Position numbers and translations under genes: made by a program | Source: Pseudobacter sp. | GTDB lineage: Bacteria > Bacteroidota > Bacteroidia > Chitinophagales > Chitinophagaceae | Direction of reading: 5' to 3' | NCBI GenBank assembly: GCA_017849455.1 | Contig: JAFIGX010000006.1 | Span: forward strand, 62,001 to 126,000 | Length of the DNA: 64,000 nt | Notes under the pieces: model-generated | Told to the model about the DNA's origin: nothing | Seen by the model: the letters and a program-made list of their open reading frames with translations, nothing else | The model's database searches: none | Part shown: piece by piece, positions 1-64,000 of the stretch | How the letters are laid out: each line of letters starts with the position of its first letter | Position numbering within the stretch: the stretch's first letter is position 1

Positions 1-396
1 CGGCAAAAGGGGGGCAACAGGGCGGGGATTGCCATTGGGGTCCAATGCCACGAAAGTATAGTAGGCTTCGTTGCTCTTGTATTTGTATTGATGGATCGCA
101 TCTTCTCCCCATACACGCAGGTGTACTTCCATGGAAGAATTGAAAGCCCTCGTAACCTTGGCTTCGATATGTACCACATTCCCCAGTTTGATCGGGTTTT
201 CGAATGAGATATTGTCGACCGACGCAGTGACCACCGGCGCCCCGCAATGTTTCATCGCTGCCAGTGCGGCCGCAATGTCCATCCAGTACATCAGACGGCC
301 ACCCATCAGGTTCCCGAATGTATTGGTATCATTGGGGAGCACCAGTTCGGTCATCACTACAAACGATTCCTTGGCGGTCTTTGCTTGTTTGTCCAT
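1..396 (-). CDS. acyl-CoA thioesterase, hotdog fold (partial, 3' end outside window)
   Basis: The 132 visible residues read as an acyl-CoA thioesterase of the YciA/BACH hotdog family, which hydrolyses acyl-CoA to free acid and CoA in the cytoplasm. The family signature PNDTNTFGNLMGG lies at residues 21-33, followed by the YWMD segment (residues 37-40) that begins the long hotdog helix. A VTASVDNISFENPI strand and a later VWGED strand match the family. The ATG at 394-396 gives the expected N-terminus. The gene runs off the left edge, so its C-terminus is not seen. It reads away from the epimerase gene in the same direction, with about 65 bases between them. Confidence 0.85.
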   Translation of the reverse strand, partial: MDKQAKTAKESFVVMTELVLPNDTNTFGNLMGGRLMYWMDIAAALAAMKHCGAPVVTASVDNISFENPIKLGNVVHIEAKVTRAFNSSMEVHLRVWGEDAIHQYKYKSNEAYYTFVALDPNGNPRPVAPLLP

Positions 397-460
397 GGGA
401 GAAAATTTTTGCAAAGCTAAGAGATTAAAAGAGAGTAAGAGAGGAAAAGAGTTCGCCTAC

Positions 461-1558
461 TTAGATCACAGTCTGTTCCAGTGATTTCAGGAAATCTTCC
501 TCTGCATCAGCCCCGATACCCACTGAATCAGGCACTTCCAGGAAGAAGCCATTATAACGGACACCGCCGGTGACGGGATCGGTCTTGTGGCCCAGCATGC
601 AGGTATCCATATCGTAGAAACGGATATTGGGGTGAGCAAGGGCAAAATGAGCAAAGGCAGTGAGGGCTACCCGGCTTTCGAGCATACCGCCCATCATGCA
701 GGGAATCTGGTGGTCTTTGCAAACGGCATCGATCTTTTGCGCTTCCAGGATGCCACCCGATTTGGCGAATTTGATATTGACATAATCACAGGCGCCGGCC
801 CTGATCAAACGGATGGCATCATGATGATCGAATACGCTTTCATCGGCCATGATCCTTACGGGTGAGGCTTTTTTCAGAGCAGGTAATTTATCATCATCCC
901 AGTAACGCATGGGTTGTTCACAGAATTCGATCCGGTAGCGGTCCATGGAAGTCAGAGCATGGAGCGCATCGTCGTAGCTCCATCCCTGGTTGGCATCGAT
1001 ACGAAGTTTGATGTCGGGCCCGGCTGCTTCGCGGATCTTCCTGATGCGTTCGATATCTTCCGTAGCATTCTTACCAAGCTTTACTTTTATGATGCGAACA
1101 CCGCGATGTACAAAATCGATAGCTGCGGCTGCCATTTTCTCCGGGGTATCGATACCTATGGTGAGGTCGGTCTCGAGTTCTTTCCTTTGGCCTCCGAGGA
1201 ATTGGTAGAGCGGCTGTCCCGCACGTTTGGCTGCCAGGTCGAACAGGGCCATGTCGAATGCGCTTTTGATAGTACTGTTGAAAGCGGTGAAGGCATGCAA
1301 CTCCTGCATCCGCTCTTCAATGGCGGCGGCATTCCTGTTCTTCCATACGGCAGCAAAATCCCTGGCCATCTCGAAGCAGGTAGCCTGTGTTTCACCGGCG
1401 ATCATGGGGAAGGCCGAACATTCGCCTACACCATAGATCCCGGCATCGGTATGTACACGGATAAAAATATTCTGGGCAAAATGCATGGTGCCTGTAGCAA
1501 TCGTGAAAGGGTGCATGGGGATGCTGAACTTCCAGATCTGGGTATGGGTAATATTCAT
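461..1558 (-). CDS. dipeptide epimerase (enolase superfamily, L-Ala-D/L-Glu epimerase type)
   Basis: This is an enolase-superfamily enzyme of about 365 residues, with an N-terminal capping domain and a C-terminal barrel. Visible catalytic features, numbered from the chosen start, are the KVK pair near 158-160, metal ligands in RIDANQ (Asp about 188), CEQP (Glu about 214) and ADES (Asp about 239), and the second base in NIKFAK (about 263-266). The DMD triad near 316-318 is the dipeptide-amino-group motif of Ala-Glu epimerases and argues for a murein-peptide substrate. An upstream ATG at 1580-1582 is in frame, but I chose the ATG at 1556-1558. It gives the usual N-terminus and sits five bases after a TATTTTG box. 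Substrate is inferred from family only. Confidence 0.85.
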   Translation of the reverse strand: MNITHTQIWKFSIPMHPFTIATGTMHFAQNIFIRVHTDAGIYGVGECSAFPMIAGETQATCFEMARDFAAVWKNRNAAAIEERMQELHAFTAFNSTIKSAFDMALFDLAAKRAGQPLYQFLGGQRKELETDLTIGIDTPEKMAAAAIDFVHRGVRIIKVKLGKNATEDIERIRKIREAAGPDIKLRIDANQGWSYDDALHALTSMDRYRIEFCEQPMRYWDDDKLPALKKASPVRIMADESVFDHHDAIRLIRAGACDYVNIKFAKSGGILEAQKIDAVCKDHQIPCMMGGMLESRVALTAFAHFALAHPNIRFYDMDTCMLGHKTDPVTGGVRYNGFFLEVPDSVGIGADAEEDFLKSLEQTVI

Positions 1559-1560
1559 GG

Positions 1561-1590
1561 TTGCAAAATAGCATCTTTCCATTATTTTTG
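1561..1590 (+). promoter_or_regulatory. putative Bacteroidota promoter for proline dehydrogenase
   Basis: TTG at 1561-1563, a 19-base spacer and TATTTTTG at 1583-1590 match the Bacteroidota -33/-7 consensus (TTG, about 19-21 bases, TAnnTTTG). It lies 22 bases before the proline dehydrogenase ATG, in the short divergent gap with the epimerase gene. Confidence 0.5.
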
Positions 1591-1612
1591 CGTCCTAACA
1601 TTTGTTAGTAGT

Positions 1613-2833
1613 ATGGAGCATCCTTCGCCCGTTATCTCTTTCGACAATACAGAATACGCATTTGCCTATAAAAGCGACAAGGAATTGAAAAAGGCCCGCT
1701 TCCTGTTCTCATCGATGGGAAATGAAGGCCTGGTGAAGCTCGGAACAAGGCTGACACCCTGGGCGATCAGGGTTGGACTTCCGATCAAGGGCCTTATCCG
1801 CAATACGATCTTCAAACAATTTGTGGGCGGCGAAACACTGGAAGAAACGGCATTGGTAGCCGATAAGCTCGAAGAGTTCGGAGTGAAGGTGATCCTGGAC
1901 TATGGGGTGGAAGGAAAGGAGGGAGAAGACAATTTCGATCATGCCTGCGAAGAATTCATCCGCGTGATCCGCTATGCAGCCACGCAACACAATATGCCTT
2001 TCATGAGCATCAAGGTGACCGGCTTTGCAAGATTTGCGCTGCTGGAAAAACTGGATGCCGCCGCCAACGGCAGGAGCGGCTTTGAAGGGATTGTCCATAC
2101 CGAAGTATTGAACGATGCTGAAAAAGCGGAATGGCAGCGGGTGGTAAACCGTATGGAGCGCATCATCAGCGCAGCGGCCGATAGCAAAGTGGGTGTGCTG
2201 GTAGACGCGGAAGAGACCTGGATACAGGACCCGGTGGATGCGCTGACCATACAGATGATGGATAAGTACAATCGCAACAGGGTAGTGGTGTATAATACGG
2301 TACAGTTATACCGGCATGACAGGCTCCCCTTTCTGAAAGACAGTTTCGCCCAGGCGTCTGCCCGTGGATTCATCCTCGGGGCCAAACTGGTGCGTGGTGC
2401 TTATATGGAAAAGGAACGCAAGCGTGCTGATGAAATGAATTATCCATCGCCCATTCAACCCTGTAAAGAGGCCAGCGACCACGATTACAATGCGGCCGTA
2501 GAATTTTGCATCGATCATATCGATCGTATCGCATTGATAGTGGCTTCACATAATGAATACAGCAATCTGCGGACAACACAGTTGCTCGATCAAAAGAAAA
2601 TACCTCACAGTCATCCTCATGTGCATTTTTCCCAGTTGTACGGGATGAGCGACAATATCACTTTCAACCTTGCCAAAGCAGGGTTCTCCGTAAGCAAGTA
2701 TCTGCCGTTCGGGCCTATCAGTGATGTGATCCCTTACCTGATGCGAAGGGCACAGGAAAATTCTTCCGTGTCCGGACAAACGGGGAGGGAGTTGGGACTG
2801 ATCAGAAAAGAGATTGACAGAAGGAAATCATGA
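1613..2833 (+). CDS. proline dehydrogenase
   Basis: A 406-residue monofunctional FAD-dependent proline dehydrogenase (PutA/PRODH barrel), which oxidises L-proline to 1-pyrroline-5-carboxylate. The conserved C-terminal barrel segments are present: LVDAEETW, KLVRGAYMEKER and the final KYLPFGPISDVIPYLMRRAQEN, where the Arg-Arg pair contacts the proline carboxylate. The open frame extends upstream to 914, but that part is antisense to the epimerase gene. The ATG at 1613 follows a good promoter and gives the normal Bacteroidota length. No P5C dehydrogenase domain or neighbour is seen, so the second step must be encoded elsewhere. Confidence 0.9.
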   Translation: MEHPSPVISFDNTEYAFAYKSDKELKKARFLFSSMGNEGLVKLGTRLTPWAIRVGLPIKGLIRNTIFKQFVGGETLEETALVADKLEEFGVKVILDYGVEGKEGEDNFDHACEEFIRVIRYAATQHNMPFMSIKVTGFARFALLEKLDAAANGRSGFEGIVHTEVLNDAEKAEWQRVVNRMERIISAAADSKVGVLVDAEETWIQDPVDALTIQMMDKYNRNRVVVYNTVQLYRHDRLPFLKDSFAQASARGFILGAKLVRGAYMEKERKRADEMNYPSPIQPCKEASDHDYNAAVEFCIDHIDRIALIVASHNEYSNLRTTQLLDQKKIPHSHPHVHFSQLYGMSDNITFNLAKAGFSVSKYLPFGPISDVIPYLMRRAQENSSVSGQTGRELGLIRKEIDRRKS

Positions 2834-2834
2834 G

Positions 2835-3686
2835 CTAACCTCTCAGGCGTTCTAAAAATTTCAAACTTCTTTCCCATGCCAGCTTAGCAGCTGCCGCGTT
2901 GTAACGGGTAGGAGCAGTATCGTTATTGAAGGCATGTTGAGCGCCTTCATAGATATATAACTCATATTGCACGCCTGCTTTCTTCAGCGCTTCTTCATAA
3001 GCAGGTATTCCTGCATTGACACGTTCATCCAGTCCACCGTAATGCAACTGCACCGCAGCCTTGATCCTCGGCACATCGGCGGCATCCGGCTGACGACCAT
3101 AATACGGAATGGCCACTTTCAGATCGGGCACATGCACGGCGAGTTGATTGGCCATAGCGCCGCCCCAGCAAAAACCGATGCAGCCTGTATTGCCGTTGCA
3201 ATCGGGTCTCGTCTTCAGATAATCAAATGCCTTGATGAAATTGTTCAGGTTCTTGGTGGCATCCAGTTTGCCGAACATATCACGGGCCTGGTCTTCGTTG
3301 GAGGGTGTGCCGCCCAGCGGTGAAAGGGCATCCGGTGCAAGCGCCAGGTAACCTGCCTGCGCCATCCGGCGGGTCACATCTTCGATATGGGGGTTAAGGC
3401 CGCGGTTCTCATGGATCACTACCACAGCGCCATATTTCTTATTTTCTTTAGGCCGGGCAAGATAGGCTTTTATGGTAGTATCATCCCCTGGGTATGTGAT
3501 ATGCTCCGTGAGAAGGTCTTCGGCGGAAGTGAGGGCAGCATGGTCGTACCGCACTTCCAGTTGGGAGAGGGCGGTCATAGCGGCCGACAAACTTCCAGTA
3601 AGCAAAATGAGGCGGCGGATAAAATCATCCCGCTTCAATGGCTTATGCGTGTACTCGTCGAAGAGATTGATGATCTGCTGGTCCAT
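2835..3686 (-). CDS. dienelactone hydrolase family protein
   Basis: A 283-residue alpha/beta hydrolase of the dienelactone hydrolase family. The nucleophile elbow GFCWGG (Cys) lies near residue 173, the acid is the Asp of GGLDERV and the base is the His of GAQHAF, giving a Cys-Asp-His triad. HENRG near 93 is the conserved Glu segment. The first 40 or so residues form a helical extension with a hydrophobic stretch (LLTGSLSAAMTAL) that could be a weak membrane anchor or signal, as in other long DLH proteins. It converges on proline dehydrogenase with one base between the stop codons. The physiological substrate cannot be told from sequence. Confidence 0.85.
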   Translation of the reverse strand: MDQQIINLFDEYTHKPLKRDDFIRRLILLTGSLSAAMTALSQLEVRYDHAALTSAEDLLTEHITYPGDDTTIKAYLARPKENKKYGAVVVIHENRGLNPHIEDVTRRMAQAGYLALAPDALSPLGGTPSNEDQARDMFGKLDATKNLNNFIKAFDYLKTRPDCNGNTGCIGFCWGGAMANQLAVHVPDLKVAIPYYGRQPDAADVPRIKAAVQLHYGGLDERVNAGIPAYEEALKKAGVQYELYIYEGAQHAFNNDTAPTRYNAAAAKLAWERSLKFLERLRG

Positions 3687-4032
3687 ACCGGAAAATTAAA
3701 GGTGGGAGGTGATGGGATGTGAACCTACCTCTTAATGCGTTGTATATAAATTGATTTCAGCCTGCAGATTGGGTAACTCCATGAATTACGCAAGTCAAAG
3801 AAAATACTTTTAAGAACTGCAACTGAGGTAAAGGTAAGATAATTCCTATATACTGTTTAAGAAAATACCTGCTTCGACGCTGCATTCATATCTCTGATGT
3901 TTTAAGGCCAGTCCGCAGGGGAAACTGACTATATGTGCGTTAATTCTTTCATCTTTCTTGTTCTGGGCATAGTTTTTAGCTTTCAAATTGCAGAATACCG
4001 CTATATTAGCATCGAATTGCCGACCTTAACCG
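3687..4032. other. gene-free gap at left edge of AT-rich island
   Basis: About 345 bases with no credible reading frame, clearly more AT-rich than the DNA to the left. It marks the boundary between ordinary chromosome and the accessory island at 4.0-8.5 kb. I see no terminal repeats, no integrase and no copy of the nearby tRNA 3' end in it. Confidence 0.4.
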
Positions 4033-5379
4033 ATGAAGTATTTTTTTACACCCTTACTAACAGCCATTCTGTTATTTACAGAACAAATTGTTTTTTGCCA
4101 GAATAGGCCAGCCACTCCCACTACTACCCCATTTGCCCCCATTTCACCTAATCCCAACCAAAAGAATAACCAGAATAATATTTTGCCAATAAGTCCCGCT
4201 GGTATGCACATGTACCAATGGGAGCAATTTCAAGGAGCTAATCAGGAATTGTTGCGGCAACAGCAGCAACCTGCAATTATTGAGAATGAAATAAGGGAAG
4301 GACAGGTGGAGTATGAGCGAATGGCATATTTGAGAGTGCAGCAGCAGTATAGGCAGGCGTATGAGCAGTTATTGGGCATGAATAGTGATAGCTTTTCCAT
4401 TACGAAAGCCGTATTTATTATTGAGAATGCATTTAATGACAATCAGCTTTCTTTTGAAAAATATTTAAAAGCCATAAAAGCAAAAACCGACTTATGCAGA
4501 CAAATAATGAAGTCGGAAAAGTTAAACCCGAATGATAACCTTGCTAAAAACTATGCCATACAAAAACTATTTTCCGGTGGGGCAAAGGTTTATGATAAAA
4601 GATCGCAATCTTTGCAACTTCTTAAATCGCTTCGATATGATTTTGAAGACTTCAGAGCATTAAAAGATTGGACAAAGATGTTTGTTACCAAATTATTGAA
4701 TGCAGGCACTGGTCAATGTCATTCACTTCCTCTATTGTATAAAATAATAGCAGAACAATTAAATGCTACCGTCTGGCTCTCGACTGCTCCTGAACATTCT
4801 TATATCAGGTTTCCATCCAATAATGGCAATATCTACAATTTTGAAACCACGCAAGGAAAGGTAGTCTCCGATCAGGCGATAGTAATGTCAGGATATATTA
4901 CGCCTACAGCCATTAAGAATAAGTTATATATGGATACATTGAGCAGGCAACAACTCATTGCTCAAATGCTGGTAGACCTGCTTCAGGGATATAGAGAGAG
5001 AATTAAAGCGCATGATCAATTTGCAGAAGAAATAGCAGACCAGATATTAACCATTAATCCGAATAACATAATGGCCATCTTGATGAAGGCAGACATGAAA
5101 ACTTTTCAATTTGAATATGCAGCTAACAATATTGGAAGACCTCCGGTAGACAAATTACCTCTATTCCCAGATGTGTATAAACTATTTACGGAACGAAATG
5201 AATTATACGATCAGGTAGATAATTTAGGATATCGAGCTATGCCTGCTGAAGCCTATCAACAATGGCTGAAATCATTAAAGGTGGAGAAACGAAAACAAGA
5301 GAGTGAAATGTTGCAGGAAGAAATAAAGAGAATGATAATGAATCCTAACAAGCCTACATTAATAAATAAAAAGAAATGA
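4033..5379 (+). CDS. secreted transglutaminase-like Cys/His protein (paralogue 1)
   Basis: A 448-residue protein of unknown function with an N-terminal signal peptide (hydrophobic core about residues 5-21, cleavage likely after FCQ) and a Pro/Asn/Gln-rich linker (about 25-80). The central region contains DWTKMFVTKLL followed by GTGQCHSLPLLYKI (Cys229) and WLSTAPEHSYIR (His255). That spacing and pattern resemble the Cys-His core of transglutaminase-like cysteine peptidases, which is an inference and not a family I can name. The C-terminus is charged and helical. Low GC and A/T-ending codons set it apart from the flanking chromosome. Its paralogue lies at 7396-8460, with the toxin and immunity genes between them. 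Confidence 0.6.
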   Translation: MKYFFTPLLTAILLFTEQIVFCQNRPATPTTTPFAPISPNPNQKNNQNNILPISPAGMHMYQWEQFQGANQELLRQQQQPAIIENEIREGQVEYERMAYLRVQQQYRQAYEQLLGMNSDSFSITKAVFIIENAFNDNQLSFEKYLKAIKAKTDLCRQIMKSEKLNPNDNLAKNYAIQKLFSGGAKVYDKRSQSLQLLKSLRYDFEDFRALKDWTKMFVTKLLNAGTGQCHSLPLLYKIIAEQLNATVWLSTAPEHSYIRFPSNNGNIYNFETTQGKVVSDQAIVMSGYITPTAIKNKLYMDTLSRQQLIAQMLVDLLQGYRERIKAHDQFAEEIADQILTINPNNIMAILMKADMKTFQFEYAANNIGRPPVDKLPLFPDVYKLFTERNELYDQVDNLGYRAMPAEAYQQWLKSLKVEKRKQESEMLQEEIKRMIMNPNKPTLINKKK

Positions 5380-5405
5380 CTGCTTAACCCTAATTACTAA
5401 TTTTT

Positions 5406-6572
5406 ATGAAGTTTGAATCAAAGTCTAAACTGCTGCTAATATTTATCCTTGCATTTGTTGCCAATTATGCGTTATCCCAACAGCCCAACCCATTCAGGAG
5501 CATTGGCAAGAAAGCAGAAGTGATGGACCTTAGCAAGGGGAAGTATTTCGAGATCATTGAAAAGGATTCACTGGAGCGGATAGGGTCAGTTATTATTAAC
5601 AGGCACACAAGGAAAATTGAAAAATTTGTAGACGAGCCTCCTTTGGTAGGTTCTTCAGATAATTCTCAGCTAAGTAGATTTTTTTCAGTTGACCCCATTG
5701 CTAATAAATATCCTGAATTAACTCCTTATCAATTCGCTTCCAATACACCTATTCAGGCCATAGATCTCGACGGTGCTGAAGCATGGTATTATTATGATGC
5801 TAATTTTGGATGGCAGCAATCCAAATTATTTAGTGGCCCATATAAAGCAGAGTATGCGAATCAACTTGGGTATGTTGGAGCCAACCAGATATCCCAAATT
5901 GAAGAAGAAAGAGCAAGGAAACAACAGCTTTTCAAAGAGCAAAAAGAACGGGAACACGTCATTGCAACGGTGGAGGCATGGAACAATTATCAGACTACAA
6001 GAAATATATTCTATCCATTTTATGCGCTTAGCCCACTAAAATCAGGGCTCGAAACGTACAGAAATATTGAGAACGAGGAATATGGATCAGCATCTTTCAA
6101 TCTGCTTTTTACTATTGTCGGATTATCGGAACTAAGGGGATTTAATCTTTTTGGAGGCGGACGTGCAGCATCCATGACCTGGGATCAAATCTGGGGTTCT
6201 ACAAACTTCATTCGTGGTTCATTAGCGGAATATAAACTTGCCGGTACGGTGTATAAAGGCTTTGAACATTTAGCAAAAACGGTATCAGAATTTTTCCCGG
6301 CGATTGATTTTTATAAAGACGGATTAGGTGTAAGTTTGAAAACGGTTAATGCATCCAAAAATTTTGACTTTAAGAATATTATTAAGAACATTGACCAACT
6401 GGCTGCTGCCAAATCAGGTGGTGCTTTACAGGCTGCAGGCATTGAACGGAAGATTACGGATGTGCGATTGGATATTGTAGTGCCAAAAGGGTATGATAAA
6501 AGTGTTCTAAAGGAGGTAGAAAGACATGCACAGCGTCAAAAAGTTAATCTAAAAATATTTGAAGCGGAATAA
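5406..6572 (+). CDS. miniature secreted Rhs-type toxin with CdiA-CT-like nuclease domain
   Basis: A 388-residue protein with a signal peptide (residues 1-24, ending ALSQ), a short linker, one isolated Rhs-associated core motif at 91-124 (RFFSVDPIANKYPELTPYQF, then the IDLDG end) and a variable C-terminal region. The last ~110 residues contain AIDFYKDGLGVSLKT (Asp301, Lys312) and RLDIVVPKGYDKSVLKEVERH. I recognise this arrangement from the CdiA C-terminal nuclease toxins with a restriction-endonuclease-like fold (D...SxKT). No YD repeats are encoded, although full Rhs proteins have thousands of residues. The likely immunity gene follows 10 bases downstream. The toxin class is inferred from remembered motif similarity. 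Confidence 0.65.
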   Translation: MKFESKSKLLLIFILAFVANYALSQQPNPFRSIGKKAEVMDLSKGKYFEIIEKDSLERIGSVIINRHTRKIEKFVDEPPLVGSSDNSQLSRFFSVDPIANKYPELTPYQFASNTPIQAIDLDGAEAWYYYDANFGWQQSKLFSGPYKAEYANQLGYVGANQISQIEEERARKQQLFKEQKEREHVIATVEAWNNYQTTRNIFYPFYALSPLKSGLETYRNIENEEYGSASFNLLFTIVGLSELRGFNLFGGGRAASMTWDQIWGSTNFIRGSLAEYKLAGTVYKGFEHLAKTVSEFFPAIDFYKDGLGVSLKTVNASKNFDFKNIIKNIDQLAAAKSGGALQAAGIERKITDVRLDIVVPKGYDKSVLKEVERHAQRQKVNLKIFEAE

Positions 6573-6582
6573 ATTTTAAAGA

Positions 6583-7332
6583 ATGAAAATCGAATTAAGC
6601 CTTTCTTTTAAAAGGAATTCATTAAATAGTAAAACTTACATTGATTTATTTGACAAGTTCATAAAGTTTGAACCCTATTCGTTCACAAAAAAATATACAA
6701 CAAAAGAGTGGAATGAAAAGAAACATAAGAAAATAATTGCGGAGGCCAATGGAACTGAAACTTTAATAGTATCAAATAGGAAGGGAGATATTTTTATAGT
6801 AGGTGATACAGGCTCTAAAACCCCCCATCTTTCTATAGAAATTATTCAAGACAAAGAAGTTTTTTTTCCATCTAATGAAGAAATTGAAACAATCATAACG
6901 GCCAGGGAATTTGTTGCTGCATATCTAAATGATGAAGAATACGTATATGTTCAATCCACTCCTTACGAAAGTAATTTCAAGGGAAGGAATTTAGATCTGT
7001 CTTCCATAATAAACACTCCTTATAAAATTAGTGAGCATGGAGATAGAGAATACGATACCAGCTATAACCCTGGCAGAAAGGATTTGATTGGCTATACATG
7101 GATTATGGCCGCGTGGAAGATGTGGTTTGGAGAACCTTTCTTTGAGTTAGTGCCTAAGGAGAGGATACTAAGTTTTCCTGACGCCATAGAAATTAAAGAG
7201 TTACCTTATGGACAGGTCTATGTTCAATTATTTGAAAAGATTGAGGAATCTGCCAGCAAAGAAAATATGGATAAACAACGGAAATGGCGGGAGTGGTTAA
7301 ACTTTGATGAATTAATAAAAAAATACCCTTAG
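6583..7332 (+). CDS. probable immunity protein to the adjacent Rhs-type toxin
   Basis: A 249-residue cytoplasmic-looking protein without signal peptide or membrane segment, rich in Lys, Glu and aromatic residues. It starts 10 bases after the toxin stop, in the classic toxin-then-immunity order of polymorphic toxin loci. I do not recognise a named Imm family. Visible features are the SRKGD/FIVGDTG hairpin near 65-76 and an aromatic block GYTWIMAAWKMWFGEPFF near 166-183. The role is inferred from position, size and very low GC content shared with the toxin gene. Confidence 0.55.
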   Translation: MKIELSLSFKRNSLNSKTYIDLFDKFIKFEPYSFTKKYTTKEWNEKKHKKIIAEANGTETLIVSNRKGDIFIVGDTGSKTPHLSIEIIQDKEVFFPSNEEIETIITAREFVAAYLNDEEYVYVQSTPYESNFKGRNLDLSSIINTPYKISEHGDREYDTSYNPGRKDLIGYTWIMAAWKMWFGEPFFELVPKERILSFPDAIEIKELPYGQVYVQLFEKIEESASKENMDKQRKWREWLNFDELIKKYP

Positions 7333-7395
7333 TGCCAATCATATAAAGTTCTCTTTCATCCCTCATTGTGCTTATTGGATTTTAGTTGCAACGCC

Positions 7396-8460
7396 ATGCA
7401 AAAATTTATTTTGAATCTTTTATTAGTTACTTCTTTCGGTTTAGAAGGCTATTCAAATGAAATAAAGGATGCTTCTTACCAAGCTGCTTATGAGGTTATT
7501 TCTTCAATGTTATCGGGAAAGGTTGAAATGTCTTTTAAAAGAGCAGTCCACATAACCGAAAACGCTTTTGTTGAAAATTCACTTTCCTATACAGATTATG
7601 ATAATACAATTCATAAATTGTCAGTCTTGGCTAGAGGGTGGATGATAAATAATCCATTAGTAAAATATTATAATAAGGACAGTGCACAGGTTCATGCAAT
7701 GGAAGCAGTTTTTTCCATTTTAATGGATACAACCGCAATTGAAATTACCAGAGGCACGATTGCAAGGCATCTTCCTTACAAATATGACTTTGATGATTTT
7801 TTTGGTCAGAAAGATTGGACGAAGATGTTTGTTGTGAAACTTTTGTCAACCGGAAAAGGGAACTGCCATTCATTACCATATTTGTATAAAATCTTATCAG
7901 ACGAATTAGGTGTTACTAACGCCTGGCTTTCGTTTGCACCAAACCACATTTACATAAGAAATCGTTGTCAGGGTGTAGGCTGGTACAATACTGAACTCAC
8001 CAGCGGCCAGTTTCCGGTTGATGCATGGATAATGGCATCTGGTTATATTTCCACTGATGCCATTCGCAGTGGTATTTACATGGATACGTTGAGTCATCAG
8101 CAGGCTGTAGCTAATTGCGCTTTAGATTTAGCAAAAGGGTATGAAAGAAAATACAAAATATACACCGACAGTTTTATTATTAAGTGCTGCGACCTTACTT
8201 TAAGATATCACCCGAATAACATTAATGCCATAATCTATAAAGCAGAAACACTAAAAAAGATGTACCTGATTTATCAGAAAGAAAATCCAGCATTGGCTCA
8301 CTCAGTTTATTCGGATATGGAAAAACTGTATGTTCGGGCTATGGATTTGGGGTACAAAGAAATGCCGGATAAAATGTACAAAGAATGGATACGTTCAATG
8401 ATGACCCAAAAGGAAAAATACAGCAATAAGAAACTTGGTAGCGCAATAAGAAGAAATTAG
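7396..8460 (+). CDS. secreted transglutaminase-like Cys/His protein (paralogue 2)
   Basis: A 354-residue paralogue of the protein at 4033-5379. The two share the KAVFIIENAF / RAVHITENAF segment, KDWTKMFV, the GKGNCHSLPYLYKIL Cys motif (Cys157 here), WLSFAPNHIYIR (His184), the YISTDAIRSGIYMDTLSHQQ block and a C-terminal MDLGYKEMPDKMYKEWI segment. The ATG at 7396 is chosen over 7366 because it begins a proper signal peptide (residues 1-20). It lacks the Pro/Gln linker of paralogue 1. The function is unknown. Possession of two copies around a toxin pair suggests a role in the same system, or duplication during island assembly. Confidence 0.55.
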   Translation: MQKFILNLLLVTSFGLEGYSNEIKDASYQAAYEVISSMLSGKVEMSFKRAVHITENAFVENSLSYTDYDNTIHKLSVLARGWMINNPLVKYYNKDSAQVHAMEAVFSILMDTTAIEITRGTIARHLPYKYDFDDFFGQKDWTKMFVVKLLSTGKGNCHSLPYLYKILSDELGVTNAWLSFAPNHIYIRNRCQGVGWYNTELTSGQFPVDAWIMASGYISTDAIRSGIYMDTLSHQQAVANCALDLAKGYERKYKIYTDSFIIKCCDLTLRYHPNNINAIIYKAETLKKMYLIYQKENPALAHSVYSDMEKLYVRAMDLGYKEMPDKMYKEWIRSMMTQKEKYSNKKLGSAIRRN

Positions 8461-8771
8461 CAATATCTTTTAGAATAATGTTCTTCCCTTGTGATAGAAG
8501 AATTTCAATTGTAGTTAAGATTAATTATAGAAAGGTTTACATCTCCAAAGAGAAGGTAAACTCCACGAATTCCTCCGGCAGCTGCATTCATGAAGCTGGT
8601 TAAATGCAGGTAAGCTTAAAAAGCCTGCAAACACTGAATTTTGCAAGCTTTCTGTAAAAAAATTTACGTCTATTAACTGATACCAGCGAAGAGAGAGGAA
8701 CTAAAGTTAGGATTTTTTATTTTTATTTCTGAGCGCAATATGGCTCTATGCCGTATCTTGCAGGTCATCCC
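8461..8771. other. AT-rich intergenic region before tRNA-Val
   Basis: About 310 bases without a credible gene. It contains a small hairpin (GCAGG ... CCTGC around 8606-8627) but no clear T-run. It closes the AT-rich island on the right. I see no copy of the tRNA 3' end that would mark an attachment site. Confidence 0.35.
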
Positions 8772-8846
8772 GGACTGTTAGCTCAGTTGGTTCAGAGCGC
8801 TGCTTTGACAGAGCAGAGGTCACTGGTTCGAGCCCAGTACAGTCCA
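8772..8846 (+). tRNA. tRNA-Val(GAC)
   Basis: A complete cloverleaf of 75 bases. The acceptor stem is GGACTGT pairing ACAGTCC with discriminator A, the D stem GCTC/GAGC, the anticodon stem CTGCT/AGCAG with loop TTGACAG (anticodon GAC, reading GUC), and the T stem ACTGG/CCAGT with loop TTCGAGC. The 3' CCA is not encoded. The tRNA borders the AT-rich island, which is a common place for integration, but no att-like direct repeat was found. Confidence 0.93.
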
Positions 8847-8857
8847 CTGACTAAGAA

Positions 8858-8886
8858 AGCCTTGAAATGCAAGGCTCTCCTTTCTA
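8858..8886 (+). terminator. terminator hairpin after tRNA-Val
   Basis: A stem of AGCCTTG pairing CAAGGCT around an AAATG loop, followed by a pyrimidine-rich CTCCTTTCT tail, twelve bases after the tRNA. It is a weak intrinsic terminator by tail quality. Confidence 0.5.
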
Positions 8887-8990
8887 TGTTTACTGGAATG
8901 TCGAACCTGGAAATATGAATGCTTCCAATCTGTGTACAAATCTAACCTCATTTGTCAGAGGTTTTTGCAGAAAAGATAAGAGCATTATCA

Positions 8991-9193
8991 TTACAGACTC
9001 AACCTGGTAAGAACATTAGGCAAGAACCTGTCTTTAATGAGCCAAACGATCTTGTAGTCAATACCAAATAGTCGTGTACTATAATACTGTCACTAACAAA
9101 TTCATCGAATGTAAGATTGGCTGTATAGATGAGGATCTTATTTCCGCTTTCGATGATATCTCCAATAAGCAGTTCGGGATTTCGATTAGATAT
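8991..9193 (-). pseudogene. decayed HEPN-domain (DUF86) toxin partner of MNT
   Basis: Directly after the MNT gene the minus strand reads SNRNPELLIGDIIESGNKIL then NLTFDEFV, the N-terminal helices of a HEPN/DUF86 protein. It then jumps to IVHDY, and one frame over to GIDYKIVWLIKDRFLPNVL-like sequence ending at 8991. In an intact family member roughly 50 residues, including the Arg of the RX4-6H RNase motif, separate these parts. The gene thus shows an internal deletion, a +1-type frameshift after HDY and an ATA where the start ATG is expected (9191-9193). It is almost certainly non-functional. This reconstruction is by eye from family memory. Confidence 0.6.
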
Positions 9194-9476
9194 AGATGAT
9201 TTCCGGTTCGATTGCTTTGTAATACTTTTCCTTAATACCACCTTTTGAAACCAGATCAACTGGTTTATTCAATTTTCTTTCAATATATTCGGCTAAGTCT
9301 ATAAATTCGATACCAATGGGCTTGCTGAAATCAACTATAATATCCACGTCACTAGAAGGTGTATAATCATCCCGGACTACGGAACCAAATAAACCGATAG
9401 AACTAACATGAAACTTACGGACTAATTCCGGTTTCAACTGTGAAAGAGTATCCCTTATAACAACAAAATCTGTCAT
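9186..9476 (-). CDS. MNT-type nucleotidyltransferase domain protein (antitoxin of HEPN/MNT pair)
   Basis: A 96-residue minimal nucleotidyltransferase. The catalytic signature GLFGSVVRDDYTPSSDVDIIVDF (GS ... DxD) lies near residues 29-51, as in MNT antitoxins that AMPylate HEPN toxins. The ATG at 9474-9476 is preferred to the one at 9509 because it gives the usual N-terminus (MTDFVVIRDTL). Its stop codon overlaps the start region of the HEPN remnant, the normal coupled arrangement. The antitoxin is intact while its toxin is broken, so it may now be an orphan or act on another target. Confidence 0.75.
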   Translation of the reverse strand: MTDFVVIRDTLSQLKPELVRKFHVSSIGLFGSVVRDDYTPSSDVDIIVDFSKPIGIEFIDLAEYIERKLNKPVDLVSKGGIKEKYYKAIEPEIIYI

Positions 9477-9707
9477 GATTAATAATCCGTTACTGTAACA
9501 AATATACAAAAAGCGCCCAGCTAATATATTGGATAAATTGCCAGGATGCTTATTTCTATGGGTCTGTATTGTTTTGACTAACAGATGTTTAAATAATTAG
9601 CGCTAATTCCAATCCCATCTTCCTCCATCGCAACCTGCTGTTTATACTCCCAAACCTTACGCCGGCAGGTTTTTTTCCCCAATGCTGCTGATTTTTCCGA
9701 TTTTTAG

Positions 9708-10775
9708 ATGCTCATGAAGAGAGTATTGGTACATAGTGTTTTCTGGATAGTGTATACTTTGCAGGATGCATTGCTGGAATATGTATGGATGGCCCCGGTA
9801 CTTGTCAAATACTCCGACATGCAACGGTTCTGGATGTCTATCCACATGGCCATGGCCCTCCTCCTGCCGAAGATGGGTTTCACTTATTTCGTCATGTATG
9901 GCGCCGGCGACAGGATATCGAAGGGAAAGGGTAAATTGAACTGGAACATCATCCAGATCGTAGCAGCGCTCTTTGCGGCCATCGTCCTTTACCGGGTGGT
10001 CTCCAATTATTATATTAACCCGGTTGTACATAAGGGGCTGATCAAGAACCACCCCATCTTTGAACTTAGCAGGACCTTGCTGGCCCTCATGGACATCGGT
10101 TTCGTATCAGGGGTGGCCATTACACTTCGTCTTTTCAAGCAGCAACTGGCAGGCAAAGAAAGAGAAAAGAACCTGGTGAAAGAAAAGCTGGAGACCGAAT
10201 TGAAATTCCTGCGCAACCAGACCAATCCACATTTCCTGTTCAACACACTCAACAATATCTATGCACTGGCCAGGAAAAAATCAGATGATACACCGGAAGT
10301 GGTAATGAAATTGTCGAAGTTGCTACGGTTCATGTTATACGAATCGAAGAAAGAAAGGGTGGCCATTGCCCAGGAGATCAGGATGCTCGATAATTACCTC
10401 GAGCTCGAAAAGATCCGTTACAATGAAAGGCTCACGATCGTATTCCAGAAAGAGATCGATGATGAGGCACAGCCCGTGGCGCCCCTTTTGTTGCTGCCAT
10501 TCGTGGAGAATGCATTCAAGCATGGGGTCAGTGAAACACGTTTCGATTCCTTTGTACATATCAACATCCTGCTGAAAGGGTCCTGGCTCAGTTTCAGTAT
10601 CGAGAATACGAAAGAAGACAATGGCGCTATGACCGTGACCGACAATATAGGGCTGAGCAATGTGAGAAGGCAGTTGGAGCTCATGTACAAAGATTATAAC
10701 TTACAGGTAACAAACGAACCTTCAACCTTTAAAGTACATCTCACCATCAATCTCGACAGTCATGCAAAACTATAG
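9708..10775 (+). CDS. LytS/YehU-family sensor histidine kinase
   Basis: A 355-residue membrane sensor kinase. About four hydrophobic segments lie in the first 145 residues, followed by a short coiled coil and the His_kinase (PF06580) phosphoacceptor TNPHFLFNTLNN (His175). The ATPase N-box PFVENAFKHG lies near 264 and the IGLSNVRRQLELMY G-box near 325. There is no recognisable extracellular sensing domain. It overlaps its response regulator by 14 bases, so the pair is translationally coupled. An alternative ATG at 9714 removes two residues. The signal is unknown. Confidence 0.88.
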   Translation: MLMKRVLVHSVFWIVYTLQDALLEYVWMAPVLVKYSDMQRFWMSIHMAMALLLPKMGFTYFVMYGAGDRISKGKGKLNWNIIQIVAALFAAIVLYRVVSNYYINPVVHKGLIKNHPIFELSRTLLALMDIGFVSGVAITLRLFKQQLAGKEREKNLVKEKLETELKFLRNQTNPHFLFNTLNNIYALARKKSDDTPEVVMKLSKLLRFMLYESKKERVAIAQEIRMLDNYLELEKIRYNERLTIVFQKEIDDEAQPVAPLLLLPFVENAFKHGVSETRFDSFVHINILLKGSWLSFSIENTKEDNGAMTVTDNIGLSNVRRQLELMYKDYNLQVTNEPSTFKVHLTINLDSHAKL

Positions 10776-11472
10776 CTGTATCATAGTGGAAGATGAACCG
10801 CTGGCGGCGGAAGTCCTGAAGGATTATGTGCAGCAGATCCCTTTCCTTCAGTTGCAGGGTATATGCAGTGACGCCATCTATGCAATGGAAATGATGCAAA
10901 GAACACCGATCGACCTGATTTTTCTCGATATCCATCTTCCCAAACTGAAAGGGGTCGATCTGCTTAAATCGCTCAAACATCCTCCACAGGTGATCATCAC
11001 CTCTGCCTACCAGGAATATGCTTTGCAGGGATATGAACTGAATGTGGTCGATTACCTGCTCAAGCCCATCGAGTTCAGCCGCTTCCTGATGGCAGTGAAC
11101 AAACTGAAGCAACAAGACCACAGGCAGGCTCCGTTGGATGGCGCCGTTCCTTCTTCCAACCGCACTTATTTCTTTTTCAATGTCAGCAAGAAAAAAGTAA
11201 AGGTCTATCTCGATGAGATACTGTATATCGAGAGCCTGAAAGAATATATCCGCATCACCACCAAATCAAAGACCATTCTCACCAAGTTCCAACTCGGCCA
11301 GATGGAAGAAATGCTCGCCAAAAACAATTTCCTCCGGGTACACCGGTCTTTCATCGTTGCCAGGGACAAGATCGACGCCTTCACCGCCACCGATGTGGAG
11401 ATCAATGGAAAACCGATCCCCATTGGCCGGAGCTACAAGGAACTGGTGATAACCTTGCTGGAAAGCAGGTGA
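10762..11472 (+). CDS. LytTR-family response regulator
   Basis: A 236-residue DNA-binding response regulator, the partner of the overlapping kinase. The receiver domain (1-120) has the acidic pair Glu10-Asp11, the phosphoacceptor Asp56 in LIFLDIHLP, the Thr/Ser region TSAYQEYAL and the Lys of LLKPIEF. The LytTR domain (about 135-236) begins at YFFFNVSKKKVKV and contains YIESLKEYIRI and FLRVHRSFIVA. LytTR proteins bind direct repeats upstream of their targets; no such site can be assigned from this sequence. Confidence 0.9.
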   Translation: MQNYSCIIVEDEPLAAEVLKDYVQQIPFLQLQGICSDAIYAMEMMQRTPIDLIFLDIHLPKLKGVDLLKSLKHPPQVIITSAYQEYALQGYELNVVDYLLKPIEFSRFLMAVNKLKQQDHRQAPLDGAVPSSNRTYFFFNVSKKKVKVYLDEILYIESLKEYIRITTKSKTILTKFQLGQMEEMLAKNNFLRVHRSFIVARDKIDAFTATDVEINGKPIPIGRSYKELVITLLESR

Positions 11473-11610
11473 GAGCCTCTCGATGACCATTTTCGTGGTA
11501 CCAAACGGATAAGGCATTCGTGAAACACTTTATATAGGTGTATAACAGTTTACGGTTGATTTCCCCATTGAAGCATAGACAGCTAATTTATCTTTAAGAC
11601 AAACCTTAAT

Positions 11611-12126
11611 ATGGCTACCACCACTTTATCCAAAACTCCTGCCAACCCGTTTGTAATGCCTGCATTGAAAACGGTCATGCTGGCCTGGCTGGTTGCAGGC
11701 TCGCTCGACATCATTTCCGCCATATTGCTGAATGGAGCAATCACCGGCTCCATCAGGCCATTGCGCTTATTACAGGGCGTTGCTTCCGGCGCCTTCGGCA
11801 AAGAAGCGCTGACAGGCGGCATACCCATGGCACTGGCCGGGCTATTGTTCCACTATTTTTTTGCCCTTGTATGGGTGCTTGTCTTTTTCTTCGGGTATCC
11901 TTTCATCCCATTTTTACAAAAACATAAAATAATTAGCGGCTTGTTGTATGGGATTTTTGTGTGGATCATCATGAATAGGGTAGTGGTGCCACTAAGCAGG
12001 ATAACACCGGGGCCTTTCAGATGGGACAGAGCCCTGATGAATATGGCCATCCTGATGGTGATGATCGGTTTGCCTATCTCCCTGTTCATTCACAAGTATT
12101 ACGAAGGCAGAAGTAAGACCGCCTGA
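11611..12126 (+). CDS. conserved membrane protein, four-helix, YagU/DUF1440-like
   Basis: A 171-residue integral membrane protein with four hydrophobic segments (about 22-45, 73-100, 107-125, 140-160). The first contains AWLVAGSLDIISAILLNG and the last AILMVMIGLPISLFIHKYY. The overall look, including the Gly-rich LQGVASGAFGKEA loop, recalls YagU/DUF1440-type inner-membrane proteins. That assignment is tentative. Its TGA and the stop of the convergent M23 peptidase gene lie back to back in the palindrome TGATCA. Confidence 0.6.
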   Translation: MATTTLSKTPANPFVMPALKTVMLAWLVAGSLDIISAILLNGAITGSIRPLRLLQGVASGAFGKEALTGGIPMALAGLLFHYFFALVWVLVFFFGYPFIPFLQKHKIISGLLYGIFVWIIMNRVVVPLSRITPGPFRWDRALMNMAILMVMIGLPISLFIHKYYEGRSKTA

Positions 12127-13872
12127 TCAATCCACCTGCAATGTAAAATTCCTGGTTGCCGTATTTCCTGCAAGGTCTTTTACCGTTATTGCCAACTGAT
12201 GTTTTCCTTTCGGGCAATGCTGATCGAATTGATAAGTGAAAAGCCCGCCTTTGCGGGAGAATAACAACCAACGGCCATCGAGCATAGCGCGGAATTCACC
12301 GATGCCGGGGAGATCATCCGTACAGGCCACCTGCAATATTTGCTGACTGGTGGAAACCGGTTCTCCATCCTTCCATCCAATAGATTTGATATGGGGCGGA
12401 TTGATGTCTGTCAACAGTTCCACCATCCCCAGCCTGTTCCATCTGGCCATCATCCATTGCCCATGCCATTCTCCTTTTACTACTTCTTTATAATTGGCGC
12501 CTGTGAGTTGCATCACCGTTCTCGCCCGCAGCGGATCATTCATTGCCAGGGAAGACTTCAGTGAAACGCTGAAACTGTCATGCACCGGGATGGCAGTATC
12601 ATGAAGTTGTACTCTCCCGGAGATTTTTCCCCGGTTAGATTGCCGGACCTGGAAGGCAACGGTATCATACCAGGCATTTCGACTAAATTCCAACTGCACC
12701 TCACCGGTAGATATCCTGGCGCTTCTTCCGGGAACCATGATCGTTGCGTCAGTCGGTGCCCGCCTTTGTGCAACCGGCGATCCATCATATTGCACCTGGA
12801 ATTGCACTGTCGACGTATTACCCGATGCATCACTGACGCAGACCTTCACCGTGTGTGGATGTTTATCGGAGAGATGGATAATGCCTGGATTGGCGCAAAA
12901 GGCCGGCAACCGGTTGCCGGGCAGCGTAGAAAGATGCCGGATGAAAGTATTCGACCTGATCCATTTCCCATAGTCGATGCAGCTATTTATATAACGTGAA
13001 TCATTGTACGAAATATTGCTCAGATTGAAACTATGCACCAGGTCTCCATCGAGCCATAGGTCTGCTCCCGCAATGCCGAGCACTGCTCTCGAATCAGGGT
13101 ATTTGTCCCTGGCCCGGATACCGAAACTGATCACGGGGCTGCTGACCTGCACGGTCCTGCTTTTGGTACTGTACGTATTGTTGATGCTCTCGATGGGGAT
13201 GGGATGAGGGGCCGATAAATAGGAACTGTGTTGCCGGTCATACCAATAGAGATTATTGATCACCGGTGGTAGATCATCTTCCATAGACAAACCTGCAATG
13301 CCAGGGTCGAGGTTATTGCCTGTACGCAGGTCCCTCACTTCAAAATGAAGATGCGGCGCTTCGGAAGCACCGGTATTTCCGCTCCAGGCAATGAACTGCC
13401 CTTTTTGTACAGGGAAAAGGGTTGAATCGAAACGGATATCCTGCTCCCATTTTTCTTCCTTGTATTGTTTGTTGCGAACTGCTTTTTCGAGGTCATCATC
13501 GAAATCATTGAGATGGGCATAGATGGTCATGGTCTGGTTCGGATGGGTGATATAGATAGCCCTCCCGAATCCTTTTTCCTCAATGGTGATATGGCTGATA
13601 TAACCTGCGGCTGCGGCATACACAGGCAGGTTCTCTTTTCCTTTGGTACGGATATCGAGCCCCATGTGGAAATGATCGGGCCTCAGCTCGCCGAAGTTGG
13701 CGGCCAGACTTACAGGGATCCTCAGCGGGCTGCTGTAATAATTGCTCCTATGCCCATGCAGCCAATACCAGGCGATGCCGGGGACCAGCAGCAGCAATAA
13801 AAAGGCCAGCAAAAGATCGGCCGATAAAGGCCATTTCGATTTTTGAAGAGGCAGCGTTGCAGACGTTTTCAT
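12127..13872 (-). CDS. M23-family metallopeptidase, membrane anchored
   Basis: A 581-residue protein with one N-terminal transmembrane segment (about 18-40) and an extracytoplasmic M23 (LytM) peptidase domain. The zinc and catalytic residues are seen in FHMGLDI (HxxxD, about 68-72), in IYAHLND and in HLHFEVRD. The domain acts on peptidoglycan peptide bridges in the family. The C-terminal 350 residues are beta-rich, contain Ig-like patterns (for example VKVCVSDASGNTSTVQFQV and ITVKDLAGNTATRNFTLQV) and probably position the enzyme. It lies between two LytS/LytTR pairs, which in this phylum often respond to envelope state, but no direct regulatory link is visible. Confidence 0.85.
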   Translation of the reverse strand: MKTSATLPLQKSKWPLSADLLLAFLLLLLVPGIAWYWLHGHRSNYYSSPLRIPVSLAANFGELRPDHFHMGLDIRTKGKENLPVYAAAAGYISHITIEEKGFGRAIYITHPNQTMTIYAHLNDFDDDLEKAVRNKQYKEEKWEQDIRFDSTLFPVQKGQFIAWSGNTGASEAPHLHFEVRDLRTGNNLDPGIAGLSMEDDLPPVINNLYWYDRQHSSYLSAPHPIPIESINNTYSTKSRTVQVSSPVISFGIRARDKYPDSRAVLGIAGADLWLDGDLVHSFNLSNISYNDSRYINSCIDYGKWIRSNTFIRHLSTLPGNRLPAFCANPGIIHLSDKHPHTVKVCVSDASGNTSTVQFQVQYDGSPVAQRRAPTDATIMVPGRSARISTGEVQLEFSRNAWYDTVAFQVRQSNRGKISGRVQLHDTAIPVHDSFSVSLKSSLAMNDPLRARTVMQLTGANYKEVVKGEWHGQWMMARWNRLGMVELLTDINPPHIKSIGWKDGEPVSTSQQILQVACTDDLPGIGEFRAMLDGRWLLFSRKGGLFTYQFDQHCPKGKHQLAITVKDLAGNTATRNFTLQVD

Positions 13873-14090
13873 GAACTGGTGAATTGATATAGCGCCAAAT
13901 TAGAAGCGCTGAACGCCGGTACAAAAGGCGATCGGCCAGGAGATGGATCATCTCTGCAAAACGGCAGAATAGAACTGTGTCTGTTTGCAGATGAAATCAG
14001 CCTGTTTGCAGACAAGCAGACCGGCAATCTCTTGATAATGGATTGGATTGAGGTTATTTTGCTGAAGATAAATTTCACCATTCTAAATAG

Positions 14091-14098
14091 TAGATTTG
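14091..14098 (+). promoter_or_regulatory. -7 box TAGATTTG next to kinase start
   Basis: A TAnnTTTG match four bases before the ATG at 14103, which would make the transcript leaderless or nearly so. No good TTG lies at the usual distance upstream; the nearest is at 14059-14061. Confidence 0.35.
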
Positions 14099-14102
14099 GC
14101 AG

Positions 14103-15107
14103 ATGAAGCAAAAGCTATGGTTATTGCTGGGCTGCTTTGTAGCTTTTTATTACCTCCTGCATATCGCATACGACCTCCCATACCTTGTAAATGGAAGGCC
14201 GGGCTTCGTATGGGTACCCACTAACATGTCCGAGCTGATGGAGCGGCTAGTCGCTATCATGTTGGGGTCCCTGTTCGCACTGGGGCCTTACCTTATCCTG
14301 TATAACCTGTATCCCCGGTACAGATTATTGTGCGCTTTGCTGATCGTTGTGAGCTTACCGGCTATATTCCTCCTGGGTTATTGGGTGTACGGAAATATGT
14401 ACGCTGGCCAGCCAAGACTGAGGACTTATTTTCGCGATACCGTTTTTTATTCGATCCTGTATACTGTCTTTGGTCTTATCTTCTATTTTATCCGCTACAC
14501 TTTGTACAAGGAAGTGCAGCAAAAGGAATTATTGTTACAGCAACGGCAGTCCGAACTATCCTTCCTGCGCTCACAGGTGAACCCGCATTTCCTGTTCAAC
14601 AGCCTCAACAATATCTATTCATTGGTATACCAGGGCTCATCGCAGTCATTGGCGGCCATTGCGGGGTTATCGGACCTTCTACGGTATATGCTTTATGACG
14701 CCACCGAGAAAGTGCCATTGGAAAAGGAGATCGATTATATCCGGAAATATATCGAATTGCAGAAGCTCCGGTTTGAAGGGCCGGTGAACGTTTCGATGCA
14801 GGTGACCGGTGCAACAACAGGGACCCTGATCCCTCCTTTGCTCCTGGTCCCTTTTGTGGAGAATGCTTTCAAGCATGGTGATTTTGCAGGACAGGAAGGG
14901 TTAGCCCTTACAGTACATTGCACTCGACAGAAAACATGGTTCTATTGTCATAATAAAAAAGGCAACCAGCAGAAGGATGCTTCGGGAGGTATCGGGCTCG
15001 ACAATGTGAAGAGGAGGCTTGCCCTCCTGTACCCCGGCCGGCACCACATCACGGTCGACAATACACCTGATCATTTCACCGTTAACCTCGAATTGCTGCA
15101 TGAATAA
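14103..15107 (+). CDS. LytS/YehU-family sensor histidine kinase (second pair)
   Basis: A 334-residue sensor kinase built like the one at 9708. Four transmembrane segments occur in the first 135 residues, then a coiled coil rich in Gln, the phosphoacceptor motif VNPHFLFNSLNN (His162) and the N-box PFVENAFKHGDF near 255. GIGLDNVKRRLALLYPG lies near the C-terminus. It overlaps its response regulator by 8 bases. The two kinases share the cytoplasmic part but differ in the membrane part, so they probably sense different signals. Confidence 0.88.
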   Translation: MKQKLWLLLGCFVAFYYLLHIAYDLPYLVNGRPGFVWVPTNMSELMERLVAIMLGSLFALGPYLILYNLYPRYRLLCALLIVVSLPAIFLLGYWVYGNMYAGQPRLRTYFRDTVFYSILYTVFGLIFYFIRYTLYKEVQQKELLLQQRQSELSFLRSQVNPHFLFNSLNNIYSLVYQGSSQSLAAIAGLSDLLRYMLYDATEKVPLEKEIDYIRKYIELQKLRFEGPVNVSMQVTGATTGTLIPPLLLVPFVENAFKHGDFAGQEGLALTVHCTRQKTWFYCHNKKGNQQKDASGGIGLDNVKRRLALLYPGRHHITVDNTPDHFTVNLELLHE

Positions 15108-15813
15108 TCTTCCTCCCATAAAATGTATCATCGTCGATGATGAGCCGCTGGCAGTAACACTGTTGGCGGATTACGTAGAAAAAACACCCGGCCTCGAAGT
15201 GGCGATGAAGACCACGCATGTACTGGATGCCCTCCACGCAGTACAGGAAGGAAAAACCGATCTTCTTTTCCTCGATATCCAGATGCCGGAATTGAATGGT
15301 ATCCAGTTCATGAAGATTGCGCGGCATGCCTGCAAGGTAATACTCACCACAGCCTACCCTGAATATGCCATGCAGGGTTATGAGCATGATGTGGTAGACT
15401 ACCTGCTGAAGCCAGTCACTTTCGATCGTTTCATGGTGGCCGTGCGAAAGGTAAAGGAGCGGATGGGGCAGCAGGCCGTTGCTGCCGTTGTGCCGGCCAT
15501 ACCCGACCATATTTTTATCAAGAGTGAATACCGTATCCAGAAGATCATGCTGGCCGATCTGTTTTATATCGAAGCATTGCGCGATTATATCGCCCTGCAT
15601 ACTGTTCACGGAAAGGTCCTGTCGCTTGAAAGCATGAGGAATATGGAACAGGTGCTGCCTGAAGCGCAATTTATCCGCATCCATAAATCTTATATCGTGA
15701 ACACCAGCCGCATCGATTACCTGGAAAGGGGAAAAGTGGTGATCAACAAGCAATACCTGCCGGTGGGTGACACGTACCGCGAAAAGTTCCTCTCCAGGAT
15801 CAGGATCGTGTAA
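15100..15813 (+). CDS. LytTR-family response regulator (second pair)
   Basis: A 237-residue regulator. The ATG at 15100 is chosen because it overlaps the kinase stop and gives MNNLPPIKCIIVDDEPLA; the longer frame from 15019 is antisense-like kinase sequence. The receiver has Asp13-Asp14, the phosphoacceptor Asp59 in LLFLDIQMPE and the KPVTFDRF Lys. The LytTR domain begins around IFIKSEYRIQKI and includes YIEALRDYIAL and FIRIHKSYIVN. It is paralogous to the regulator at 10762. Confidence 0.9.
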   Translation: MNNLPPIKCIIVDDEPLAVTLLADYVEKTPGLEVAMKTTHVLDALHAVQEGKTDLLFLDIQMPELNGIQFMKIARHACKVILTTAYPEYAMQGYEHDVVDYLLKPVTFDRFMVAVRKVKERMGQQAVAAVVPAIPDHIFIKSEYRIQKIMLADLFYIEALRDYIALHTVHGKVLSLESMRNMEQVLPEAQFIRIHKSYIVNTSRIDYLERGKVVINKQYLPVGDTYREKFLSRIRIV

Positions 15814-16124
15814 AGTACCGGACTGACTTCCATCCATATTTCTTCGGTTGCCTTATACAGATAGCATTGACGATCCTCAACCCGGTAAAGAAAAAATAAT
15901 CATCATTGGTTGGTGGGAAGACCGATTTTTTCATTAAATTTAGTTGACAGTATGTCGTCTGATCCTGTTACCCATCTTGATTTTTCCCATTTTCTCCTGC
16001 CTGGTCAGTATCATTAACCCTTTCCCCGTACTGATCGTTGGTTTTCGCTCCTGCATTAGTGGTTGAAACCATTGCTATACAGAGCAAGGTTTCATGTCGA
16101 ATTAAATACACAAATACCTCCAAT
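15814..16124. other. intergenic region, nothing recognised
   Basis: About 310 bases after the second LytTR regulator. No reading frame of quality, no clear terminator and no repeat arms were seen. It must hold the promoter of the following lipoprotein gene, but no strong TAnnTTTG match was found. Confidence 0.3.
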
Positions 16125-16763
16125 ATGAAACACAATTTACCTGCGTTGTTCATCTTCGCCATCCTACTGCTGGCCACAGCCTGCTCAACCACCGAATTGC
16201 TCTCTTCCTGGAAGGCGAAAGATGCGAGACTGGAAAAATATAATAAGGTACTGGTAGTTGGGCTGACCGGTACCAAAGACCGCGAGTTGAGGGAAAGTAT
16301 CGAAACCTCCATGGTGAGCGCGCTCCGTTCCAATGGGATCACTGCGGAAGCAGCCTCGGAGAACTATGGGCCCAAGGCATTCGAAAAGCTGACCGATGAA
16401 CAGGTGGTGGGCAAGGTAAAGAGCGGCGGCTATGATGGCATCATCATCATTGCCCTGCTGGACAAGGCGAAAGAAAAATACTATACGCCCGGCCGTGTGA
16501 GCTATACTCCTTATTACACCTATTACAGCCGCTACTGGCGTCAATGGCGGACCATTTATGACCGGGTATACGAACCTGGCTATTATACCAATACCACCAA
16601 TTTTACGCTGGAAGCCAATTTGTATAATGTGAACCAGGATGTTCTGGAATATTCTGCACAGGCAAAATCTTTTGATCCCGGTAATGCGCAAACGCTGAGC
16701 AGCGGGTTTACGAAAACGGTGGTGCAGGATATGATCAAAAAAGGGATCGTCAGCAAGAGCTAG
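16125..16763 (+). CDS. DUF4136-like lipoprotein
   Basis: A 212-residue lipoprotein. The ATG at 16125 begins a signal sequence (MKHNLPALFIFAILLLATAC) with the lipobox LATAC-S, so Cys20 is the lipidation site; the in-frame start at 16038 would bury it. The mature part has SSWKAKD, an alternating beta pattern around KVLVVGLT, a Tyr-rich loop (YTPYYTYYSRYWRQW) and ends in a helix. This resembles the DUF4136 lipoproteins common in the phylum. It has no known enzyme motif, and its function is unknown. Confidence 0.7.
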   Translation: MKHNLPALFIFAILLLATACSTTELLSSWKAKDARLEKYNKVLVVGLTGTKDRELRESIETSMVSALRSNGITAEAASENYGPKAFEKLTDEQVVGKVKSGGYDGIIIIALLDKAKEKYYTPGRVSYTPYYTYYSRYWRQWRTIYDRVYEPGYYTNTTNFTLEANLYNVNQDVLEYSAQAKSFDPGNAQTLSSGFTKTVVQDMIKKGIVSKS

Positions 16764-16800
16764 TGGGCCAGGAGATCGAGGAGGAGAAGGAGAGGCCGGA

Positions 16801-17031
16801 TACAATCAGGCCACCGGAAATGAACTGCCGCAGGCATTGCAATGGTTGTCCGCTTTATTACCCACTACACCATTCTTAAAGGCTTATACTGCCGTGGTGC
16901 AACAGGGAGGGAACTGGGGCCAGGTGCTCTCGCCCTTTGTACACCTCATCATACTATGGTTATTGTATACCTTCATGCTGGCTTTGCGTTCGGGGCAAAT
17001 CCTGCGTGGCCGTCGCATCCCCCAGGCTTAA
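16801..17031 (+). pseudogene. C-terminal remnant of an ABC-2 type transporter permease
   Basis: The plus strand reads ELPQALQWLSALLPTTPFLKAY, then VVQQGGNWGQV and HLIILWLLYTFMLALR up to a stop at 17029-17031. This is the last periplasmic loop and final membrane helix of ABC-2 permeases as I know them from this phylum. Nothing upstream encodes the remaining 300 or so residues, and no ATG is available; the only nearby in-frame start is TTG at 16837. It is most likely a remnant left after deletion. Alternatively it could be a 64-residue single-helix protein, which I consider less likely. Confidence 0.5.
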
Positions 17032-17038
17032 TGTGGAT

Positions 17039-17076
17039 AAAACCTTTAGCCCATAAAGGTTTTAGACCGTTTTTGG
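17039..17076 (+). terminator. intrinsic terminator
   Basis: A perfect 10-base stem, AAAACCTTTA pairing TAAAGGTTTT around a GCCCA loop, followed by AGACCGTTTTT. It lies just after the permease remnant and probably ended the ancestral transcript. Confidence 0.6.
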
Positions 17077-17192
17077 TATTATTCTTGCGCGAGGTCAAGC
17101 ATATTCCACCCCCTATTCCGTACGGAAAAAATTACTAAACGATCGGCGCACCTTCAATTCCTGAATGAGTAGAACTCTACGTAAAAATTTTC

Positions 17193-18575
17193 ATGATGAT
17201 GTCAACACTGCTCGTTTCCCTTTACGAGTTCAAACAGTTTTTGCAGATCGTATTGTGGATTGCTCTGCCTGGTACCTTGATCGCTGTGGTGATCACTACT
17301 TATCTCCATTACCGCCGCAAAAAGAAAAATGAAGAATTCCCGGATGAGAATGAGTTCCAACTGGCGCTGGCCAGCAGTACGGAAGGCAGCCCCGAAAGGG
17401 CTTCTGTAGAACCATTGCCCGATTGGCTGGCCAGTTCAGACCCCGACAATACTTCCCTCCTTAAAAAATATGAACAGGAAATAAGAAGGTACAAGGAAAA
17501 CTATTCAATCCTCGAGCAGGATTTTCGTGAGTTGGAAGACAGGTATGCCGATCTCCGCAACAAAGCCTACAACACTGATAAAAAAGAAGATACACCCCTC
17601 GTGCAGCAGTTGCAGAAAGAGATCCGGGAGTACAAAGCAAAGATCGCCCGGTACCAGCAGGCTGCGGCAGCCAGGAATGAAGAGAATACAGAAGTACCAT
17701 TGCGTGAGACCATCAAACAATTGGAGCTGGAACTGGGTCTTGCGGAAGAACAGAAAAAAGAGCAGGCCACCACGATCGGCAGGTTTGAAAACCAGGTGAA
17801 AGACCTGGAACGTGAGCTGCAGGCCTCCCGGAATGAAGTGACGCAATTGCAGCAGTATTTGTCGAAGCAGCGGGAAAATACGCCGCCACAGGATGGGGTA
17901 TCGCAACAGCGGGTAGAAGAGCTGCAGGCATTGCTGGCAGCAGCCGAAGAAGAAAAGAAAGCATTGAAGGCCAAACTGAATGAAGGAGATTATTTGCAGG
18001 ACCTTGCCCAGGAAAAAAAGTTGCAGGTAGATTTTCTACAGAATCAACTGGAGCAAAGAATTAGGAACTATCACCAATTGGAACGTGAGGCCGGTGAGAA
18101 AGCCGAGCAACTGAGGCAGATACAACAAACAGTGGACCAGTTCGATCAACGCATCGGGTCATTGGCGGAAGAACTGCAGAACAAGCAACAGGAAGTGGCC
18201 AACTGGCAATCTACTGTAGCGCTTCACCAGAAAGAACAGGAACAACAACAGGAAGCGCTTCGCACAAAGATCGATCATATCGGCCAGCTCGAGACCAGTA
18301 TCAGGGATTTACAGGAACAACAGGAAACCTTGCAATCGGAAATGGCTGGTAAACAGGGAGCCATGTTGCTTTTGCAGGATGATCTTCTCAAAGAACAACA
18401 AAAGGCAAAAGAACTGGAAAGTAAGCTGGAACTAAGCAGCCAGTTACTGGTCAGGATATATAGTGAACTGGCCAAATCACTCAATGCGGGGTGGATGCAG
18501 TGGCAACATGGTTCCAATCCTGTTTCACTGGAAGCCGCTCCAGTTGCGGAACAAACCCTGATGGAGAAAGAGTAG
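17193..18575 (+). CDS. membrane-anchored long coiled-coil protein
   Basis: A 460-residue protein with one N-terminal transmembrane helix (about 15-38, QIVLWIALPGTLIAVVITTY) followed by RRKKK, so the bulk faces the cytoplasm. From about residue 90 to 430 it is an almost unbroken heptad coiled coil rich in Glu, Gln, Leu and Lys. The C-terminal 30 residues break the pattern. No enzyme domain is visible. It may be a structural or scaffolding protein; the sequence allows nothing more precise. Confidence 0.65.
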   Translation: MMMSTLLVSLYEFKQFLQIVLWIALPGTLIAVVITTYLHYRRKKKNEEFPDENEFQLALASSTEGSPERASVEPLPDWLASSDPDNTSLLKKYEQEIRRYKENYSILEQDFRELEDRYADLRNKAYNTDKKEDTPLVQQLQKEIREYKAKIARYQQAAAARNEENTEVPLRETIKQLELELGLAEEQKKEQATTIGRFENQVKDLERELQASRNEVTQLQQYLSKQRENTPPQDGVSQQRVEELQALLAAAEEEKKALKAKLNEGDYLQDLAQEKKLQVDFLQNQLEQRIRNYHQLEREAGEKAEQLRQIQQTVDQFDQRIGSLAEELQNKQQEVANWQSTVALHQKEQEQQQEALRTKIDHIGQLETSIRDLQEQQETLQSEMAGKQGAMLLLQDDLLKEQQKAKELESKLELSSQLLVRIYSELAKSLNAGWMQWQHGSNPVSLEAAPVAEQTLMEKE

Positions 18576-18673
18576 GCATTAGTGGCTTTACCATACAGTC
18601 GGTTGAATCCCCCGAAAATTGGTCAGCAATGCAACGATGACCGGAACCAAATGGTCATCCGGAAAATGCATGT

Positions 18674-19069
18674 ATGAAACCGAACTTCATTCTTGTCCTG
18701 ATCATTGGTTTATCCCTCTCCTGTAAAAAATCAAACACAAGCCCTTCGCATACTGATATCAGTGGTAATTGGAGATTGAAGGAACAACTGGTGGATCCGG
18801 GTGATGGTAGTGGCGCCCTGCAGAATGTATTTGCTTTGAATATACGCATCAACTTCGGGAAAGATGGAAAGGTAACGGGTATTATGCCTGTCATGGGCGA
18901 TCATACCCAATATATAGTCCGTAAGGATTCAGTGATCTCTTTCTACAAAGTAGATTTGCCCCAGTCGGATACAATAAATATGCGTTACCGGTTCACCTCA
19001 CGTGAGCTGACGCTCATTCCGCCCTGCTATGAAAGATGCATATACAAGTATGTTCCTGCCGGGGATTGA
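18674..19069 (+). CDS. small lipocalin-like lipoprotein
   Basis: A 131-residue lipoprotein with signal MKPNFILVLIIGLSLSC and lipobox LSLSC (Cys17). The mature domain begins DISGNWRLKEQLVDPG and continues with short strands ending in RELTLIPPCYERCIYKY. This is the lipocalin-like pattern of many small Bacteroidota surface or periplasmic lipoproteins. Two extra cysteines near the C-terminus (CYERC) could form a disulphide. Its ligand and role are unknown. Confidence 0.6.
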   Translation: MKPNFILVLIIGLSLSCKKSNTSPSHTDISGNWRLKEQLVDPGDGSGALQNVFALNIRINFGKDGKVTGIMPVMGDHTQYIVRKDSVISFYKVDLPQSDTINMRYRFTSRELTLIPPCYERCIYKYVPAGD

Positions 19070-19088
19070 ACTCATTCATCCGGCCCCT

Positions 19089-19733
19089 CTATTTCTTTTT
19101 CACCGACGCCTGGAAACCTACGGGTAACCTGCGTTGGATCTCTCTCAATGCGATAAGGTCGCCCATATCGCCCAGGATCTCATCTACCAATCCATATTCT
19201 TTGGCTTCGGCCGCATCCATGAATTTGTCTCTCCGGAACATGGCTTCGATCTCTTCCTGTGTATGATCGGAGTCTTTGCTGATCAGGTAGAACAACTGGT
19301 TCTGCAGCCTTTCCTGTTCCATATATGCGATGCGAACATCTTCCGTATATCCTTTGGCCCCGCCGCCGGCAGGATGCATGTGTACCGTGGCATGGGGCAG
19401 GGCATATCGCTGTCCCTTTGTCCCTGCTGAAAGTATCACGGTTCCCATACTGCCGCTGAAACCGACGGCGATGGTGGAGACGGGCGATTTGAGGATCTTC
19501 ATGGTATCGTAAATGGCGAAGCCGGAGTAGATAACACCACCGGGGCTGTTGATGTACATACTGATGGGACTGTGGCTCTCGCTGTCGAGGTATAACAGTT
19601 GCGCCACCACGAGATTGGCGACCTGGTCGTCGATGGAAGTACCGAGGAACACGATCCTTTCCTTGAGCAATAAGCTATAGATATCATAGGCCCCGCGTGT
19701 GGCGGTGTCGATGACGGTGGGTATGATGGCCAT
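19089..19733 (-). CDS. clpP: ClpP-family serine protease
   Basis: A 214-residue ClpP protease subunit. The catalytic Ser95 is in GFSGSMG (the family GxxxSMG pattern), the His is in VHMHPAGG (His120) and the Asp is in FRRDKF (Asp169). The MYINSPGG segment near 59 is the family oxyanion region. The ATG at 19731-19733 follows the previous gene's stop by one base, whereas the upstream in-frame start at 19778 would overlap that gene by 44 bases. Unusually it is the last gene of a sigma factor / small protein operon, not beside clpX. The Gly-Ser instead of Ala-Ser before the nucleophile and the missing Gln after the catalytic His suggest a second, specialised ClpP. Confidence 0.85.
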
Positions 19734-19734
19734 A

Positions 19735-19992
19735 TCAACTGAAGATTGAATGAATGGATTCCCGGAAGCGCGGTTCATTCATGAGTGACCGGTGTATCGC
19801 TTCCAGTTTTTTCTTTTGCTGCCACCGGGCGAACCAGCGTATCAATTGGTAGGTTTTTCGTTGGTGGTATACTTTCTCCTGTAGTCCGGGCACAATGATC
19901 ATCTTTGCCTCGAACAGGGCTTTCTCCGGAGCGGGCATTTCTTGTTGGAGATAACGTTCGATCTCCCCGGTCTCATGCAATGATTTCCTCAT
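19735..19992 (-). CDS. small protein between sigma factor and ClpP, anti-sigma-like
   Basis: An 85-residue soluble protein. Its N-terminal part, [20 protein letters not shown] followed by [13 protein letters not shown], resembles the opening helices of membrane-associated anti-sigma factors (EYLxGxLSxxExxxFExxL...DPxLxxEL). The rest is a basic helix, and no transmembrane segment or zinc motif is present. It overlaps the sigma gene by 20 bases and ends one base before clpP, so the three are translationally coupled. An anti-sigma role is inferred from position and this weak likeness. Degradation by the adjacent ClpP would be an attractive control step, but that is speculation. Confidence 0.55.
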
Positions 19993-20500
19993 ACTGTTCA
20001 GTCTTTTTGAATTCTTCCCTTAATTTTTCAATGCATTTGTGTTTTTGTACCGTGGCGGAATGCCGTGTCCGGTAATGGAATTTTTCCGCGATCTCCTGCA
20101 TCGACTGCTGATCGTAATAGAAAGCCCTCAGCAGTTGCAGGCATTTTTCACCGGCGAGCTTCAGCTTGTCGAGCAGGGAGTGGGAGGTACTTTTTTCCAG
20201 TTCGTAATAGTCTTCCGGGATATCGAACCGCCGATCGCCCGGTTCAAATGGCATTTCGCGGTGACCCTGGTTGAATTTCCTGATCCAGCAGATCCGGGCG
20301 ATACCCGCCAGGTAGGCTTTATCTGAAACCGCCACCGAAAGGCGATTATTGTATTTTTTTTCGAGGTAGATGACCAGGGCATCATGAAAAATATCCTTCG
20401 CCTCCTCCGGGCCACCTCCCAGCCTGGCCACTATGCGGGCCACGGGAGGGAAAGCCTCCCGGTACAATTTTTCAAGCCATGGGTCCTTTATAAAGCTCAT
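19973..20500 (-). CDS. sigma-70 family (ECF-like) RNA polymerase sigma factor
   Basis: A 175-residue sigma factor. Region 2 is around GGGPEEAKDIFHDALVIYLEKKY (residues 27-50) and LAGIARICWIRKFNQ. Region 4 is the HTH near QSMQEIAEKFHYRTRHSATVQKHKCIEKLREEF. The ATG at 20498-20500 is chosen because the extra N-terminal residues of the longer frame lie in the thyA divergent promoter region. It starts the sigma / small protein / clpP operon and diverges from thyA, with about 90 bases between them. Confidence 0.8.
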   Translation of the reverse strand: MSFIKDPWLEKLYREAFPPVARIVARLGGGPEEAKDIFHDALVIYLEKKYNNRLSVAVSDKAYLAGIARICWIRKFNQGHREMPFEPGDRRFDIPEDYYELEKSTSHSLLDKLKLAGEKCLQLLRAFYYDQQSMQEIAEKFHYRTRHSATVQKHKCIEKLREEFKKTEQYEEIIA

Positions 20501-20555
20501 AATTACAACTGTTTTTATACTGATAGTGTCGAAAAATGGTGCATTATCACCTCCT

Positions 20556-20583
20556 TTTGTATAAATCATTTTTCACTACCTTG
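20556..20583 (+). promoter_or_regulatory. putative promoter of thyA
   Basis: TTTTG around 20555-20559, a 17-base spacer and TACCTTG at 20577-20583, a common 7-base variant of the -7 box in this window. Only five bases separate it from the thyA ATG, so the mRNA would be nearly leaderless. Confidence 0.4.
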
Positions 20584-20588
20584 CAGGT

Positions 20589-21404
20589 ATGCAGCAATAC
20601 CTGGATTTATTACAATATATCCTTGATCATGGTTCGTCCAAAACCGACCGTACCGGAACTGGCACCACCAGTTATTTTGGTTACCAGATGCGTTTCGACC
20701 TGCAGGAAGGGTTTCCGCTGGTGACCACCAAGAAACTACACCTGAAAAGTATTATATATGAGTTGTTATGGTTTTTGAGGGGTGATACTAATATACAATA
20801 TCTGAAGGAACATGGAGTGAGCATCTGGGATGAATGGGCTAATGGGCAGGGTGAACTGGGGCCGGTGTATGGTAAGCAATGGAGGAGCTGGGAAGGGGCC
20901 GATGGCCGTACCATCGACCAGATCAGTGAGGCGGTACGACAGATCAAAACGAACCCCGACAGCCGCCGGATCATCGTAAGCTCCTGGAATGTGAGCGATC
21001 TGCCCGACATGGCGCTGATGCCCTGTCATGTAATGTTCCAGTTCTATGTAACGCCGCCGGCCAGGGAAGGGGGCAAGGGGCGTTTGTCGTGCCAGCTTTA
21101 TCAACGTTCTGCCGATGTATTCCTCGGTGTGCCTTTCAATATTGCCTCCTATGCTTTGCTGACCATGATGATGGCGCAGGTCTGCGACCTCCAGCCCGGT
21201 GAGTTCATCCATACATTCGGAGATGTGCATCTTTACAACAACCACCGTGAACAGGCAGCCCTGCAATTATCGAGAACACCGTACCCGTTGCCCCTGATGA
21301 AACTGAATCCTGCCGTTCGCTCTGTTTTTGATTTTACCTTCGGGGATTTTACGTTGGAAAACTATCAATCGCATCCTGCTATCAAAGCACCGGTAGCGGT
21401 ATAA
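20589..21404 (+). CDS. thyA: thymidylate synthase
   Basis: A 271-residue ThyA that methylates dUMP to dTMP using 5,10-methylenetetrahydrofolate. It has the RTGTGT phosphate segment (about 21-26), the catalytic Cys146 in [11 protein letters not shown], the [22 protein letters not shown] block and the C-terminal IKAPVAV folate-closing tail. Length and motifs are standard. folA follows 24 bases downstream, and the pair forms the dTMP/tetrahydrofolate cycle. Confidence 0.96.
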
Positions 21405-21428
21405 CAGGAAGTCTTCAAATTTGCATAC

Positions 21429-21926
21429 ATGTTGATCGCTTTTGCCGTAGCTGCTTCAGACAATAATGTGATCGGTAAGGATAACCACCTGTTGTGGACC
21501 CTGCCGAATGATATGAAGTTTTTTAAGAATACCACCTGGGGCATGCCGGTGATCATGGGAAGAAAGACCTTCGAATCGCTTTGCAAGCCGCTGGCGGGGA
21601 GAACGAATATCGTGATCACGAGGCAGGGCGACTGGTCGGCCCCGGGCGTGCAGGTAGCTGCCAGTCTCGATGAAGCGATCGGACTCGCAGCAGCGACAGA
21701 CGCAAAAGAGGCATTCGTGATCGGCGGTGGCGAGATCTTCAGGCAGGCCATGCCGGTAGTGCAGAAAATGTACCTGACGAGAGTGCACACTACCATTGAA
21801 GGTGATGCTCATTTCCCGGCTTTCGATGAAGCAGAGTGGCAGTTATTATCTCAGCACGATTTCCCGGCAGATGACAGGCATGCTTACCCTTACAGCTTCC
21901 AGGTTTGGCAGAGAAACCAAGCTTAA
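21429..21926 (+). CDS. folA: dihydrofolate reductase
   Basis: A 165-residue DHFR that regenerates tetrahydrofolate from the dihydrofolate made by ThyA. Typical features are VAASDNNVIGKDNHLLWTLPNDMKFFK near the N-terminus, GMPVIMGRKTFESL (NADPH phosphate) near 37-50, FVIGGGEIFRQAMP near 97-110 and YLTRVHT. It lies 24 bases after thyA and surely shares its transcript. Confidence 0.95.
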   Translation: MLIAFAVAASDNNVIGKDNHLLWTLPNDMKFFKNTTWGMPVIMGRKTFESLCKPLAGRTNIVITRQGDWSAPGVQVAASLDEAIGLAAATDAKEAFVIGGGEIFRQAMPVVQKMYLTRVHTTIEGDAHFPAFDEAEWQLLSQHDFPADDRHAYPYSFQVWQRNQA

Positions 21927-21951
21927 TTTCTGATACCATATTTCCCGTTCC

Positions 21952-22749
21952 ATGTATTCGCGCTGGCAACTGGCACAAAAATATATCCGTTACTACCTAA
22001 CTGCTTCCAATGGAAAAGGCCACGGCATCCATTCTCCTTTTGTTTACGAGTTCATCACACATGTGCTGAACGACGATACGGAGTATGAAGCCTATCAGCA
22101 GGTGGAAGCATTGCGTAAAGGAATGCTGTCCGACAAAGACATTATCCATGTGGAAGACTTCGGGGCCGGCTCGGTCTCGGGCAAAACCAGGCAGCGCACC
22201 ATCGCTTCCATTGCCCGCCATGCCGCCAAGCCCGAAAAATGGGCACAGCTCCTCTACCGGATCGTGAATTATTACCAACCTGAAACCATTCTCGAACTGG
22301 GCACTTCACTCGGCATCTCCACAGCTTATATGGCCAAGGCCAATCCACATGCGTATGTGATCACGGCGGAGGGCAGCAATGCCATTGCACAGGAAGCCAT
22401 CCGGAATTTCAATGAACTGCATATCCCGTCCGTCGAACTGGTGGAAGGGAATTTCGATGACACACTGCCATCTATACTGCGAACAATGCAGGTAGTGGAC
22501 ATGGCCTTCATCGATGGCAACCATCGCCGGGAGCCCACCCTCCGGTATTTCGCGCAGATCATGGCCCATACCCATAATTTTTCCGTGATCATACTCGACG
22601 ATATTCACTGGAGCGGTGAAATGGAACAGGCCTGGCAGGAGATCAGGGAGCATCCCAGGGTACGCCTCACCATCGATCTGTTCTTCATCGGGCTGGTGTT
22701 CTTCCGGGAAGAGATCAAGGTGAAGCAGCATTTTACCATCAGGTTTTGA
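21952..22749 (+). CDS. class I SAM-dependent O-methyltransferase
   Basis: A 265-residue methyltransferase, third gene after thyA-folA. The SAM motif I ETILELGTSLGISTAYMA lies near residues 111-128, followed by YVITAEGS and VELVEGNFDDTLPSIL. VVDMAFIDGNHRREPT near 177-192 is the catechol-O-methyltransferase-like metal/active-site region. An N-terminal basic helix (SRWQLAQKYIRYYLTASN) precedes the fold. The substrate is unknown. Confidence 0.8.
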   Translation: MYSRWQLAQKYIRYYLTASNGKGHGIHSPFVYEFITHVLNDDTEYEAYQQVEALRKGMLSDKDIIHVEDFGAGSVSGKTRQRTIASIARHAAKPEKWAQLLYRIVNYYQPETILELGTSLGISTAYMAKANPHAYVITAEGSNAIAQEAIRNFNELHIPSVELVEGNFDDTLPSILRTMQVVDMAFIDGNHRREPTLRYFAQIMAHTHNFSVIILDDIHWSGEMEQAWQEIREHPRVRLTIDLFFIGLVFFREEIKVKQHFTIRF

Positions 22750-22751
22750 GT

Positions 22752-22790
22752 GGTTAACAAATTAATAAGTTGATAGGTTAACTTTTCAAC
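22752..22790. repeat. hairpin family A, partial copy A1 (unit GTTRAYAR)
   Basis: Degenerate 8-base units of the GTTRAYAR type (GGTTAACAA, ATAAGTTGATAG, GTTAAC) lie directly after the methyltransferase stop. It looks like a shortened relative of the full hairpins at 25842 and 30961. Confidence 0.5.
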
Positions 22791-22846
22791 TCTCCACCTT
22801 TCCCCTCTCAGCAGAAATCGCTATCTTGAACCCATAACTGAAGGAT

Positions 22847-23956
22847 ATGATGATCGGAATTCTCAAGGAGCCCTCCCATGAAACCCGCGTTTCCCTCTTA
22901 CCGGAAGCAGTAGCCACACTCACGAAAAAAGGGATCAGTGTTGTGGTGGAGCAGGGGGCCGGACAAAGCGCGTTCAGCACAGATGAAGACTACACCAAGG
23001 CAGGCGCTACCATCAAAAGCAGACAGGAAGTATTGCAATCCGCCAATATCATCCTCGCCATCCATCCATTCCCCGACACGCCTCAGTTGGCATCGAAAGT
23101 ATTGATCGGCGTTTATCAGCCACTCTACAATGCAGCCCTGATGCAGCAATGGGCCAAAGAAAGGATCACCAGTTTCAGTCTCGATATGTTGCCCCGTACT
23201 ACCCGTGCGCAAAGTATGGACGTACTCAGCTCGCAGGCCAACATCGCCGGTTATAAGGCTGTACTGCTGGCTGCGAATACCTATGGCCGTTATTTCCCCA
23301 TGTTCATGACTGCAGCAGGCAGCATCGCTCCAGCCAAATTACTGGTGCTCGGTGCGGGTGTGGCCGGCCTGCAGGCCATTGCTACTGCACGCCGCCTGGG
23401 CGCCGTGGTGGAAGTATTCGACACGAGGCCGGCCGTGAAGGAAGAAGTGATGAGCCTTGGCGCCAAATTCATCGAAGTGGAAGGGGCGGCCGATGCCTCC
23501 AAAGCAGGCGGTTATGCCGTGGAGCAAACGGAGGAATACAAACAGAAACAGCAACAGCGGATCGCCGAAAGTATTGCCAAGGCGGATATCGTGATCACTA
23601 CTGCGCAGATCCCCGGCCAGAAAGCGCCTGTCCTGATCAGCGAAGCGATGCTCAACAGCATGCGCCATGGGTCGGTGGTGATCGATCTGGCAGCAGCAAC
23701 AGGCGGCAACACGCCTTATACCAAAAACAATGAAACGGTCACCGTGAACGGTGTGAAGATCGTGGGCAACAGCAACCTGCCTGCAGGCATGCCGGCCGAT
23801 GCCAGTAAACTATATGGTAAGAATGTGCTGAATTTCCTGCAACTGGTCCTTACCAAAGAAGGGGAGCTGAACCTCAACTGGGAAGATGATCTTGTGAAAG
23901 GGGCCTGCGTAACGCATGGCGGCGAACTCGTGAATGAAAGAGTGAAAGCATTATAA
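22847..23956 (+). CDS. pntAA: NAD(P) transhydrogenase subunit alpha, NAD-binding part
   Basis: A 369-residue alpha-1 subunit (domain I) of the proton-translocating transhydrogenase. Features are KEPSHETRVSLLPE near the N-terminus, RAQSMDVLSSQANIAGY near 124 and the Rossmann motif LVLGAGVAGLQAIATARRLG near 166, followed by EVFDTRPAVKEEV. The membrane helices normally fused to this subunit are encoded separately by the next gene. It is the first gene of pntAA-pntAB-pntB, which couples the proton gradient to NADPH formation. Confidence 0.94.
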   Translation: MMIGILKEPSHETRVSLLPEAVATLTKKGISVVVEQGAGQSAFSTDEDYTKAGATIKSRQEVLQSANIILAIHPFPDTPQLASKVLIGVYQPLYNAALMQQWAKERITSFSLDMLPRTTRAQSMDVLSSQANIAGYKAVLLAANTYGRYFPMFMTAAGSIAPAKLLVLGAGVAGLQAIATARRLGAVVEVFDTRPAVKEEVMSLGAKFIEVEGAADASKAGGYAVEQTEEYKQKQQQRIAESIAKADIVITTAQIPGQKAPVLISEAMLNSMRHGSVVIDLAAATGGNTPYTKNNETVTVNGVKIVGNSNLPAGMPADASKLYGKNVLNFLQLVLTKEGELNLNWEDDLVKGACVTHGGELVNERVKAL

Positions 23957-23977
23957 ACCGAACATTAATTTCTATAT

Positions 23978-24286
23978 ATGGAATCAGTCCTGAACTGGAT
24001 CGCGGTCAATCAACAAACGATCTATATCGTGATCCTGATGATCTTTGTAGGTATCGAAGTGATCGGTCGTGTTCCCAGCGTGCTGCATACGCCGCTGATG
24101 AGCGGCGCCAATGCCATTCATGGTGTGGTGATCATCGGCGCCATTATCGTGATGGGGAAAGCGGAGCATGATAATTACCTCGCCCTGGGATTGGGTTTTC
24201 TCGCCGTGATCCTGGGAACCCTGAACGTGGTAGGTGGATTTGTGGTCACCGACAGGATGCTGGAAATGTTTAAGAAAAAGAAATGA
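23978..24286 (+). CDS. pntAB: NAD(P) transhydrogenase subunit alpha, membrane part
   Basis: A 102-residue membrane protein with three transmembrane helices, corresponding to the C-terminal membrane domain of PntA. The Bacteroidota-type segment PSVLHTPLMSGANAIHGVVIIGA near 35-57 is the hallmark of this subunit. It lies between pntAA and pntB with gaps of 21 and 10 bases. Confidence 0.94.
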   Translation: MESVLNWIAVNQQTIYIVILMIFVGIEVIGRVPSVLHTPLMSGANAIHGVVIIGAIIVMGKAEHDNYLALGLGFLAVILGTLNVVGGFVVTDRMLEMFKKKK

Positions 24287-24296
24287 AAAACAGTTT

Positions 24297-25826
24297 ATGG
24301 AATTGAACATACTTACGCTTTGTTACCTGATAGGATCTGTTACATTCATCATCGGATTGAAAATGTTGTCGAACCCCGCCACCGCCCGCAGGGGTAACCT
24401 GATCGCAGCAGTAGGTATGAGCATCGCGATCATCGGCACGATCTTCCTCTACCGCGATGATTCCGGCAATAAGCTGCACAACTATGGCTGGATTTTTGGC
24501 GGGCTGCTCATCGGCGCCATCATAGGAACCCTGGCCGCCAAAAAAGTGAAGATGACCGCCATGCCTGAAATGGTGAGCCTCTTCAATGGAATGGGAGGGG
24601 CCTGTGCGGCACTGATCTCCATGATCGAATTCGGTCATCTCGCGCACGATAATTTCCGTGTCAATATTTATGAATCCTATGAAGCAGGTGCTGCGGTCGA
24701 TGAAGCGATCCTCTCGATCCCTGTGCAGGCGGGCATCCTGATCACGATCTTCCTCGGACTGATCATCGGCACCGTATCCTTTGCCGGTAGCGTGATCGCC
24801 TGGGGAAAACTGAATGGCCGGATCAAAGATTTTGCATTCAAAGGCCAGCATATCGTGAACCTCCTGTTACTGACGGCCATCGTGGCCCTATCCACTTATA
24901 TCATCGCTACCATCCAGCTATCGGCCGTAAATCCAGATCCTGCAGTGGTCGATACGGAAACGCCGCACCCGTTGGGTTCCCTCCCGATCAAACTATTCTA
25001 TCTCACCTTTCTGTTATCGGTAGTATATGGAGTATTGTTCGTGATGCCGATCGGAGGGGCCGATATGCCTGTGGTGATCTCCCTGTTGAACTCTTTCACC
25101 GGTGTGGCCGCAGCCTGCGGTGGGTTCCTGTACGACAATAAAGTAATGCTGACCGGCGGTATACTCGTAGGCGCTGCCGGTACCCTGCTTACCATCCTCA
25201 TGTGCAAGGCTATGAACCGGTCTTTGAAGAACGTGCTGATCGGGTCATTTGGCGGTAATTCGGTTGCAGGTACCAGTGGTAAAAAAGAACAGGGCAGCTA
25301 TAAAGAGATCAGCCTGAGCGATACGGCCGTAGTCATGAGCTATGCCAATAAAGTGATGATCGTTCCCGGGTATGGACTGGCAGTGGCACAGGCGCAGCAT
25401 GCCTGTCATGAGCTGGAAAAATTACTAGAAAGCAAAGGGGTGGAAGTGAAATATGCCATCCATCCCGTGGCAGGCCGGATGCCGGGACACATGAACGTGT
25501 TGCTGGCGGAAGCCGATGTTAGCTACGACAAGCTCCTCGAAATGGAACAGGCCAATGACGAATTCCCTACAACCGATGTGGTGCTGGTGCTTGGGGCCAA
25601 TGATGTGGTGAACCCTGCCGCCAAAACAGATCCTGCTTCGCCGATCTATGGTATGCCGATCCTCGATGTGGAACTGGCAAAGAATGTGATCGTCAATAAA
25701 AGAAGTATGAAACCCGGTTATGCAGGGATCGAGAACGATCTCTTCTTCCAGCCTAAAACATCCATGTTGTTCGGTGACGCCAAGAAAGTATTGCAGGACC
25801 TGATCGGGGAGATCAAGAGCCTGTAG
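24297..25826 (+). CDS. pntB: NAD(P) transhydrogenase subunit beta
   Basis: A 509-residue beta subunit. The N-terminal half has about nine transmembrane helices, including MPEMVSLFNGMGGACAAL and ADMPVVISLLNSFTGVAAA. The C-terminal domain III binds NADP through PGYGLAVAQAQHACHELEKLL and VAGRMPGHMNVLLAEADV, and ends with GANDVVNPAA and MPGYAG-like KPGYAGIEND. The ATG at 24297 is chosen because the open frame upstream to 24234 lies inside pntAB. It is the last gene of the operon and is followed by hairpin A2. Confidence 0.95.
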   Translation: MELNILTLCYLIGSVTFIIGLKMLSNPATARRGNLIAAVGMSIAIIGTIFLYRDDSGNKLHNYGWIFGGLLIGAIIGTLAAKKVKMTAMPEMVSLFNGMGGACAALISMIEFGHLAHDNFRVNIYESYEAGAAVDEAILSIPVQAGILITIFLGLIIGTVSFAGSVIAWGKLNGRIKDFAFKGQHIVNLLLLTAIVALSTYIIATIQLSAVNPDPAVVDTETPHPLGSLPIKLFYLTFLLSVVYGVLFVMPIGGADMPVVISLLNSFTGVAAACGGFLYDNKVMLTGGILVGAAGTLLTILMCKAMNRSLKNVLIGSFGGNSVAGTSGKKEQGSYKEISLSDTAVVMSYANKVMIVPGYGLAVAQAQHACHELEKLLESKGVEVKYAIHPVAGRMPGHMNVLLAEADVSYDKLLEMEQANDEFPTTDVVLVLGANDVVNPAAKTDPASPIYGMPILDVELAKNVIVNKRSMKPGYAGIENDLFFQPKTSMLFGDAKKVLQDLIGEIKSL

Positions 25827-25841
25827 GAAACGAGCGAACGG

Positions 25842-25932
25842 GTTGATAAGTTAACAAGTTGACAGGTTGATAAGATGATCTCTGGATATCGGGAACCTCC
25901 TTGTCAACCTATCAACTTGTTAACTTATCAAC
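25842..25932. repeat. hairpin family A, copy A2
   Basis: Left arm 25842-25874 and right arm 25900-25932 are 33 bases each, inverted, with two mismatches. Each arm is made of 8-base units GTTGATAA/GTTAACAA/GTTGACAG. The loop is 25 bases. It lies in the pntB-RNA methyltransferase gap, and its right arm runs into the -7 box of the next gene. Confidence 0.85.
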
Positions 25933-25940
25933 TATCTTTG
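25933..25940 (+). promoter_or_regulatory. -7 box TATCTTTG touching hairpin A2
   Basis: A TAnnTTTG match that begins at the base after hairpin A2 and ends six bases before the GTG start at 25947. It implies a near-leaderless transcript. The hairpin itself contains TTG words at several upstream distances that could serve as -33. Confidence 0.4.
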
Positions 25941-25946
25941 ATCCCT

Positions 25947-27341
25947 GTGAGCGCACTACCACCAGCATTCATACGATCATTGGAAGGCATTCACGGTTTC
26001 AGCAGGGAAAGTTTCGAGGCTGTGCATGCATCGGGTGAACAGGTAACATCCATACGTTTCAATCCGGGCAAGCTTGCCAACTGCCAACTGGATACTGCCA
26101 ACCGGATACTGCCTCTCGCGGAAAAAATCCCCTGGGCCGCCCATGGATACTATCTCTCCGAACGTCCTTCCTTCACCTTCGATCCATTATTTCATGCGGG
26201 ACTGTACTATGTGCAGGAAGCATCCAGTATGTTTCTCGAACAGGCATTGAAACAATCGACCAACCTGGACCAACCGCTGCGAGTGCTCGATCTCTGTGCA
26301 GCTCCCGGAGGAAAATCGACCCATCTTCAATCCCTTCTCTCCAAAGAAAGTTTATTGGTAAGCAATGAAGTGATCAGGCAGCGGGCCGCCATCCTCGAAG
26401 AGAATATGGTCAAATGGGGCGCTCCCAATGCGATCATCACCAATAATGATCCGCAGGATTTCGGTAAGCTTGAAAATTTTTTCGATGTGATCGTCGTGGA
26501 TGCGCCCTGCAGCGGGAGCGGTCTTTTCCGGAGGGAACCTGAAGCGATCACCGAATGGAGCGGGCAGGCAGTTCAGCTCTGCAGCCAGCGCCAGCAACGG
26601 ATCCTGGCCGACAGCCTTCCTGCACTCAAACCAGGCGGGGTACTGATCTATTCCACCTGCTCCTATTCGAAAGAAGAAGATGAGGCGATACTCGACTGGC
26701 TGCTGGATGAATTCAGCCTGGAACCGGTCGTTATCAGAATACCGGTTGAATGGGGCATCGTGGAAACCCGGTCGGAGAAACATGCTGCCTGTGGTTATCG
26801 TTTCTTTCCGGATCATTTGCAGGGAGAAGGTTTTTTTCTGGCCTGCCTTCGTAAAAAGGACGGGGATCGAAAGACTGGAAGGCTATCCAAAAAACCAGCT
26901 CTTCAAAAAGCTTCAAAGAATGAAGTGGCTATCGCATCACCCTGGCTCGATGGCGCCATACCGATGCAATGGTGGAAGCAAGATGAAATGGTGCTGGCAT
27001 TCCCGGCTTTATTGGAACAGGAATTGCTGATGATCACCGACAAATTATATGTGAGGCATGCAGGTATAACGATGGGCAAAATGGCCGGTAACATCCTGGT
27101 GCCTGATCATGCACTGGCCATGAGCACCGGCCTTCATGCCGGAATTGTTGGCATATCGTTAAAAAAAGAGGAGGCTTTACAATATTTGCGTAAGGAACCA
27201 GTTAATCTACCGGCAAGCGAACAGGGATGGGCCTTGGTAAAGTATCAACATATCCCACTGGGTTGGGTGAAAGTATTATCGAACAGGGTCAACAATTATT
27301 ATCCTTCCGCGTGGAGGATCCTGAAAAGCGGAAACAATTAA
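25947..27341 (+). CDS. NOL1/NOP2/Sun-family rRNA m5C methyltransferase (RsmF-like)
   Basis: A roughly 464-residue RNA cytosine-C5 methyltransferase. SAM motif I is LDLCAAPGGKSTHLQ. The two catalytic cysteines are in VVDAPCSGSGLFRREPEA and YSTCSYSKEEDEA. The C-terminal 150 residues (around PMQWWKQDEMVLAF and the final YHPLGW-like QHIPLGWVKVLSN) are the PUA-like RNA-binding extension of RsmF-type enzymes. The upstream ATG at 25875 lies in the hairpin loop, and translation of hairpin arms gives low-complexity residues. I therefore prefer GTG at 25947, just after the -7 box. Confidence 0.85.
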   Translation: MSALPPAFIRSLEGIHGFSRESFEAVHASGEQVTSIRFNPGKLANCQLDTANRILPLAEKIPWAAHGYYLSERPSFTFDPLFHAGLYYVQEASSMFLEQALKQSTNLDQPLRVLDLCAAPGGKSTHLQSLLSKESLLVSNEVIRQRAAILEENMVKWGAPNAIITNNDPQDFGKLENFFDVIVVDAPCSGSGLFRREPEAITEWSGQAVQLCSQRQQRILADSLPALKPGGVLIYSTCSYSKEEDEAILDWLLDEFSLEPVVIRIPVEWGIVETRSEKHAACGYRFFPDHLQGEGFFLACLRKKDGDRKTGRLSKKPALQKASKNEVAIASPWLDGAIPMQWWKQDEMVLAFPALLEQELLMITDKLYVRHAGITMGKMAGNILVPDHALAMSTGLHAGIVGISLKKEEALQYLRKEPVNLPASEQGWALVKYQHIPLGWVKVLSNRVNNYYPSAWRILKSGNN

Positions 27342-27381
27342 AATATTCTTCATCTTTGCAAGGTTACGAAAAGGACAACCT

Positions 27382-28437
27382 ATGACAAGAATCAGCCAAT
27401 TGCTTATTATTTGTTTGATGTCGATGACCAGTATGGTGTATGCGCAATCTGAACTGGTAGTGCAGGGCAGCGCACCGCAATTGTACCTGGTGCATACCGT
27501 GGTTGCCAAAGAGAATTGGTACAGTATCGGTCGGATATTCAACCAGAGCCCCAAAGAGATCGCTCCTTTCAATAATGCCACACTCGAAAAACCGCTGGCC
27601 ATCGGGCAGACCCTGAAGATACCGCTCACGACTGCCAATTTTTCGCAAGACGGGAATAAAGCGGCCGATGAAGTATTTGTACCGCTCTATCATATCGTAC
27701 AGGAGAAAGAATGGTTCTACCGAATCAGCCAGCAATTCAATAAAGTGCCGGTGGCCAATCTCGAAAAATGGAACAATGTATCGAACGACCAGTTGCGGCA
27801 GGGTATGAAGCTGATCATAGGCTACCTGAAAGTGAAACCCGGACAATCGGCACTGGCCGCCAGCGGCAGTAATAAGATCGCTACGGTGGCTTCACAACCG
27901 GTTGTGAAGAACGACCCTCCCAAAGAAGAAGTAGTAAAGAAAGAACCGGTAAAAGAACCCGCCAGGGAGCCCGTAAAAGAACCTGTGAAAGAGCCCGTGA
28001 AGGAACCCGTGAAAGAAGTGGCAGTAACGCCTGTGCCTGTAAAAACAGATCCTCCCAAACAAGAAGTGAAAGAAGAACCGAAACCTGTAACCAGTACTCC
28101 AATTGAAACTACCGGCAATGCACCAGCGAATTTCAAAGGAGGTTATTTCAGGTCGCAGTACTCGGAATCGGGAAAAACTTCGTCAGGCAATGCCGGTATC
28201 TTCAGGAGCACCAGCGGTTGGAAGGATGGCAAGTACTATGCGTTGATGAACAATGTTCCGGTGGGGACCATCGTAAAGCTGAGTTTTTCATCTACCAATA
28301 AATCGATCTACGCAAAAGTGCTGGGACAGTTGCCAGAAATGAAAGAGAGTGTAGGTCTTGCCATACGCATCAGCGATGCGGCGGCTTCCGAACTGGGAAC
28401 GAATGCCGGTAAGTTCTATTTGGACGTAAAATATTAA
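27382..28437 (+). CDS. LysM-domain secreted protein with RlpA-like C-terminal domain
   Basis: A 351-residue secreted protein. A signal peptide (1-21, ending VYAQ) precedes two LysM peptidoglycan-binding repeats, HTVVAKENWYSIGRIFN (about 38-80) and HIVQEKEWFYRISQQFN (about 108-155). A disordered low-complexity linker with repeated EPVK units spans about 185-245. A C-terminal double-psi-barrel-like domain begins near SQYSESGKTSSGNAGIF and ends in RISDAAASELG. It is probably an envelope protein acting at the cell wall. It converges on fmt with three bases between the stops. Confidence 0.75.
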   Translation: MTRISQLLIICLMSMTSMVYAQSELVVQGSAPQLYLVHTVVAKENWYSIGRIFNQSPKEIAPFNNATLEKPLAIGQTLKIPLTTANFSQDGNKAADEVFVPLYHIVQEKEWFYRISQQFNKVPVANLEKWNNVSNDQLRQGMKLIIGYLKVKPGQSALAASGSNKIATVASQPVVKNDPPKEEVVKKEPVKEPAREPVKEPVKEPVKEPVKEVAVTPVPVKTDPPKQEVKEEPKPVTSTPIETTGNAPANFKGGYFRSQYSESGKTSSGNAGIFRSTSGWKDGKYYALMNNVPVGTIVKLSFSSTNKSIYAKVLGQLPEMKESVGLAIRISDAAASELGTNAGKFYLDVKY

Positions 28438-28440
28438 TGA

Positions 28441-29367
28441 TCACCTGAAGCCTCTCAGGAAATCTTCCACCCCCATTCTTTTCTTGCCTTCCAACTGGAT
28501 GTCGAGCACATGCAGGTATCCGTCTATTGCCGCGAATTTCAAGAAGGTCTTTTGGTCGGTGATGAACGCACCGGGTTGTTCGGCAGGTTTTGTGATCTCT
28601 TTTTTAGAGCGGTAGATCTTGAGCGTTTTCCCTTGCAGCATTGTAAAAGCTCCGGGAAAAGGAGAGAGGCCGCGCACCAGGTTATGAAGATCTGTCACGG
28701 AACGATTCCAGTCGATCCTGCTGGTCTCGGTGAATATTTTAGGCGCGTGCTTCAATTCACCGGTTTGTGGTTGAGGTCTTTCAGTGAGCGTGCCATCGGC
28801 AAGTCCCTGTATGGTCTTTACCAGCAATTGAGCGCCGATCAGTTTCATACGGTCGTGCACTTCACCGGTAGTTTCATCCTCTCCAACCGGGAAGCTTTCC
28901 TGCAATAATATATTCCCGGTATCGATCTCCTGTTGCAGTTTGAAGGTAGTGGCGCCTGTTTCCTTCTCACCATTGATCACGGCCCAGTGGATCGGCGCAG
29001 CCCCGCGGTATTGAGGCAGGAGTGATCCATGAAGATTGATGGTGCCCATCGGGGGCATGCTCCAGACCAGTTCAGGCAGCATACGAAAAGCCACGACTAC
29101 CTGCAGATCGGAATGGAGGGCTTTCAATTCGTCGAGAAAGCCGGGTGATCTCAGTTTTTCTGGTTGCAGGATAGGCAACCCATTTTCTACTGCATATTTC
29201 TTTACGGCGCTTTCGTTCAGTTTCATACCACGACCCGCGGGCTTATCGGGTGCTGTCACAACACCAACTACGTTGCAGCCCGCCTGCACCAGTGCGTCCA
29301 GCGATGCCACTGCAAATTCGGGCGTACCCATGAACACTATCCTCAGGTCTTTATGTGTTCTTGTCAT
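28441..29367 (-). CDS. fmt: methionyl-tRNA formyltransferase
   Basis: A 308-residue Fmt that formylates initiator Met-tRNA. It has RIVFMGTPEFAV at the N-terminus, the catalytic formyltransferase segment NLHGSLLPQYRGAAPIHWAV near 107-126 and QQEIDTGNILLQ near 144-155. The C-terminal OB-like domain contains RGLSPFPGAFTML. All are standard. The start ATG at 29365-29367 gives the family length. Hairpin A3 lies immediately upstream. Confidence 0.95.
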   Translation of the reverse strand: MTRTHKDLRIVFMGTPEFAVASLDALVQAGCNVVGVVTAPDKPAGRGMKLNESAVKKYAVENGLPILQPEKLRSPGFLDELKALHSDLQVVVAFRMLPELVWSMPPMGTINLHGSLLPQYRGAAPIHWAVINGEKETGATTFKLQQEIDTGNILLQESFPVGEDETTGEVHDRMKLIGAQLLVKTIQGLADGTLTERPQPQTGELKHAPKIFTETSRIDWNRSVTDLHNLVRGLSPFPGAFTMLQGKTLKIYRSKKEITKPAEQPGAFITDQKTFLKFAAIDGYLHVLDIQLEGKKRMGVEDFLRGFR

Positions 29368-29384
29368 GGTTTCAAGACTTATTT

Positions 29385-29453
29385 GGTTGATAGGTTAACA
29401 GGTTGACAAGTTGATAAGGGGATATCTAAAATTCGGAGACTTCCTGTTAACCT
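29385..29453. repeat. hairpin family A, copy A3 (right arm truncated)
   Basis: The left arm 29385-29420 has units GTTGATAG, GTTAACAG, GTTGACAA and GTTGATAA. A loop shares GGGGATA and ATTCGGAG with copy A4. Only 14 bases of right arm (29440-29453) remain. The lost part is replaced by the end of the DUF1343 remnant. Confidence 0.7.
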
Positions 29454-29455
29454 CA

Positions 29456-29611
29456 CTAAAAATCCTTATGCAACAGATATTTCTTTCTCATTTTCCTGAA
29501 CTTATCCAACGCAGGCTTCCAGCTTTTCCGGATGGCTGCCTCCGTTTTTCCTTCCCTGATCTGTTTGATCAGCACATCATTGCCGGCAAGAAAAGAGAGG
29601 AGGGCCTTCAT
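29456..29611 (-). pseudogene. C-terminal remnant of a DUF1343 (NamZ-type) protein
   Basis: The minus strand encodes 51 residues, starting MKALLSFLAGNDVLIKQI, continuing with GKTEAAIRKSWKPALDKF and ending MRKKYLLHKDF. This matches the C-terminus of DUF1343 exo-beta-N-acetylmuramidases (the xIRxSWxPxLxxFKxxRKKYLLY pattern). A TGA interrupts the same frame just upstream, and no further family sequence is present. It is too short to be an enzyme and is most likely what remains after deletion of a ~400-residue gene. Its stop codon abuts the truncated arm of hairpin A3. Confidence 0.55.
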
Positions 29612-29770
29612 AAAAAATTCATTCAAAGTTCAAATATAGTTGATCAGCATGAGTTTGGAGGCTGCAAAAAGAGGCAATGGCAGGCAGCGGTCATAATTTT
29701 TGGTTGCCTTGAAATAATCCTTTTACTTTGCCCGCAGGAGCTGATTTACACTCCGGATAAAATAACTTTT

Positions 29771-30226
29771 ATGCAACAAGTAAAAAGTGGCGATACCGTG
29801 AAAGTGCATTATCATGGTCGCTTGGCCGATGGTACTACCTTCGATTCTTCTGCAGGCCGTGATCCGTTGGAGTTCCAGGTAGGCAGCGGCGCCGTGATCG
29901 CCGGCTTTGACAATGGTGTAACAGGTATGATTGTGGGAGAGAAAAAAACGATCCAGATCCCGGTGGAGCAGGCCTATGGTCCTAAAGATCCCTCTATGGT
30001 GGTAGAATTTCCGAAAGCCAATTTCCCGGAAGATATGGAACCTGAAGTGGGTATGCAACTGAACATGACCAATGGCACCGGACAGGTGATCCCTGTGGTG
30101 ATCATTGCCGTTGGACAAGAGAATGTAACACTCGATGCCAACCATCCGCTCGCAGGGCATGACCTGATCTTCGATATCGAGCTGGTTGAGATCGGTGGCG
30201 GAGCTTCCCGCATCATTTTACCATGA
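29771..30226 (+). CDS. FKBP-type peptidyl-prolyl cis-trans isomerase, SlyD type
   Basis: A 151-residue SlyD-like prolyl isomerase. The FKBP core starts VKSGDTVKVHYHGRLADGTTFDSS. It continues with the IF (insert-in-flap) domain around PKDPSMVVEFPKANFPEDMEPE, and closes with NHPLAGHDLIFDIELVEI near 123-140. The long open frame from 29411 includes the DUF1343 remnant on the other strand, so the ATG at 29771 is the real start. No His-rich metal tail is present. A TACTTTG box lies about 35 bases upstream. Confidence 0.92.
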   Translation: MQQVKSGDTVKVHYHGRLADGTTFDSSAGRDPLEFQVGSGAVIAGFDNGVTGMIVGEKKTIQIPVEQAYGPKDPSMVVEFPKANFPEDMEPEVGMQLNMTNGTGQVIPVVIIAVGQENVTLDANHPLAGHDLIFDIELVEIGGGASRIILP

Positions 30227-30264
30227 TAAATTGCAGGATGCTGCACAATAAATTATAGTAGATT

Positions 30265-30299
30265 CCCGGTATTGACATACCGGGATATTTTTTTTTATT
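30265..30299 (+). terminator. strong intrinsic terminator
   Basis: A perfect 8-base stem CCCGGTAT pairing ATACCGGG around a TGAC loop, followed by ATATTTTTTTTT. It terminates the FKBP transcript. Confidence 0.85.
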
Positions 30300-30320
30300 T
30301 TGGGGCAAAGATTAATCCCT

Positions 30321-30938
30321 ATGAAAGCCCTGAAACTATTTGTTGCTCTAGTTCTTTCTGTTGCTTTTTTCTCCACACAAGCCCAGGATACCGCAAGGCA
30401 AACGGAAAAAGCATTATTCTATGCGGATAGCCTGGTGCGATCTGCTTTTTACCAGGACTGGAAGTCTTTCCTCGCTCTCAGTAATCAGAGCGCCATTAAA
30501 TATTATGGAGGAGCAGATGGGTATAAAGACCATGTGATCACGCTCTATTTCCATTATGAACCCACCATGGAAGAAAAACCGCAAACGGTGCGCGTTATCC
30601 GGATGATGAACAATGGAACAGATGAATGGCAATGCGTACTGGAGAAGGTCCGCAGTACTTTTATCGAGAACAGGAAAGCCAGGATCTATTCATACCTCGT
30701 GGGGCAGTCGAAAGATGATGGCGAAAACTGGAAATTTGTCGATATCAGCCAGAATTCCGTCAAGAACGTGATCTATATCCTCCCCGATATATTCAGCACA
30801 CTGGCCATTCCCGATGGCAAAACCATTTATGAAGATGATGAGCTGGCCGCTGTACAGGCTGCTGCCGCTGTTGCGGAAGCGCCGAAGAAGACAGTTCCGA
30901 AGAAAAGGCCGGTGCCGGCTGCGAAGAAAAGAAAATAG
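30321..30938 (+). CDS. secreted protein of unknown function with basic Ala/Lys/Pro tail
   Basis: A 205-residue protein. The ATG at 30321 begins a signal peptide (MKALKLFVALVLSVAFFSTQAQ), and seven residues upstream are excluded. The mature domain (about 25-165) has mixed helices and strands with no family I can name. The last 30 residues are Ala-rich then Lys/Pro/Arg-rich (VPKKRPVPAAKKRK), which suggests interaction with an acidic partner or the cell wall. The stop codon lies at the first base of hairpin A4's leading unit. Confidence 0.6.
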   Translation: MKALKLFVALVLSVAFFSTQAQDTARQTEKALFYADSLVRSAFYQDWKSFLALSNQSAIKYYGGADGYKDHVITLYFHYEPTMEEKPQTVRVIRMMNNGTDEWQCVLEKVRSTFIENRKARIYSYLVGQSKDDGENWKFVDISQNSVKNVIYILPDIFSTLAIPDGKTIYEDDELAAVQAAAAVAEAPKKTVPKKRPVPAAKKRK

Positions 30939-31054
30939 GTTGACAGGTTAAAGAGAAAATAGGTTGACAGGTTAACAAGTTGATAGGTTGATAAGGGGAT
31001 ACCCGCCATTCGGAGGCCTCCTTGTCAACCTATCAACTTGTTAACCTGTCAACC
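30937..31054. repeat. hairpin family A, copy A4
   Basis: The main arms 30961-30995 and 31021-31054 are 34-35 bases and inverted, with one mismatch. A leading extra unit lies at 30937-30960. The loop contains GGGGATA and ATTCGGAGGCCTC, conserved with A3. The right arm encodes the last residues and stop of the CPBP protease gene. Confidence 0.85.
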
Positions 31055-31911
31055 TTACTGAACCTCCACCATAACAATATCACAGCGATCAGGGAGACCG
31101 TCGTATCGATGATCGATCCTTCAAAACCGAAGTGGTCGCCGGTGAGCAATGCAGGCCCATGCAATTCCATTTGCAGCAGGCTTTGCAAGCCTAGTCCGCT
31201 TACCTGGTAACCCAGGATAGGGCCCTGGAAGAAATTCCAACTGAAATGCAGGAAAATGGAGAACCAGAGATTTTTCGTGTAGAGGTAATTGATGCCTAAC
31301 AGCAATCCTCCCAATACCAGGTTGATAACAGCAACTGCATTGATGCCGGTATTGCCGGTATGCATCAATGAAAAGAGCAGGGCGCTGATGCCCAATGCCA
31401 CCATGGGCTTGTAAGATCCCATCAGGTTGTTGAACAGGTATCCACGGAATACGACCTCTTCCCCTACGGCAGCAATGAACATTAGTCCAACCCCGATAAA
31501 AAGATCGGGCCCGTTAAACACGGCATCCGTCCAGCGTAGATTCCCCGTCCAATAAAGAACAAGGCTGCCGATCCCCAGCAGTGCCGGCCCCAACAGCAGG
31601 CCGGTAGCGGCTTCCCGGCCACGCCAGTCGAACCCCAGGCTCATGAGCGAGCGCCTGTCGATCAGCAGCCGGAAAAGAATGACCAGCCCGATCGGCAGCA
31701 GGGCATTAATCAGCACCATCCCGGTCACCATGCGGGAGTACAGGGAGGGTTGTTGGGTGCCCGGCTGGGTGGCCGCGGAAACGCCGATCACCATTCCGGC
31801 CAGTAAGCTGCCGAGAAAGATACAGCCGATATAGGCCAGGAAAAAGACCAGCGCGCGCAGCCAGCCTTGCCGGATTACAGGGCCCTTGACCCTCGAAATG
31901 GTAGTAGTCAT
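31033..31911 (-). CDS. CPBP-family intramembrane metalloprotease
   Basis: A 292-residue membrane protein with about eight helices, of the CPBP (CAAX protease/bacteriocin-processing, Abi) family. The three metal-site motifs are present: GEEVVFRGYLFN (EExxxR, about 151-162), SALLFSLMHTGN (FxxxH, about 182) and WFSIFLHFSWNFFQG (HxxxN/D-like, about 216). The last residues, KVDRLTS and the stop, are read from the arm of hairpin A4, so an element insertion probably replaced the original C-terminus. The target protein is unknown. Confidence 0.85.
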   Translation of the reverse strand: MTTTISRVKGPVIRQGWLRALVFFLAYIGCIFLGSLLAGMVIGVSAATQPGTQQPSLYSRMVTGMVLINALLPIGLVILFRLLIDRRSLMSLGFDWRGREAATGLLLGPALLGIGSLVLYWTGNLRWTDAVFNGPDLFIGVGLMFIAAVGEEVVFRGYLFNNLMGSYKPMVALGISALLFSLMHTGNTGINAVAVINLVLGGLLLGINYLYTKNLWFSIFLHFSWNFFQGPILGYQVSGLGLQSLLQMELHGPALLTGDHFGFEGSIIDTTVSLIAVILLWWRFSKVDRLTS

Positions 31912-31952
31912 GAATCAGATGCTAATTGTTATCTTGCCAAAAATACAATTAC

Positions 31953-33206
31953 ATGTTCGATAACTATAGCTTCACCGTACAGGAAAAATTTTTAAGATAT
32001 GTGCAGATAGATACCCAGAGCGACCCCCAATCAAAAACATCCCCTTCCACTGAAAAACAAAAAACACTGAGCCGCCTGTTGGTGCAGGAACTCCATACCA
32101 TGGGCATTGCCGAAGCTACCATGGACCAATACGGGTATGTGTATGCTACGATCCCTGCCAATACCTCCAAAAAAGTACCGGTGATCTGTTTCTGCTCCCA
32201 TATAGACACTGCCCCGGATTGCAGCGGCTCCGGCGTAAAACCCATCGTTCATACCAACTACGACGGCACAGATATCATATTGCCGGACGATCCTGAACAG
32301 GTGATCTCGCCGGCAGACCATCCCTATCTCCGGAAAAAGATCGGGGAGGATATCATCACCGCCTCCGGCGCCACGTTGCTGGGCGCTGATGATAAGGCAG
32401 GCATCGCCGTGATCATGGACATGGCCCATTACCTCATCACTCATCCTGAACTGAAGCATGGCGCCATCAGGATACTGTTCACTACCGATGAAGAGATCGG
32501 TCGGGGGGTAGACAATATAGACCTTCAAAAGCTCGGCGCCGATTTCGGTTATACATTGGATGCAGGTGAAAGGGGCGTATATGAAGATGAAACCTTTTCA
32601 GCCGATGGCGTCACGATCACTTTCCATGGTGTGAGCGCTCATCCCGGTTATGCGAAAGATAAACTGGTGAACGCGATCAAAGTGGCATCGGCCTTCATCG
32701 ATTCACTCCCCAAAGATGAGCTTTCACCCGAAACCACCGAAGACCGGTACGGATTCGTACATCCCGTGCATGTAGAAGGCATTGCCGAGAAAGTAACGGT
32801 CCAGTTCATCATCCGGGATTTCGTGACCGCCAGGCTGGCCGCCTATGAAAATTATCTGCGCGATAAAATGGAAGATGCGCTGAATAGATTTCCCGGCGCC
32901 AAAGCTGAATTCGTGGTGAAAGGGCAATACCGTAATATGAAGGAAGTGCTGGACCAGTACCCACAGGTCTCAGCCTATGCACGGGAGGCGATCCAACGGG
33001 CAGGGATGAGCGTGATCGACATGAGCGCAAGAGGCGGCACGGACGGATCGCGTTTATCATTCATGGGATTACCCTGTCCCAATCTATTCACCGGTGAAAT
33101 GGCCTTTCATGGCAAGCATGAATATGTAAGCGTGCAGGATATGCAGAAAAGTGTAGAAACGATCGTGCACCTGGCCGCGATATGGGAAGAGAAGGCGGAA
33201 GGGTGA
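31953..33206 (+). CDS. pepT: tripeptide aminopeptidase (peptidase T)
   Basis: A 417-residue M20 peptidase T that removes N-terminal residues from tripeptides. Zinc and catalytic segments are CFCSHIDTAPD, LLGADDKAGIAVIM, FTTDEEIGRGVDN, FGYTLDAGERG and the C-terminal ARGGTDGSRLSFMGLPCPNLFTG with HGKHEYV. The ATG at 31953 (MFDNYSF) is chosen over 31926 because it matches the family N-terminus and leaves room for a TATCTTG box. Hairpin B1 follows the stop codon directly. Confidence 0.94.
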   Translation: MFDNYSFTVQEKFLRYVQIDTQSDPQSKTSPSTEKQKTLSRLLVQELHTMGIAEATMDQYGYVYATIPANTSKKVPVICFCSHIDTAPDCSGSGVKPIVHTNYDGTDIILPDDPEQVISPADHPYLRKKIGEDIITASGATLLGADDKAGIAVIMDMAHYLITHPELKHGAIRILFTTDEEIGRGVDNIDLQKLGADFGYTLDAGERGVYEDETFSADGVTITFHGVSAHPGYAKDKLVNAIKVASAFIDSLPKDELSPETTEDRYGFVHPVHVEGIAEKVTVQFIIRDFVTARLAAYENYLRDKMEDALNRFPGAKAEFVVKGQYRNMKEVLDQYPQVSAYAREAIQRAGMSVIDMSARGGTDGSRLSFMGLPCPNLFTGEMAFHGKHEYVSVQDMQKSVETIVHLAAIWEEKAEG

Positions 33207-33207
33207 A

Positions 33208-33333
33208 CAGTTGGCAGTTGGCAATTTTCAGTTGGCAATTGGCAATTGGCAGTTGGGCAACACCATACGTGAATAGTAATCACACGAAATTCAGGGTTTT
33301 TTAACTGCCAACTGAAAATTGCCAACTGCAAAC
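33208..33333. repeat. hairpin family B, copy B1 (unit CARTTGG)
   Basis: The left arm 33208-33264 is made of 7-base units CAGTTGG/CAATTGG, ending GGGCAACACC. The right arm 33303-33333 is the inverse of the first 28 or so bases, including the exact CAGTTGGCAATTTTCAGTTGG stretch. The loop is about 38 bases. It fills the pepT-DUF2784 gap completely. Confidence 0.85.
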
Positions 33334-33341
33334 TATACTAT

Positions 33342-33713
33342 ATGCTGACATTCCTCGATATCCTGCTCACCATTGTTCACTTCGCCATTGTAGGTTTCAA
33401 CCTCTTTGGATGGATATGGCCTGCCACCCGCAAAGCGCATTTCGTGGGAGTGCTCATCACGGCTGCTTCCTGGTTCCTGCTGGGCATCTGGTTCGGAATG
33501 GGCTATTGCCCGGTCACCGACTGGCAATGGCGGGTGAAGGAACAATTGGGTGAGACCAATCTCCCCGACTCATTCATTAAATATTATGCCGATAAGATCA
33601 GCGGCCGGTCGGTCGATGCCGGACTGGTGAATGTTGTAACGGCAGTCTCATTTGCACTGGCGGCTGCCCTGTCGGTGTATGTAAACTTCATAAAGCGGAA
33701 AAAAAGATCATGA
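33342..33713 (+). CDS. DUF2784 membrane protein
   Basis: A 123-residue membrane protein with three to four hydrophobic segments. It has the DUF2784 pattern WPATRKAHF, then YCPVTDWQWRVKEQLGE and FIKYYADKI. The function of the family is unknown. Its end overlaps the convergent ypdA stop by six bases. Confidence 0.8.
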   Translation: MLTFLDILLTIVHFAIVGFNLFGWIWPATRKAHFVGVLITAASWFLLGIWFGMGYCPVTDWQWRVKEQLGETNLPDSFIKYYADKISGRSVDAGLVNVVTAVSFALAAALSVYVNFIKRKKRS

Positions 33714-34688
33714 GGCCACTCCCTTTTTCTGCAGGATGGCATCGATGATCTGATCGGCATGCACCCTTGAATTTTCGATGAACCAGACATGGGTGTTCAT
33801 ACCTCCACATATTACGCCGGCCAGGTAGATGCCGGGCATATTGGTCTCCATGGTCAAAGGATCGTATACGGGTTGCCGTAATTCGTCGTCCGACAGCCTG
33901 ATCCCGATGTTTTGTAAAAACTTGAAATCAGGCTGGTAGCCTGTCATGGCGATCACATAATCATTGGGAATGGTGAGGGGCCCTTCAGGTGTTTCGATAT
34001 CCACTTCTTTTTCCCGCACTACCCTCAGGTGTGAAAGAAAATAGGCTTTGATGCTTCCTTCCTTGATCCGGTTCTCTATATCGGGCCTTACCCAATACTT
34101 TACCCGGTGGCCGATCTCGCTTTCGCGGACCACCATGGTCACTTCAGCCCCTTTGCGCCAGGTTTCCAGCGCAGCGTCCACAGCGGAATTATTGGCGCCT
34201 ACCACCAGTACTCGCTGCATGGCATAGAAATGCGGCTCTTTGTAATAATGGGTGAGCTTGGGAAGGTCTTCTCCCGGAATATCCAGTTTCACGGGAATAT
34301 CATAGAAACCGGTTGCAATGATGATATTGTTAGTGGTATAAACGGATTTGGCAGTTGTAACGGAATAGTGATCGCCTGTACGGTCGATCGCCGTTACTTT
34401 TTCCTGCAGGTGGATATTCACTTTATTGGAAGTGGCTACCCGGCGGTAATACTCCAGTGCTTCAGGCCTCGTGGGCTTGATATTGTTGGATACGAAGGGG
34501 ATACCGCCGATCTCTATCTTTTCGGAGGTAGAGAAAAAGGTCATATTGCTGGGATAATTGAACAGTGAGTTCACCAGGCATCCTTTTTCGAGAATGCAAT
34601 ACTCAAGTCCCGCTTTTTGGGCAGCCAGCGCGCAGGCCAGTCCGATGGGGCCGCCACCCACAATGATTAGCTCGAAATGTTGTTCCAT
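33708..34688 (-). CDS. ypdA: YpdA-family bacillithiol-disulfide reductase-like flavoprotein
   Basis: A 326-residue NAD(P)/FAD-dependent oxidoreductase of the YpdA family. The FAD motif is IIVGGGPIGLACALAAQKAG (about 8-27) and the NADPH Rossmann motif is VLVVGANNSAVDAALETWRKG (about 160-180). FFSTSEKIEIGGIPF and the terminal GGMNTHVWFIENSRVHA are YpdA features. Family members reduce bacillithiol disulfide, but whether this organism makes bacillithiol is not shown here. Hairpins B1 and B2 flank the DUF2784-ypdA pair. Confidence 0.85.
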   Translation of the reverse strand: MEQHFELIIVGGGPIGLACALAAQKAGLEYCILEKGCLVNSLFNYPSNMTFFSTSEKIEIGGIPFVSNNIKPTRPEALEYYRRVATSNKVNIHLQEKVTAIDRTGDHYSVTTAKSVYTTNNIIIATGFYDIPVKLDIPGEDLPKLTHYYKEPHFYAMQRVLVVGANNSAVDAALETWRKGAEVTMVVRESEIGHRVKYWVRPDIENRIKEGSIKAYFLSHLRVVREKEVDIETPEGPLTIPNDYVIAMTGYQPDFKFLQNIGIRLSDDELRQPVYDPLTMETNMPGIYLAGVICGGMNTHVWFIENSRVHADQIIDAILQKKGVAS

Positions 34689-34707
34689 AGTGCGTGAATT
34701 TACTTAA

Positions 34708-34843
34708 AAAGTTGGCAGTTTGCTGGGGATAGTGAGCAGTTTGTAGTTGGCAATTGGCAGTTGGGCAACACCTTATAATTATTCCGGCATTTAGATATAC
34801 CGGGCCCTCAACTGCTAACTGGAAATTGCCAACTGCCAACTTT
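34708..34843. repeat. hairpin family B, copy B2
   Basis: The left arm is about 34708-34772 and the right arm about 34809-34843, built of CARTTGG-type units. The stretch AATTGGCAGTTGGGCAACACC is shared exactly with B1. Outer bases AAGTTGGCAGTT and AACTGCCAACTT pair perfectly. Confidence 0.8.
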
Positions 34844-34879
34844 CCCTTATTTCCTGTATTTTCAACAAAAATTTCCTTT

Positions 34880-35824
34880 ATGCAATTCCTTACTTCCTAC
34901 TGGTATGTCATCGTGATCATCCTGGTATTGTTCGCAGGATTCAAGACCATCAACCAGGGATATATCGGGGTTGTGACGATGTTCGGCAGATACCAGCGCG
35001 TCATTCGTCCCGGCCTCAACCTCCTGATCCCTTTCCTGGAACAGATCAATAAAAGGGTCAGTATCCAGAACCGTTCCGTGGAAATGGAATTCCAGGCAGT
35101 AACGGCCGATCAGGCCAATGTGTATTTCAAGAGCATGTTGTTGTATGCCGTACAGAACTCTGAAGAGGAAACGATCAAGAAAGTGGCATTTAAATTTTTG
35201 AGTGAGCGTGATCTGATGCAGGCGCTCACACGCACCATCGAAGGCACCATCCGTTCTTTCGTGGCCACCAAGCGCCAGGCGGAGATCCTGGGCCTTCGCA
35301 AGGAGATCGTGGAATATGTGAAAGGGCAGATCGATCACCTGCTCGAAGATTGGGGGTACCACCTGCTCGATCTGCAGATCAACGATATCACGTTCGACAA
35401 AGCCATCATGGATTCGATGAGCAAAGTGGTGGCCAGCAACAACCTCAAGGCAGCAGCAGAAAATGAAGGACAGGCATTGCTGATCACCAAAACAAAAGCG
35501 GCCGAAGCAGAAGGTAACGCGATCAAGATCGCTGCAGAAGCAGAGCGGCAGGCAGCACAATTGCGGGGCCAGGGCGTAGCACTGTTCCGCGAAGAAGTGG
35601 CCAAAGGCATGAGCCAGGCAGCCGAACAAATGAAGCAGGCCAATCTCGATACTAATGTGATCTTATTCAGCATGTGGACTGAAGCCATCAAGAATTTTGC
35701 TGAAGTAGGAAAAGGCAATGTCATTTTCCTCGACGGCAGCAGTGAGGGCATGCAAAAAACGATGGGTCAGATCATGGGCATGTTGAAAATGAAGTCTGAA
35801 GTCGGAGGTCCGAGGTCTGAATAA
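34880..35824 (+). CDS. SPFH/band 7 membrane protein (stomatin/slipin-like)
   Basis: A 314-residue SPFH protein with one N-terminal membrane helix (about 5-22), the band-7 domain (GFKTINQGYIGVVTMFGRYQRVIRPGLNLLIPF and on) and a coiled C-terminal tail rich in Ala and Glu. The ATG at 34880 is chosen because the upstream open frame is hairpin B2 sequence. The last residues, SEVGGPRSE, and the stop are encoded by the left arm of hairpin C1, so the natural C-terminus has probably been altered. It likely forms membrane microdomains or scaffolds quality-control proteases. Confidence 0.85.
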   Translation: MQFLTSYWYVIVIILVLFAGFKTINQGYIGVVTMFGRYQRVIRPGLNLLIPFLEQINKRVSIQNRSVEMEFQAVTADQANVYFKSMLLYAVQNSEEETIKKVAFKFLSERDLMQALTRTIEGTIRSFVATKRQAEILGLRKEIVEYVKGQIDHLLEDWGYHLLDLQINDITFDKAIMDSMSKVVASNNLKAAAENEGQALLITKTKAAEAEGNAIKIAAEAERQAAQLRGQGVALFREEVAKGMSQAAEQMKQANLDTNVILFSMWTEAIKNFAEVGKGNVIFLDGSSEGMQKTMGQIMGMLKMKSEVGGPRSE

Positions 35825-35886
35825 TTTTCAATATCATTTCAGCCGTCAAAGGCCCCTCAGACCTCCGACTTCAGACCTCTTACCTC
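35791..35886. repeat. hairpin family C, copy C1 (unit GAGGTCTGA)
   Basis: The left arm 35791-35815 (GAAGTCTGAAGTCGGAGGTC...) and right arm 35855-35886 are inverted, with one mismatch over 22 bases. The loop is 39 bases and contains the stop codon of the SPFH gene. Confidence 0.85.
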
Positions 35887-35977
35887 ATTTTCATAACAAA
35901 CTTTTAAGAAATAAAAATCCGGAAGGATCGTTTTAGGCACACATTTGTTTACATTTACACATTAAAAATAATATTGG

Positions 35978-36685
35978 ATGAATTGGTTTTTCCTTCAGGT
36001 TGGTAGTCCCGTGCATGCTGCTGTTGATTCCGTGAAAGCCCTTCAAACGGCCACTGCCACAACACCTTCCATGAATGTGATGGAAATGCTGGGCCATGGC
36101 GGCCCGCTCATGATACCCCTGGCGCTCCTGCTGGTGCTGGCGGTATTTTTCTTTTTCGAGCGGCTCATCGCTATCCGCAAAGCCAGTAAGATCGATCCCA
36201 ATTTCATGAATATCATCCGCGACAATGTATTCAGTGGAAATGTATCGGCTGCACGCTCCCTGGCCAAGAATACGCCGAACCCGGTAGCCCGCATGATCGA
36301 TAAAGGATTGCAGCGCATCGGCAAACCGATCGATGCCATCGAGAAAAGCATGGAGAATGTCGGTAAACTGGAGATCTACAAGATGGAGCGTAACCTGTCT
36401 GTGCTCTCGTTGGTGTATGGAATTGCTCCCATGTTCGGATTCCTCGGGACCATCTTCGGGATGCTGCAACTGTTCTACAACATCAATGCTTCGGGCGATT
36501 TTACGCCTGCACAGATCGCAGGTGGGATCTATACCAAAATGATCACCTCTGCATCGGGCCTCATCATCGGTCTGTTGGGTTATGTTGGCTATAATTTCCT
36601 GAATGCGCAGATCGACAAGACCGTGAACAGGATGGAAGCCGCCAGCGCCGAGTTCATCGATATTCTACAGGAACCGACCAGGTAA
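35978..36685 (+). CDS. exbB: MotA/TolQ/ExbB proton channel family protein
   Basis: A 235-residue ExbB-like proton channel with three transmembrane helices. A short N-terminal extension (1-35) precedes helix 1 (MIPLALLLVLAVFFFFERLIAI). Helices 2 and 3 lie in LSLVYGIAPMFGFLGTIFGMLQLFY and ITSASGLIIGLLGYVGYNFL. With ExbD it powers TonB-dependent transport. exbD follows 18 bases downstream; a tonB gene is not in the window. Confidence 0.9.
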   Translation: MNWFFLQVGSPVHAAVDSVKALQTATATTPSMNVMEMLGHGGPLMIPLALLLVLAVFFFFERLIAIRKASKIDPNFMNIIRDNVFSGNVSAARSLAKNTPNPVARMIDKGLQRIGKPIDAIEKSMENVGKLEIYKMERNLSVLSLVYGIAPMFGFLGTIFGMLQLFYNINASGDFTPAQIAGGIYTKMITSASGLIIGLLGYVGYNFLNAQIDKTVNRMEAASAEFIDILQEPTR

Positions 36686-36703
36686 AATTTTATTGATAGT
36701 ATT

Positions 36704-37102
36704 ATGGATTTAAAAAGAAGATTGAGATCACAGTCAGAGTTACACGCAGGAGCCCTCAACGATATCCTGTTCATCCTGCTATTCTTCTTCCTGATCGTTT
36801 CTACTATTGCCAATCCCAATATCATCAAGGTCAATAACCCCAAAGGAGTAAAAGACACCAAGGCCAAACAGCATATCACTGTATCCATCAATAAGGACCA
36901 GCATTTTTTCATAGGCACCAAACAAGTGGATGCCGCTTTGATCGATACGCTCCTGAAGGCAGAGATCAGCAAGCATAAAAATGCTTTGGACACACCGGTG
37001 GTTGTGATCAATGCCGATACCATCGCCTATTATGGCGAAGTATTCCGCATCATGCGTGTATCCAAGATGGCGGGGGCGAAGGTGGTGGCCAACGTTAAAT
37101 AA
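36704..37102 (+). CDS. exbD: ExbD/TolR biopolymer transport protein
   Basis: A 132-residue ExbD protein. One N-terminal transmembrane helix follows the charged start, ALNDILFILLFFFLIVSTI (about 18-36), with the conserved Asp20 at its beginning. The periplasmic domain continues IVVINADTIAYYGEVFRIMRVSKMAGAKVV. It is coupled to exbB in one transcript and converges on prmC. Confidence 0.92.
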   Translation: MDLKRRLRSQSELHAGALNDILFILLFFFLIVSTIANPNIIKVNNPKGVKDTKAKQHITVSINKDQHFFIGTKQVDAALIDTLLKAEISKHKNALDTPVVVINADTIAYYGEVFRIMRVSKMAGAKVVANVK

Positions 37103-37107
37103 AATGA

Positions 37108-37980
37108 TCACTCTTTCGTGCTGCGTACCATCCTGTCCTTCCCCTGAAGGTCTTTCCTGACATGCACCTTCGAAAATCCCCTTTCGATGAAACATTCACT
37201 GGTAGCGGCTCCCAGGTCTTCATGGATCTCCACATAAACGGTTCCGCCCGGTAATAATTTTTGCCGCGCCAGTTCAGCGATCACCCTGTAAAACTGCAAT
37301 GGATCTTCATTGCTCACGAAGAGGGCAAGATGAGGCTCATATTCCAGCACATTTGGCTGCATGGAAGCCTTGTTATGAAAAGGGATATAAGGGGGATTGC
37401 TGACGATAATATCCAGTGCTGGCAGCCTGTCCCAACTGGCTGCATCGAGTATATCGAGTTGAATGAAATTGACAGATGCCTCTAAGGTCTGTGCATTGCG
37501 CCTGGCCACGGCCAGGGCGGCTTCACTGATATCGCAGGCATCGATGATGGCTTCGGGCAGGTTCTTCTTTAATGCTACCGGTATACACCCGCTACCTGTA
37601 CCGATATCGAGTATGCGAAGTTCCTGCATAGGTGGGGCCGGGTTCCTGGCCGCCACGTCTTTCAATATCCATTCCACCAGCTCTTCCGTTTCCGGTCTCG
37701 GGATCAGCACCGCTTCATTGACATAAAAAGGCAATCCATAGAACCAGGCTTCTTCCAACACATATTGAACAGGTCTGTGGCGCACCAGGTCTTCTATGAA
37801 TGCTGAAAATTTTTCCAACTGCTGCGGAGAAAGGGCTTCATGTTTACGCACAAGCCGGTCGATCTTTTTCCAACCGGTAAGATGCTCCAGCACCCAATCT
37901 GCCATGGTAGCGGCTTCGCGGCCTTCATACACTCGCTGTAAGCGGGCGATCAACTGCTGCTGTGCTTCATGGATGGTCAT
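37108..37980 (-). CDS. prmC: peptide chain release factor N5-glutamine methyltransferase
   Basis: A 290-residue PrmC (HemK) that methylates the GGQ glutamine of release factors. The N-terminal helical domain precedes VLIPRPETEELVEWIL, the SAM motif ILDIGTGSGCIPVALKK and the catalytic NPPY in IIVSNPPYIP. The ATG at 37978-37980 is used (MTIHEAQQ), three codons inside the longer frame and six bases after a TACATTTG -7 box. Confidence 0.95.
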   Translation of the reverse strand: MTIHEAQQQLIARLQRVYEGREAATMADWVLEHLTGWKKIDRLVRKHEALSPQQLEKFSAFIEDLVRHRPVQYVLEEAWFYGLPFYVNEAVLIPRPETEELVEWILKDVAARNPAPPMQELRILDIGTGSGCIPVALKKNLPEAIIDACDISEAALAVARRNAQTLEASVNFIQLDILDAASWDRLPALDIIVSNPPYIPFHNKASMQPNVLEYEPHLALFVSNEDPLQFYRVIAELARQKLLPGGTVYVEIHEDLGAATSECFIERGFSKVHVRKDLQGKDRMVRSTKE

Positions 37981-37986
37981 AGGTCG

Positions 37987-37994
37987 CAAATGTA
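37987..37994 (-). promoter_or_regulatory. -7 box of prmC (TACATTTG)
   Basis: An exact TAnnTTTG match on the minus strand, six bases before the prmC ATG. The transcript would start at or almost at the start codon. No clear TTG lies 19-21 bases upstream. Confidence 0.45.
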
Positions 37995-38024
37995 GCGAAT
38001 AGTAAGCGTGGAGGGAGAATCCGC

Positions 38025-38032
38025 TATATTTG
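38025..38032 (+). promoter_or_regulatory. -7 box of ribD (TATATTTG)
   Basis: A TAnnTTTG match in the prmC-ribD divergent gap, 48 bases before the proposed TTG start of ribD. A GC-rich hairpin (GCGGCCGGAAGGGCCGC) follows it in the leader. No FMN riboswitch core was recognised. Confidence 0.4.
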
Positions 38033-38080
38033 CAGCGGCCGGAAGGGCCGCAAAACCCCTGCCGGCAATAATTTCACACT

Positions 38081-39127
38081 TTGACGGTCCACGAAACCTA
38101 TATGCACCGCTGTTTTGAGCTGGCCCTGCTGGGCGCAGGCCATGTAGCGCCAAATCCCATGGTGGGCGCTGTGCTGGTGCATGAAGGGCGTATCATCGGA
38201 GAAGGGTACCATCAGCAATTTGGCGGACCACATGCAGAGGTGCATTGTATCAGGTCTGTGAAAGAAGAGGACAGGCGCCTGGTCAGCCAGTCTACCATGT
38301 ATGTCTCCCTAGAACCCTGTGCACATTACGGTAAAACGCCGCCCTGCGCTGATCTGATCATCCACCACCAGGTGCCGCATGTAGTGATCGGCTGTCCTGA
38401 CCCTTTCAAAGAAGTGGATGGAAAGGGGATCGGGAAATTGAAAGCAGCAGGCGTGAATGTGGAAGTAGGCATCCTCCAAAAAGAAGCACTGGACCTCAAT
38501 AAAAGGTTCTTTACATTTCATACCGCCCATCGCCCATACATCATTTTGAAATGGGCCCAAACGGCCGATGGAAAGATAGCAGGCGACGACCGTTCCCGGT
38601 TATTGATCAGCGGACCCATCACCAATCGCCTCGTTCACCGCTGGCGCGCAGAAGAAGCATCCATCCTTATAGGCACCAACACAGCGCTTTTCGATGATCC
38701 GCAGCTCACAGATCGCCACTGGAACGGGCCTGATCCCATACGGCTGGTCGTGGATATGCAGCTCAGGCTGCCATCCTCACTACAGGTCTTCAACAGGCAG
38801 GTGAAGACCATCGTCTTCAATACCCTTCAACACCGGGAAGAGGAGAACCTGCTCTATTACCAGGTGACCACGGATACGGAACTGGTGCCGCAAATAGTAC
38901 ATGCACTGTACCAGTTGAAAATTCAGAGTGTGCTGGTAGAAGGAGGAGCACAACTGCTGCAATCCTTTATCGACAGCGGGTACTGGGACGAAGCCAGGAC
39001 CATCACCAATGATCAGTTGGTCATTGGCGCCGGCTTGCCGGCGCCGGTATTGAAGGAAGCCGCGGTGACCGAAACCACTACAATCATGACAGACAGGGTC
39101 CAGACCTTTCAAAAAATAAAACACTGA
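38081..39127 (+). CDS. ribD: bifunctional riboflavin biosynthesis deaminase/reductase
   Basis: A 348-residue RibD. The N-terminal pyrimidine deaminase has the zinc site PHAEVHCIRS (HAE) and SLEPCAHYGKTPPCADL (PCxxxxxxxxC). The C-terminal reductase has PYIILKWAQTADGKIAGDDRSR and SVLVEGGAQLLQSF. The first family-like residues (VHETYMHRCFELAL) are read from a TTG at 38081. The first ATG at 38102 would remove seven residues that align with known RibD N-termini, so TTG is my choice, with moderate certainty. Its TGA overlaps the ATG of the next gene. Confidence 0.92.
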   Translation: MTVHETYMHRCFELALLGAGHVAPNPMVGAVLVHEGRIIGEGYHQQFGGPHAEVHCIRSVKEEDRRLVSQSTMYVSLEPCAHYGKTPPCADLIIHHQVPHVVIGCPDPFKEVDGKGIGKLKAAGVNVEVGILQKEALDLNKRFFTFHTAHRPYIILKWAQTADGKIAGDDRSRLLISGPITNRLVHRWRAEEASILIGTNTALFDDPQLTDRHWNGPDPIRLVVDMQLRLPSSLQVFNRQVKTIVFNTLQHREEENLLYYQVTTDTELVPQIVHALYQLKIQSVLVEGGAQLLQSFIDSGYWDEARTITNDQLVIGAGLPAPVLKEAAVTETTTIMTDRVQTFQKIKH

Positions 39128-39735
39128 TGCAAGCCGAGCTGGAATACTATAATACCATCGAGAAGACAGGAACAGCCGAATACAAAGACCGGGGTAGTAA
39201 ATTTATCGCATACGCTATACCGGTAGATAGTATCGATACTTTCAAGAAGAAACTGGAAGAGATCAAAAAGGAACATCCCAAAGCTACCCATCATTGTTTT
39301 GCCTACCGCATCGGTACCGATAAGAATGTATTCAGGGTGAGTGATGATGGCGAACCCTCCGGAACCGCCGGCAAGCCTATCCTGGGCCAGATCGATAGTA
39401 AGGAACTTACCGACGTGCTGATCGTGGTAGTACGTTATTTCGGCGGCACCCTGCTCGGTGTGCCGGGATTGATCAATGCCTATAAAAGCGCAGCAGCACT
39501 GGTATTGCAGGTAACCCCCGTGATCCAGCGGCCGATCGAAGTCAACTATGGCCTGCAGTTCGATTATACCCAGATGAATGAAGTGATGATGATCGTGAAG
39601 CAACTCAACTGCACCATGCTGGAGCAGGAGATGAACCTTTTCTGCCGCATACTGATCGGCATACCAAAATCGAGGCAGCAGGAAGCATTATACCGGTTCG
39701 CCGAGATCCGGAACCTCGATATCAAAAAAAGCTGA
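39127..39735 (+). CDS. YigZ/IMPACT family protein
   Basis: A 202-residue UPF0029/IMPACT-family protein. It shows YKDRGSKFIAYAIPV, ATHHCFAYRIG, DDGEPSGTAGKPIL and RYFGGTLLGVPGLINAYKSAA, the conserved core of the family, then a C-terminal ferredoxin-like DUF1949 domain. It starts within the ribD stop codon (TGATG), so it is translationally coupled. Its role is unknown; in eukaryotes relatives regulate translation under stress. Confidence 0.9.
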   Translation: MQAELEYYNTIEKTGTAEYKDRGSKFIAYAIPVDSIDTFKKKLEEIKKEHPKATHHCFAYRIGTDKNVFRVSDDGEPSGTAGKPILGQIDSKELTDVLIVVVRYFGGTLLGVPGLINAYKSAAALVLQVTPVIQRPIEVNYGLQFDYTQMNEVMMIVKQLNCTMLEQEMNLFCRILIGIPKSRQQEALYRFAEIRNLDIKKS

Positions 39736-39744
39736 CGGTTTTAG

Positions 39745-39776
39745 AACGACAAACCACCAACCACCAACGACAAACA
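39745..39776. repeat. short repeat family E, copy E1 (unit CCACCAA)
   Basis: ACGACAAACCACCAACCACCAACGACAAACATT, in effect 7-base CCACCAA units, lies between the convergent IMPACT and hbd genes. The 15-base end CCAACGACAAACATT is shared with copy E2 at 49101. No inverted arm was seen. Confidence 0.5.
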
Positions 39777-39777
39777 T

Positions 39778-40677
39778 TTACTTAAACCGCTCACTCACTT
39801 TCAAATCCCTGGAACCGGGTTCATATTTATAAAACCCTTCCCCGCTCTTTGCACCGAGATATCCGGCTGTGACCATATTCACGAGCAGGGGGCATGGTGC
39901 ATATTTCGGATTTCCGAATCCTTCATGCAGTACGTTGAGGATGGAATGGCAAACATCGAGACCGATAAAATCAGCCAGTTGCAAGGGCCCCATGGGATGG
40001 GCCATCCCGAGTTTCATCACGGTGTCGATCTCTTCCACACCTGCCACCCCTTCATATAAACTGTAGATCGCCTCATTGATCATGGGCATCAGGATGCGGT
40101 TGGCAATAAATCCCGGATAGTCATTCACGGTGCAGGGCACTTTGCCCAATTGTTTGCTGAGGGTAACAATGGTTTCCGTAACAGATGCTTCCGTAGCATA
40201 TCCATTGATGATCTCCACCAGCTTCATGACCGGTACCGGGTTCATGAAGTGCATACCGATCACTTTGCCGGCCCTTTTGGTAGCTGCAGCGATCTTAGTG
40301 ATGGAGATGGAAGAAGTATTGGTAGCGAGAATGGCGCCGGCAGGAGCCACTTCATCCAGTTGTTTGAATATTTTCAGCTTGAGGTCTGTATTTTCTGTGG
40401 CTGCTTCCACCACCAGTTCAGCATCTCTGACACCTTTGATCAGGTCTGTCTCCGTGGTGATATTGGAGAGGGCTTTATTTTTTTGTTCTTCGGTGACCGT
40501 TCCTTTGGCAACCTGCCGGTCGAAGTTCTTTGTGATGGTCTGTGCGGCCTTTTCGAGTTGGGCGGCATTCACGTCGATCAGTTTCACGGCGAACCCGCTT
40601 TGTGCAAAAACATGTGCAATACCATTACCCATGGTACCTGCACCGATAACGGCTACCTGTTGAATTGTCTGAACCAT
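39778..40677 (-). CDS. hbd: 3-hydroxybutyryl-CoA dehydrogenase
   Basis: A 299-residue 3-hydroxyacyl-CoA dehydrogenase, NAD-dependent, for short-chain substrates. The Rossmann motif VAVIGAGTMGNGIAHVFAQSG (7-27) is followed by ATNTSSISIT, the His in IGMHFMNPVPVMKLVEI (about 144) and PGFIANRILMPMINEA. The C-terminal KLGMAHPMGPLQLADFIGLD completes the family pattern. The start ATG and first three codons lie inside a perfect 34-base inverted repeat whose other copy is 102 bases upstream. Confidence 0.93.
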   Translation of the reverse strand: MVQTIQQVAVIGAGTMGNGIAHVFAQSGFAVKLIDVNAAQLEKAAQTITKNFDRQVAKGTVTEEQKNKALSNITTETDLIKGVRDAELVVEAATENTDLKLKIFKQLDEVAPAGAILATNTSSISITKIAAATKRAGKVIGMHFMNPVPVMKLVEIINGYATEASVTETIVTLSKQLGKVPCTVNDYPGFIANRILMPMINEAIYSLYEGVAGVEEIDTVMKLGMAHPMGPLQLADFIGLDVCHSILNVLHEGFGNPKYAPCPLLVNMVTAGYLGAKSGEGFYKYEPGSRDLKVSERFK

Positions 40678-40836
40678 GATTTATTGGATTTGAAGGATTA
40701 GGACGAAAGCCCATTGCGGTATAAAGATGGTTAATTAATTGAATCGATTCCAGGTTGGATCGATATTGTTGTAAAAATAAGTACATCGGCGAACTTTCCT
40801 CTTAATCCTTCAAATCCAATAAATCATGGTTCAGAC
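40667..40836. repeat. hairpin family F: perfect 34-base inverted repeat over the hbd start
   Basis: 40667-40700 and 40803-40836 are exact inverse complements over 34 bases, with a 102-base spacer. Each arm contains 9-base units of the AATCCTTCA/AATCCAATA type followed by ATCATGGTTCAGAC. The left copy supplies the real ATG of hbd. The right copy supplies a mirror ATG on the plus strand, one base short of the neighbouring gene's stop. Confidence 0.9.
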
Positions 40837-40837
40837 C

Positions 40838-41479
40838 TCAGTTCTTATTTTTAAAATCTCCCCGCTTCCATGCCTGCACGAATTCCGCCCAGGCAAAGGG
40901 ATTGAAGATATTCTGGGGTGGTGTTTGTCCGTAGTAATAATAGCGCTGCGCATTCTTGCGCAACATCATATTGGAACTTTCCCTGCCATCGGTAGGGATG
41001 GTGCGGGCAAGGATCCTGCGCTTGGATTCATCGGTATTCTTACGGGCTATTTCAAGGTCATCATCCGGGATGCTTACATTCACGAAGTCGCGCTCGAATT
41101 GCTCACGGGTAGGCCGGGGTTTGATAATGGTTGCAGGAAGATACTGGGCATCGGTGACCATCAACTGGATCATGCTGAACTGGTTCCCCTCCAGGTCACG
41201 GGGGATCTGGGCCAGCTTGGGCTTGTAACCGATCGAAGAAAATTCGATCTCATCACCTTTCATCACTACGAGGGAAAAAACACCCTGTTCGTTGGTATAA
41301 GTGCCGCGGTTCACCCCTTTGATCTTGACAGTTACGGAAGGAATAGCTTTGAGGCTATCTGCCGTCATTACTATCCCGAACAATTGAACTACCGAATCTT
41401 TCAATTTCTCGAATTGGGCACTGGCGGCAAAAGGAGTTACTATGCTGAACACCAACAGGAATAGTAAATGTCTTTTCAT
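40838..41479 (-). CDS. secreted carboxypeptidase-regulatory-like domain protein
   Basis: A 213-residue secreted protein. A signal peptide (MKRHLLFLLVFSIVTPFAASAQ; start at the second Met of the frame) precedes a CarboxypepD_reg-like beta domain: LFGIVMTADSLKAIPSVTVKIK, GTYTNEQGVFSLVV and IEFSSIGYKP. This domain is common as a surface module in the phylum. The C-terminal 100 residues are charged, with RYYYYGQTPP. No enzymatic part is present. It lies upstream of hbd on the same strand, separated by the family F hairpin. Confidence 0.7.
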   Translation of the reverse strand: MKRHLLFLLVFSIVTPFAASAQFEKLKDSVVQLFGIVMTADSLKAIPSVTVKIKGVNRGTYTNEQGVFSLVVMKGDEIEFSSIGYKPKLAQIPRDLEGNQFSMIQLMVTDAQYLPATIIKPRPTREQFERDFVNVSIPDDDLEIARKNTDESKRRILARTIPTDGRESSNMMLRKNAQRYYYYGQTPPQNIFNPFAWAEFVQAWKRGDFKNKN

Positions 41480-41539
41480 GCGATTCAAATATACAGACTA
41501 TGAATAAAATAGATTCAACAAAATACCCATGTTAATGGT

Positions 41540-41547
41540 TAATTTTG
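41540..41547 (+). promoter_or_regulatory. -7 box of the Mrp ATPase gene (TAATTTTG)
   Basis: A TAnnTTTG match 36 bases before the ATG at 41584. No TTG lies at the usual distance upstream, so this is a single-element call. Confidence 0.35.
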
Positions 41548-41583
41548 CAGCAAACCGATTCTTTTAACAAAACTCTTAGATGA

Positions 41584-42681
41584 ATGACCCCGGAGAAAGT
41601 TTTAGAAGCATTGAGCAATGTTCAGGAACCTGATCTTGGAAAAGACATTGTGACACTCAATATGGTGAAGGATATCGTCATCACCGGGAATAACGTTTCC
41701 TTCACGGTAGTGCTTACAACACCTGCCTGTCCGATGAAAGACATGATCCGGATGGCTTGCATCAATGCGGTCCGGCTCCTGGTGAACAAGGAGGCTTCCG
41801 TACAGGTCAATTTCACCGCCAATACCAGCAGCAACCGGAAAGACCCACGATCCGTGCTGCCTAAAGTCAAAAATATTATTGCCGTCGTCAGTGGAAAAGG
41901 AGGTGTGGGGAAAAGCACCATAGCTGCCAACCTGGCGCTGGCTTTTGCGCAGGAAGGGGCCAGGGTTGGACTGATGGACGCCGATATTTATGGTCCAAGT
42001 GTTCCCATCATGTTCGGCGTTCGTGGAGAAAGGCCCATGATGAAAAATATGGGTGGAGAAAAAGGAATGATCGTTCCCCTCGAGCGCTTCGGCATCAAAC
42101 TGATGAGTATCGGCCTGCTCGTGGATGAAAAGAATGCAGTAGTGTGGAGGGGCCCGATGGCCAGCAGCGCTATCCGCCAGTTCGCCACGGATGTTTTCTG
42201 GGATGAGCTCGATTACCTGGTGGTGGACATGCCGCCCGGAACCGGTGATATTCATCTCACCCTGCTGCAAACAGTGCCGGTGACTGGTATCGTGGTGGTC
42301 ACCACTCCACAGGAAGTGGCCCTGGCCGATGCGAAGAAAGCGATTGCCATGTTCGGACAGGCACAGATCAAAGTACCTATCATCGGGCTGGTGGAAAATA
42401 TGAGCTATTTCGTTCCGGCAGAATTGCCCAATAATAAATATTATATTTTCGGAAAGGAAGGTGGTATGAAGCTGGCGGAAGAATACGAGATACCTTTCCT
42501 CGGACAAATACCCCTGGTACAGAGCATCCGCGAAGGCGGCGATACCGGCATTCCCATCATGGTCGGTGATGACCTCATCACCAAACAAGCCTTCGAAGAA
42601 TTTGCCGCCAACGCCATCCGCAGCATCGCCATGCGAAATGCGAACCTGGCCGCCACGCGGGTAGTGGAAGTGATCGATTGA
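41584..42681 (+). CDS. apbC: Mrp/NBP35-family Fe-S cluster carrier ATPase
   Basis: A 365-residue Mrp/ApbC P-loop ATPase that delivers Fe-S clusters to apoproteins. The N-terminal MIP18/DUF59 domain (MTPEKVLEALSNVQEPDLGKDI, with TTPACPMKDMI) is followed by the deviant Walker A VVSGKGGVGKSTIAANLAL near 99-117, GLMDADIYGPSVP and VVDMPPGTGDIHLTLLQ. The CxxC of many homologues is not seen in the ENMSYFVPAELP loop, so the C-terminal cluster site is the non-CxxC type found in this phylum. Confidence 0.92.
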   Translation: MTPEKVLEALSNVQEPDLGKDIVTLNMVKDIVITGNNVSFTVVLTTPACPMKDMIRMACINAVRLLVNKEASVQVNFTANTSSNRKDPRSVLPKVKNIIAVVSGKGGVGKSTIAANLALAFAQEGARVGLMDADIYGPSVPIMFGVRGERPMMKNMGGEKGMIVPLERFGIKLMSIGLLVDEKNAVVWRGPMASSAIRQFATDVFWDELDYLVVDMPPGTGDIHLTLLQTVPVTGIVVVTTPQEVALADAKKAIAMFGQAQIKVPIIGLVENMSYFVPAELPNNKYYIFGKEGGMKLAEEYEIPFLGQIPLVQSIREGGDTGIPIMVGDDLITKQAFEEFAANAIRSIAMRNANLAATRVVEVID

Positions 42682-42697
42682 TGAATATCCTCAGTGC

Positions 42698-43342
42698 ATG
42701 TACAGTTTACCCCAATACATCGAAAAAGATCCACAGGTAGTGGCCGCATTCATGCGACAACATCCCTTTGCCGTGCTCACAGGCTCCGATGCAGATGGCA
42801 ATCCCGTAGCTACACAGGTACCTATACTGATCAGGGAAGAAGCAGAGAAATTTTTCTTTCGCGGCCATATCATGAGGCAGACCGATCACCATAAGGCATT
42901 CCTGTGGAACCCGAAAGTACTGGTGCTTTTTACAGGCCCACATACTTATGTAAGCGCCAGTTGGTACACCAATCCGAAACAGGGTTCAACGTGGAATTAT
43001 ATTACGGTGCAGGCAAGAGGACGGTTGCGCTTTCTGGAGGAAACAGCTTTGCTGCAGATCCTGCAGGAGACCACTACGTTGTTCGAAGCAAACCCTCATT
43101 CACCGGCTTCTTTCGATCAGCTCCCTGATGAATACGTACAAAGACTGGTAAAGGCCATCGTGGGATTTGAAATAGAAGTAACGGAGCTGAACAATGTTTT
43201 CAAGCTTAGCCAGAACCGTGATGAAGGGAGCTATCACGCCATTATTGGTAAACTGGAAAACGGAACGGAGGATGCGCAGCGGATCGCGGGTGAAATGAAA
43301 CAACGGAGTTCACAATTATTTAAACCCAGGCAGTCCTCCTGA
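42698..43342 (+). CDS. PaiB-like FMN-binding protein (putative negative transcriptional regulator family)
   Basis: A 214-residue protein of the PaiB/FMN_bind_2 family with a split-barrel flavin fold. MYSLPQYIEKDPQVVAAFMRQHPFAVL and the VFTGPHTYVSASWY-like segment GPHTYVSASWYTN near 87-99 are family hallmarks, with TWNYITVQARG shortly after. PaiB was described as a regulator of sporulation and degradative enzymes in Bacillus, but most members are of unknown function. It follows the Mrp gene after 16 bases, probably in the same transcript. Confidence 0.85.
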   Translation: MYSLPQYIEKDPQVVAAFMRQHPFAVLTGSDADGNPVATQVPILIREEAEKFFFRGHIMRQTDHHKAFLWNPKVLVLFTGPHTYVSASWYTNPKQGSTWNYITVQARGRLRFLEETALLQILQETTTLFEANPHSPASFDQLPDEYVQRLVKAIVGFEIEVTELNNVFKLSQNRDEGSYHAIIGKLENGTEDAQRIAGEMKQRSSQLFKPRQSS

Positions 43343-43382
43343 ATTGCTCCATTCTTGTAACATTGGAGCAGTCATCCTATTT

Positions 43383-44369
43383 TTACCGGCCTAACCACGA
43401 CCAGGCATTTTTGTGCAGTAATTGTTCAGTAACCGCAGCATCGAGATGAAGATCTTCGATCAGTTTTCCCGGATGATGCTCGCCTAACGGAAATGGGTAA
43501 TCGCTCCCCAGGCAGATGCGCCTGCTTCCCATTGTATTCAGCAGGAACTGGAAGGCCGCCGGATCATGCACGAGGCTATCGACCCAGAATTTACCGATAT
43601 AATCCCTTGGATTGATGGCATTATCGATCGCTACGAGATCAGGCCGTACTTCGAAGCCGTGTTCGATGCGACCGATGGTAAAAGGAAAGGAACCACCGCC
43701 ATGTGCAAAAGCAACGCGCAGTTGCGGAAATTTTTCCAGTACGCCGCAGAAGATCATGGAGCAGATGGCCCTGCTGGTCTCGGCAGGCATACCTACCAGC
43801 CAGGGAAGCCAGTAGCGCTGCATCTGATCTTCCCCCATCATCTCCCAGGGATGCACAAAGAGGGCGCAGCCCAAGCGCTCGGCCGCTTCGAAGAAAGGTA
43901 AAAAAGAAGGATCGGAAAGATTTTTCCCGTTCACATTACTGCCGATCTCCAGTCCGGGCAATTTCAATCCGGTCACACATCTTTCCATTTCTTTGATGGC
44001 CAGTTCCGGGTCTTGCAACGGTACCGTGCCGATACCGATAAAACGTTCGGGGTATCGATGTACTGTTTCCGCGATATGATCATTGAAGAAGCGGGACGTT
44101 TCATAGCCGTCCACCGGCTTTGCCCAATAGTTGAAAAGAACGGGAATAGTGGAGAGCACCTGCATGCCTACCCCTGTAGCATCCATCTCCCGGATGCGGG
44201 TGCCTGCATCGAAACAATTTTCTTCTACTACACGAAAGAGCTTGTCGCCCTTCATCATGCAGGCCTGGCAATTCCTGTGTTCGAGATGAATGAAATCTCC
44301 GTACCCGAATTTCTGTACCCAGTTGGGCATCTTATCGGGCATGATATGGGTGTGGATGTCGATTTTCAT
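43383..44369 (-). CDS. nbaD: aminocarboxymuconate-semialdehyde decarboxylase
   Basis: A 328-residue ACMSD-type amidohydrolase. It decarboxylates 2-amino-3-carboxymuconate-6-semialdehyde, steering the pathway away from quinolinate. The metal site is MKIDIHTHIMPDKMP (HxH, 6-8), with FVHPWEMMG (His about 173), FAHGGGSFPF (about 224) and CLGSDYPFPLGEHHPG (Asp about 291). The ATG at 44367-44369 gives the family start. It lies 23 bases after the HAAO gene on the same strand, the order in which the two steps run. Confidence 0.93.
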   Translation of the reverse strand: MKIDIHTHIMPDKMPNWVQKFGYGDFIHLEHRNCQACMMKGDKLFRVVEENCFDAGTRIREMDATGVGMQVLSTIPVLFNYWAKPVDGYETSRFFNDHIAETVHRYPERFIGIGTVPLQDPELAIKEMERCVTGLKLPGLEIGSNVNGKNLSDPSFLPFFEAAERLGCALFVHPWEMMGEDQMQRYWLPWLVGMPAETSRAICSMIFCGVLEKFPQLRVAFAHGGGSFPFTIGRIEHGFEVRPDLVAIDNAINPRDYIGKFWVDSLVHDPAAFQFLLNTMGSRRICLGSDYPFPLGEHHPGKLIEDLHLDAAVTEQLLHKNAWSWLGR

Positions 44370-44392
44370 GAAATGATAGGAAACAGGGGTTT

Positions 44393-44923
44393 TTATTTCC
44401 TGACAGGCGGCTCCATCACAGTGCCGCACTTTTTGCAAGTCCTAAGATCGGCCGACGAATAGAATTTATCCATGATCGGCGGCAGTTGTTTTACGATATC
44501 TTTTACGAATACGAATTCTTCGAAGAGCTTATTGCCGCAGTTCTCACAGAACCACATGAAAGCATCTTTCTCGTTCTCTTCATCCTCCCGGACCTTTTCG
44601 ATGACCAGTCCAACCGTATTGGCCGGCCTTTGCGGGGAATGCGGCGTCATTGGCGGCAGCAGGAACATATCACCTTCATCGATGGGGATGCTGCGTGGAG
44701 TGCCATTGTCGATGATCTTCAATACGATATTCCCTTCCAGTTGATAATACAGTTCTTCGCTTTCATTGTAGTGATAATCTTTGCGTGCATTGGGCCCGCC
44801 GACGACCATTACAATGAAATTTTCGGCATCCTTATAAACGCATTGATTACCTACCGGTGGCTTGAGCAGATCGCGATGTTCATCGACCCATTTTTTCAGA
44901 TTGAAAGGAGCAGCAATTGGCAT
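44393..44923 (-). CDS. nbaC: 3-hydroxyanthranilate 3,4-dioxygenase
   Basis: A 176-residue HAAO. Cupin iron ligands are in DYHYNESEELYYQLEG (His and Glu about 47-53) and MTPHSPQRP (His about 91). The C-terminal second metal site has CENCGN and CKKCGT, the rubredoxin-like centre of the bacterial enzyme. It opens the ring of 3-hydroxyanthranilate to ACMS, the substrate of the next gene. It diverges from the SDR/AMSDH genes, with hairpin C2 in the divergent gap. Confidence 0.95.
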   Translation of the reverse strand: MPIAAPFNLKKWVDEHRDLLKPPVGNQCVYKDAENFIVMVVGGPNARKDYHYNESEELYYQLEGNIVLKIIDNGTPRSIPIDEGDMFLLPPMTPHSPQRPANTVGLVIEKVREDEENEKDAFMWFCENCGNKLFEEFVFVKDIVKQLPPIMDKFYSSADLRTCKKCGTVMEPPVRK

Positions 44924-44943
44924 AAAGCAACGTTTTTAAACAT

Positions 44944-45042
44944 GAGGTATGAGGTCTGAAGCCGGAGGTATGAGGTCCCTGTGGAGTTGATCTGTTGCAG
45001 AAGTTTCTGACTTCCGACTTCAGACCTCATGCTTCATACCTC
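44944..45042. repeat. hairpin family C, copy C2
   Basis: The left arm 44944-44977 (GAGGTATGAGGTCTGAAG...) and right arm 45007-45042 are inverted with a few mismatches, and the loop is about 29 bases. The inverse of its right arm (GAGGTATGAAGCATGAGG) is nearly identical to the left arm of element C3. It lies between the divergent HAAO and SDR genes. Confidence 0.8.
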
Positions 45043-45089
45043 GCTTCTTCTCAAAGGTAGTATTTTCGACATAATCGGATTAATCTTAC

Positions 45090-45097
45090 TAGATTTG
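45090..45097 (+). promoter_or_regulatory. -7 box of the SDR/AMSDH transcript (TAGATTTG)
   Basis: A TAnnTTTG match 14 bases before the ATG at 45112 and 23 before the one at 45121, just outside hairpin C2. No clear TTG at the normal distance. Confidence 0.4.
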
Positions 45098-45120
45098 AAG
45101 CGCTATAAAAAATGCTTGTC

Positions 45121-45906
45121 ATGAATCTATCGCTGGAAGGAAGGAATGCCGTTGTGTGTGGAAGCACACAGGGTATCGGGCTGGCCATCGCCGAAGAACT
45201 GGCATTGCTGGGCGCCAACTGCACACTCCTATCGAGAAATGAGGAGGCGCTGAAAACCGCTATGCACAAGCTCGATATCGCTCTTCGCCAACAACACAAT
45301 TATCTTGTGGCCGATTTCAGCAATCCCCATGAAGTGGCTGCCGTGATCAGGAAACATGTAGAGCATACACCCGTACATATCCTTATCAACAATACCGGCG
45401 GCCCTCCTCCGGGGCCCATCATCCAGGCCACGGAAGGCTCTTTCCTGAACACTTTCAACCAGCACCTGGTCTGTAGCCATCTTCTCACGCAGGCAGTAGT
45501 GCCTTCTATGAAAGCCGCTCAGTTCGGAAGGATCATCAATATCATTTCCACTTCGGTGAAGATCCCGCTGAAGAACCTGGGCGTGTCGAATACCATCCGT
45601 GGGGCCATGGCTTCCTGGGCCAAAACGATGAGCCTGGAGTTGGGACAATTCAATATCACCGTCAATAATGTGTTGCCGGGATTTACGACCACTGCGCGAC
45701 TGGAAGGACTTGTACAAAATATCTCTACGAATAAGAAATTACCGGCTGACCAGGTCGAGGAGGAAATGACGGCCGAAGTGCCCATGAAACGTTTTGGCCA
45801 GGCTTCTGAAATAGCTGCCGTAGCTGCATTCCTGGCATCACCGGCAGCCTCTTATGTAAATGGTGTAAGTATTCCTGTTGATGGAGGAAGAACAGGATCA
45901 ATCTAA
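45121..45906 (+). CDS. short-chain dehydrogenase/reductase family protein lacking the Tyr-Lys pair
   Basis: A 261-residue SDR-fold protein. The nucleotide site is VVCGSTQGIGLAIAEEL, then NNTGGPPPG and IISTSVKIP (Ser). Where a classical SDR has YxxxK, this protein reads SNTIR, so the catalytic Tyr and Lys are both replaced. The rest (VNNVLPGFTTTARL and PVDGG) is normal. A subfamily with this substitution is known from many genomes without assigned activity. It starts the SDR-AMSDH unit inside the kynurenine cluster. An ATG at 45112 adds three residues. Confidence 0.85.
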   Translation: MNLSLEGRNAVVCGSTQGIGLAIAEELALLGANCTLLSRNEEALKTAMHKLDIALRQQHNYLVADFSNPHEVAAVIRKHVEHTPVHILINNTGGPPPGPIIQATEGSFLNTFNQHLVCSHLLTQAVVPSMKAAQFGRIINIISTSVKIPLKNLGVSNTIRGAMASWAKTMSLELGQFNITVNNVLPGFTTTARLEGLVQNISTNKKLPADQVEEEMTAEVPMKRFGQASEIAAVAAFLASPAASYVNGVSIPVDGGRTGSI

Positions 45907-45919
45907 CAATGCTCAGATC

Positions 45920-47377
45920 ATGAATCTCGAAGTTCCTTATCACCTCGAAAATTTTATCGGCGGTGAACTGCTCGCACCCCGCGGAGGGAAATATATCGAC
46001 AATTATAATCCTGCTACCGGTGAGGTATCCGGGAAAATTCCCGAGAGCGACGCACAGGATGTGGAAGCCGCTGTACAAGCCGCCCAGCAAGCCTTTCCTG
46101 CCTGGTCTGTGACGCCACTGGAAAAAAGGTTCACGGTCCTGAACCGGATCGCTACTTTGATCGATGAGAACCTGGAGGCGTTGGTATTGGCCGAAACGAA
46201 CGATAATGGCAAACCGCTTTGGTTGAGCAGGCGGGTGGACATACCCAGGGCATCCGCCAATTTCCGTTTCTTCGCAACAGGCATCATGCATTTCGCTACA
46301 GAGAGCCATCAGATGGAAGACAAGGCCATCAATTATACCCTTCGTCAACCCATTGGAGTAGTGGGTTGCATTTCTCCCTGGAACCTTCCGCTTTATTTGT
46401 TCACCTGGAAAATTGCGCCTGCATTGGCGGCAGGCAATTGTGTGATAGCCAAACCATCGGAGATTACGCCGGTAACAGCCTACCTGCTTGCCCATATCGT
46501 GAGGGAAGCCGGCCTTCCGGACGGTGTGTTGAATATCCTGCATGGCACAGGGCCCAGCGCTGGTGAAGCCATTATTCAGCATCCGGCCGTCAAAGCGATC
46601 TCGTTCACCGGTAGTACGAGGGCCGGGGCGCGCATTGCTTCGGTGGCTGCGCCCGTCTTCAAAAAATTATCACTGGAACTGGGCGGCAAGAACCCCAATA
46701 TCATTTTTGCCGATTGTAACTGGGAGAAGATGATGCGCACTTCCATTCAATCTTCCTTCTCGAACCAGGGGCAGATCTGTCTTTGCGGTAGTCGCATCCT
46801 GGTGGAAGCATCCATTTATGAACGATTCAAGAAAGAATTTGTAGAACGGACCCGCCAGTTGACGGTGGGAGATCCGCTGGATGAACATTCCCGCCAGGGC
46901 GCTATCGTCAGCAAAATGCATTTCGATAAAGTGATGCGATGCATCGCCACTGCCAAACAGGAGGGAGGCATCATCCTCTGCGGAGGTAATGTAGTGCAAC
47001 TCCCCGGCCGTTGCGCCAACGGGTGGTTCATCGAGCCGACCGTGATCGAAGGTCCGGGCCCTGATAGTATGACCAACCAGGAAGAGATATTCGGGCCTGT
47101 CGTAACGCTGCAATCATTCCAGACAGAAGAAGAAGCCCTGCAACTGGCGAATGCCACACAATACGGGCTGGCTGCCTCCATCTGGACGCAGGATATCAGT
47201 CGCGCCCACCGCATTGGAGCTGCCGTTCAATCCGGCATCATCTGGGTCAACTGCTGGTTGCTCCGTGATCTTCGTACACCCTTTGGCGGTATGAAGAACA
47301 GTGGCGTTGGCAGGGAAGGAGGTTGGGAGGCATTGAGGTTCTTTACGGAGGCGAAGAATATTTGTGTAGAGTTATAA
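45920..47377 (+). CDS. nbaE: 2-aminomuconate-6-semialdehyde dehydrogenase (aldehyde dehydrogenase family)
   Basis: A 485-residue aldehyde dehydrogenase. The Rossmann region is ISFTGSTRAGARIA, the general base lies in LELGGKNPNIIF and the catalytic Cys in FSNQGQICLCGSRILVE, whose ICLCGSR form is typical of the 2-aminomuconate semialdehyde / hydroxymuconic subfamily. It converts the ACMSD product to 2-aminomuconate. The ATG at 45920 is chosen; the in-frame start at 45878 would overlap the SDR gene by 29 bases. Position in the cluster is the main support for the substrate. Confidence 0.9.
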   Translation: MNLEVPYHLENFIGGELLAPRGGKYIDNYNPATGEVSGKIPESDAQDVEAAVQAAQQAFPAWSVTPLEKRFTVLNRIATLIDENLEALVLAETNDNGKPLWLSRRVDIPRASANFRFFATGIMHFATESHQMEDKAINYTLRQPIGVVGCISPWNLPLYLFTWKIAPALAAGNCVIAKPSEITPVTAYLLAHIVREAGLPDGVLNILHGTGPSAGEAIIQHPAVKAISFTGSTRAGARIASVAAPVFKKLSLELGGKNPNIIFADCNWEKMMRTSIQSSFSNQGQICLCGSRILVEASIYERFKKEFVERTRQLTVGDPLDEHSRQGAIVSKMHFDKVMRCIATAKQEGGIILCGGNVVQLPGRCANGWFIEPTVIEGPGPDSMTNQEEIFGPVVTLQSFQTEEEALQLANATQYGLAASIWTQDISRAHRIGAAVQSGIIWVNCWLLRDLRTPFGGMKNSGVGREGGWEALRFFTEAKNICVEL

Positions 47378-47380
47378 TTT

Positions 47381-47627
47381 TTTTTACCACGAAGGCACAA
47401 AGGCACGAAGGGAAAGGGGATAAGGATTGGGAAGCTGAGATGACTAAATTGATTAGTGCTTGTCGATGGTAATAAAAAATAGTGTTGTTTGCTTGAGAAA
47501 ATGGTAATCGATACAGGTTCGGACAAATAAAGGCACTAAGGGACGCCGTATGAAGCAGACTATATTCTTCTTTACTTTTCCTTCGTGTCTTCGTGCCTTC
47601 GTGGCCCACAACCCTTCGTGGTAAAAA
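47381..47627. repeat. hairpin family D, copy D1 (unit GCACGAAGG)
   Basis: The left arm 47381-47413 (TTACCACGAAGGCACAAAGG...) and right arm 47580-47627 (CCTTCGTG... CTTCGTGGTAA) are inverted and built of 9-base GCACGAAGG/GCACAAAGG units. Between them is a ~130-base body homologous to the two bodies of D2. It directly follows the AMSDH stop and precedes the GxxExxY gene. Confidence 0.85.
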
Positions 47628-47661
47628 AGAAAAAGGCTGGAAACTTCTTAAAATTTGTTTT

Positions 47662-48045
47662 ATGAAACAAACTGAGAAAGAAGAATTTCTGGCAAAAGAA
47701 ATAGTTGATTGCGCCTTTAAGGTCCACAAACAACTGGGACCAGGATTATTAGAAAAAGTGTATGAACGCTGTTTTTGCCATGAGCTTTCCAAGAAAGGCA
47801 TCCCTTTTCGCAAACAGGTAAATGTACCTATTGTGTATGATGGGTTGATAATAGATGAAGGCCTGCGATTAGATGTTTTGGTAGATGAATTAGTGATCTG
47901 TGAACTTAAAGCAAGACATGAACTGAGCCCGGTATGGTCATCACAATTGATCAGTTATCTGCGACTGACCAAATTAAGGCTTGGGTTTCTGATCAATTTC
48001 AATGTTGACCTCATTAAATATGGTATTCAGAGATTCAGGGTTTGA
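47662..48045 (+). CDS. GxxExxY protein, PD-(D/E)XK nuclease-like
   Basis: A 127-residue GxxExxY protein (the family once called PDDEXK_3). It has LGPGLLEKVYE (the namesake motif, about 28-38) and a nuclease-like core LRLDVLVDELVICELKA (Asp then Glu-x-Lys, about 75-91). The C-terminus continues SQLISYLRLTKLRLGFLINFN. A nuclease activity for the family is predicted, not shown to my knowledge. The ATG at 47662 is used; the upstream 23 residues are hairpin D1 sequence. It sits between hairpins D1 and D2 and interrupts the kynurenine genes. Its AT-rich codon use contrasts with its neighbours. Confidence 0.85.
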   Translation: MKQTEKEEFLAKEIVDCAFKVHKQLGPGLLEKVYERCFCHELSKKGIPFRKQVNVPIVYDGLIIDEGLRLDVLVDELVICELKARHELSPVWSSQLISYLRLTKLRLGFLINFNVDLIKYGIQRFRV

Positions 48046-48050
48046 TATTT

Positions 48051-48618
48051 TTTTTACCACGAAGGCACAAAGGCACGAAGGGAAAGGGGATAAGGATTGG
48101 GAAGCAGAGATGATTGAAATGATTGGTGCTTAGCGATGATAATAAAAAATAGTGTTGTTGCTTGAGAGAATGGCAATCGATACAGGTTCGGACAGATAAA
48201 GGCACGAAGGGAAAGGGGATAAGGATTGGGAAGCGGAGATGATTGAAATGATTGGTGCTTAGCGATGATAATGAAAAATAGTGTTATTTGCTTGAGAGAA
48301 TGGCAATCGATACAGGTTCGGACAGATAAAGGCATAAAGGAAAGGATTGTAAGAGAAAGATTTTAGAAAAGTAAGATATTGGAAGAGTAAGATCTTGGAA
48401 AAGTAAGGTCTTGGAAGAAAGTATTAGGGCTGTTAATAGTTGAACGAATGACCGCAATCAGGGTCCAATTCATCGAACCTTTGTGCCTTGATGATATGAA
48501 TGACATGCTGCTAAAAACATAATTGAAACCAATAAATAAACGATAATTGCCACACTTGATCAGGGCTCAGGAATAAGTACCTTATTTTCTTTGTGCCTTC
48601 GTGTCTTCGTGGCCCACC
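48051..48618. repeat. hairpin family D, copy D2 with tandem internal bodies
   Basis: The left arm 48051-48083 is identical in plan to D1, and the right arm 48591-48618 closes the element. Inside are two direct copies of the ~129-base body (from about 48072 and 48201) and a fragment of a third from about 48331. A 16-base tandem repeat (GAAAAGTAAGATATTG type, three units, 48366-48413) follows, then about 175 bases with no recognised content. Confidence 0.8.
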
Positions 48619-48633
48619 ATTCAAAAAAGAATC

Positions 48634-49053
48634 ATGCCTAACCAACCAATTACCACCTCCAAAGCAGCCACTCCATTAGGCGCATATCCTCATGCGAGAA
48701 GGGTAGGGAACCTGCTTTTCCTTTCAGGTATCGGGCCCAGGAATCCGAAAGATAATTCCATCCCGGGACTGGAGCTGGATGCCGACGGCAATATCGTGAA
48801 ATATGATTTCGAAGCGGAATGCCATGCCGTGTTCGCCAACGTGAAAGCCGTACTGGAAGCCAGCGGCAGCAGTTGGGACAAAATGGTCGACGTTACCGTC
48901 TTTCTCACCAACATGAAAAAAGATTTTCCGGCATACAACAAGATCTACAGTGAATATTTCAGCCATGTGCAGGCCTGTCGCACCACAGTAGAAGTAAAAA
49001 GCCTGCCTACACCCATTTCGATCGAACTAAAAGTAATCGCTACCATAGACTGA
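48634..49053 (+). CDS. nbaF: RidA-family deaminase, probable 2-aminomuconate deaminase
   Basis: A 139-residue RidA/YjgF/UK114-fold protein. It shows AATPLGAYPHARRVGNLLFLSGIGPRNP, WDKMVDVTVFLTNMKKDFPAYN and the Arg of QACRTTVEVKSLP, as in RidA enzymes that hydrolyse enamines and imines. Within a cluster holding HAAO, ACMSD and AMSDH, the expected next step is deamination of 2-aminomuconate, for which RidA-fold deaminases are known. The specific substrate is therefore inferred from context. Confidence 0.8.
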   Translation: MPNQPITTSKAATPLGAYPHARRVGNLLFLSGIGPRNPKDNSIPGLELDADGNIVKYDFEAECHAVFANVKAVLEASGSSWDKMVDVTVFLTNMKKDFPAYNKIYSEYFSHVQACRTTVEVKSLPTPISIELKVIATID

Positions 49054-49100
49054 ACCCGAATCTGTACTTAATAAAACAGAATGATGCGCCCTCAATCCTA

Positions 49101-49126
49101 ACGACCAACAACCAACGACAAACATT
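49101..49126. repeat. short repeat family E, copy E2
   Basis: ACGACCAACAACCAACGACAAACATT, sharing its last 15 bases with copy E1 at 39745. It lies in the nbaF-kynU gap. Confidence 0.45.
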
Positions 49127-49146
49127 CTTCAACCTCTTTGAAAATA

Positions 49147-50430
49147 ATGAACTACCAAAACACCCTTGACTTCGCCCGGCAACAGGATAATATCGATCCC
49201 TTGAAACATTTCCGCCAACGTTTCTTTATCCCCCTGGTGGATGGAAAAGAATCGATCTATTTTAATGGCAACTCCCTCGGCCTTCAACCCAAAACAACTG
49301 CACAATATATCCAACAGGAACTGGACGATTGGGCCAGATACGGCGGGGAAGGGCATTTCCACGCAAAGAACCCCTGGGTCTCTTACCATGAGATCTTTCC
49401 TCAACAGCTTTCAAAAATTGTAGGGGCATTGCCTGAAGAAGTGGTGGTGATGAACCAGCTCACCGTGAACCTCCACCTGCTGATGGCCACATTCTATCAA
49501 CCAACTAAAGATCGATATAAGATCCTCTGTGAAGCCAAAGCATTCCCGTCCGATCAATATGCATTGGAATCACAGGTAAGGTTTCATGGATACCGGCCGG
49601 AAGATGCGATCATAGAGGTCGCGCCGCGGGAAGGAGAAAATATCATTCGGACGGAAGACATCCTGCAACAAATAGAACAACACAAAGATTCACTGGCATT
49701 GGTGCTTTTCGGTGGGGTGAATTATTACAGTGGCCAGGTATTCGATATCGCGGGTATCACCGCCGCCGCCCATGCAGCCGGTATCTACGCAGGTTTCGAC
49801 CTGGCCCATGCTACGGGAAATATCGCGCTGGAGCTTCACAACTGGGAGGTGGATTTTGCAAGCTGGTGCAGCTATAAATACCTCAATTCAGGCCCGGGTG
49901 GTGTATCCGGTGTCTTCATTCACGAACGCCATATCACCAACCGCTCCTTACCACGATTTGCAGGATGGTGGGGGCACAGGAAAGAATTAAGGTTCCTCAT
50001 GGATAAAGGATTCGACCCCATCCCCACGGCAGAAGGGTGGCAATTGAGCAATGCGCCTATATTGCTGATGGCTGCGCATAAAGCCTCCCTCGATATATTC
50101 GATGAGGCCGGTATGCAGGACCTGGTAGCCAAATCAAAAAAAATGTCGGGGTACCTTCATTTTGTGTTGAACGAGATCAATCGACACTTATCCCGTAAGG
50201 TTGTTGAAGTGATCACGCCCGGCAAAGAAGCGGAACGCGGTTGCCAGGTATCATTGCTGATGCTGGAAAAAGGGAAGGAAGTATTCAATGCATTGATGAA
50301 GGCCGGTGTGATTGCCGACTGGCGCGAGCCCAATGTGATCCGCATCGCGCCTGTTCCATTGTATAACAGGTTCGAGGATGTATGGCAATTCGGAAAGATC
50401 ATTGAAGAAGTGCTGGGCAATAAAAAATAA
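49147..50430 (+). CDS. kynU: kynureninase
   Basis: A 427-residue PLP-dependent kynureninase that cleaves (3-hydroxy)kynurenine to (3-hydroxy)anthranilate and alanine. It has IYFNGNSLGLQPKTT near 38-52, NQLTVNLHLLMATFYQP, the FDLAHATGN Asp and the PLP lysine in WCSYKYLNSGPGG near 243-255. HERHITNRSLPRFAGWWGH follows. The ATG at 49147 is chosen; the frame opens at a TTG nine bases earlier. It is followed directly by kmo (3 bases between). Confidence 0.96.
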   Translation: MNYQNTLDFARQQDNIDPLKHFRQRFFIPLVDGKESIYFNGNSLGLQPKTTAQYIQQELDDWARYGGEGHFHAKNPWVSYHEIFPQQLSKIVGALPEEVVVMNQLTVNLHLLMATFYQPTKDRYKILCEAKAFPSDQYALESQVRFHGYRPEDAIIEVAPREGENIIRTEDILQQIEQHKDSLALVLFGGVNYYSGQVFDIAGITAAAHAAGIYAGFDLAHATGNIALELHNWEVDFASWCSYKYLNSGPGGVSGVFIHERHITNRSLPRFAGWWGHRKELRFLMDKGFDPIPTAEGWQLSNAPILLMAAHKASLDIFDEAGMQDLVAKSKKMSGYLHFVLNEINRHLSRKVVEVITPGKEAERGCQVSLLMLEKGKEVFNALMKAGVIADWREPNVIRIAPVPLYNRFEDVWQFGKIIEEVLGNKK

Positions 50431-50433
50431 ACC

Positions 50434-51786
50434 ATGCAACAAAAGCAAATCACCATTATCGGCGCTGGCCTTGTAGGGTCGTTGTTGTCGATCTATCTTG
50501 CCAAACGCGGACATAAAGTGAAACTCTATGAACGCCGTCCCGATATGCGTTCCACCACCATCGCAGCAGGCCGTTCCATCAACCTGGCGCTGAGCGACAG
50601 GGGATTGCTGGCATTGGAAAAGGTTGGACTGGCCGATGCCATCCGCGATATCTCTATTCCCATGCACGGCCGCTACCTGCATCAACCCGATGGCGCCACT
50701 GCATTTCAGCCCTATGGCAGGGAAGGCCAATATATCAATTCCGTATCGAGAGGTACGCTGAACAAAAAGCTGATGGATCTCGCCGAAGAACATGGCATCG
50801 AAATTTATTTCAATCATAAATGCTCGCAGATCGACTGGCCCACCAATACTGTTTACTTCGAAACGGAAGCCGGTGAGCAGTCGGTACGATCAGACATTAT
50901 CTTCGGGGCCGATGGCGCATTCTCCGCTGCACGCCTTCAACACCAGTTGCATGGTGACCGGTTCGACTACCACCAATTCTACATCGACTGCGGGTATAAA
51001 GAGCTCACGATCCCGCCAACAGCGTCGGGCGATTTCGCCATGCACGTGAACGCCCTCCATATCTGGCCCCGGAAAGAATTCATGCTGATCGCATTGCCCA
51101 ATCTCGACAAGTCATTTACCTGTACCTTGTTCTTCCCGTTCGAAGGGGACCTCTCTTTCTCTAAACTGGATACGGAAGAGAAAGTGCGGTCATTTTTCGA
51201 AAGAACATTTCCCGACGCTGTGCCGCTGATGCCCGATTATATACACGAGTTCTTTCACAATCCGACCTCATCGCTCGTCACCGTAAAATGTTTTCCCTGG
51301 GTCAGAAGCGACCGCTTCGCATTGATCGGTGATGCGGCCCATGCCATCGTGCCTTTCTTCGGGCAGGGAATGAATTGCGGGTTCGAGGATTGCCGTATCC
51401 TGGATGAACTGGCCGGCATCCATGGGGACGACTGGCAGGCCATCCTCCGGGAATTCCAGCATACGCGCAAGCCCGATGCCGATGCCATTGCCGATCTAGC
51501 CGTGAATAATTTCACGGAAATGCGCGATCGCGTAGCAGATCCTTCCTTCCTGCTGCAAAAGAAAATAGAAGCCCGCCTGCACGAAAAATATCCCGATCGG
51601 TGGGTCCCCGCCTATTCAATGGTCACCTTCAGCCCGCAGGTCCGCTATTCCACTGCCTTGCAGCATGGACAGCGCCAGGAAAAGATCATGCAGGCCGTGA
51701 TGCAGCGAGAACATATCACTGAAATGTGGAATGATGACAGGCTGCATGAAGAGATTATTCAACAACTTGTATCTTCGCGCCCATGA
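50434..51786 (+). CDS. kmo: kynurenine 3-monooxygenase
   Basis: A 450-residue FAD monooxygenase that hydroxylates kynurenine to 3-hydroxykynurenine using NADPH and O2. The FAD motif is ITIIGAGLVGSLLSIYLAKRG (6-26), with YERRPDMR next and RSINLALSDRGLLAL. The second FAD motif is LIGDAAHAIVPFFGQGMNCGFEDC near 298-321. The C-terminal membrane-anchoring region of mammalian KMO is absent, as in bacterial enzymes. Its stop overlaps the pyrF start by four bases (ATGA). Confidence 0.96.
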   Translation: MQQKQITIIGAGLVGSLLSIYLAKRGHKVKLYERRPDMRSTTIAAGRSINLALSDRGLLALEKVGLADAIRDISIPMHGRYLHQPDGATAFQPYGREGQYINSVSRGTLNKKLMDLAEEHGIEIYFNHKCSQIDWPTNTVYFETEAGEQSVRSDIIFGADGAFSAARLQHQLHGDRFDYHQFYIDCGYKELTIPPTASGDFAMHVNALHIWPRKEFMLIALPNLDKSFTCTLFFPFEGDLSFSKLDTEEKVRSFFERTFPDAVPLMPDYIHEFFHNPTSSLVTVKCFPWVRSDRFALIGDAAHAIVPFFGQGMNCGFEDCRILDELAGIHGDDWQAILREFQHTRKPDADAIADLAVNNFTEMRDRVADPSFLLQKKIEARLHEKYPDRWVPAYSMVTFSPQVRYSTALQHGQRQEKIMQAVMQREHITEMWNDDRLHEEIIQQLVSSRP

Positions 51787-52586
51787 CACGTCAGCAACTG
51801 GTAGATGAGATCCGCCGCAAACAGAGCTATCTCTGTGTTGGACTGGATACCGATATCACCAAAATTCCCAAACATCTTTTATCGCACCGCGATCCTGTAT
51901 TCGAATTCAACCGGCAGATCATCGATGCTACCAAAGATCATTGCGTAGCCTATAAGATCAACACGGCCTTCTATGAATCATTGGGATTGCAGGGATGGGA
52001 TGCCATGGAGAAAACCGTCGATCATATTCCCGTTACCCATTTCAAAATTGCAGATGCCAAACGTGGCGATATCGGCAATACCTCCTCGCAATACGCAAAA
52101 GCATTCTTCGAAACGTTGGACTTCGACGCGATCACCGTAGCACCATATATGGGAGCCGATAGCGTGAAACCATTTCTCGAATACGAAAATAAATGGACCA
52201 TCCTCCTTGGCCTCACTTCCAACCCTGGCGCGCAGGATTTTGAATTGCAGCAGGCCGGCAATGGGCTGCTCTATGAAAAAGTGCTGACAACCGCCGCTCA
52301 GTGGGGCACGCCGGATAACCTGATGTATGTAGTCGGCGCTACACAGGCCGATTGGTTCACTTCCATCCGAAAACTCACTCCGGATCATTTCTACCTCGTG
52401 CCCGGCGTAGGCGCCCAGGGCGGAAGCCTCCGGGAGATCTCGGAAAAAGCGATGAACAAAGACGTAGGGCTATTGGTGAATGCAAGCCGCGCTATCATTT
52501 ACGCATCGCACAAAGAAGATTTTGCCGCCGAAGCCGCTGAAATAGCACGCCAGTACCAGTACGAAATGGCGGGCTATCTGCATTGA
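51783..52586 (+). CDS. pyrF: orotidine 5'-phosphate decarboxylase (type 2)
   Basis: A 267-residue PyrF of the type-2 subfamily, which makes UMP from OMP. CVGLDTDITKIPKHL opens the barrel. The catalytic charged network is in FKIADAKRGDIGNTSSQYAKAFF (DxKxxD, about 80-102), and VPGVGAQGGSLREI is the phosphate loop near the C-terminus. Overlap with kmo is probably incidental, since pyrimidine synthesis has no evident link to tryptophan breakdown. Confidence 0.95.
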   Translation: MTRQQLVDEIRRKQSYLCVGLDTDITKIPKHLLSHRDPVFEFNRQIIDATKDHCVAYKINTAFYESLGLQGWDAMEKTVDHIPVTHFKIADAKRGDIGNTSSQYAKAFFETLDFDAITVAPYMGADSVKPFLEYENKWTILLGLTSNPGAQDFELQQAGNGLLYEKVLTTAAQWGTPDNLMYVVGATQADWFTSIRKLTPDHFYLVPGVGAQGGSLREISEKAMNKDVGLLVNASRAIIYASHKEDFAAEAAEIARQYQYEMAGYLH

Positions 52587-52705
52587 TCGACCCGGTGATC
52601 ATTCCTTTCTTAATTTCTCCGCAAACCTTTGCACAACGGAAAATGGATAAGCGGCAAGAATCCATTCTGTTTATCTTTTTATTTTGAATGCCTAAAAACC
52701 CCGCC

Positions 52706-55183
52706 ATGAAGTACTTTCTGCTTATGCTTTCATTGCTTGTCCTGTCAACGACTATCACTGCACAGACCGCCGCTACCAAAGCCAATTATCAAATGGCCGC
52801 ACGCTTTTCCCCGAAGAAACTCGATAAAATGGTTTTCAGCACAGCAGTAGATCCTCACTGGCTGAAAAAGTCGGAACGCTTCTGGTATATGTATGAGACC
52901 AGTGAAGGGAAGAAGTGGTATATCGTTGACCCGGTTAAAGGGACCAAACAACCGATGTTCGATAATGTGAAACTCGCCTCGAAGATCACCATGCTCGTAA
53001 AAGATCCTTTCGATGCACAGCATCTCGGTATCGAAAACCTGAAATTCATCAGGGATGAGAATACGATCCAGTTTGAAGTGAAAAGTACGGAAGAGATCGA
53101 AAAAAAGGACACTACCAAAAAGAACACACCTCCTGCCAAAGAAAAAAAGACTTTCTATTTCGAGTACAACCTCCTCAATGGTGACCTGGTAGAACTGAAA
53201 GAATACGAAAAGCCCAAACCCCGCGCCACATGGGCTTCCATCTCACCCGACCAGCAGGTGATCATTTTTGCCCGTAATTACAATCTCTGCTGGATGGATA
53301 GCACCAATTACCGCAAGGCCCAGAAGAATGAGGATGACAGCACCATCGTAGAGCACCAACTCACCACAGATGGAGTAGAGTTTTATGCGTATGGCGATTC
53401 TTACAATGAGACCAATGTGGACCGCGAAAAAAATAAAAAGAAACGCAAACCGGTTTTTATTTATTGGTCGCCCGATTCGAAACATTTCGCCATGATCCGC
53501 ACCGACAGCCGCAAGGTGAAAGACCTGTGGGTGATCAATAGCCTCTCGGACCCCCGGCCCACACTGGAAACCTATAAATACCACATGCCCGGTGAAGCAG
53601 AAGCGCCGGTCGATGAATTCCTACTCTTCGATTTTGCCGCCAAAACAAAAAAGCTCATTGCGGCCGACCTCTATAAGAACCAGGATCTTTCCATCTGGAC
53701 GGCCCCCTTCCGCCAGCGTACCCGCGATGATGAATTCAGGGCAACTACCTGGTTGGGCAATAACAATAAATTCTATTTCACCCGTACGAGCCGCGATCTG
53801 AAACGCATCGATGTTTGCCAGGTGGATGTGGCCACGGCCGCCATCAAGGTATTGATCCAGGAAAAACAAAATACCTATGTGGAGGTGAGAAGAGTGGGAC
53901 TGGTCAATGACGGAAAGGAACTCGTACAATGGAGTGAGCGCGACGGATGGGCGCATTTTTATCTCTATGACGAGAACGGGAACCTGAAAAATGCCATCAC
54001 CTCCGGGGCTTTTCATTGTGAGGACATTGCCGGCATCGAAGAAAAAACACGCACATTGTATTTCACGGCCAACGGGCGTGAAGCCAATGAAGATCCCTAT
54101 TACCTGCATCTTTACCGGGTGAACCTCGATGGGTCTGGGTTGCAGCTCCTGAATCCAGGCGATTATGACCATGCCATCAACCTGAACGATAATCAGCAAT
54201 TCTTCGTGACCAACTATTCACGGGTGAACTCCGTGCCCCGCTCCGTACTCTACAACAACACCGGCAGAAAGATCATGGACCTCGAAACGGCCGATCTCAG
54301 TCGCCTCCTCGAAGCAGGGTATAAATTCCCGCAGCCTTTCAAGGTGAAGGCCGATGATGGTATCACCGATCTGTATGGTGTGATGTACAAACCTTACGAT
54401 TTCGATTCCACGAAGAAATATCCCATCATTGAATACGTATATCCCGGTCCGCAAACAGAGGCAGTGAGCAAAGCTTTCAGCCGGAACATGGACCGCACCG
54501 ACAGGCTGGCGCAGTTCGGTTTTATAGTGATCACGATCGGGAACAGGGGAGGCCACCCCGCACGTTCCAAATGGTACCATAATTATGGCTATGGCAACCT
54601 GCGCGATTATGGACTGGCCGATAAAAAAGCCGCCATCGAACAACTGTCCGACCGGTATCCTTTCATCGATATGAACAGGATAGGCATTCATGGACATTCA
54701 GGCGGAGGATTCATGTCTACCGCCGCCATGCTGGTATATCCCGATTTCTTCAAAGTGGCCGTATCGAGCTCAGGCAACCACGAGAACAATATCTACAATC
54801 GCTGGTGGAGTGAAAAACATCATGGCGTGAAGGAACTGGTCAGCGATAAAGGCGATACCAGTTTCCTGTACAACATCGAAAAGAATTCCGACCTCATAAA
54901 GAACCTCAAAGGCCATTTACTGCTGGTGACCGGCGACATCGACAACAATGTACATCCTGCCAATACGGTCCGTGTGGTGAATGCGCTGATCAAAGCCAAT
55001 AAGCGATTCGATCTCATGCTGATGCCGGGCCAGCGCCATGGTTATGGAGATATGACGGAATATTTCTTCTGGCTGATGGGCGATTACTATTGCCGCTATC
55101 TGTTGGGTGACGACTCGCAACCGGTAGACATCCCCGAAATGAACAGGGAGGTCGAACAGTCGGGCAATAAGACCAGGAAGTAA
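52706..55183 (+). CDS. S9-family serine peptidase (dipeptidyl peptidase IV-like), secreted
   Basis: An 825-residue exported peptidase. The signal peptide MKYFLLMLSLLVLSTTITAQ begins at the ATG 52706; an ATG at 52688 lies one base after a TATTTTG box and is unlikely to be used. The N-terminal ~530 residues form the DPP-IV beta-propeller. The C-terminal alpha/beta hydrolase has the nucleophile GIHGHSGGGFMS, the Asp in LVTGDIDNNVHPANT and the His in PGQRHGYGDM. DPP-IV enzymes release dipeptides from proteins with penultimate Pro or Ala. Length is normal for the periplasmic Bacteroidota form. Confidence 0.9.
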   Translation: MKYFLLMLSLLVLSTTITAQTAATKANYQMAARFSPKKLDKMVFSTAVDPHWLKKSERFWYMYETSEGKKWYIVDPVKGTKQPMFDNVKLASKITMLVKDPFDAQHLGIENLKFIRDENTIQFEVKSTEEIEKKDTTKKNTPPAKEKKTFYFEYNLLNGDLVELKEYEKPKPRATWASISPDQQVIIFARNYNLCWMDSTNYRKAQKNEDDSTIVEHQLTTDGVEFYAYGDSYNETNVDREKNKKKRKPVFIYWSPDSKHFAMIRTDSRKVKDLWVINSLSDPRPTLETYKYHMPGEAEAPVDEFLLFDFAAKTKKLIAADLYKNQDLSIWTAPFRQRTRDDEFRATTWLGNNNKFYFTRTSRDLKRIDVCQVDVATAAIKVLIQEKQNTYVEVRRVGLVNDGKELVQWSERDGWAHFYLYDENGNLKNAITSGAFHCEDIAGIEEKTRTLYFTANGREANEDPYYLHLYRVNLDGSGLQLLNPGDYDHAINLNDNQQFFVTNYSRVNSVPRSVLYNNTGRKIMDLETADLSRLLEAGYKFPQPFKVKADDGITDLYGVMYKPYDFDSTKKYPIIEYVYPGPQTEAVSKAFSRNMDRTDRLAQFGFIVITIGNRGGHPARSKWYHNYGYGNLRDYGLADKKAAIEQLSDRYPFIDMNRIGIHGHSGGGFMSTAAMLVYPDFFKVAVSSSGNHENNIYNRWWSEKHHGVKELVSDKGDTSFLYNIEKNSDLIKNLKGHLLLVTGDIDNNVHPANTVRVVNALIKANKRFDLMLMPGQRHGYGDMTEYFFWLMGDYYCRYLLGDDSQPVDIPEMNREVEQSGNKTRK

Positions 55184-55186
55184 AAA

Positions 55187-55241
55187 CGGGATAACACTCA
55201 CTGCTGAGGTATCCCGCTAGAGAGAGCGATCTACTCTCTGC
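55187..55241. terminator. possible shared hairpins between convergent genes
   Basis: CGGGATA and TATCCCG, then AGAGAG and CTCTCT, form two inverted pairs with loops of 16 and about 8 bases, between the converging peptidase and DUF4097 genes. T-runs are poor, so this is a weak call. Confidence 0.3.
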
Positions 55242-55267
55242 TGACTGCAAAGTTTGCATGAACGGAT

Positions 55268-56260
55268 CTAAATATCGCGGGTTCGATTCCTGTTCTTATT
55301 CTTATCCTTCTTGTCGTCATCAGTATCGAATGGAAGGTTATGGCCGAGGATGATATTTCCGAAATTGCTCCTGATCTGCATGTCGGTGCTGCCATTGCCC
55401 GATTTGCCGGAATAGCGATGATCGAAACGCGGGCCGCGTCTGTCATCGTCCTCGTCTTCTTTTTTAATACTGAAGTTGCTTTTGTTCTTCAGTTCCGCGA
55501 AACTGGTGCGGATATCGAAATTGGCAGAAAGGTCGGTGCTGCAATCGAGATATAGTTGCGTAAAACTGTTCTTGATATTGAGGTCCTTCACATTGTTGGT
55601 GACGCCCAGTTTAACGCCGCCGCAATGTTCAAAATCTGCTTTGATCGAGCCATCGAGGTTCTTTACTTCGGCCTTGGAGAACTTGATGGAAATAGACCCA
55701 TTGTTCACGGCGGCAATATTGGCGCTGCCGAATTCGACGTTCACCTTTTTCACATTGGTCAGCTTGCCGGCGTTGAGGCTCCCGAATTTGCTTTGAAGGG
55801 TGAGCTCGCCGCTGTAATCGCCGATCACCATGTTTCCGAACTCATTGCTGGCATTGAGTGGATTACGGGCAGGAACAGACACTACATAATCGATACTGAA
55901 GCCCTGCTTTTCTCCTTTCTCCCATCGTTGATTATTGTCATTCCCAACGATCGTTTTGAAATAGACCCCATTCCCTGATTTACCATCCTGGATGCTGATC
56001 TTGTCGAGGATGCGTTGGGCTACCTCATCGGTACGGGCCTCTGCGCGTATGGTAATGTCCACTTTCACTTCGTTCTTGTTCCAGGTATTGATCTTCAGTT
56101 CCCCGAACCTGTTATCGAGGGTGATCCTGTCATCATTGCTTACGGTATAGGATTTATTGTAGGTCTTTGTTTTTTCCACCAGCGGGTTGTCGCCCGCCCA
56201 TGCCTGGCTGGCAATTGAAAGACTAGACACCAATAAAAGGGTTCTATATAGATTTACCAT
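55268..56260 (-). CDS. DUF4097-like secreted beta-helix protein
   Basis: A 330-residue exported protein with signal MVNLYRTLLLVSSLSIASQAWAG. From about 35 to 290 it consists of short repeating strands with the turn pattern NxFGxxxxxxYxGxLxxxSxFGxLxAGxL, typical of DUF4097/adhesin-like right-handed beta-solenoids. The tail is Asp/Lys/Arg-rich and disordered. It overlaps the end of the anti-sigma gene by 17 bases. In this phylum such proteins often follow a sigma/anti-sigma pair, and their role is unknown. Confidence 0.75.
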   Translation of the reverse strand: MVNLYRTLLLVSSLSIASQAWAGDNPLVEKTKTYNKSYTVSNDDRITLDNRFGELKINTWNKNEVKVDITIRAEARTDEVAQRILDKISIQDGKSGNGVYFKTIVGNDNNQRWEKGEKQGFSIDYVVSVPARNPLNASNEFGNMVIGDYSGELTLQSKFGSLNAGKLTNVKKVNVEFGSANIAAVNNGSISIKFSKAEVKNLDGSIKADFEHCGGVKLGVTNNVKDLNIKNSFTQLYLDCSTDLSANFDIRTSFAELKNKSNFSIKKEDEDDDRRGPRFDHRYSGKSGNGSTDMQIRSNFGNIILGHNLPFDTDDDKKDKNKNRNRTRDI

Positions 56261-56837
56261 GATTGTTCGATTTTGATTCTTTGATTTGATGAATGATCTG
56301 CAATTGCTGGTTGAGCAGGTCCGACTGAAGTTTCAGGTTCTGGATCATTGCCTCCAGTAATTGTTCGCGGTTCGGATTGGTGGGCAGTTCTTTTTTCAAT
56401 GCATTGTAAGAGCTGTCCAGCTTGGTGATATCACCGATGAATTCATTGTACAATTCAGGATTGTCTTTTTCAATCTGTTTCAGCTCGGATTGTTTCAGTT
56501 CGATGAGCTGTGTAAAATGATATACTTCTTTTGCATAGGTAGGGTTGATCTTTTGCAGGATATCATCGCCATTGTTGGGCGTAGGTTGATGCACGATGGA
56601 TTTGGCCGGCTGTTCCTTGCTGGCCACCAGGTGATATACACCGAAGCCTGCCAGCACGAGGATGGCGGCCGCAGCAGCCCAGCGGAGGTATTTCATGGTG
56701 ATGATGCTCCCTTTGCTGTTCCGGCGAACAGGTTTATCGAGCAGATCGGCCTCCAGTTTTTTCCAAACCTGGGGGGCAGGCTCTTCACCATCGAGTTCCT
56801 CACGGTGGTCACGGATGAATTGTTCTAAACGGCTCAT
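56244..56837 (-). CDS. probable membrane anti-sigma factor
   Basis: A 197-residue single-pass membrane protein. A cytoplasmic N-terminal domain (1-47, LEQFIRDHREELDGEEPAPQVWKKLEADL) precedes one transmembrane helix (about 51-70, LRWAAAAAILVLAGFGVYHLV). The periplasmic domain is a long helical hairpin (about 100-190, rich in Leu, Gln and Glu). Its ATG overlaps the sigma stop by four bases (ATGA), the standard anti-sigma position. No zinc HxxxCxxC motif is present. The function is inferred from position and topology. Confidence 0.75.
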   Translation of the reverse strand: MSRLEQFIRDHREELDGEEPAPQVWKKLEADLLDKPVRRNSKGSIITMKYLRWAAAAAILVLAGFGVYHLVASKEQPAKSIVHQPTPNNGDDILQKINPTYAKEVYHFTQLIELKQSELKQIEKDNPELYNEFIGDITKLDSSYNALKKELPTNPNREQLLEAMIQNLKLQSDLLNQQLQIIHQIKESKSNNHGKSI

Positions 56838-57391
56838 GATATTCCTCCTTGTTTCAATAGGTTCACTAATTTTTGTTTGGCGCGGACATATTGTGTACGG
56901 ACCGTATTGTGCGAAATACCCAGGATACCTGAAATTTCCTCATGGTCGTATCCTTCCAGCAGGTAAAGGCTCAATACGGCACGGTACCCGTCCGGCAGTT
57001 TCTGGATCATTTTCTTCACTTCGGCCACTTTGTATTGGATCTCCTGCTCATCTGCCTGCTCTTCTTCAGGCAGGGCGTGCACGCCTGTTTCATCGATCTC
57101 TATAATGTCCATTTTCCTTTTACGGAGGGTATTGATAGACTTATTGATCACGATCTTTTTGAGCCAGGCTCCAAAAGTAGACCGGTAATGGAAGTCGTTC
57201 AATGATCGGAATGCGTCCAGGAAGGCCTCCTGCAACACGTCTTCAGCATCTCCGGAATTATTGACAATGCGAAGACTGGTGTTGTACATGGCTTTGGCAT
57301 AACGCTGGTACAGAGCTTCATAGCTGGCGGGATCCCCCCGTTTACAGCGTTCTACCAATTCATCCTGGATAATGATTGCAGTCAGCTCCAA
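56834..57391 (-). CDS. ECF-type RNA polymerase sigma factor
   Basis: A 185-residue sigma factor. Region 2 spans YEALYQRYAKAMYNTSLRIV and DAEDVLQEAFLDAFRSLNDF (about 24-75), with LKKIVINKSINTLRKRK at its end. Region 4 has LPDGYRAVLSLYLLEGYDHEEISGILGISHNTVRTQYVRAKQKL (about 133-176). It heads the operon with the anti-sigma and DUF4097 genes, and is divergent from the glutaryl-CoA dehydrogenase gene. Confidence 0.92.
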   Translation of the reverse strand: MELTAIIIQDELVERCKRGDPASYEALYQRYAKAMYNTSLRIVNNSGDAEDVLQEAFLDAFRSLNDFHYRSTFGAWLKKIVINKSINTLRKRKMDIIEIDETGVHALPEEEQADEQEIQYKVAEVKKMIQKLPDGYRAVLSLYLLEGYDHEEISGILGISHNTVRTQYVRAKQKLVNLLKQGGIS

Positions 57392-57540
57392 AATGATCGT
57401 TTTAATGTTTGATTATATAAGAGACACATTCGTAAAATGCATGTTGCATAAGGTCCTATATTTTTTGCTTCCATCCAAAACTTGTACCCCAAAAGAGGCT
57501 GGTTTTTCTTACTTTAGCGGCACATTAAACCAGCATTGTC

Positions 57541-58725
57541 ATGGCCGCTCGAACCGATCTTTTTGTCAGTCCGGACTATTTTCTACTGGATGAACTATTG
57601 ACCGAGGAACAGAAGCTCGTGCGGGAATCTGTTCGCAATTACGTTAAAAGAGAGATATCCCCCATCATCGAAGAATATGCCCAGAAAGCGGAATTCCCGG
57701 AACAGATCGTACAACAACTGGGCGACCTGGGTTGTTTTGGCCCCACCATCCCGGTTGAATATGGCGGCGGCGGCCTCGATTATATCAGTTATGGCCTCAT
57801 GATGCAGGAACTGGAAAGAGGGGATAGCGGGGTCAGGTCCACTGCTTCTGTGCAGGGCTCGCTGGTCATGTTCCCCATTTATGAATATGGCAGTGAAGAC
57901 CAGCGCCGTAAATTCCTTCCCAAACTGGCCAGCGGCGAATGGCTGGGCTGCTTCGGGCTCACGGAGCCGGACCATGGTTCCGATCCGGCCGGGATGCTCA
58001 CCAATTTCAAGGATACCGGCGACCATGTAGTGCTCAACGGATCGAAAATGTGGATCAGCAATGCCCCTTACGCACAGGTAGCCGTGGTATGGGCCAGAGA
58101 TGAGCAGGGAGAGGTCCGCGGTCTCATCGTGGAGCGGGGGATGAAAGGGTTTACCGCACCGATCACCCATGGTAAATGGAGCCTCCGTGCCTCTGCCACC
58201 GGAGAACTGGTGTTCGACAATGTAAAAGTGCCTAAAGAAAATATACTGCCCCGCGCCAAAGGACTGAAAGCTCCTTTGAGCTGCCTTACCAAAGCGCGTT
58301 ACGGAATTGCCTGGGGAACAGTAGGGGCAGCGATGGACTGTTATGATACGGCGCTTCGCTATTCCAAAGAACGTGTCCAGTTCGACAAGCCCATCGGCTC
58401 CTTCCAGTTGCAACAGAAAAAGCTGGCGGAAATGGTGACCGAGATCACCAAAGCACAATTGCTCAACTGGCGCCTGGGCGTATTGATGAATGAACATAAA
58501 GCCACCCCGGCACAGGTTTCCATGGCCAAGCGCAATGGCTGCGAAATTGCGGCCACTATTGCCCGTGAGGCCCGCCAGGTGCTGGGAGGTATGGGCATCA
58601 CCGGCGAATATCCCGTCATGCGCCATATCATGAACCTCGAAAGCGTGATCACTTACGAAGGCACCCACGATATTCATCTCCTCATCACGGGCATGGACAT
58701 TACAGGTATTAATGCGTTTAAATAA
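57541..58725 (+). CDS. gcdH: glutaryl-CoA dehydrogenase (acyl-CoA dehydrogenase family)
   Basis: A 394-residue acyl-CoA dehydrogenase of the glutaryl-CoA type, forming crotonyl-CoA and CO2. RSTASVQGSLVMFPIYEYGS near 99-118, LGCFGLTEPDHGSDPAGM near 134-151 and the catalytic Glu in VITYEGTHDIHLLITG (about 375) are hallmarks; the Arg of the RS-x-x-S motif binds the glutaryl carboxylate. Mammalian tryptophan and lysine breakdown meets here, and this enzyme could take the product of the kynurenine cluster at 43-52 kb. That link is inference. Element C3 starts at its stop codon. Confidence 0.9.
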   Translation: MAARTDLFVSPDYFLLDELLTEEQKLVRESVRNYVKREISPIIEEYAQKAEFPEQIVQQLGDLGCFGPTIPVEYGGGGLDYISYGLMMQELERGDSGVRSTASVQGSLVMFPIYEYGSEDQRRKFLPKLASGEWLGCFGLTEPDHGSDPAGMLTNFKDTGDHVVLNGSKMWISNAPYAQVAVVWARDEQGEVRGLIVERGMKGFTAPITHGKWSLRASATGELVFDNVKVPKENILPRAKGLKAPLSCLTKARYGIAWGTVGAAMDCYDTALRYSKERVQFDKPIGSFQLQQKKLAEMVTEITKAQLLNWRLGVLMNEHKATPAQVSMAKRNGCEIAATIAREARQVLGGMGITGEYPVMRHIMNLESVITYEGTHDIHLLITGMDITGINAFK

Positions 58726-59262
58726 TGAGGTACGAAGCATGAGGTCTGAGATAAGAAGGAGCCTGAACTAATAGCTAAATCTGTTTTATAGAGAATACGG
58801 AGATATTTCTTGTATAGGTCATTCTATAACTACAAATTCTCTCAAATGATAAGAACAGTTTATGATCTTGATGTGTTTAGATTGTCGTACCAATCTGCAA
58901 TGGATGTTTTCAATTGCGTAAAGACCTTTCCGGGTGAAGAGAAATATTCCTTGACCAGCCAACTGGTAAGAGCTTCAAGATCTGTTGCTGCAAACATTGC
59001 CGAAGGATGGGGTAGGAGAAGCTATGAAAATGAATTCAAAAAACATTTGATCTACTCGATCGGGTCATTGGAGGAAACCAAAGCCTGGTTATTATTCGCT
59101 AAGGATCGTAACTACCTGGCTGAAGAAGATTTCAGGGCTTTGAGTCTTCGTTATGAAGAAATAGGAGCAAAGCTTTACAAGCTATATTCTAATTGGAAAA
59201 AAGTTTAATTAATTGTAAACCCTCTGACTTCTGACATCAGACATCAGACTTCAGACTTCATG
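58726..59262. repeat. hairpin family C, copy C3, enclosing a four-helix-bundle gene
   Basis: The left arm 58726-58750 (TGAGGTACGAAGCATGAGGTCTGAG) is nearly the same as the arm of copy C2. The right arm 59221-59262 (CCTCTGACTTCTGACATCAG... CTTCATG) is the degenerate inverse. Where copies C1 and C2 have loops of 30-40 bases, C3 encloses about 470 bases that encode the S23-like protein. It lies between glutaryl-CoA dehydrogenase and shikimate kinase. Confidence 0.75.
58846..59208 (+). CDS. four-helix-bundle protein (S23 / 23S rRNA intervening-sequence protein family)
   Basis: A 120-residue protein of the S23 (23S rRNA IVP) four-helix-bundle family, related to the Avd accessory protein of diversity-generating retroelements. 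It shows YDLDVFRLSYQSAMDVF (helix 1), SLTSQLVRASRSVAANIAEGWGRRS (the family signature, about 38-62), KHLIYSIGSLEETKAWL and a final Tyr-rich helix. The ATG at 58846 is preferred over 58810. It lies alone inside hairpin C3. In rRNA intervening sequences the same kind of gene sits in a stem-loop, so the setting is suggestive. Its molecular function is unknown. Confidence 0.88.
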   Translation: MIRTVYDLDVFRLSYQSAMDVFNCVKTFPGEEKYSLTSQLVRASRSVAANIAEGWGRRSYENEFKKHLIYSIGSLEETKAWLLFAKDRNYLAEEDFRALSLRYEEIGAKLYKLYSNWKKV

Positions 59263-59266
59263 TATT

Positions 59267-59776
59267 ATGCGAATTTTTCTCATCGGCTTCATGGGCTCCG
59301 GTAAAACACATTGGGGTAAGCAGGTGGCTCACCGGATGCAATTGCCTTTCTTCGACCTGGATGAAGTGATCATAGCAGAACTCGGAAAGACCATCCCGGA
59401 GATCTTTGCGGAGAATGGAGAAGAATATTTCAGGATGGCTGAAAAAGATATTCTCGAAGAACTGGTGGAAAAGAACAGCTCCTTGATCCTTTCCTGTGGC
59501 GGCGGCACTCCCTGTTTCTTCAACAATATCGAATTCATGAAGAAATACGGGATCGTGGTATGGTTGAATACCCATGTGGAAGTATTGCTGCAACGCCTCC
59601 TCAAAGAAAAGATGCAACGCCCCTTACTGAAAGATATCAGGGATGAAGACCTCAAGAATTATATCGTGCGCAAGCTCAATGAACGCCGCATGTACTATGA
59701 GCAAGCCGATGTTGTCATCGACAAGGAAGATGCTTTTACCATGAATGATTTTATCCAAACTGTGTTACATGCATAA
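59267..59776 (+). CDS. aroK: shikimate kinase
   Basis: A 169-residue shikimate kinase that phosphorylates shikimate in aromatic amino-acid synthesis. It has the P-loop IFLIGFMGSGKTHWG (3-17), FFDLDEVI (Asp about 32-34, shikimate and Mg), SCGGGTPC near 77-84 and QRPLLKDI (adenine loop). The start ATG lies five bases after the arm of hairpin C3. The next gene begins eight bases before its stop. Confidence 0.93.
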   Translation: MRIFLIGFMGSGKTHWGKQVAHRMQLPFFDLDEVIIAELGKTIPEIFAENGEEYFRMAEKDILEELVEKNSSLILSCGGGTPCFFNNIEFMKKYGIVVWLNTHVEVLLQRLLKEKMQRPLLKDIRDEDLKNYIVRKLNERRMYYEQADVVIDKEDAFTMNDFIQTVLHA

Positions 59777-60170
59777 AGGATTTCTCATAACGGCCGCCTG
59801 GCTCGGGGCATTGTCCGTGGCCCTGGGGGCTTTCGGAGCGCATGGGTTGAAGAAGCTGGTCGGGCCGGATACCATCAGTACTTTCGAGACTGGCGTTCGT
59901 TACCAGTTCTATCATACACTGGCATTGCTGGCCGTAGCCATCCTGTATGAACGGTTCCCTTCCCGGATGCTCCGGTATGCAGGGAATTGTTTCATTACCG
60001 GCACCATCCTGTTCTCCGGTTCATTGTATTTGCTCACGGCATTGAAAGCGGCAGATACGGTAGGACTGAACGGGGTAGGGGCCATCACGCCTTTCGGTGG
60101 ACTATTCTTCATTGCGGGCTGGCTATTGCTGGCATTCTCCATCCGGCCTAAATCGGAAGCTCGAAGCTGA
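59769..60170 (+). CDS. DUF423 membrane protein
   Basis: A 133-residue membrane protein with four helices. GALSVALGAFGAHGLK near 13-28, FETGVRYQFYHTLALL near 39-54 and the final AITPFGGLFFIAGWLLLAF are the DUF423 (YgdD-like) pattern. The ATG at 59769 overlaps the aroK stop by eight bases. The 3' end overlaps the convergent histidine kinase gene by 23 bases. The family function is unknown. Confidence 0.88.
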   Translation: MHKGFLITAAWLGALSVALGAFGAHGLKKLVGPDTISTFETGVRYQFYHTLALLAVAILYERFPSRMLRYAGNCFITGTILFSGSLYLLTALKAADTVGLNGVGAITPFGGLFFIAGWLLLAFSIRPKSEARS

Positions 60171-62088
60171 GGATAGCTCCATCCTTCGTTTCGGCCTTGA
60201 AGCTGCCACCGATGGTTTCCATCCTCCTGCGCATATTGTTGAGCCCATTGCCGAACCGGCGCAGGTTTTCCGTATCGATACCGATACCATCGTCTGCCAC
60301 TACGATCAATAAGCAGCTATCCATCGATGTTATATTGATCGATACGTGCCTGGCATGTGAATGCTTCATGACGTTGTTGAGCGATTCCTTCACACTCAGG
60401 AAAATATTCCTTCTTTTCTCTCCGCTGATATCCACCTGCGGTATCACAGCCGGCACACGCACGGAACATTCGATGGGCGTGCTGTCGAAATATTCGATGG
60501 CATGCGCCCTGATATAAGCCACGAGGCTTTCCAGCGTATCATTGGAACTCTTCATGGTCCAGATGATCGTATTCATTTTACCCAACAGGTCATTGGCCGA
60601 ATTCGAGATCTTTTCCAGCTCCGGAAATGATCTGTCTTTCACTTTACTTTTCAGTATCTCGCTCATCAACCTGATGGCAGTTACCCCCGAACCCAGTTCA
60701 TCGTGCATATCTGCCGAAATACGGTCGCGTTCGTGCTGTGTGGCAGCCATCACAGCCATCTGTTTCTCGAATTCCTTACGTTCATTCTCCAGTTTGAGAC
60801 GTTCCCGTTCCTTTACCCGCTCGATGATATCACGCCGGTTCTTGTAGGCAAGGCCGGAGAGGAAACAGATCAGTTCCAGCACCAGTCCCAGTTCATAATA
60901 GAACATGGCCCGGTTGAGCAAGGGGAAACCGGGAAAGAACTTCCAGCCGAACATGATGATGCCCTGTGAAATAATAGAAAAAAATACCAGGGCAAAGCTG
61001 CCTGCGGCAAGATAATTCAGGAGCGTGTCTTTCCGCTTGATGCTGTAGGCGATGAAAGTAACGCCAAGCATCAGGAAGAACAGTTTGATCACGATCTCCA
61101 TATTCGTGAGCACCACGTACTTCTCCGTGGAAAAATAGAGAATGGTGAAAATACCCGAAAGGATAGCCAGTGGCCAGAGCGCCCATCGCAACAGTTTGTC
61201 GAGGCCGGGATGCTGCTCCCTGGTATTGAGGAATTTCCGTACGAAGATCAGGTAGGTGAATACGCTTGCGATCATGATCATGAAATCGAGGTATTCCTCA
61301 TAAACGTAGTGGAAAGCATTGGCCTTGACGCTCAAGTAAGATTTGAGGAAAAGCAGGATGGCGGTGCACAGGGTATAGATGGCATAATAAATGAATTCAT
61401 TATTCCGGTTCTGCAGGTAAACCGCCAGTGAATAGAAGATCATCAGCAGCATGATGCCCGAAACAACATAGGTAACGATATCGAGCATATAGTCGAGGTC
61501 GCGTTTTCGGGTAAGCCATTGGGTAATATAATCCGTTTCGATCAGGTAGGGAGTGAAGATGTTTACATTCGTCCTTACGAAATTGAAGCGGCAATAGAAG
61601 ATGGCCTTTTCATGTGGTGCGAGGCTGAGGACCCTCGAACCGGAAAAGGTCCTGCATTTTTCATCGATGCGCTGCAGGCCGCTACCGGCGCCATTCATCG
61701 TGGATTTGAACAATTCTATCTTCCAGCAATAAAACCCGGGGAGGAATACGAGGTCCTTGACACTGTCTCCACTATTATACAGGAAGAACTTCAGGTAATT
61801 GTCTTTTTCGATCAGGCTGGCAGCCGGTGGGTAATGCGGATAATATTTCGCAATGGCGCCAGGCTTGAATGGGAGCAGGGGAATGGCTGAATCGGGAACG
61901 GCTTCTCCTTTGGGGCGGGTGGTGAACCAGCACTGTTTGGCAATGGAAGAATCCAGCCTGATATGCGCCACATCGATCATTAGGGTATCGTTCTGTGCAA
62001 AACCTTCAAATGTGGAAAAAAAGAGGAGGAAAAACAACCAGCCCGCCATTAAGCAGGCAGCCTTACAGTACCCTATTTTATTTCTCAT
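60148..62088 (-). CDS. 7TMR-DISM sensor histidine kinase
   Basis: A 646-residue sensor kinase. A signal peptide or first helix (1-28) precedes the periplasmic 7TMR-DISMED2-like beta domain (about 35-185), and seven transmembrane helices span about 188-390. A coiled coil leads to the HisKA_3-type phosphoacceptor RISADMHDELGSGVTAIRLM (His about 455) and an HATPase domain ending GLNNMRRRMETIGGSF. The partner regulator is not in the window. The ATG at 62086-62088 is preferred over the one seven codons upstream. Confidence 0.88.
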   Translation of the reverse strand: MRNKIGYCKAACLMAGWLFFLLFFSTFEGFAQNDTLMIDVAHIRLDSSIAKQCWFTTRPKGEAVPDSAIPLLPFKPGAIAKYYPHYPPAASLIEKDNYLKFFLYNSGDSVKDLVFLPGFYCWKIELFKSTMNGAGSGLQRIDEKCRTFSGSRVLSLAPHEKAIFYCRFNFVRTNVNIFTPYLIETDYITQWLTRKRDLDYMLDIVTYVVSGIMLLMIFYSLAVYLQNRNNEFIYYAIYTLCTAILLFLKSYLSVKANAFHYVYEEYLDFMIMIASVFTYLIFVRKFLNTREQHPGLDKLLRWALWPLAILSGIFTILYFSTEKYVVLTNMEIVIKLFFLMLGVTFIAYSIKRKDTLLNYLAAGSFALVFFSIISQGIIMFGWKFFPGFPLLNRAMFYYELGLVLELICFLSGLAYKNRRDIIERVKERERLKLENERKEFEKQMAVMAATQHERDRISADMHDELGSGVTAIRLMSEILKSKVKDRSFPELEKISNSANDLLGKMNTIIWTMKSSNDTLESLVAYIRAHAIEYFDSTPIECSVRVPAVIPQVDISGEKRRNIFLSVKESLNNVMKHSHARHVSINITSMDSCLLIVVADDGIGIDTENLRRFGNGLNNMRRRMETIGGSFKAETKDGAILSFELPI

Positions 62089-62190
62089 CACTGGTTGCAA
62101 TAGAAACAATTAGTTTCGCGTTGTAAAATACAATTTTTTGCAGGCCCGGCAACGGTTTTATTTGTTGTACGGCAGTTCTGTTCAACTGCT

Positions 62191-62198
62191 TATCTTTG
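62191..62198 (+). promoter_or_regulatory. -7 box of ftsK (TATCTTTG)
   Basis: An exact TAnnTTTG match ending five bases before the ftsK ATG, so the transcript would be leaderless. TTG at 62165-62167 lies 23 bases upstream and may be the -33 element. Confidence 0.45.
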
Positions 62199-62203
62199 TA
62201 ACC

Positions 62204-64000
62204 ATGGCCAATCGCTTAAAGTCCAGCAAAAGCAAATCGCCCGATCCGGATAAACTTAAGCCTGAAAAAGAAGTACAGGTGACAGTAAAAGAGTTGGTAA
62301 AGGACGAGCGTACACACAAGATTGCGGGTACGATCTCCCTGCTGGTCAGCCTTTTCCTGTTCATAGCATTCGTTTCCTACCTGTTCACCTGGCGGGAAGA
62401 CCAGGACAAAGTGTTCAAAGGAGCTTCCATCCTGCTCCCATCTACCGAAATAAAGACCACCAACCTTCTTGGAAATATCGGCGCTTATATATCCCATCAA
62501 TTCTTTTATAATGCGTTCGGTGTGGCTTCCTTCCTTTTCTGTTCCCTGTTTTTCGTGATCGGCGTCAATGCGCTCTTTGGCAGGAAAGTATTTTCCGTAT
62601 GGCGCAATGTGCGTTACCTGGTGGTCGGGCTGCTTTTTTTCTGTGTGGCTTTTGCCTTTGTTGCAGGCGCCAATGCCTTTCCGTTTGGCGGGGCTATGGG
62701 CAATATGATCAGCGACTGGCTCATCAGGATGATCGGGAATATTGGTACTGCTGTATTATTATTGGCCGGTGGACTGGCTTATTTCATCTGGCGGGTCAAC
62801 CCCGTCTTCCGGATGCCACAGCGCAATAAAAAACCTTCCGTTGCTGAAGTACCTGAAGAAGAAGTGGCAGTGGTGGCAGGCCGGGAAGCCGAAGCGGAAG
62901 ATGATAAGAAAGCGAACAAACGCAATAAACTTAAAAAGGACGATGGGGTGTTGATAACACCTCCGAAAGAAGAAGTGATCAACGATCCTGCCATCGAATT
63001 CAAAGTAGTGGAAAGAGAGGATACCGTTTCAGCCAATGCAAAGGTCCCTGAAAATATAACCCCTCAATTGCCGAAGACGCCGGAAGTACCGGTGGCGGTC
63101 ACAGCTCCAATCGCCGAAAAAGAAAAGATCGAGAAACCATCGAAAAAAGAATTGCCTCAACTGGAACTGGAGATCAAATCACCGGTACCTGAAGAACCGG
63201 AAGATGAATTCCTGGAACCGGATGAAGGGGAGGAAGAGGATAAGCCGGTTGTGCTGGCCCCTTACGAACCTACACTCGATCTGCGGGACTATAAATACCC
63301 TTCTCTCGACCTGCTGGAGCAACATGGCAGCGAGAAGATCATCCAGGATGCGGCAGAATTGGAGACCAACAAGAATCAGATCATCAACACGCTCAAGAAC
63401 TACGATATCAATATCCAGAAGATCAGCGCTACGGTAGGGCCAACGGTTACGCTGTATGAGATCGTACCGGCAGCGGGTGTGCGCATTTCGCGTATCAAGA
63501 ACCTGGAAGATGATATCGCCCTGAGCCTGGCAGCGCTGGGTATCCGTATCATAGCGCCCATACCCGGTAAAGGCACTATCGGTATTGAAGTACCGAACGT
63601 GAAAAAGACCGTGGTGAGCATGAAAACCTTGCTGGCCTCTGAAAAATTCCAGTTCAATAACTTTAGTTTACCGGTAGCGGTCGGCAAACGGATCGACAAC
63701 GAGAATTTCATCGTTGATCTTACCACCATGCCTCACCTGTTGATGGCAGGGGCTACGGGGCAGGGTAAATCGGTTGGATTGAATGCGATCCTCGTATCAT
63801 TGCTCTACAAGAAACATCCTTCGCAATTGAAGCTGGTGCTGGTAGACCCGAAAAAAGTGGAGCTGAGTTTATACAGGACCATCGAGCGGCATTTTCTGGC
63901 CAAGTTGCCGGGAGAAGAAGAAGCGATCATCACCGACACCAAGAAAGTGATCAATACGCTCAATGCGTTGTGTATTGAAATGGACAATCGCTATGACCTG
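62204..64000 (+). CDS. ftsK: FtsK/SpoIIIE DNA translocase (partial, 3' end outside window)
   Basis: The 599 visible residues are the start of an FtsK DNA translocase that pumps chromosomal DNA through the division septum. About four transmembrane helices lie between residues 42 and 200, followed by an acidic and Pro-rich linker (about 210-350). Then comes the alpha/beta motor domain, with YEIVPAAGVRISRIKNLEDDIALSL, the Walker A MAGATGQGKSVGLN near 514-527 and the Walker B start LVLVDPKKVELSLY. The C-terminal part of the motor and the gamma domain are beyond the right edge. The frame is open to the last base. Confidence 0.94.
   Translation, partial: MANRLKSSKSKSPDPDKLKPEKEVQVTVKELVKDERTHKIAGTISLLVSLFLFIAFVSYLFTWREDQDKVFKGASILLPSTEIKTTNLLGNIGAYISHQFFYNAFGVASFLFCSLFFVIGVNALFGRKVFSVWRNVRYLVVGLLFFCVAFAFVAGANAFPFGGAMGNMISDWLIRMIGNIGTAVLLLAGGLAYFIWRVNPVFRMPQRNKKPSVAEVPEEEVAVVAGREAEAEDDKKANKRNKLKKDDGVLITPPKEEVINDPAIEFKVVEREDTVSANAKVPENITPQLPKTPEVPVAVTAPIAEKEKIEKPSKKELPQLELEIKSPVPEEPEDEFLEPDEGEEEDKPVVLAPYEPTLDLRDYKYPSLDLLEQHGSEKIIQDAAELETNKNQIINTLKNYDINIQKISATVGPTVTLYEIVPAAGVRISRIKNLEDDIALSLAALGIRIIAPIPGKGTIGIEVPNVKKTVVSMKTLLASEKFQFNNFSLPVAVGKRIDNENFIVDLTTMPHLLMAGATGQGKSVGLNAILVSLLYKKHPSQLKLVLVDPKKVELSLYRTIERHFLAKLPGEEEAIITDTKKVINTLNALCIEMDNRYDL

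What the first reader, a model, noticed from the sequence alone, without database searches (positions are those of the whole stretch)
47381..48618. GxxExxY nuclease-like gene bracketed by two copies of hairpin family D
The gene lies between D1 and D2, which share arms and a ~130-base body. The unit interrupts a kynurenine operon between AMSDH and the deaminase. The protein has a D...ExK motif like PD-(D/E)XK nucleases. A nuclease-fold protein riding with a dispersed hairpin is what one would expect of a self-spreading element. Together with C3 it suggests that different hairpin families have different small cargo proteins.
Basis: partly seen in the sequence, partly recalled or inferred. Interest (0 to 1): 0.72.

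Follow-up and report, generated by a model that had tools for sequence, protein, structure and literature searches.

The report
Nuclease gene inside spreading DNA hairpins
A small gene with a predicted nuclease fold sits inside one copy of a hairpin repeat that is scattered through this bacterium's genome, the same pairing of gene and hairpin arms recurs across the phylum Bacteroidota, and the protein likely helps such hairpins to spread.

Summary
A GxxExxY gene (TIGR04256/PF13366, D..ExK intact) lies between inverted arms of iterated CACGAAG heptamers and splits AMSDH from RidA, which lie about 10 bp apart in a congener. The genome's second GxxExxY gene sits in another dispersed hairpin family (69 arm hits); of 19 pairs examined only its own exceeds 230 bp. 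Of 210 GxxExxY loci, 128 have two or more arm heptamers on both sides in inverted sense, against 2 of 414 control windows. Arm motif follows protein clade (GTCTGRA on both sides: 8 loci, all GFQE-type), and at one Flavobacterium junction two clades carry two arm types while other species are empty, arms-only or hold a truncated gene. Arms vary between elements yet tend to match within each. Copies 92-93% alike sit at unrelated places. Four-helix-bundle (IVP) genes sit in similar arms of 7-nt period, one at the same AMSDH-RidA junction. I read these as hairpin elements whose resident nuclease-fold protein likely recognises the arms and drives slow spread. Catalysis and mobility are inferred. 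Vertical retention under strong purifying selection, and genomes with hairpins but no gene, remain unexplained.

The parts
45878..47377 (+). AMSDH-type aldehyde dehydrogenase (upstream operon gene; true start may lie inside this ORF)
   Evidence: PF00171; match ends 10 bp before the RidA match in congener G005
47380..47628 (.). left closed hairpin D1: sense arm 47387-47411, antisense arm 47580-47604, outer perfect 16-nt pair 47380-47395/47613-47628
   Evidence: fold of 47379-47630 z -5.3
47662..48045 (+). GxxExxY protein, 127 aa, PD-(D/E)XK fold predicted
   Evidence: AF2 pLDDT 96.8, pTM 0.89
48050..48081 (+). second sense arm, start of D2
48069..48340 (+). two further tandem copies of the 143-nt D1 repeat (48069-48211 and 48198-48340)
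48588..48611 (-). closing antisense arm before RidA
   Evidence: C19:110588-110611, 3 mismatches
48601..49053 (+). RidA-type deaminase ORF (downstream operon gene; start by homology near 48634)
   Evidence: PF01042
58721..58758 (+). left arm of a parallel element with an IVP gene (7-nt-period units); overlaps the end of the upstream ORF (57541-58725)
   Evidence: weak inverted score 25; sequence; ORF
58846..59208 (+). 23S_rRNA_IVP four-helix-bundle gene in that parallel element
   Evidence: PF05635 E 6.7e-32
59228..59266 (-). right arm of the parallel element, abutting the next ORF (59267)

Best explanation
The unit is an inverted-arm hairpin element that carries a GxxExxY gene within a dispersed family of hairpins sharing its arms, and its predicted PD-(D/E)XK protein likely recognises the iterated heptamers of the arms and drives the slow spread of the family. 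Shown: gene and arms go together in this genome and across Bacteroidota; arm motif follows protein clade; empty, filled, truncated-gene and arms-only states exist at one site; arms vary between elements but tend to match within an element; near-identical copies sit at unrelated places. Inferred: the protein binds or cuts the arms, probably as a folded single strand or a cruciform, and nicking there starts copying of the hairpin to a new site; one arm is templated from the other, which keeps each element's arms matched; gene-less copies are moved in trans. The element survives mostly in sense orientation just after a stop codon inside operons, where it likely takes its expression from the host transcript.
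For: (1) Own genome: 2 GxxExxY genes, each inside one member of a separate dispersed family: family D arms 86 hits, backward control 0; GTCTGAAC arms 69 hits, control 0; of 19 GTCTGAAC pairs fetched, 18 are 102-230 bp and only the gene-bearing one is 521 bp. (2) 128 of 210 loci have >=2 heptamers on both sides against 2 of 414 pseudo-gene windows in the same loci; inverted alignment >=30 in 107 of 210 against 3 of 414; swapped flanks 27 of 1048 against 112 of 211. (3) Clade coupling in the 220 gathered loci: GLLE/GLFE/GMLE proteins 123 class A, 10 B, 34 none; GFQE 7 D, 1 B, 14 none (A against not A among classed loci, Fisher 1.4e-8); GFLE 5 B, 2 A, 1 C, 9 none (2e-5); GTCTGRA stands on both sides in 8 loci, all GFQE. 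Tree: 46 label changes against 83.5 shuffled, 0 of 200 as low. (4) Flavobacterium junction, 30 loci: 10 matched by one GxxExxY clade, 7 with another clade and other arms, 7 empty or <=27 bp, 1 truncated gene with arms, 1 arms only, 4 other. (5) Covariation: same non-consensus base in both arms in 58 cells (column-shuffled mean 20.0, max 32) and 44 (mean 15.4, max 26). (6) Copies 92-93% identical in body with unrelated flanks. (7) Phylum: 56 of 59 genomes with the arm pattern have GxxExxY against 45 of 139 without it; 5 of 5 congeners lack 8-nt arms, GxxExxY and IVP. (8) D/E/K kept in 222 of 227.
Against: No excision, insertion or cleavage is shown. Purifying selection is strong (dN/dS about 0.02-0.06 among close orthologs, with dS near saturation) and Flavobacterium keeps the locus vertically, which suggests a host or maintenance role. 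G020 has 30 arm hits and no GxxExxY, G007 has 6 and G029 has 1; G132, G181 and G226 also have pattern hits without the gene. 62 of 227 loci got no arm class. The arm classes were defined after looking at the arms, class D was given a lower bar than the others, and the seven GHSE/GHNE rows are orthologs at one junction. Class D labels alone were not clustered on the tree (7 changes for 7 rows). Direct repeats also score high in 55 of 211 loci. Many arm cells are unmatched too: 59 and 82. The window protein's nearest relative is the one at the same junction in G046 (74%), so vertical descent with loss in G005 is possible. Phylum hits include the arms of the GxxExxY loci themselves, and genomes are not independent. 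No target-site duplication was found.
Confidence: 0.6

Rival explanations
1. The hairpins are mobile units moved by another enzyme (for example a Y1/HUH transposase as in REPIN/RAYT systems), and GxxExxY and IVP genes are passengers caught between arms.
For: The hairpin pairs examined in this genome have no room for a gene except the gene-bearing ones; hairpins occur without GxxExxY in G020, G007, G029; two unrelated proteins, GxxExxY and IVP, occupy similar arms, even at one junction.
Against: A passenger need not match its arms, yet arm class follows protein clade and differs with the clade at one Flavobacterium junction. The catalytic residues are kept in 222 of 227.
Confidence: 0.2
2. The elements act at RNA level like 23S rRNA intervening sequences: the stem folds in the host operon's transcript, is trimmed out by RNase III, and the protein is an RNA-acting or maintenance factor.
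For: 137 of 144 loci in co-directional operons are in sense orientation, median 12 nt from stop codon to first heptamer; D1 folds with z -5.3 as RNA; the Coxiella IVS has a 28-bp terminal stem, an S23p ORF and tandem GACAGAT heptamers (PMC4990558, passages).
Against: Sense bias can come from selection alone. The predicted fold is nearest to Cas4 and DNA exonucleases. No transcript data.
Confidence: 0.25
3. The hairpins serve the host as operon insulators or terminators, and the proteins are domesticated factors; mobility is ancient and spent.
For: Low dN/dS and vertical retention.
Against: Copies 92-93% identical in body at unrelated places; empty sites in related species; five congeners without any.
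Confidence: 0.12

Closest known systems
REPIN/RAYT systems (PMC3116915 abstract and outline; PMC2817692 seen in the listing only)
   Same: Inverted doublets that form hairpins, dispersed, with one gene-bearing copy and many gene-less copies, repeat class tied to a particular gene.
   Different: The resident protein is PD-(D/E)XK (PF13366), not a Y1 tyrosine transposase; arms are iterated heptamers; gene and arms sit inside operons, mostly in sense orientation.
23S rRNA intervening sequences with S23p/IVP (PMC4990558, passages)
   Same: A small ORF inside a long terminal stem; heptamer repeats before the ORF; no known function of the protein; IVP elements of this study have the same 7-nt period and one shares a junction with GxxExxY elements.
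   Different: Located in a protein operon, not rRNA; protein of another fold; 8-10 nt period; dispersed gene-less copies.
MITE with parent insertion sequence (recalled, no paper read)
   Same: Gene-less copies share ends with a gene-bearing copy; truncated-gene intermediate (L366).
   Different: No target-site duplication in 19 elements; interiors of GTCTGAAC elements mostly unlike each other (7 of 171 pairs at 0.7 or more); no DDE transposase between the arms.
Cas4 and lambda-exonuclease-like PD-(D/E)XK nucleases
   Different: No Foldseek hit below E 0.001; 127 aa; no match by sequence profile in the PDB at E up to 1.

Membership tests
GxxExxY family (TIGR04256 / PF13366) | Score over the curated cut-off | tested here: met
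   139.7 bits against 35; 136 against 22
PD-(D/E)XK superfamily | Fold and D..ExK residues | tested here: met
   PF13366 match; AF2 pLDDT 96.8; Foldseek top hits Cas4 and exonucleases, none below E 0.001; D/E/K in 222 of 227
PD-(D/E)XK superfamily | Nuclease activity | not testable with these tools
   needs purified protein
REPIN/RAYT | Dispersed inverted doublets forming hairpins | tested here: met
   86 and 69 arm hits, backward controls 0; 33 and 19 inverted pairs read
REPIN/RAYT | Element encodes a Y1 (HUH) tyrosine transposase | tested here: not met
   The ORF between the arms is PF13366
REPIN/RAYT | A Y1 transposase elsewhere in the genome acts in trans | not tested
23S rRNA IVS | Lies in 23S rRNA | tested here: not met
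   Between AMSDH and RidA; no Rfam match at E up to 1 in 45800-50500
23S rRNA IVS | Encodes S23p/IVP | tested here: not met
   PF13366 instead; met by the second element at 58846-59208
23S rRNA IVS | Excised by RNase III | not testable with these tools
   needs RNA work
MITE / insertion sequence | Fixed-length target-site duplication | tested here: not met
   0 of 19 for lengths 4-9; 2 of 19 at length 3 (expected 0.37) and 2 of 19 at length 2 (1.39) (GTCTGAAC family only, not family D)

The most novel reading that the evidence does not exclude
A phylum-wide, so far unnamed class of nuclease-encoding hairpin elements: PD-(D/E)XK GxxExxY proteins and their iterated-heptamer arms co-evolve as enzyme and substrate, each element's second arm is copied from the first, gene-less copies are moved in trans, and 23S rRNA intervening sequences are the IVP branch of the same class.
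Probability: 0.4. Interest if true: 0.92.

Novelty: new variant of a known kind. Interest (0 to 1): 0.82.

Why it matters
GxxExxY genes occur in 101 of 198 Bacteroidota genomes sampled, and IVP genes in 27 of 39 nearer ones; I found no paper that explains GxxExxY. Tying each to an arm grammar turns two gene families of unclear role and a stock of intergenic hairpins into one testable enzyme-substrate problem. It would also give 23S rRNA intervening sequences a wider family, and show a way for a small nuclease gene to live inside metabolic operons.

Tried and rejected
Phage origin: no match to phage records by blastn at E 1e-5; PHROGs gave nothing for the window protein and E 0.013 for the second one. 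Defence system: no PADLOC match for the window protein or L351's; Cas4b E 0.017 for the second gene, too weak. Known RNA: no Rfam match at E up to 1 in 45800-50500; in 20 IVP loci the one match over a gathering score is a Flavo-1 RNA in L177, and no rRNA. Solved structure by sequence: none. Recent whole-element transfers between fetched loci: none among the top 60 of 2373 DNA matches that I looked at; there, high identity beyond the gene was in syntenic loci. Generic inverted-repeat alignment underrates the signal because unit spacing varies, so a heptamer count was used. That motif, and the four arm classes, were chosen after looking at the arms; the 414 control windows were scored with the same motif. 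In one search class D needed only one hit per side (a bonus in the script), classes A-C three hits in all. Papers: searches in the open-access PMC library only (one search listed 15 of 593) showed no account of GxxExxY with flanking repeats; the one GxxExxY passage I read concerns a gene beside a reverse transcriptase (PMC8934634); the other paper and the one were seen in the listing only; PMC3733652 in passages. Subscription papers and the NCBIfam comment text were not available.

Full report
What is there. The ORF at 47662-48045(+) is a GxxExxY protein (TIGR04256, PF13366). It lies between an AMSDH-type dehydrogenase and a RidA-type deaminase in an operon with kynureninase and 3-HAO genes nearby (the name AMSDH is by context). 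To its left is a closed hairpin, 47380-47628. To its right are a sense arm (48050-48081), two tandem copies of a 143-nt repeat shared with the left hairpin, and a closing antisense arm at 48588-48611. The left hairpin folds with z -5.3. The arms are CACGAAG-type heptamers at 8-nt spacing.

Empty and filled sites. In congener G005 the AMSDH and RidA matches lie 10 bp apart. Nineteen AMSDH loci were read, the own one included; 12 had RidA alongside. In G046, of another genus, the same junction holds a GxxExxY gene in arms GCCACTAAGACACGAAGGCACAAAG. In G063 it holds a 23S_rRNA_IVP gene in 7-nt-period arms, read in frame into RidA. Five loci, G005's among them, have gaps of at most 59 bp (L121, L133, L134, L136, L138); L132 has 86 bp, L125 and L135 have 166 and 177 bp, and L128 has 348 bp without an inverted repeat. 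The G046 protein is the nearest relative of the window's (74%; next L063, 70%), so one insertion followed by loss in G005 fits as well as two insertions.

Own genome. There are two GxxExxY genes. The window's has family D arms (86 hits at up to 3 mismatches, backward control 0). The other (L002) has GTCTGAACTGGGATT arms (69 hits at up to 3 mismatches, control 0). The 19 places where listed GTCTGAAC hits form an inverted pair were fetched: 18 elements are 102-230 bp and only the gene-bearing one is 521 bp; the remaining hits stand unpaired at this threshold. Family D gave 33 pairs, arms 36 to 360 bp apart, and 15 single arms in 43 loci. The closest family D pair is 93% identical in body and the closest GTCTGAAC pair 92%, inverted, with flank identity 0.46-0.49; 51 of 528 and 7 of 171 pairs reach 0.7. 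An IVP gene at C9:135322 sits in a third family, GTTGANAR at 8-nt spacing, with 662 overlapping pattern hits (control 16). Five congeners have no 8-nt arms, no GxxExxY and no IVP.

Arms match within, differ between. In the GTCTGAAC family (19 pairs) both arms share the same non-consensus base in 58 cells (column-shuffled mean 20.0, max 32), with 59 cells broken; in family D (32 pairs) it is 44 (mean 15.4, max 26), with 82 broken. The total of mismatches within pairs was reached by 0 of 10000 shuffles in each family. Either the folded hairpin matters, or one arm is copied from the other; this does not tell which. No target-site duplication was seen in the 19 GTCTGAAC elements.

Across the phylum. 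I gathered 222 GxxExxY loci, 220 distinct. They are mostly Bacteroidota; some records are labelled Planctomycetota, Pyrinomonadaceae, Methylobacter and Rhizobium. An unsupervised 7-mer count gave CACAAAG 97 against 31 antisense, CACAGAG 95 against 17, CGCAAAG 94 against 29, CGCAGAG 73 against 17; two or more heptamers on both sides in sense 128, in antisense 18, of 211 loci. Against windows elsewhere in the same loci: 128 of 210 and 2 of 414; inverted alignment >=30 in 107 of 210 and 3 of 414. Swapped flanks of other loci reach 30 in 27 of 1048, against 112 of 211 own flanks, so complementarity is specific to the locus. Direct alignment reaches 30 in 55 of 211, which I put down to iterated or duplicated arms.

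Arm type follows protein clade. In the 220 gathered loci: A (CRCNRAG) 127, B (CRCNGAT) 18, C (CRCNAAT) 2, D (GTCTGRA) 7, none 62, edge 4. GLLE, GLFE and GMLE proteins: 123 A, 10 B, 34 none. GFQE: 7 D, 1 B, 14 none. GFLE: 5 B, 2 A, 1 C, 9 none. A against not A among classed loci: GL-type against GFQE Fisher 1.4e-8, against GFLE 2e-5. GTCTGRA stands on both sides in 8 loci, all of them GFQE. Seven Flavobacterium rows added (6 C, 1 B) are orthologs at one junction. On a FastTree of 218 rows, with those seven, all labels need 46 changes (shuffled mean 83.5, 0 of 200 as low); class D alone was no better than shuffled (7 changes for 7 rows). The tree is poorly resolved, and related rows make clustering easy.

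One junction, many states. Downstream of a Flavobacterium M24 metallopeptidase gene (PF00557), 30 loci were read, the best-scoring of 80 matching genomes. Ten hold a gene matched by the GPGLLE-type protein of L292. Seven hold a GKGH-type GxxExxY with CACGAAT-type arms. Seven are empty or have up to 27 bp, two of them with TAA and ATG abutting (L377, L378). By eye, L366 has arms and a truncated gene, L376 arms only, L356 and L361 another hairpin; L369 has 82 bp, and L353 gave no upstream match. dN/dS among the orthologs is 0.02-0.06 in 10 of 10 pairs of five A-type genes; in 15 pairs of six C-type genes it is 0.04-0.06 in the close ones, up to 0.24 in distant ones and undefined in two. dS is near saturation, but the protein is clearly kept. 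L367 has lost the catalytic D.

Where it sits. Of 181 loci with neighbours on both sides, 137 are ++, 20 +-, 17 -+ and 7 --; control neighbour pairs are 164 same, 62 different. The median distance from stop codon to first heptamer is 12 nt, n=104 class A loci. Selection could produce this.

Co-occurrence. Of 198 phylum genomes, 59 have the exact arm pattern and 56 of these have GxxExxY at E 0.001, against 45 of the other 139; Fisher 1e-17. The hits include arms of the GxxExxY loci themselves and the genomes are related, so the p-value is not to be taken at face value. Among 39 nearer genomes, 14 have 8-nt arms, 11 of them with GxxExxY, against 10 of the other 25; G020 (30 hits), G007 (6) and G029 (1) have arms and no GxxExxY.

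IVP elements. Of 31 IVP loci, 14 score 34 or more for inverted arms, against 0 of 11 dehydrogenase loci reaching 31; the window's own IVP locus scores only 25. Arms of 21 IVP loci match at lag 7 in 0.60 of positions (0.24-0.37 at other lags). GxxExxY peaks are lower: class A 0.31-0.35 at lags 8-10, B 0.41 at 9, C 0.44 at 10, D no clear peak. The Coxiella IVS has tandem GACAGAT heptamers before S23p and a 28-bp stem (PMC4990558, passages), which fits the IVP class.

Mechanism. The coupling of clade and arms is the main reason to think that the protein acts on the arms. The dispersed gene-less copies and the truncated intermediate are the main reason to think of spread in trans. Cleavage, the intermediate and the copying step are inference. 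The strong purifying selection at long-held sites argues that the protein is also kept for something at the site, or is purged when inactive; I cannot explain this yet.

Noticed in passing
window 58721-59266: A four-helix-bundle IVP gene between 7-nt-period inverted arms, inserted between an acyl-CoA dehydrogenase-like ORF and a shikimate-kinase-like ORF (both names by sight); the left arm overlaps the end of one ORF and the right arm abuts the start of the next.
   Followed up: partly
L129:3049-3957: In G063 the IVP ORF and RidA read as one 302-aa frame through the right arm (IVP-RidA fusion).
   Followed up: partly
G000 whole genome: The GTTGANAR family has 662 overlapping pattern hits, far more than the GxxExxY families, with one IVP gene at C9:135322 inside a member; its spacing is 8 nt, unlike most IVP arms.
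   Followed up: partly
L380 and L382: Two GTCTGAAC elements 92% alike in body, inverted to each other, at unrelated places; most other pairs of the family have unlike interiors.
   Followed up: partly
G106:C1:1593381-1594196 and G166:C4:68683-69764: Two GxxExxY genes in tandem, a few hundred bases apart.
   Followed up: no
L299: A GxxExxY gene preceded by what looks like a complete closed hairpin and followed by an antisense arm, the same layout as in the window.
   Followed up: no
L356 and L361: At the Flavobacterium junction an A-type arm start is followed by a different hairpin.
   Followed up: no
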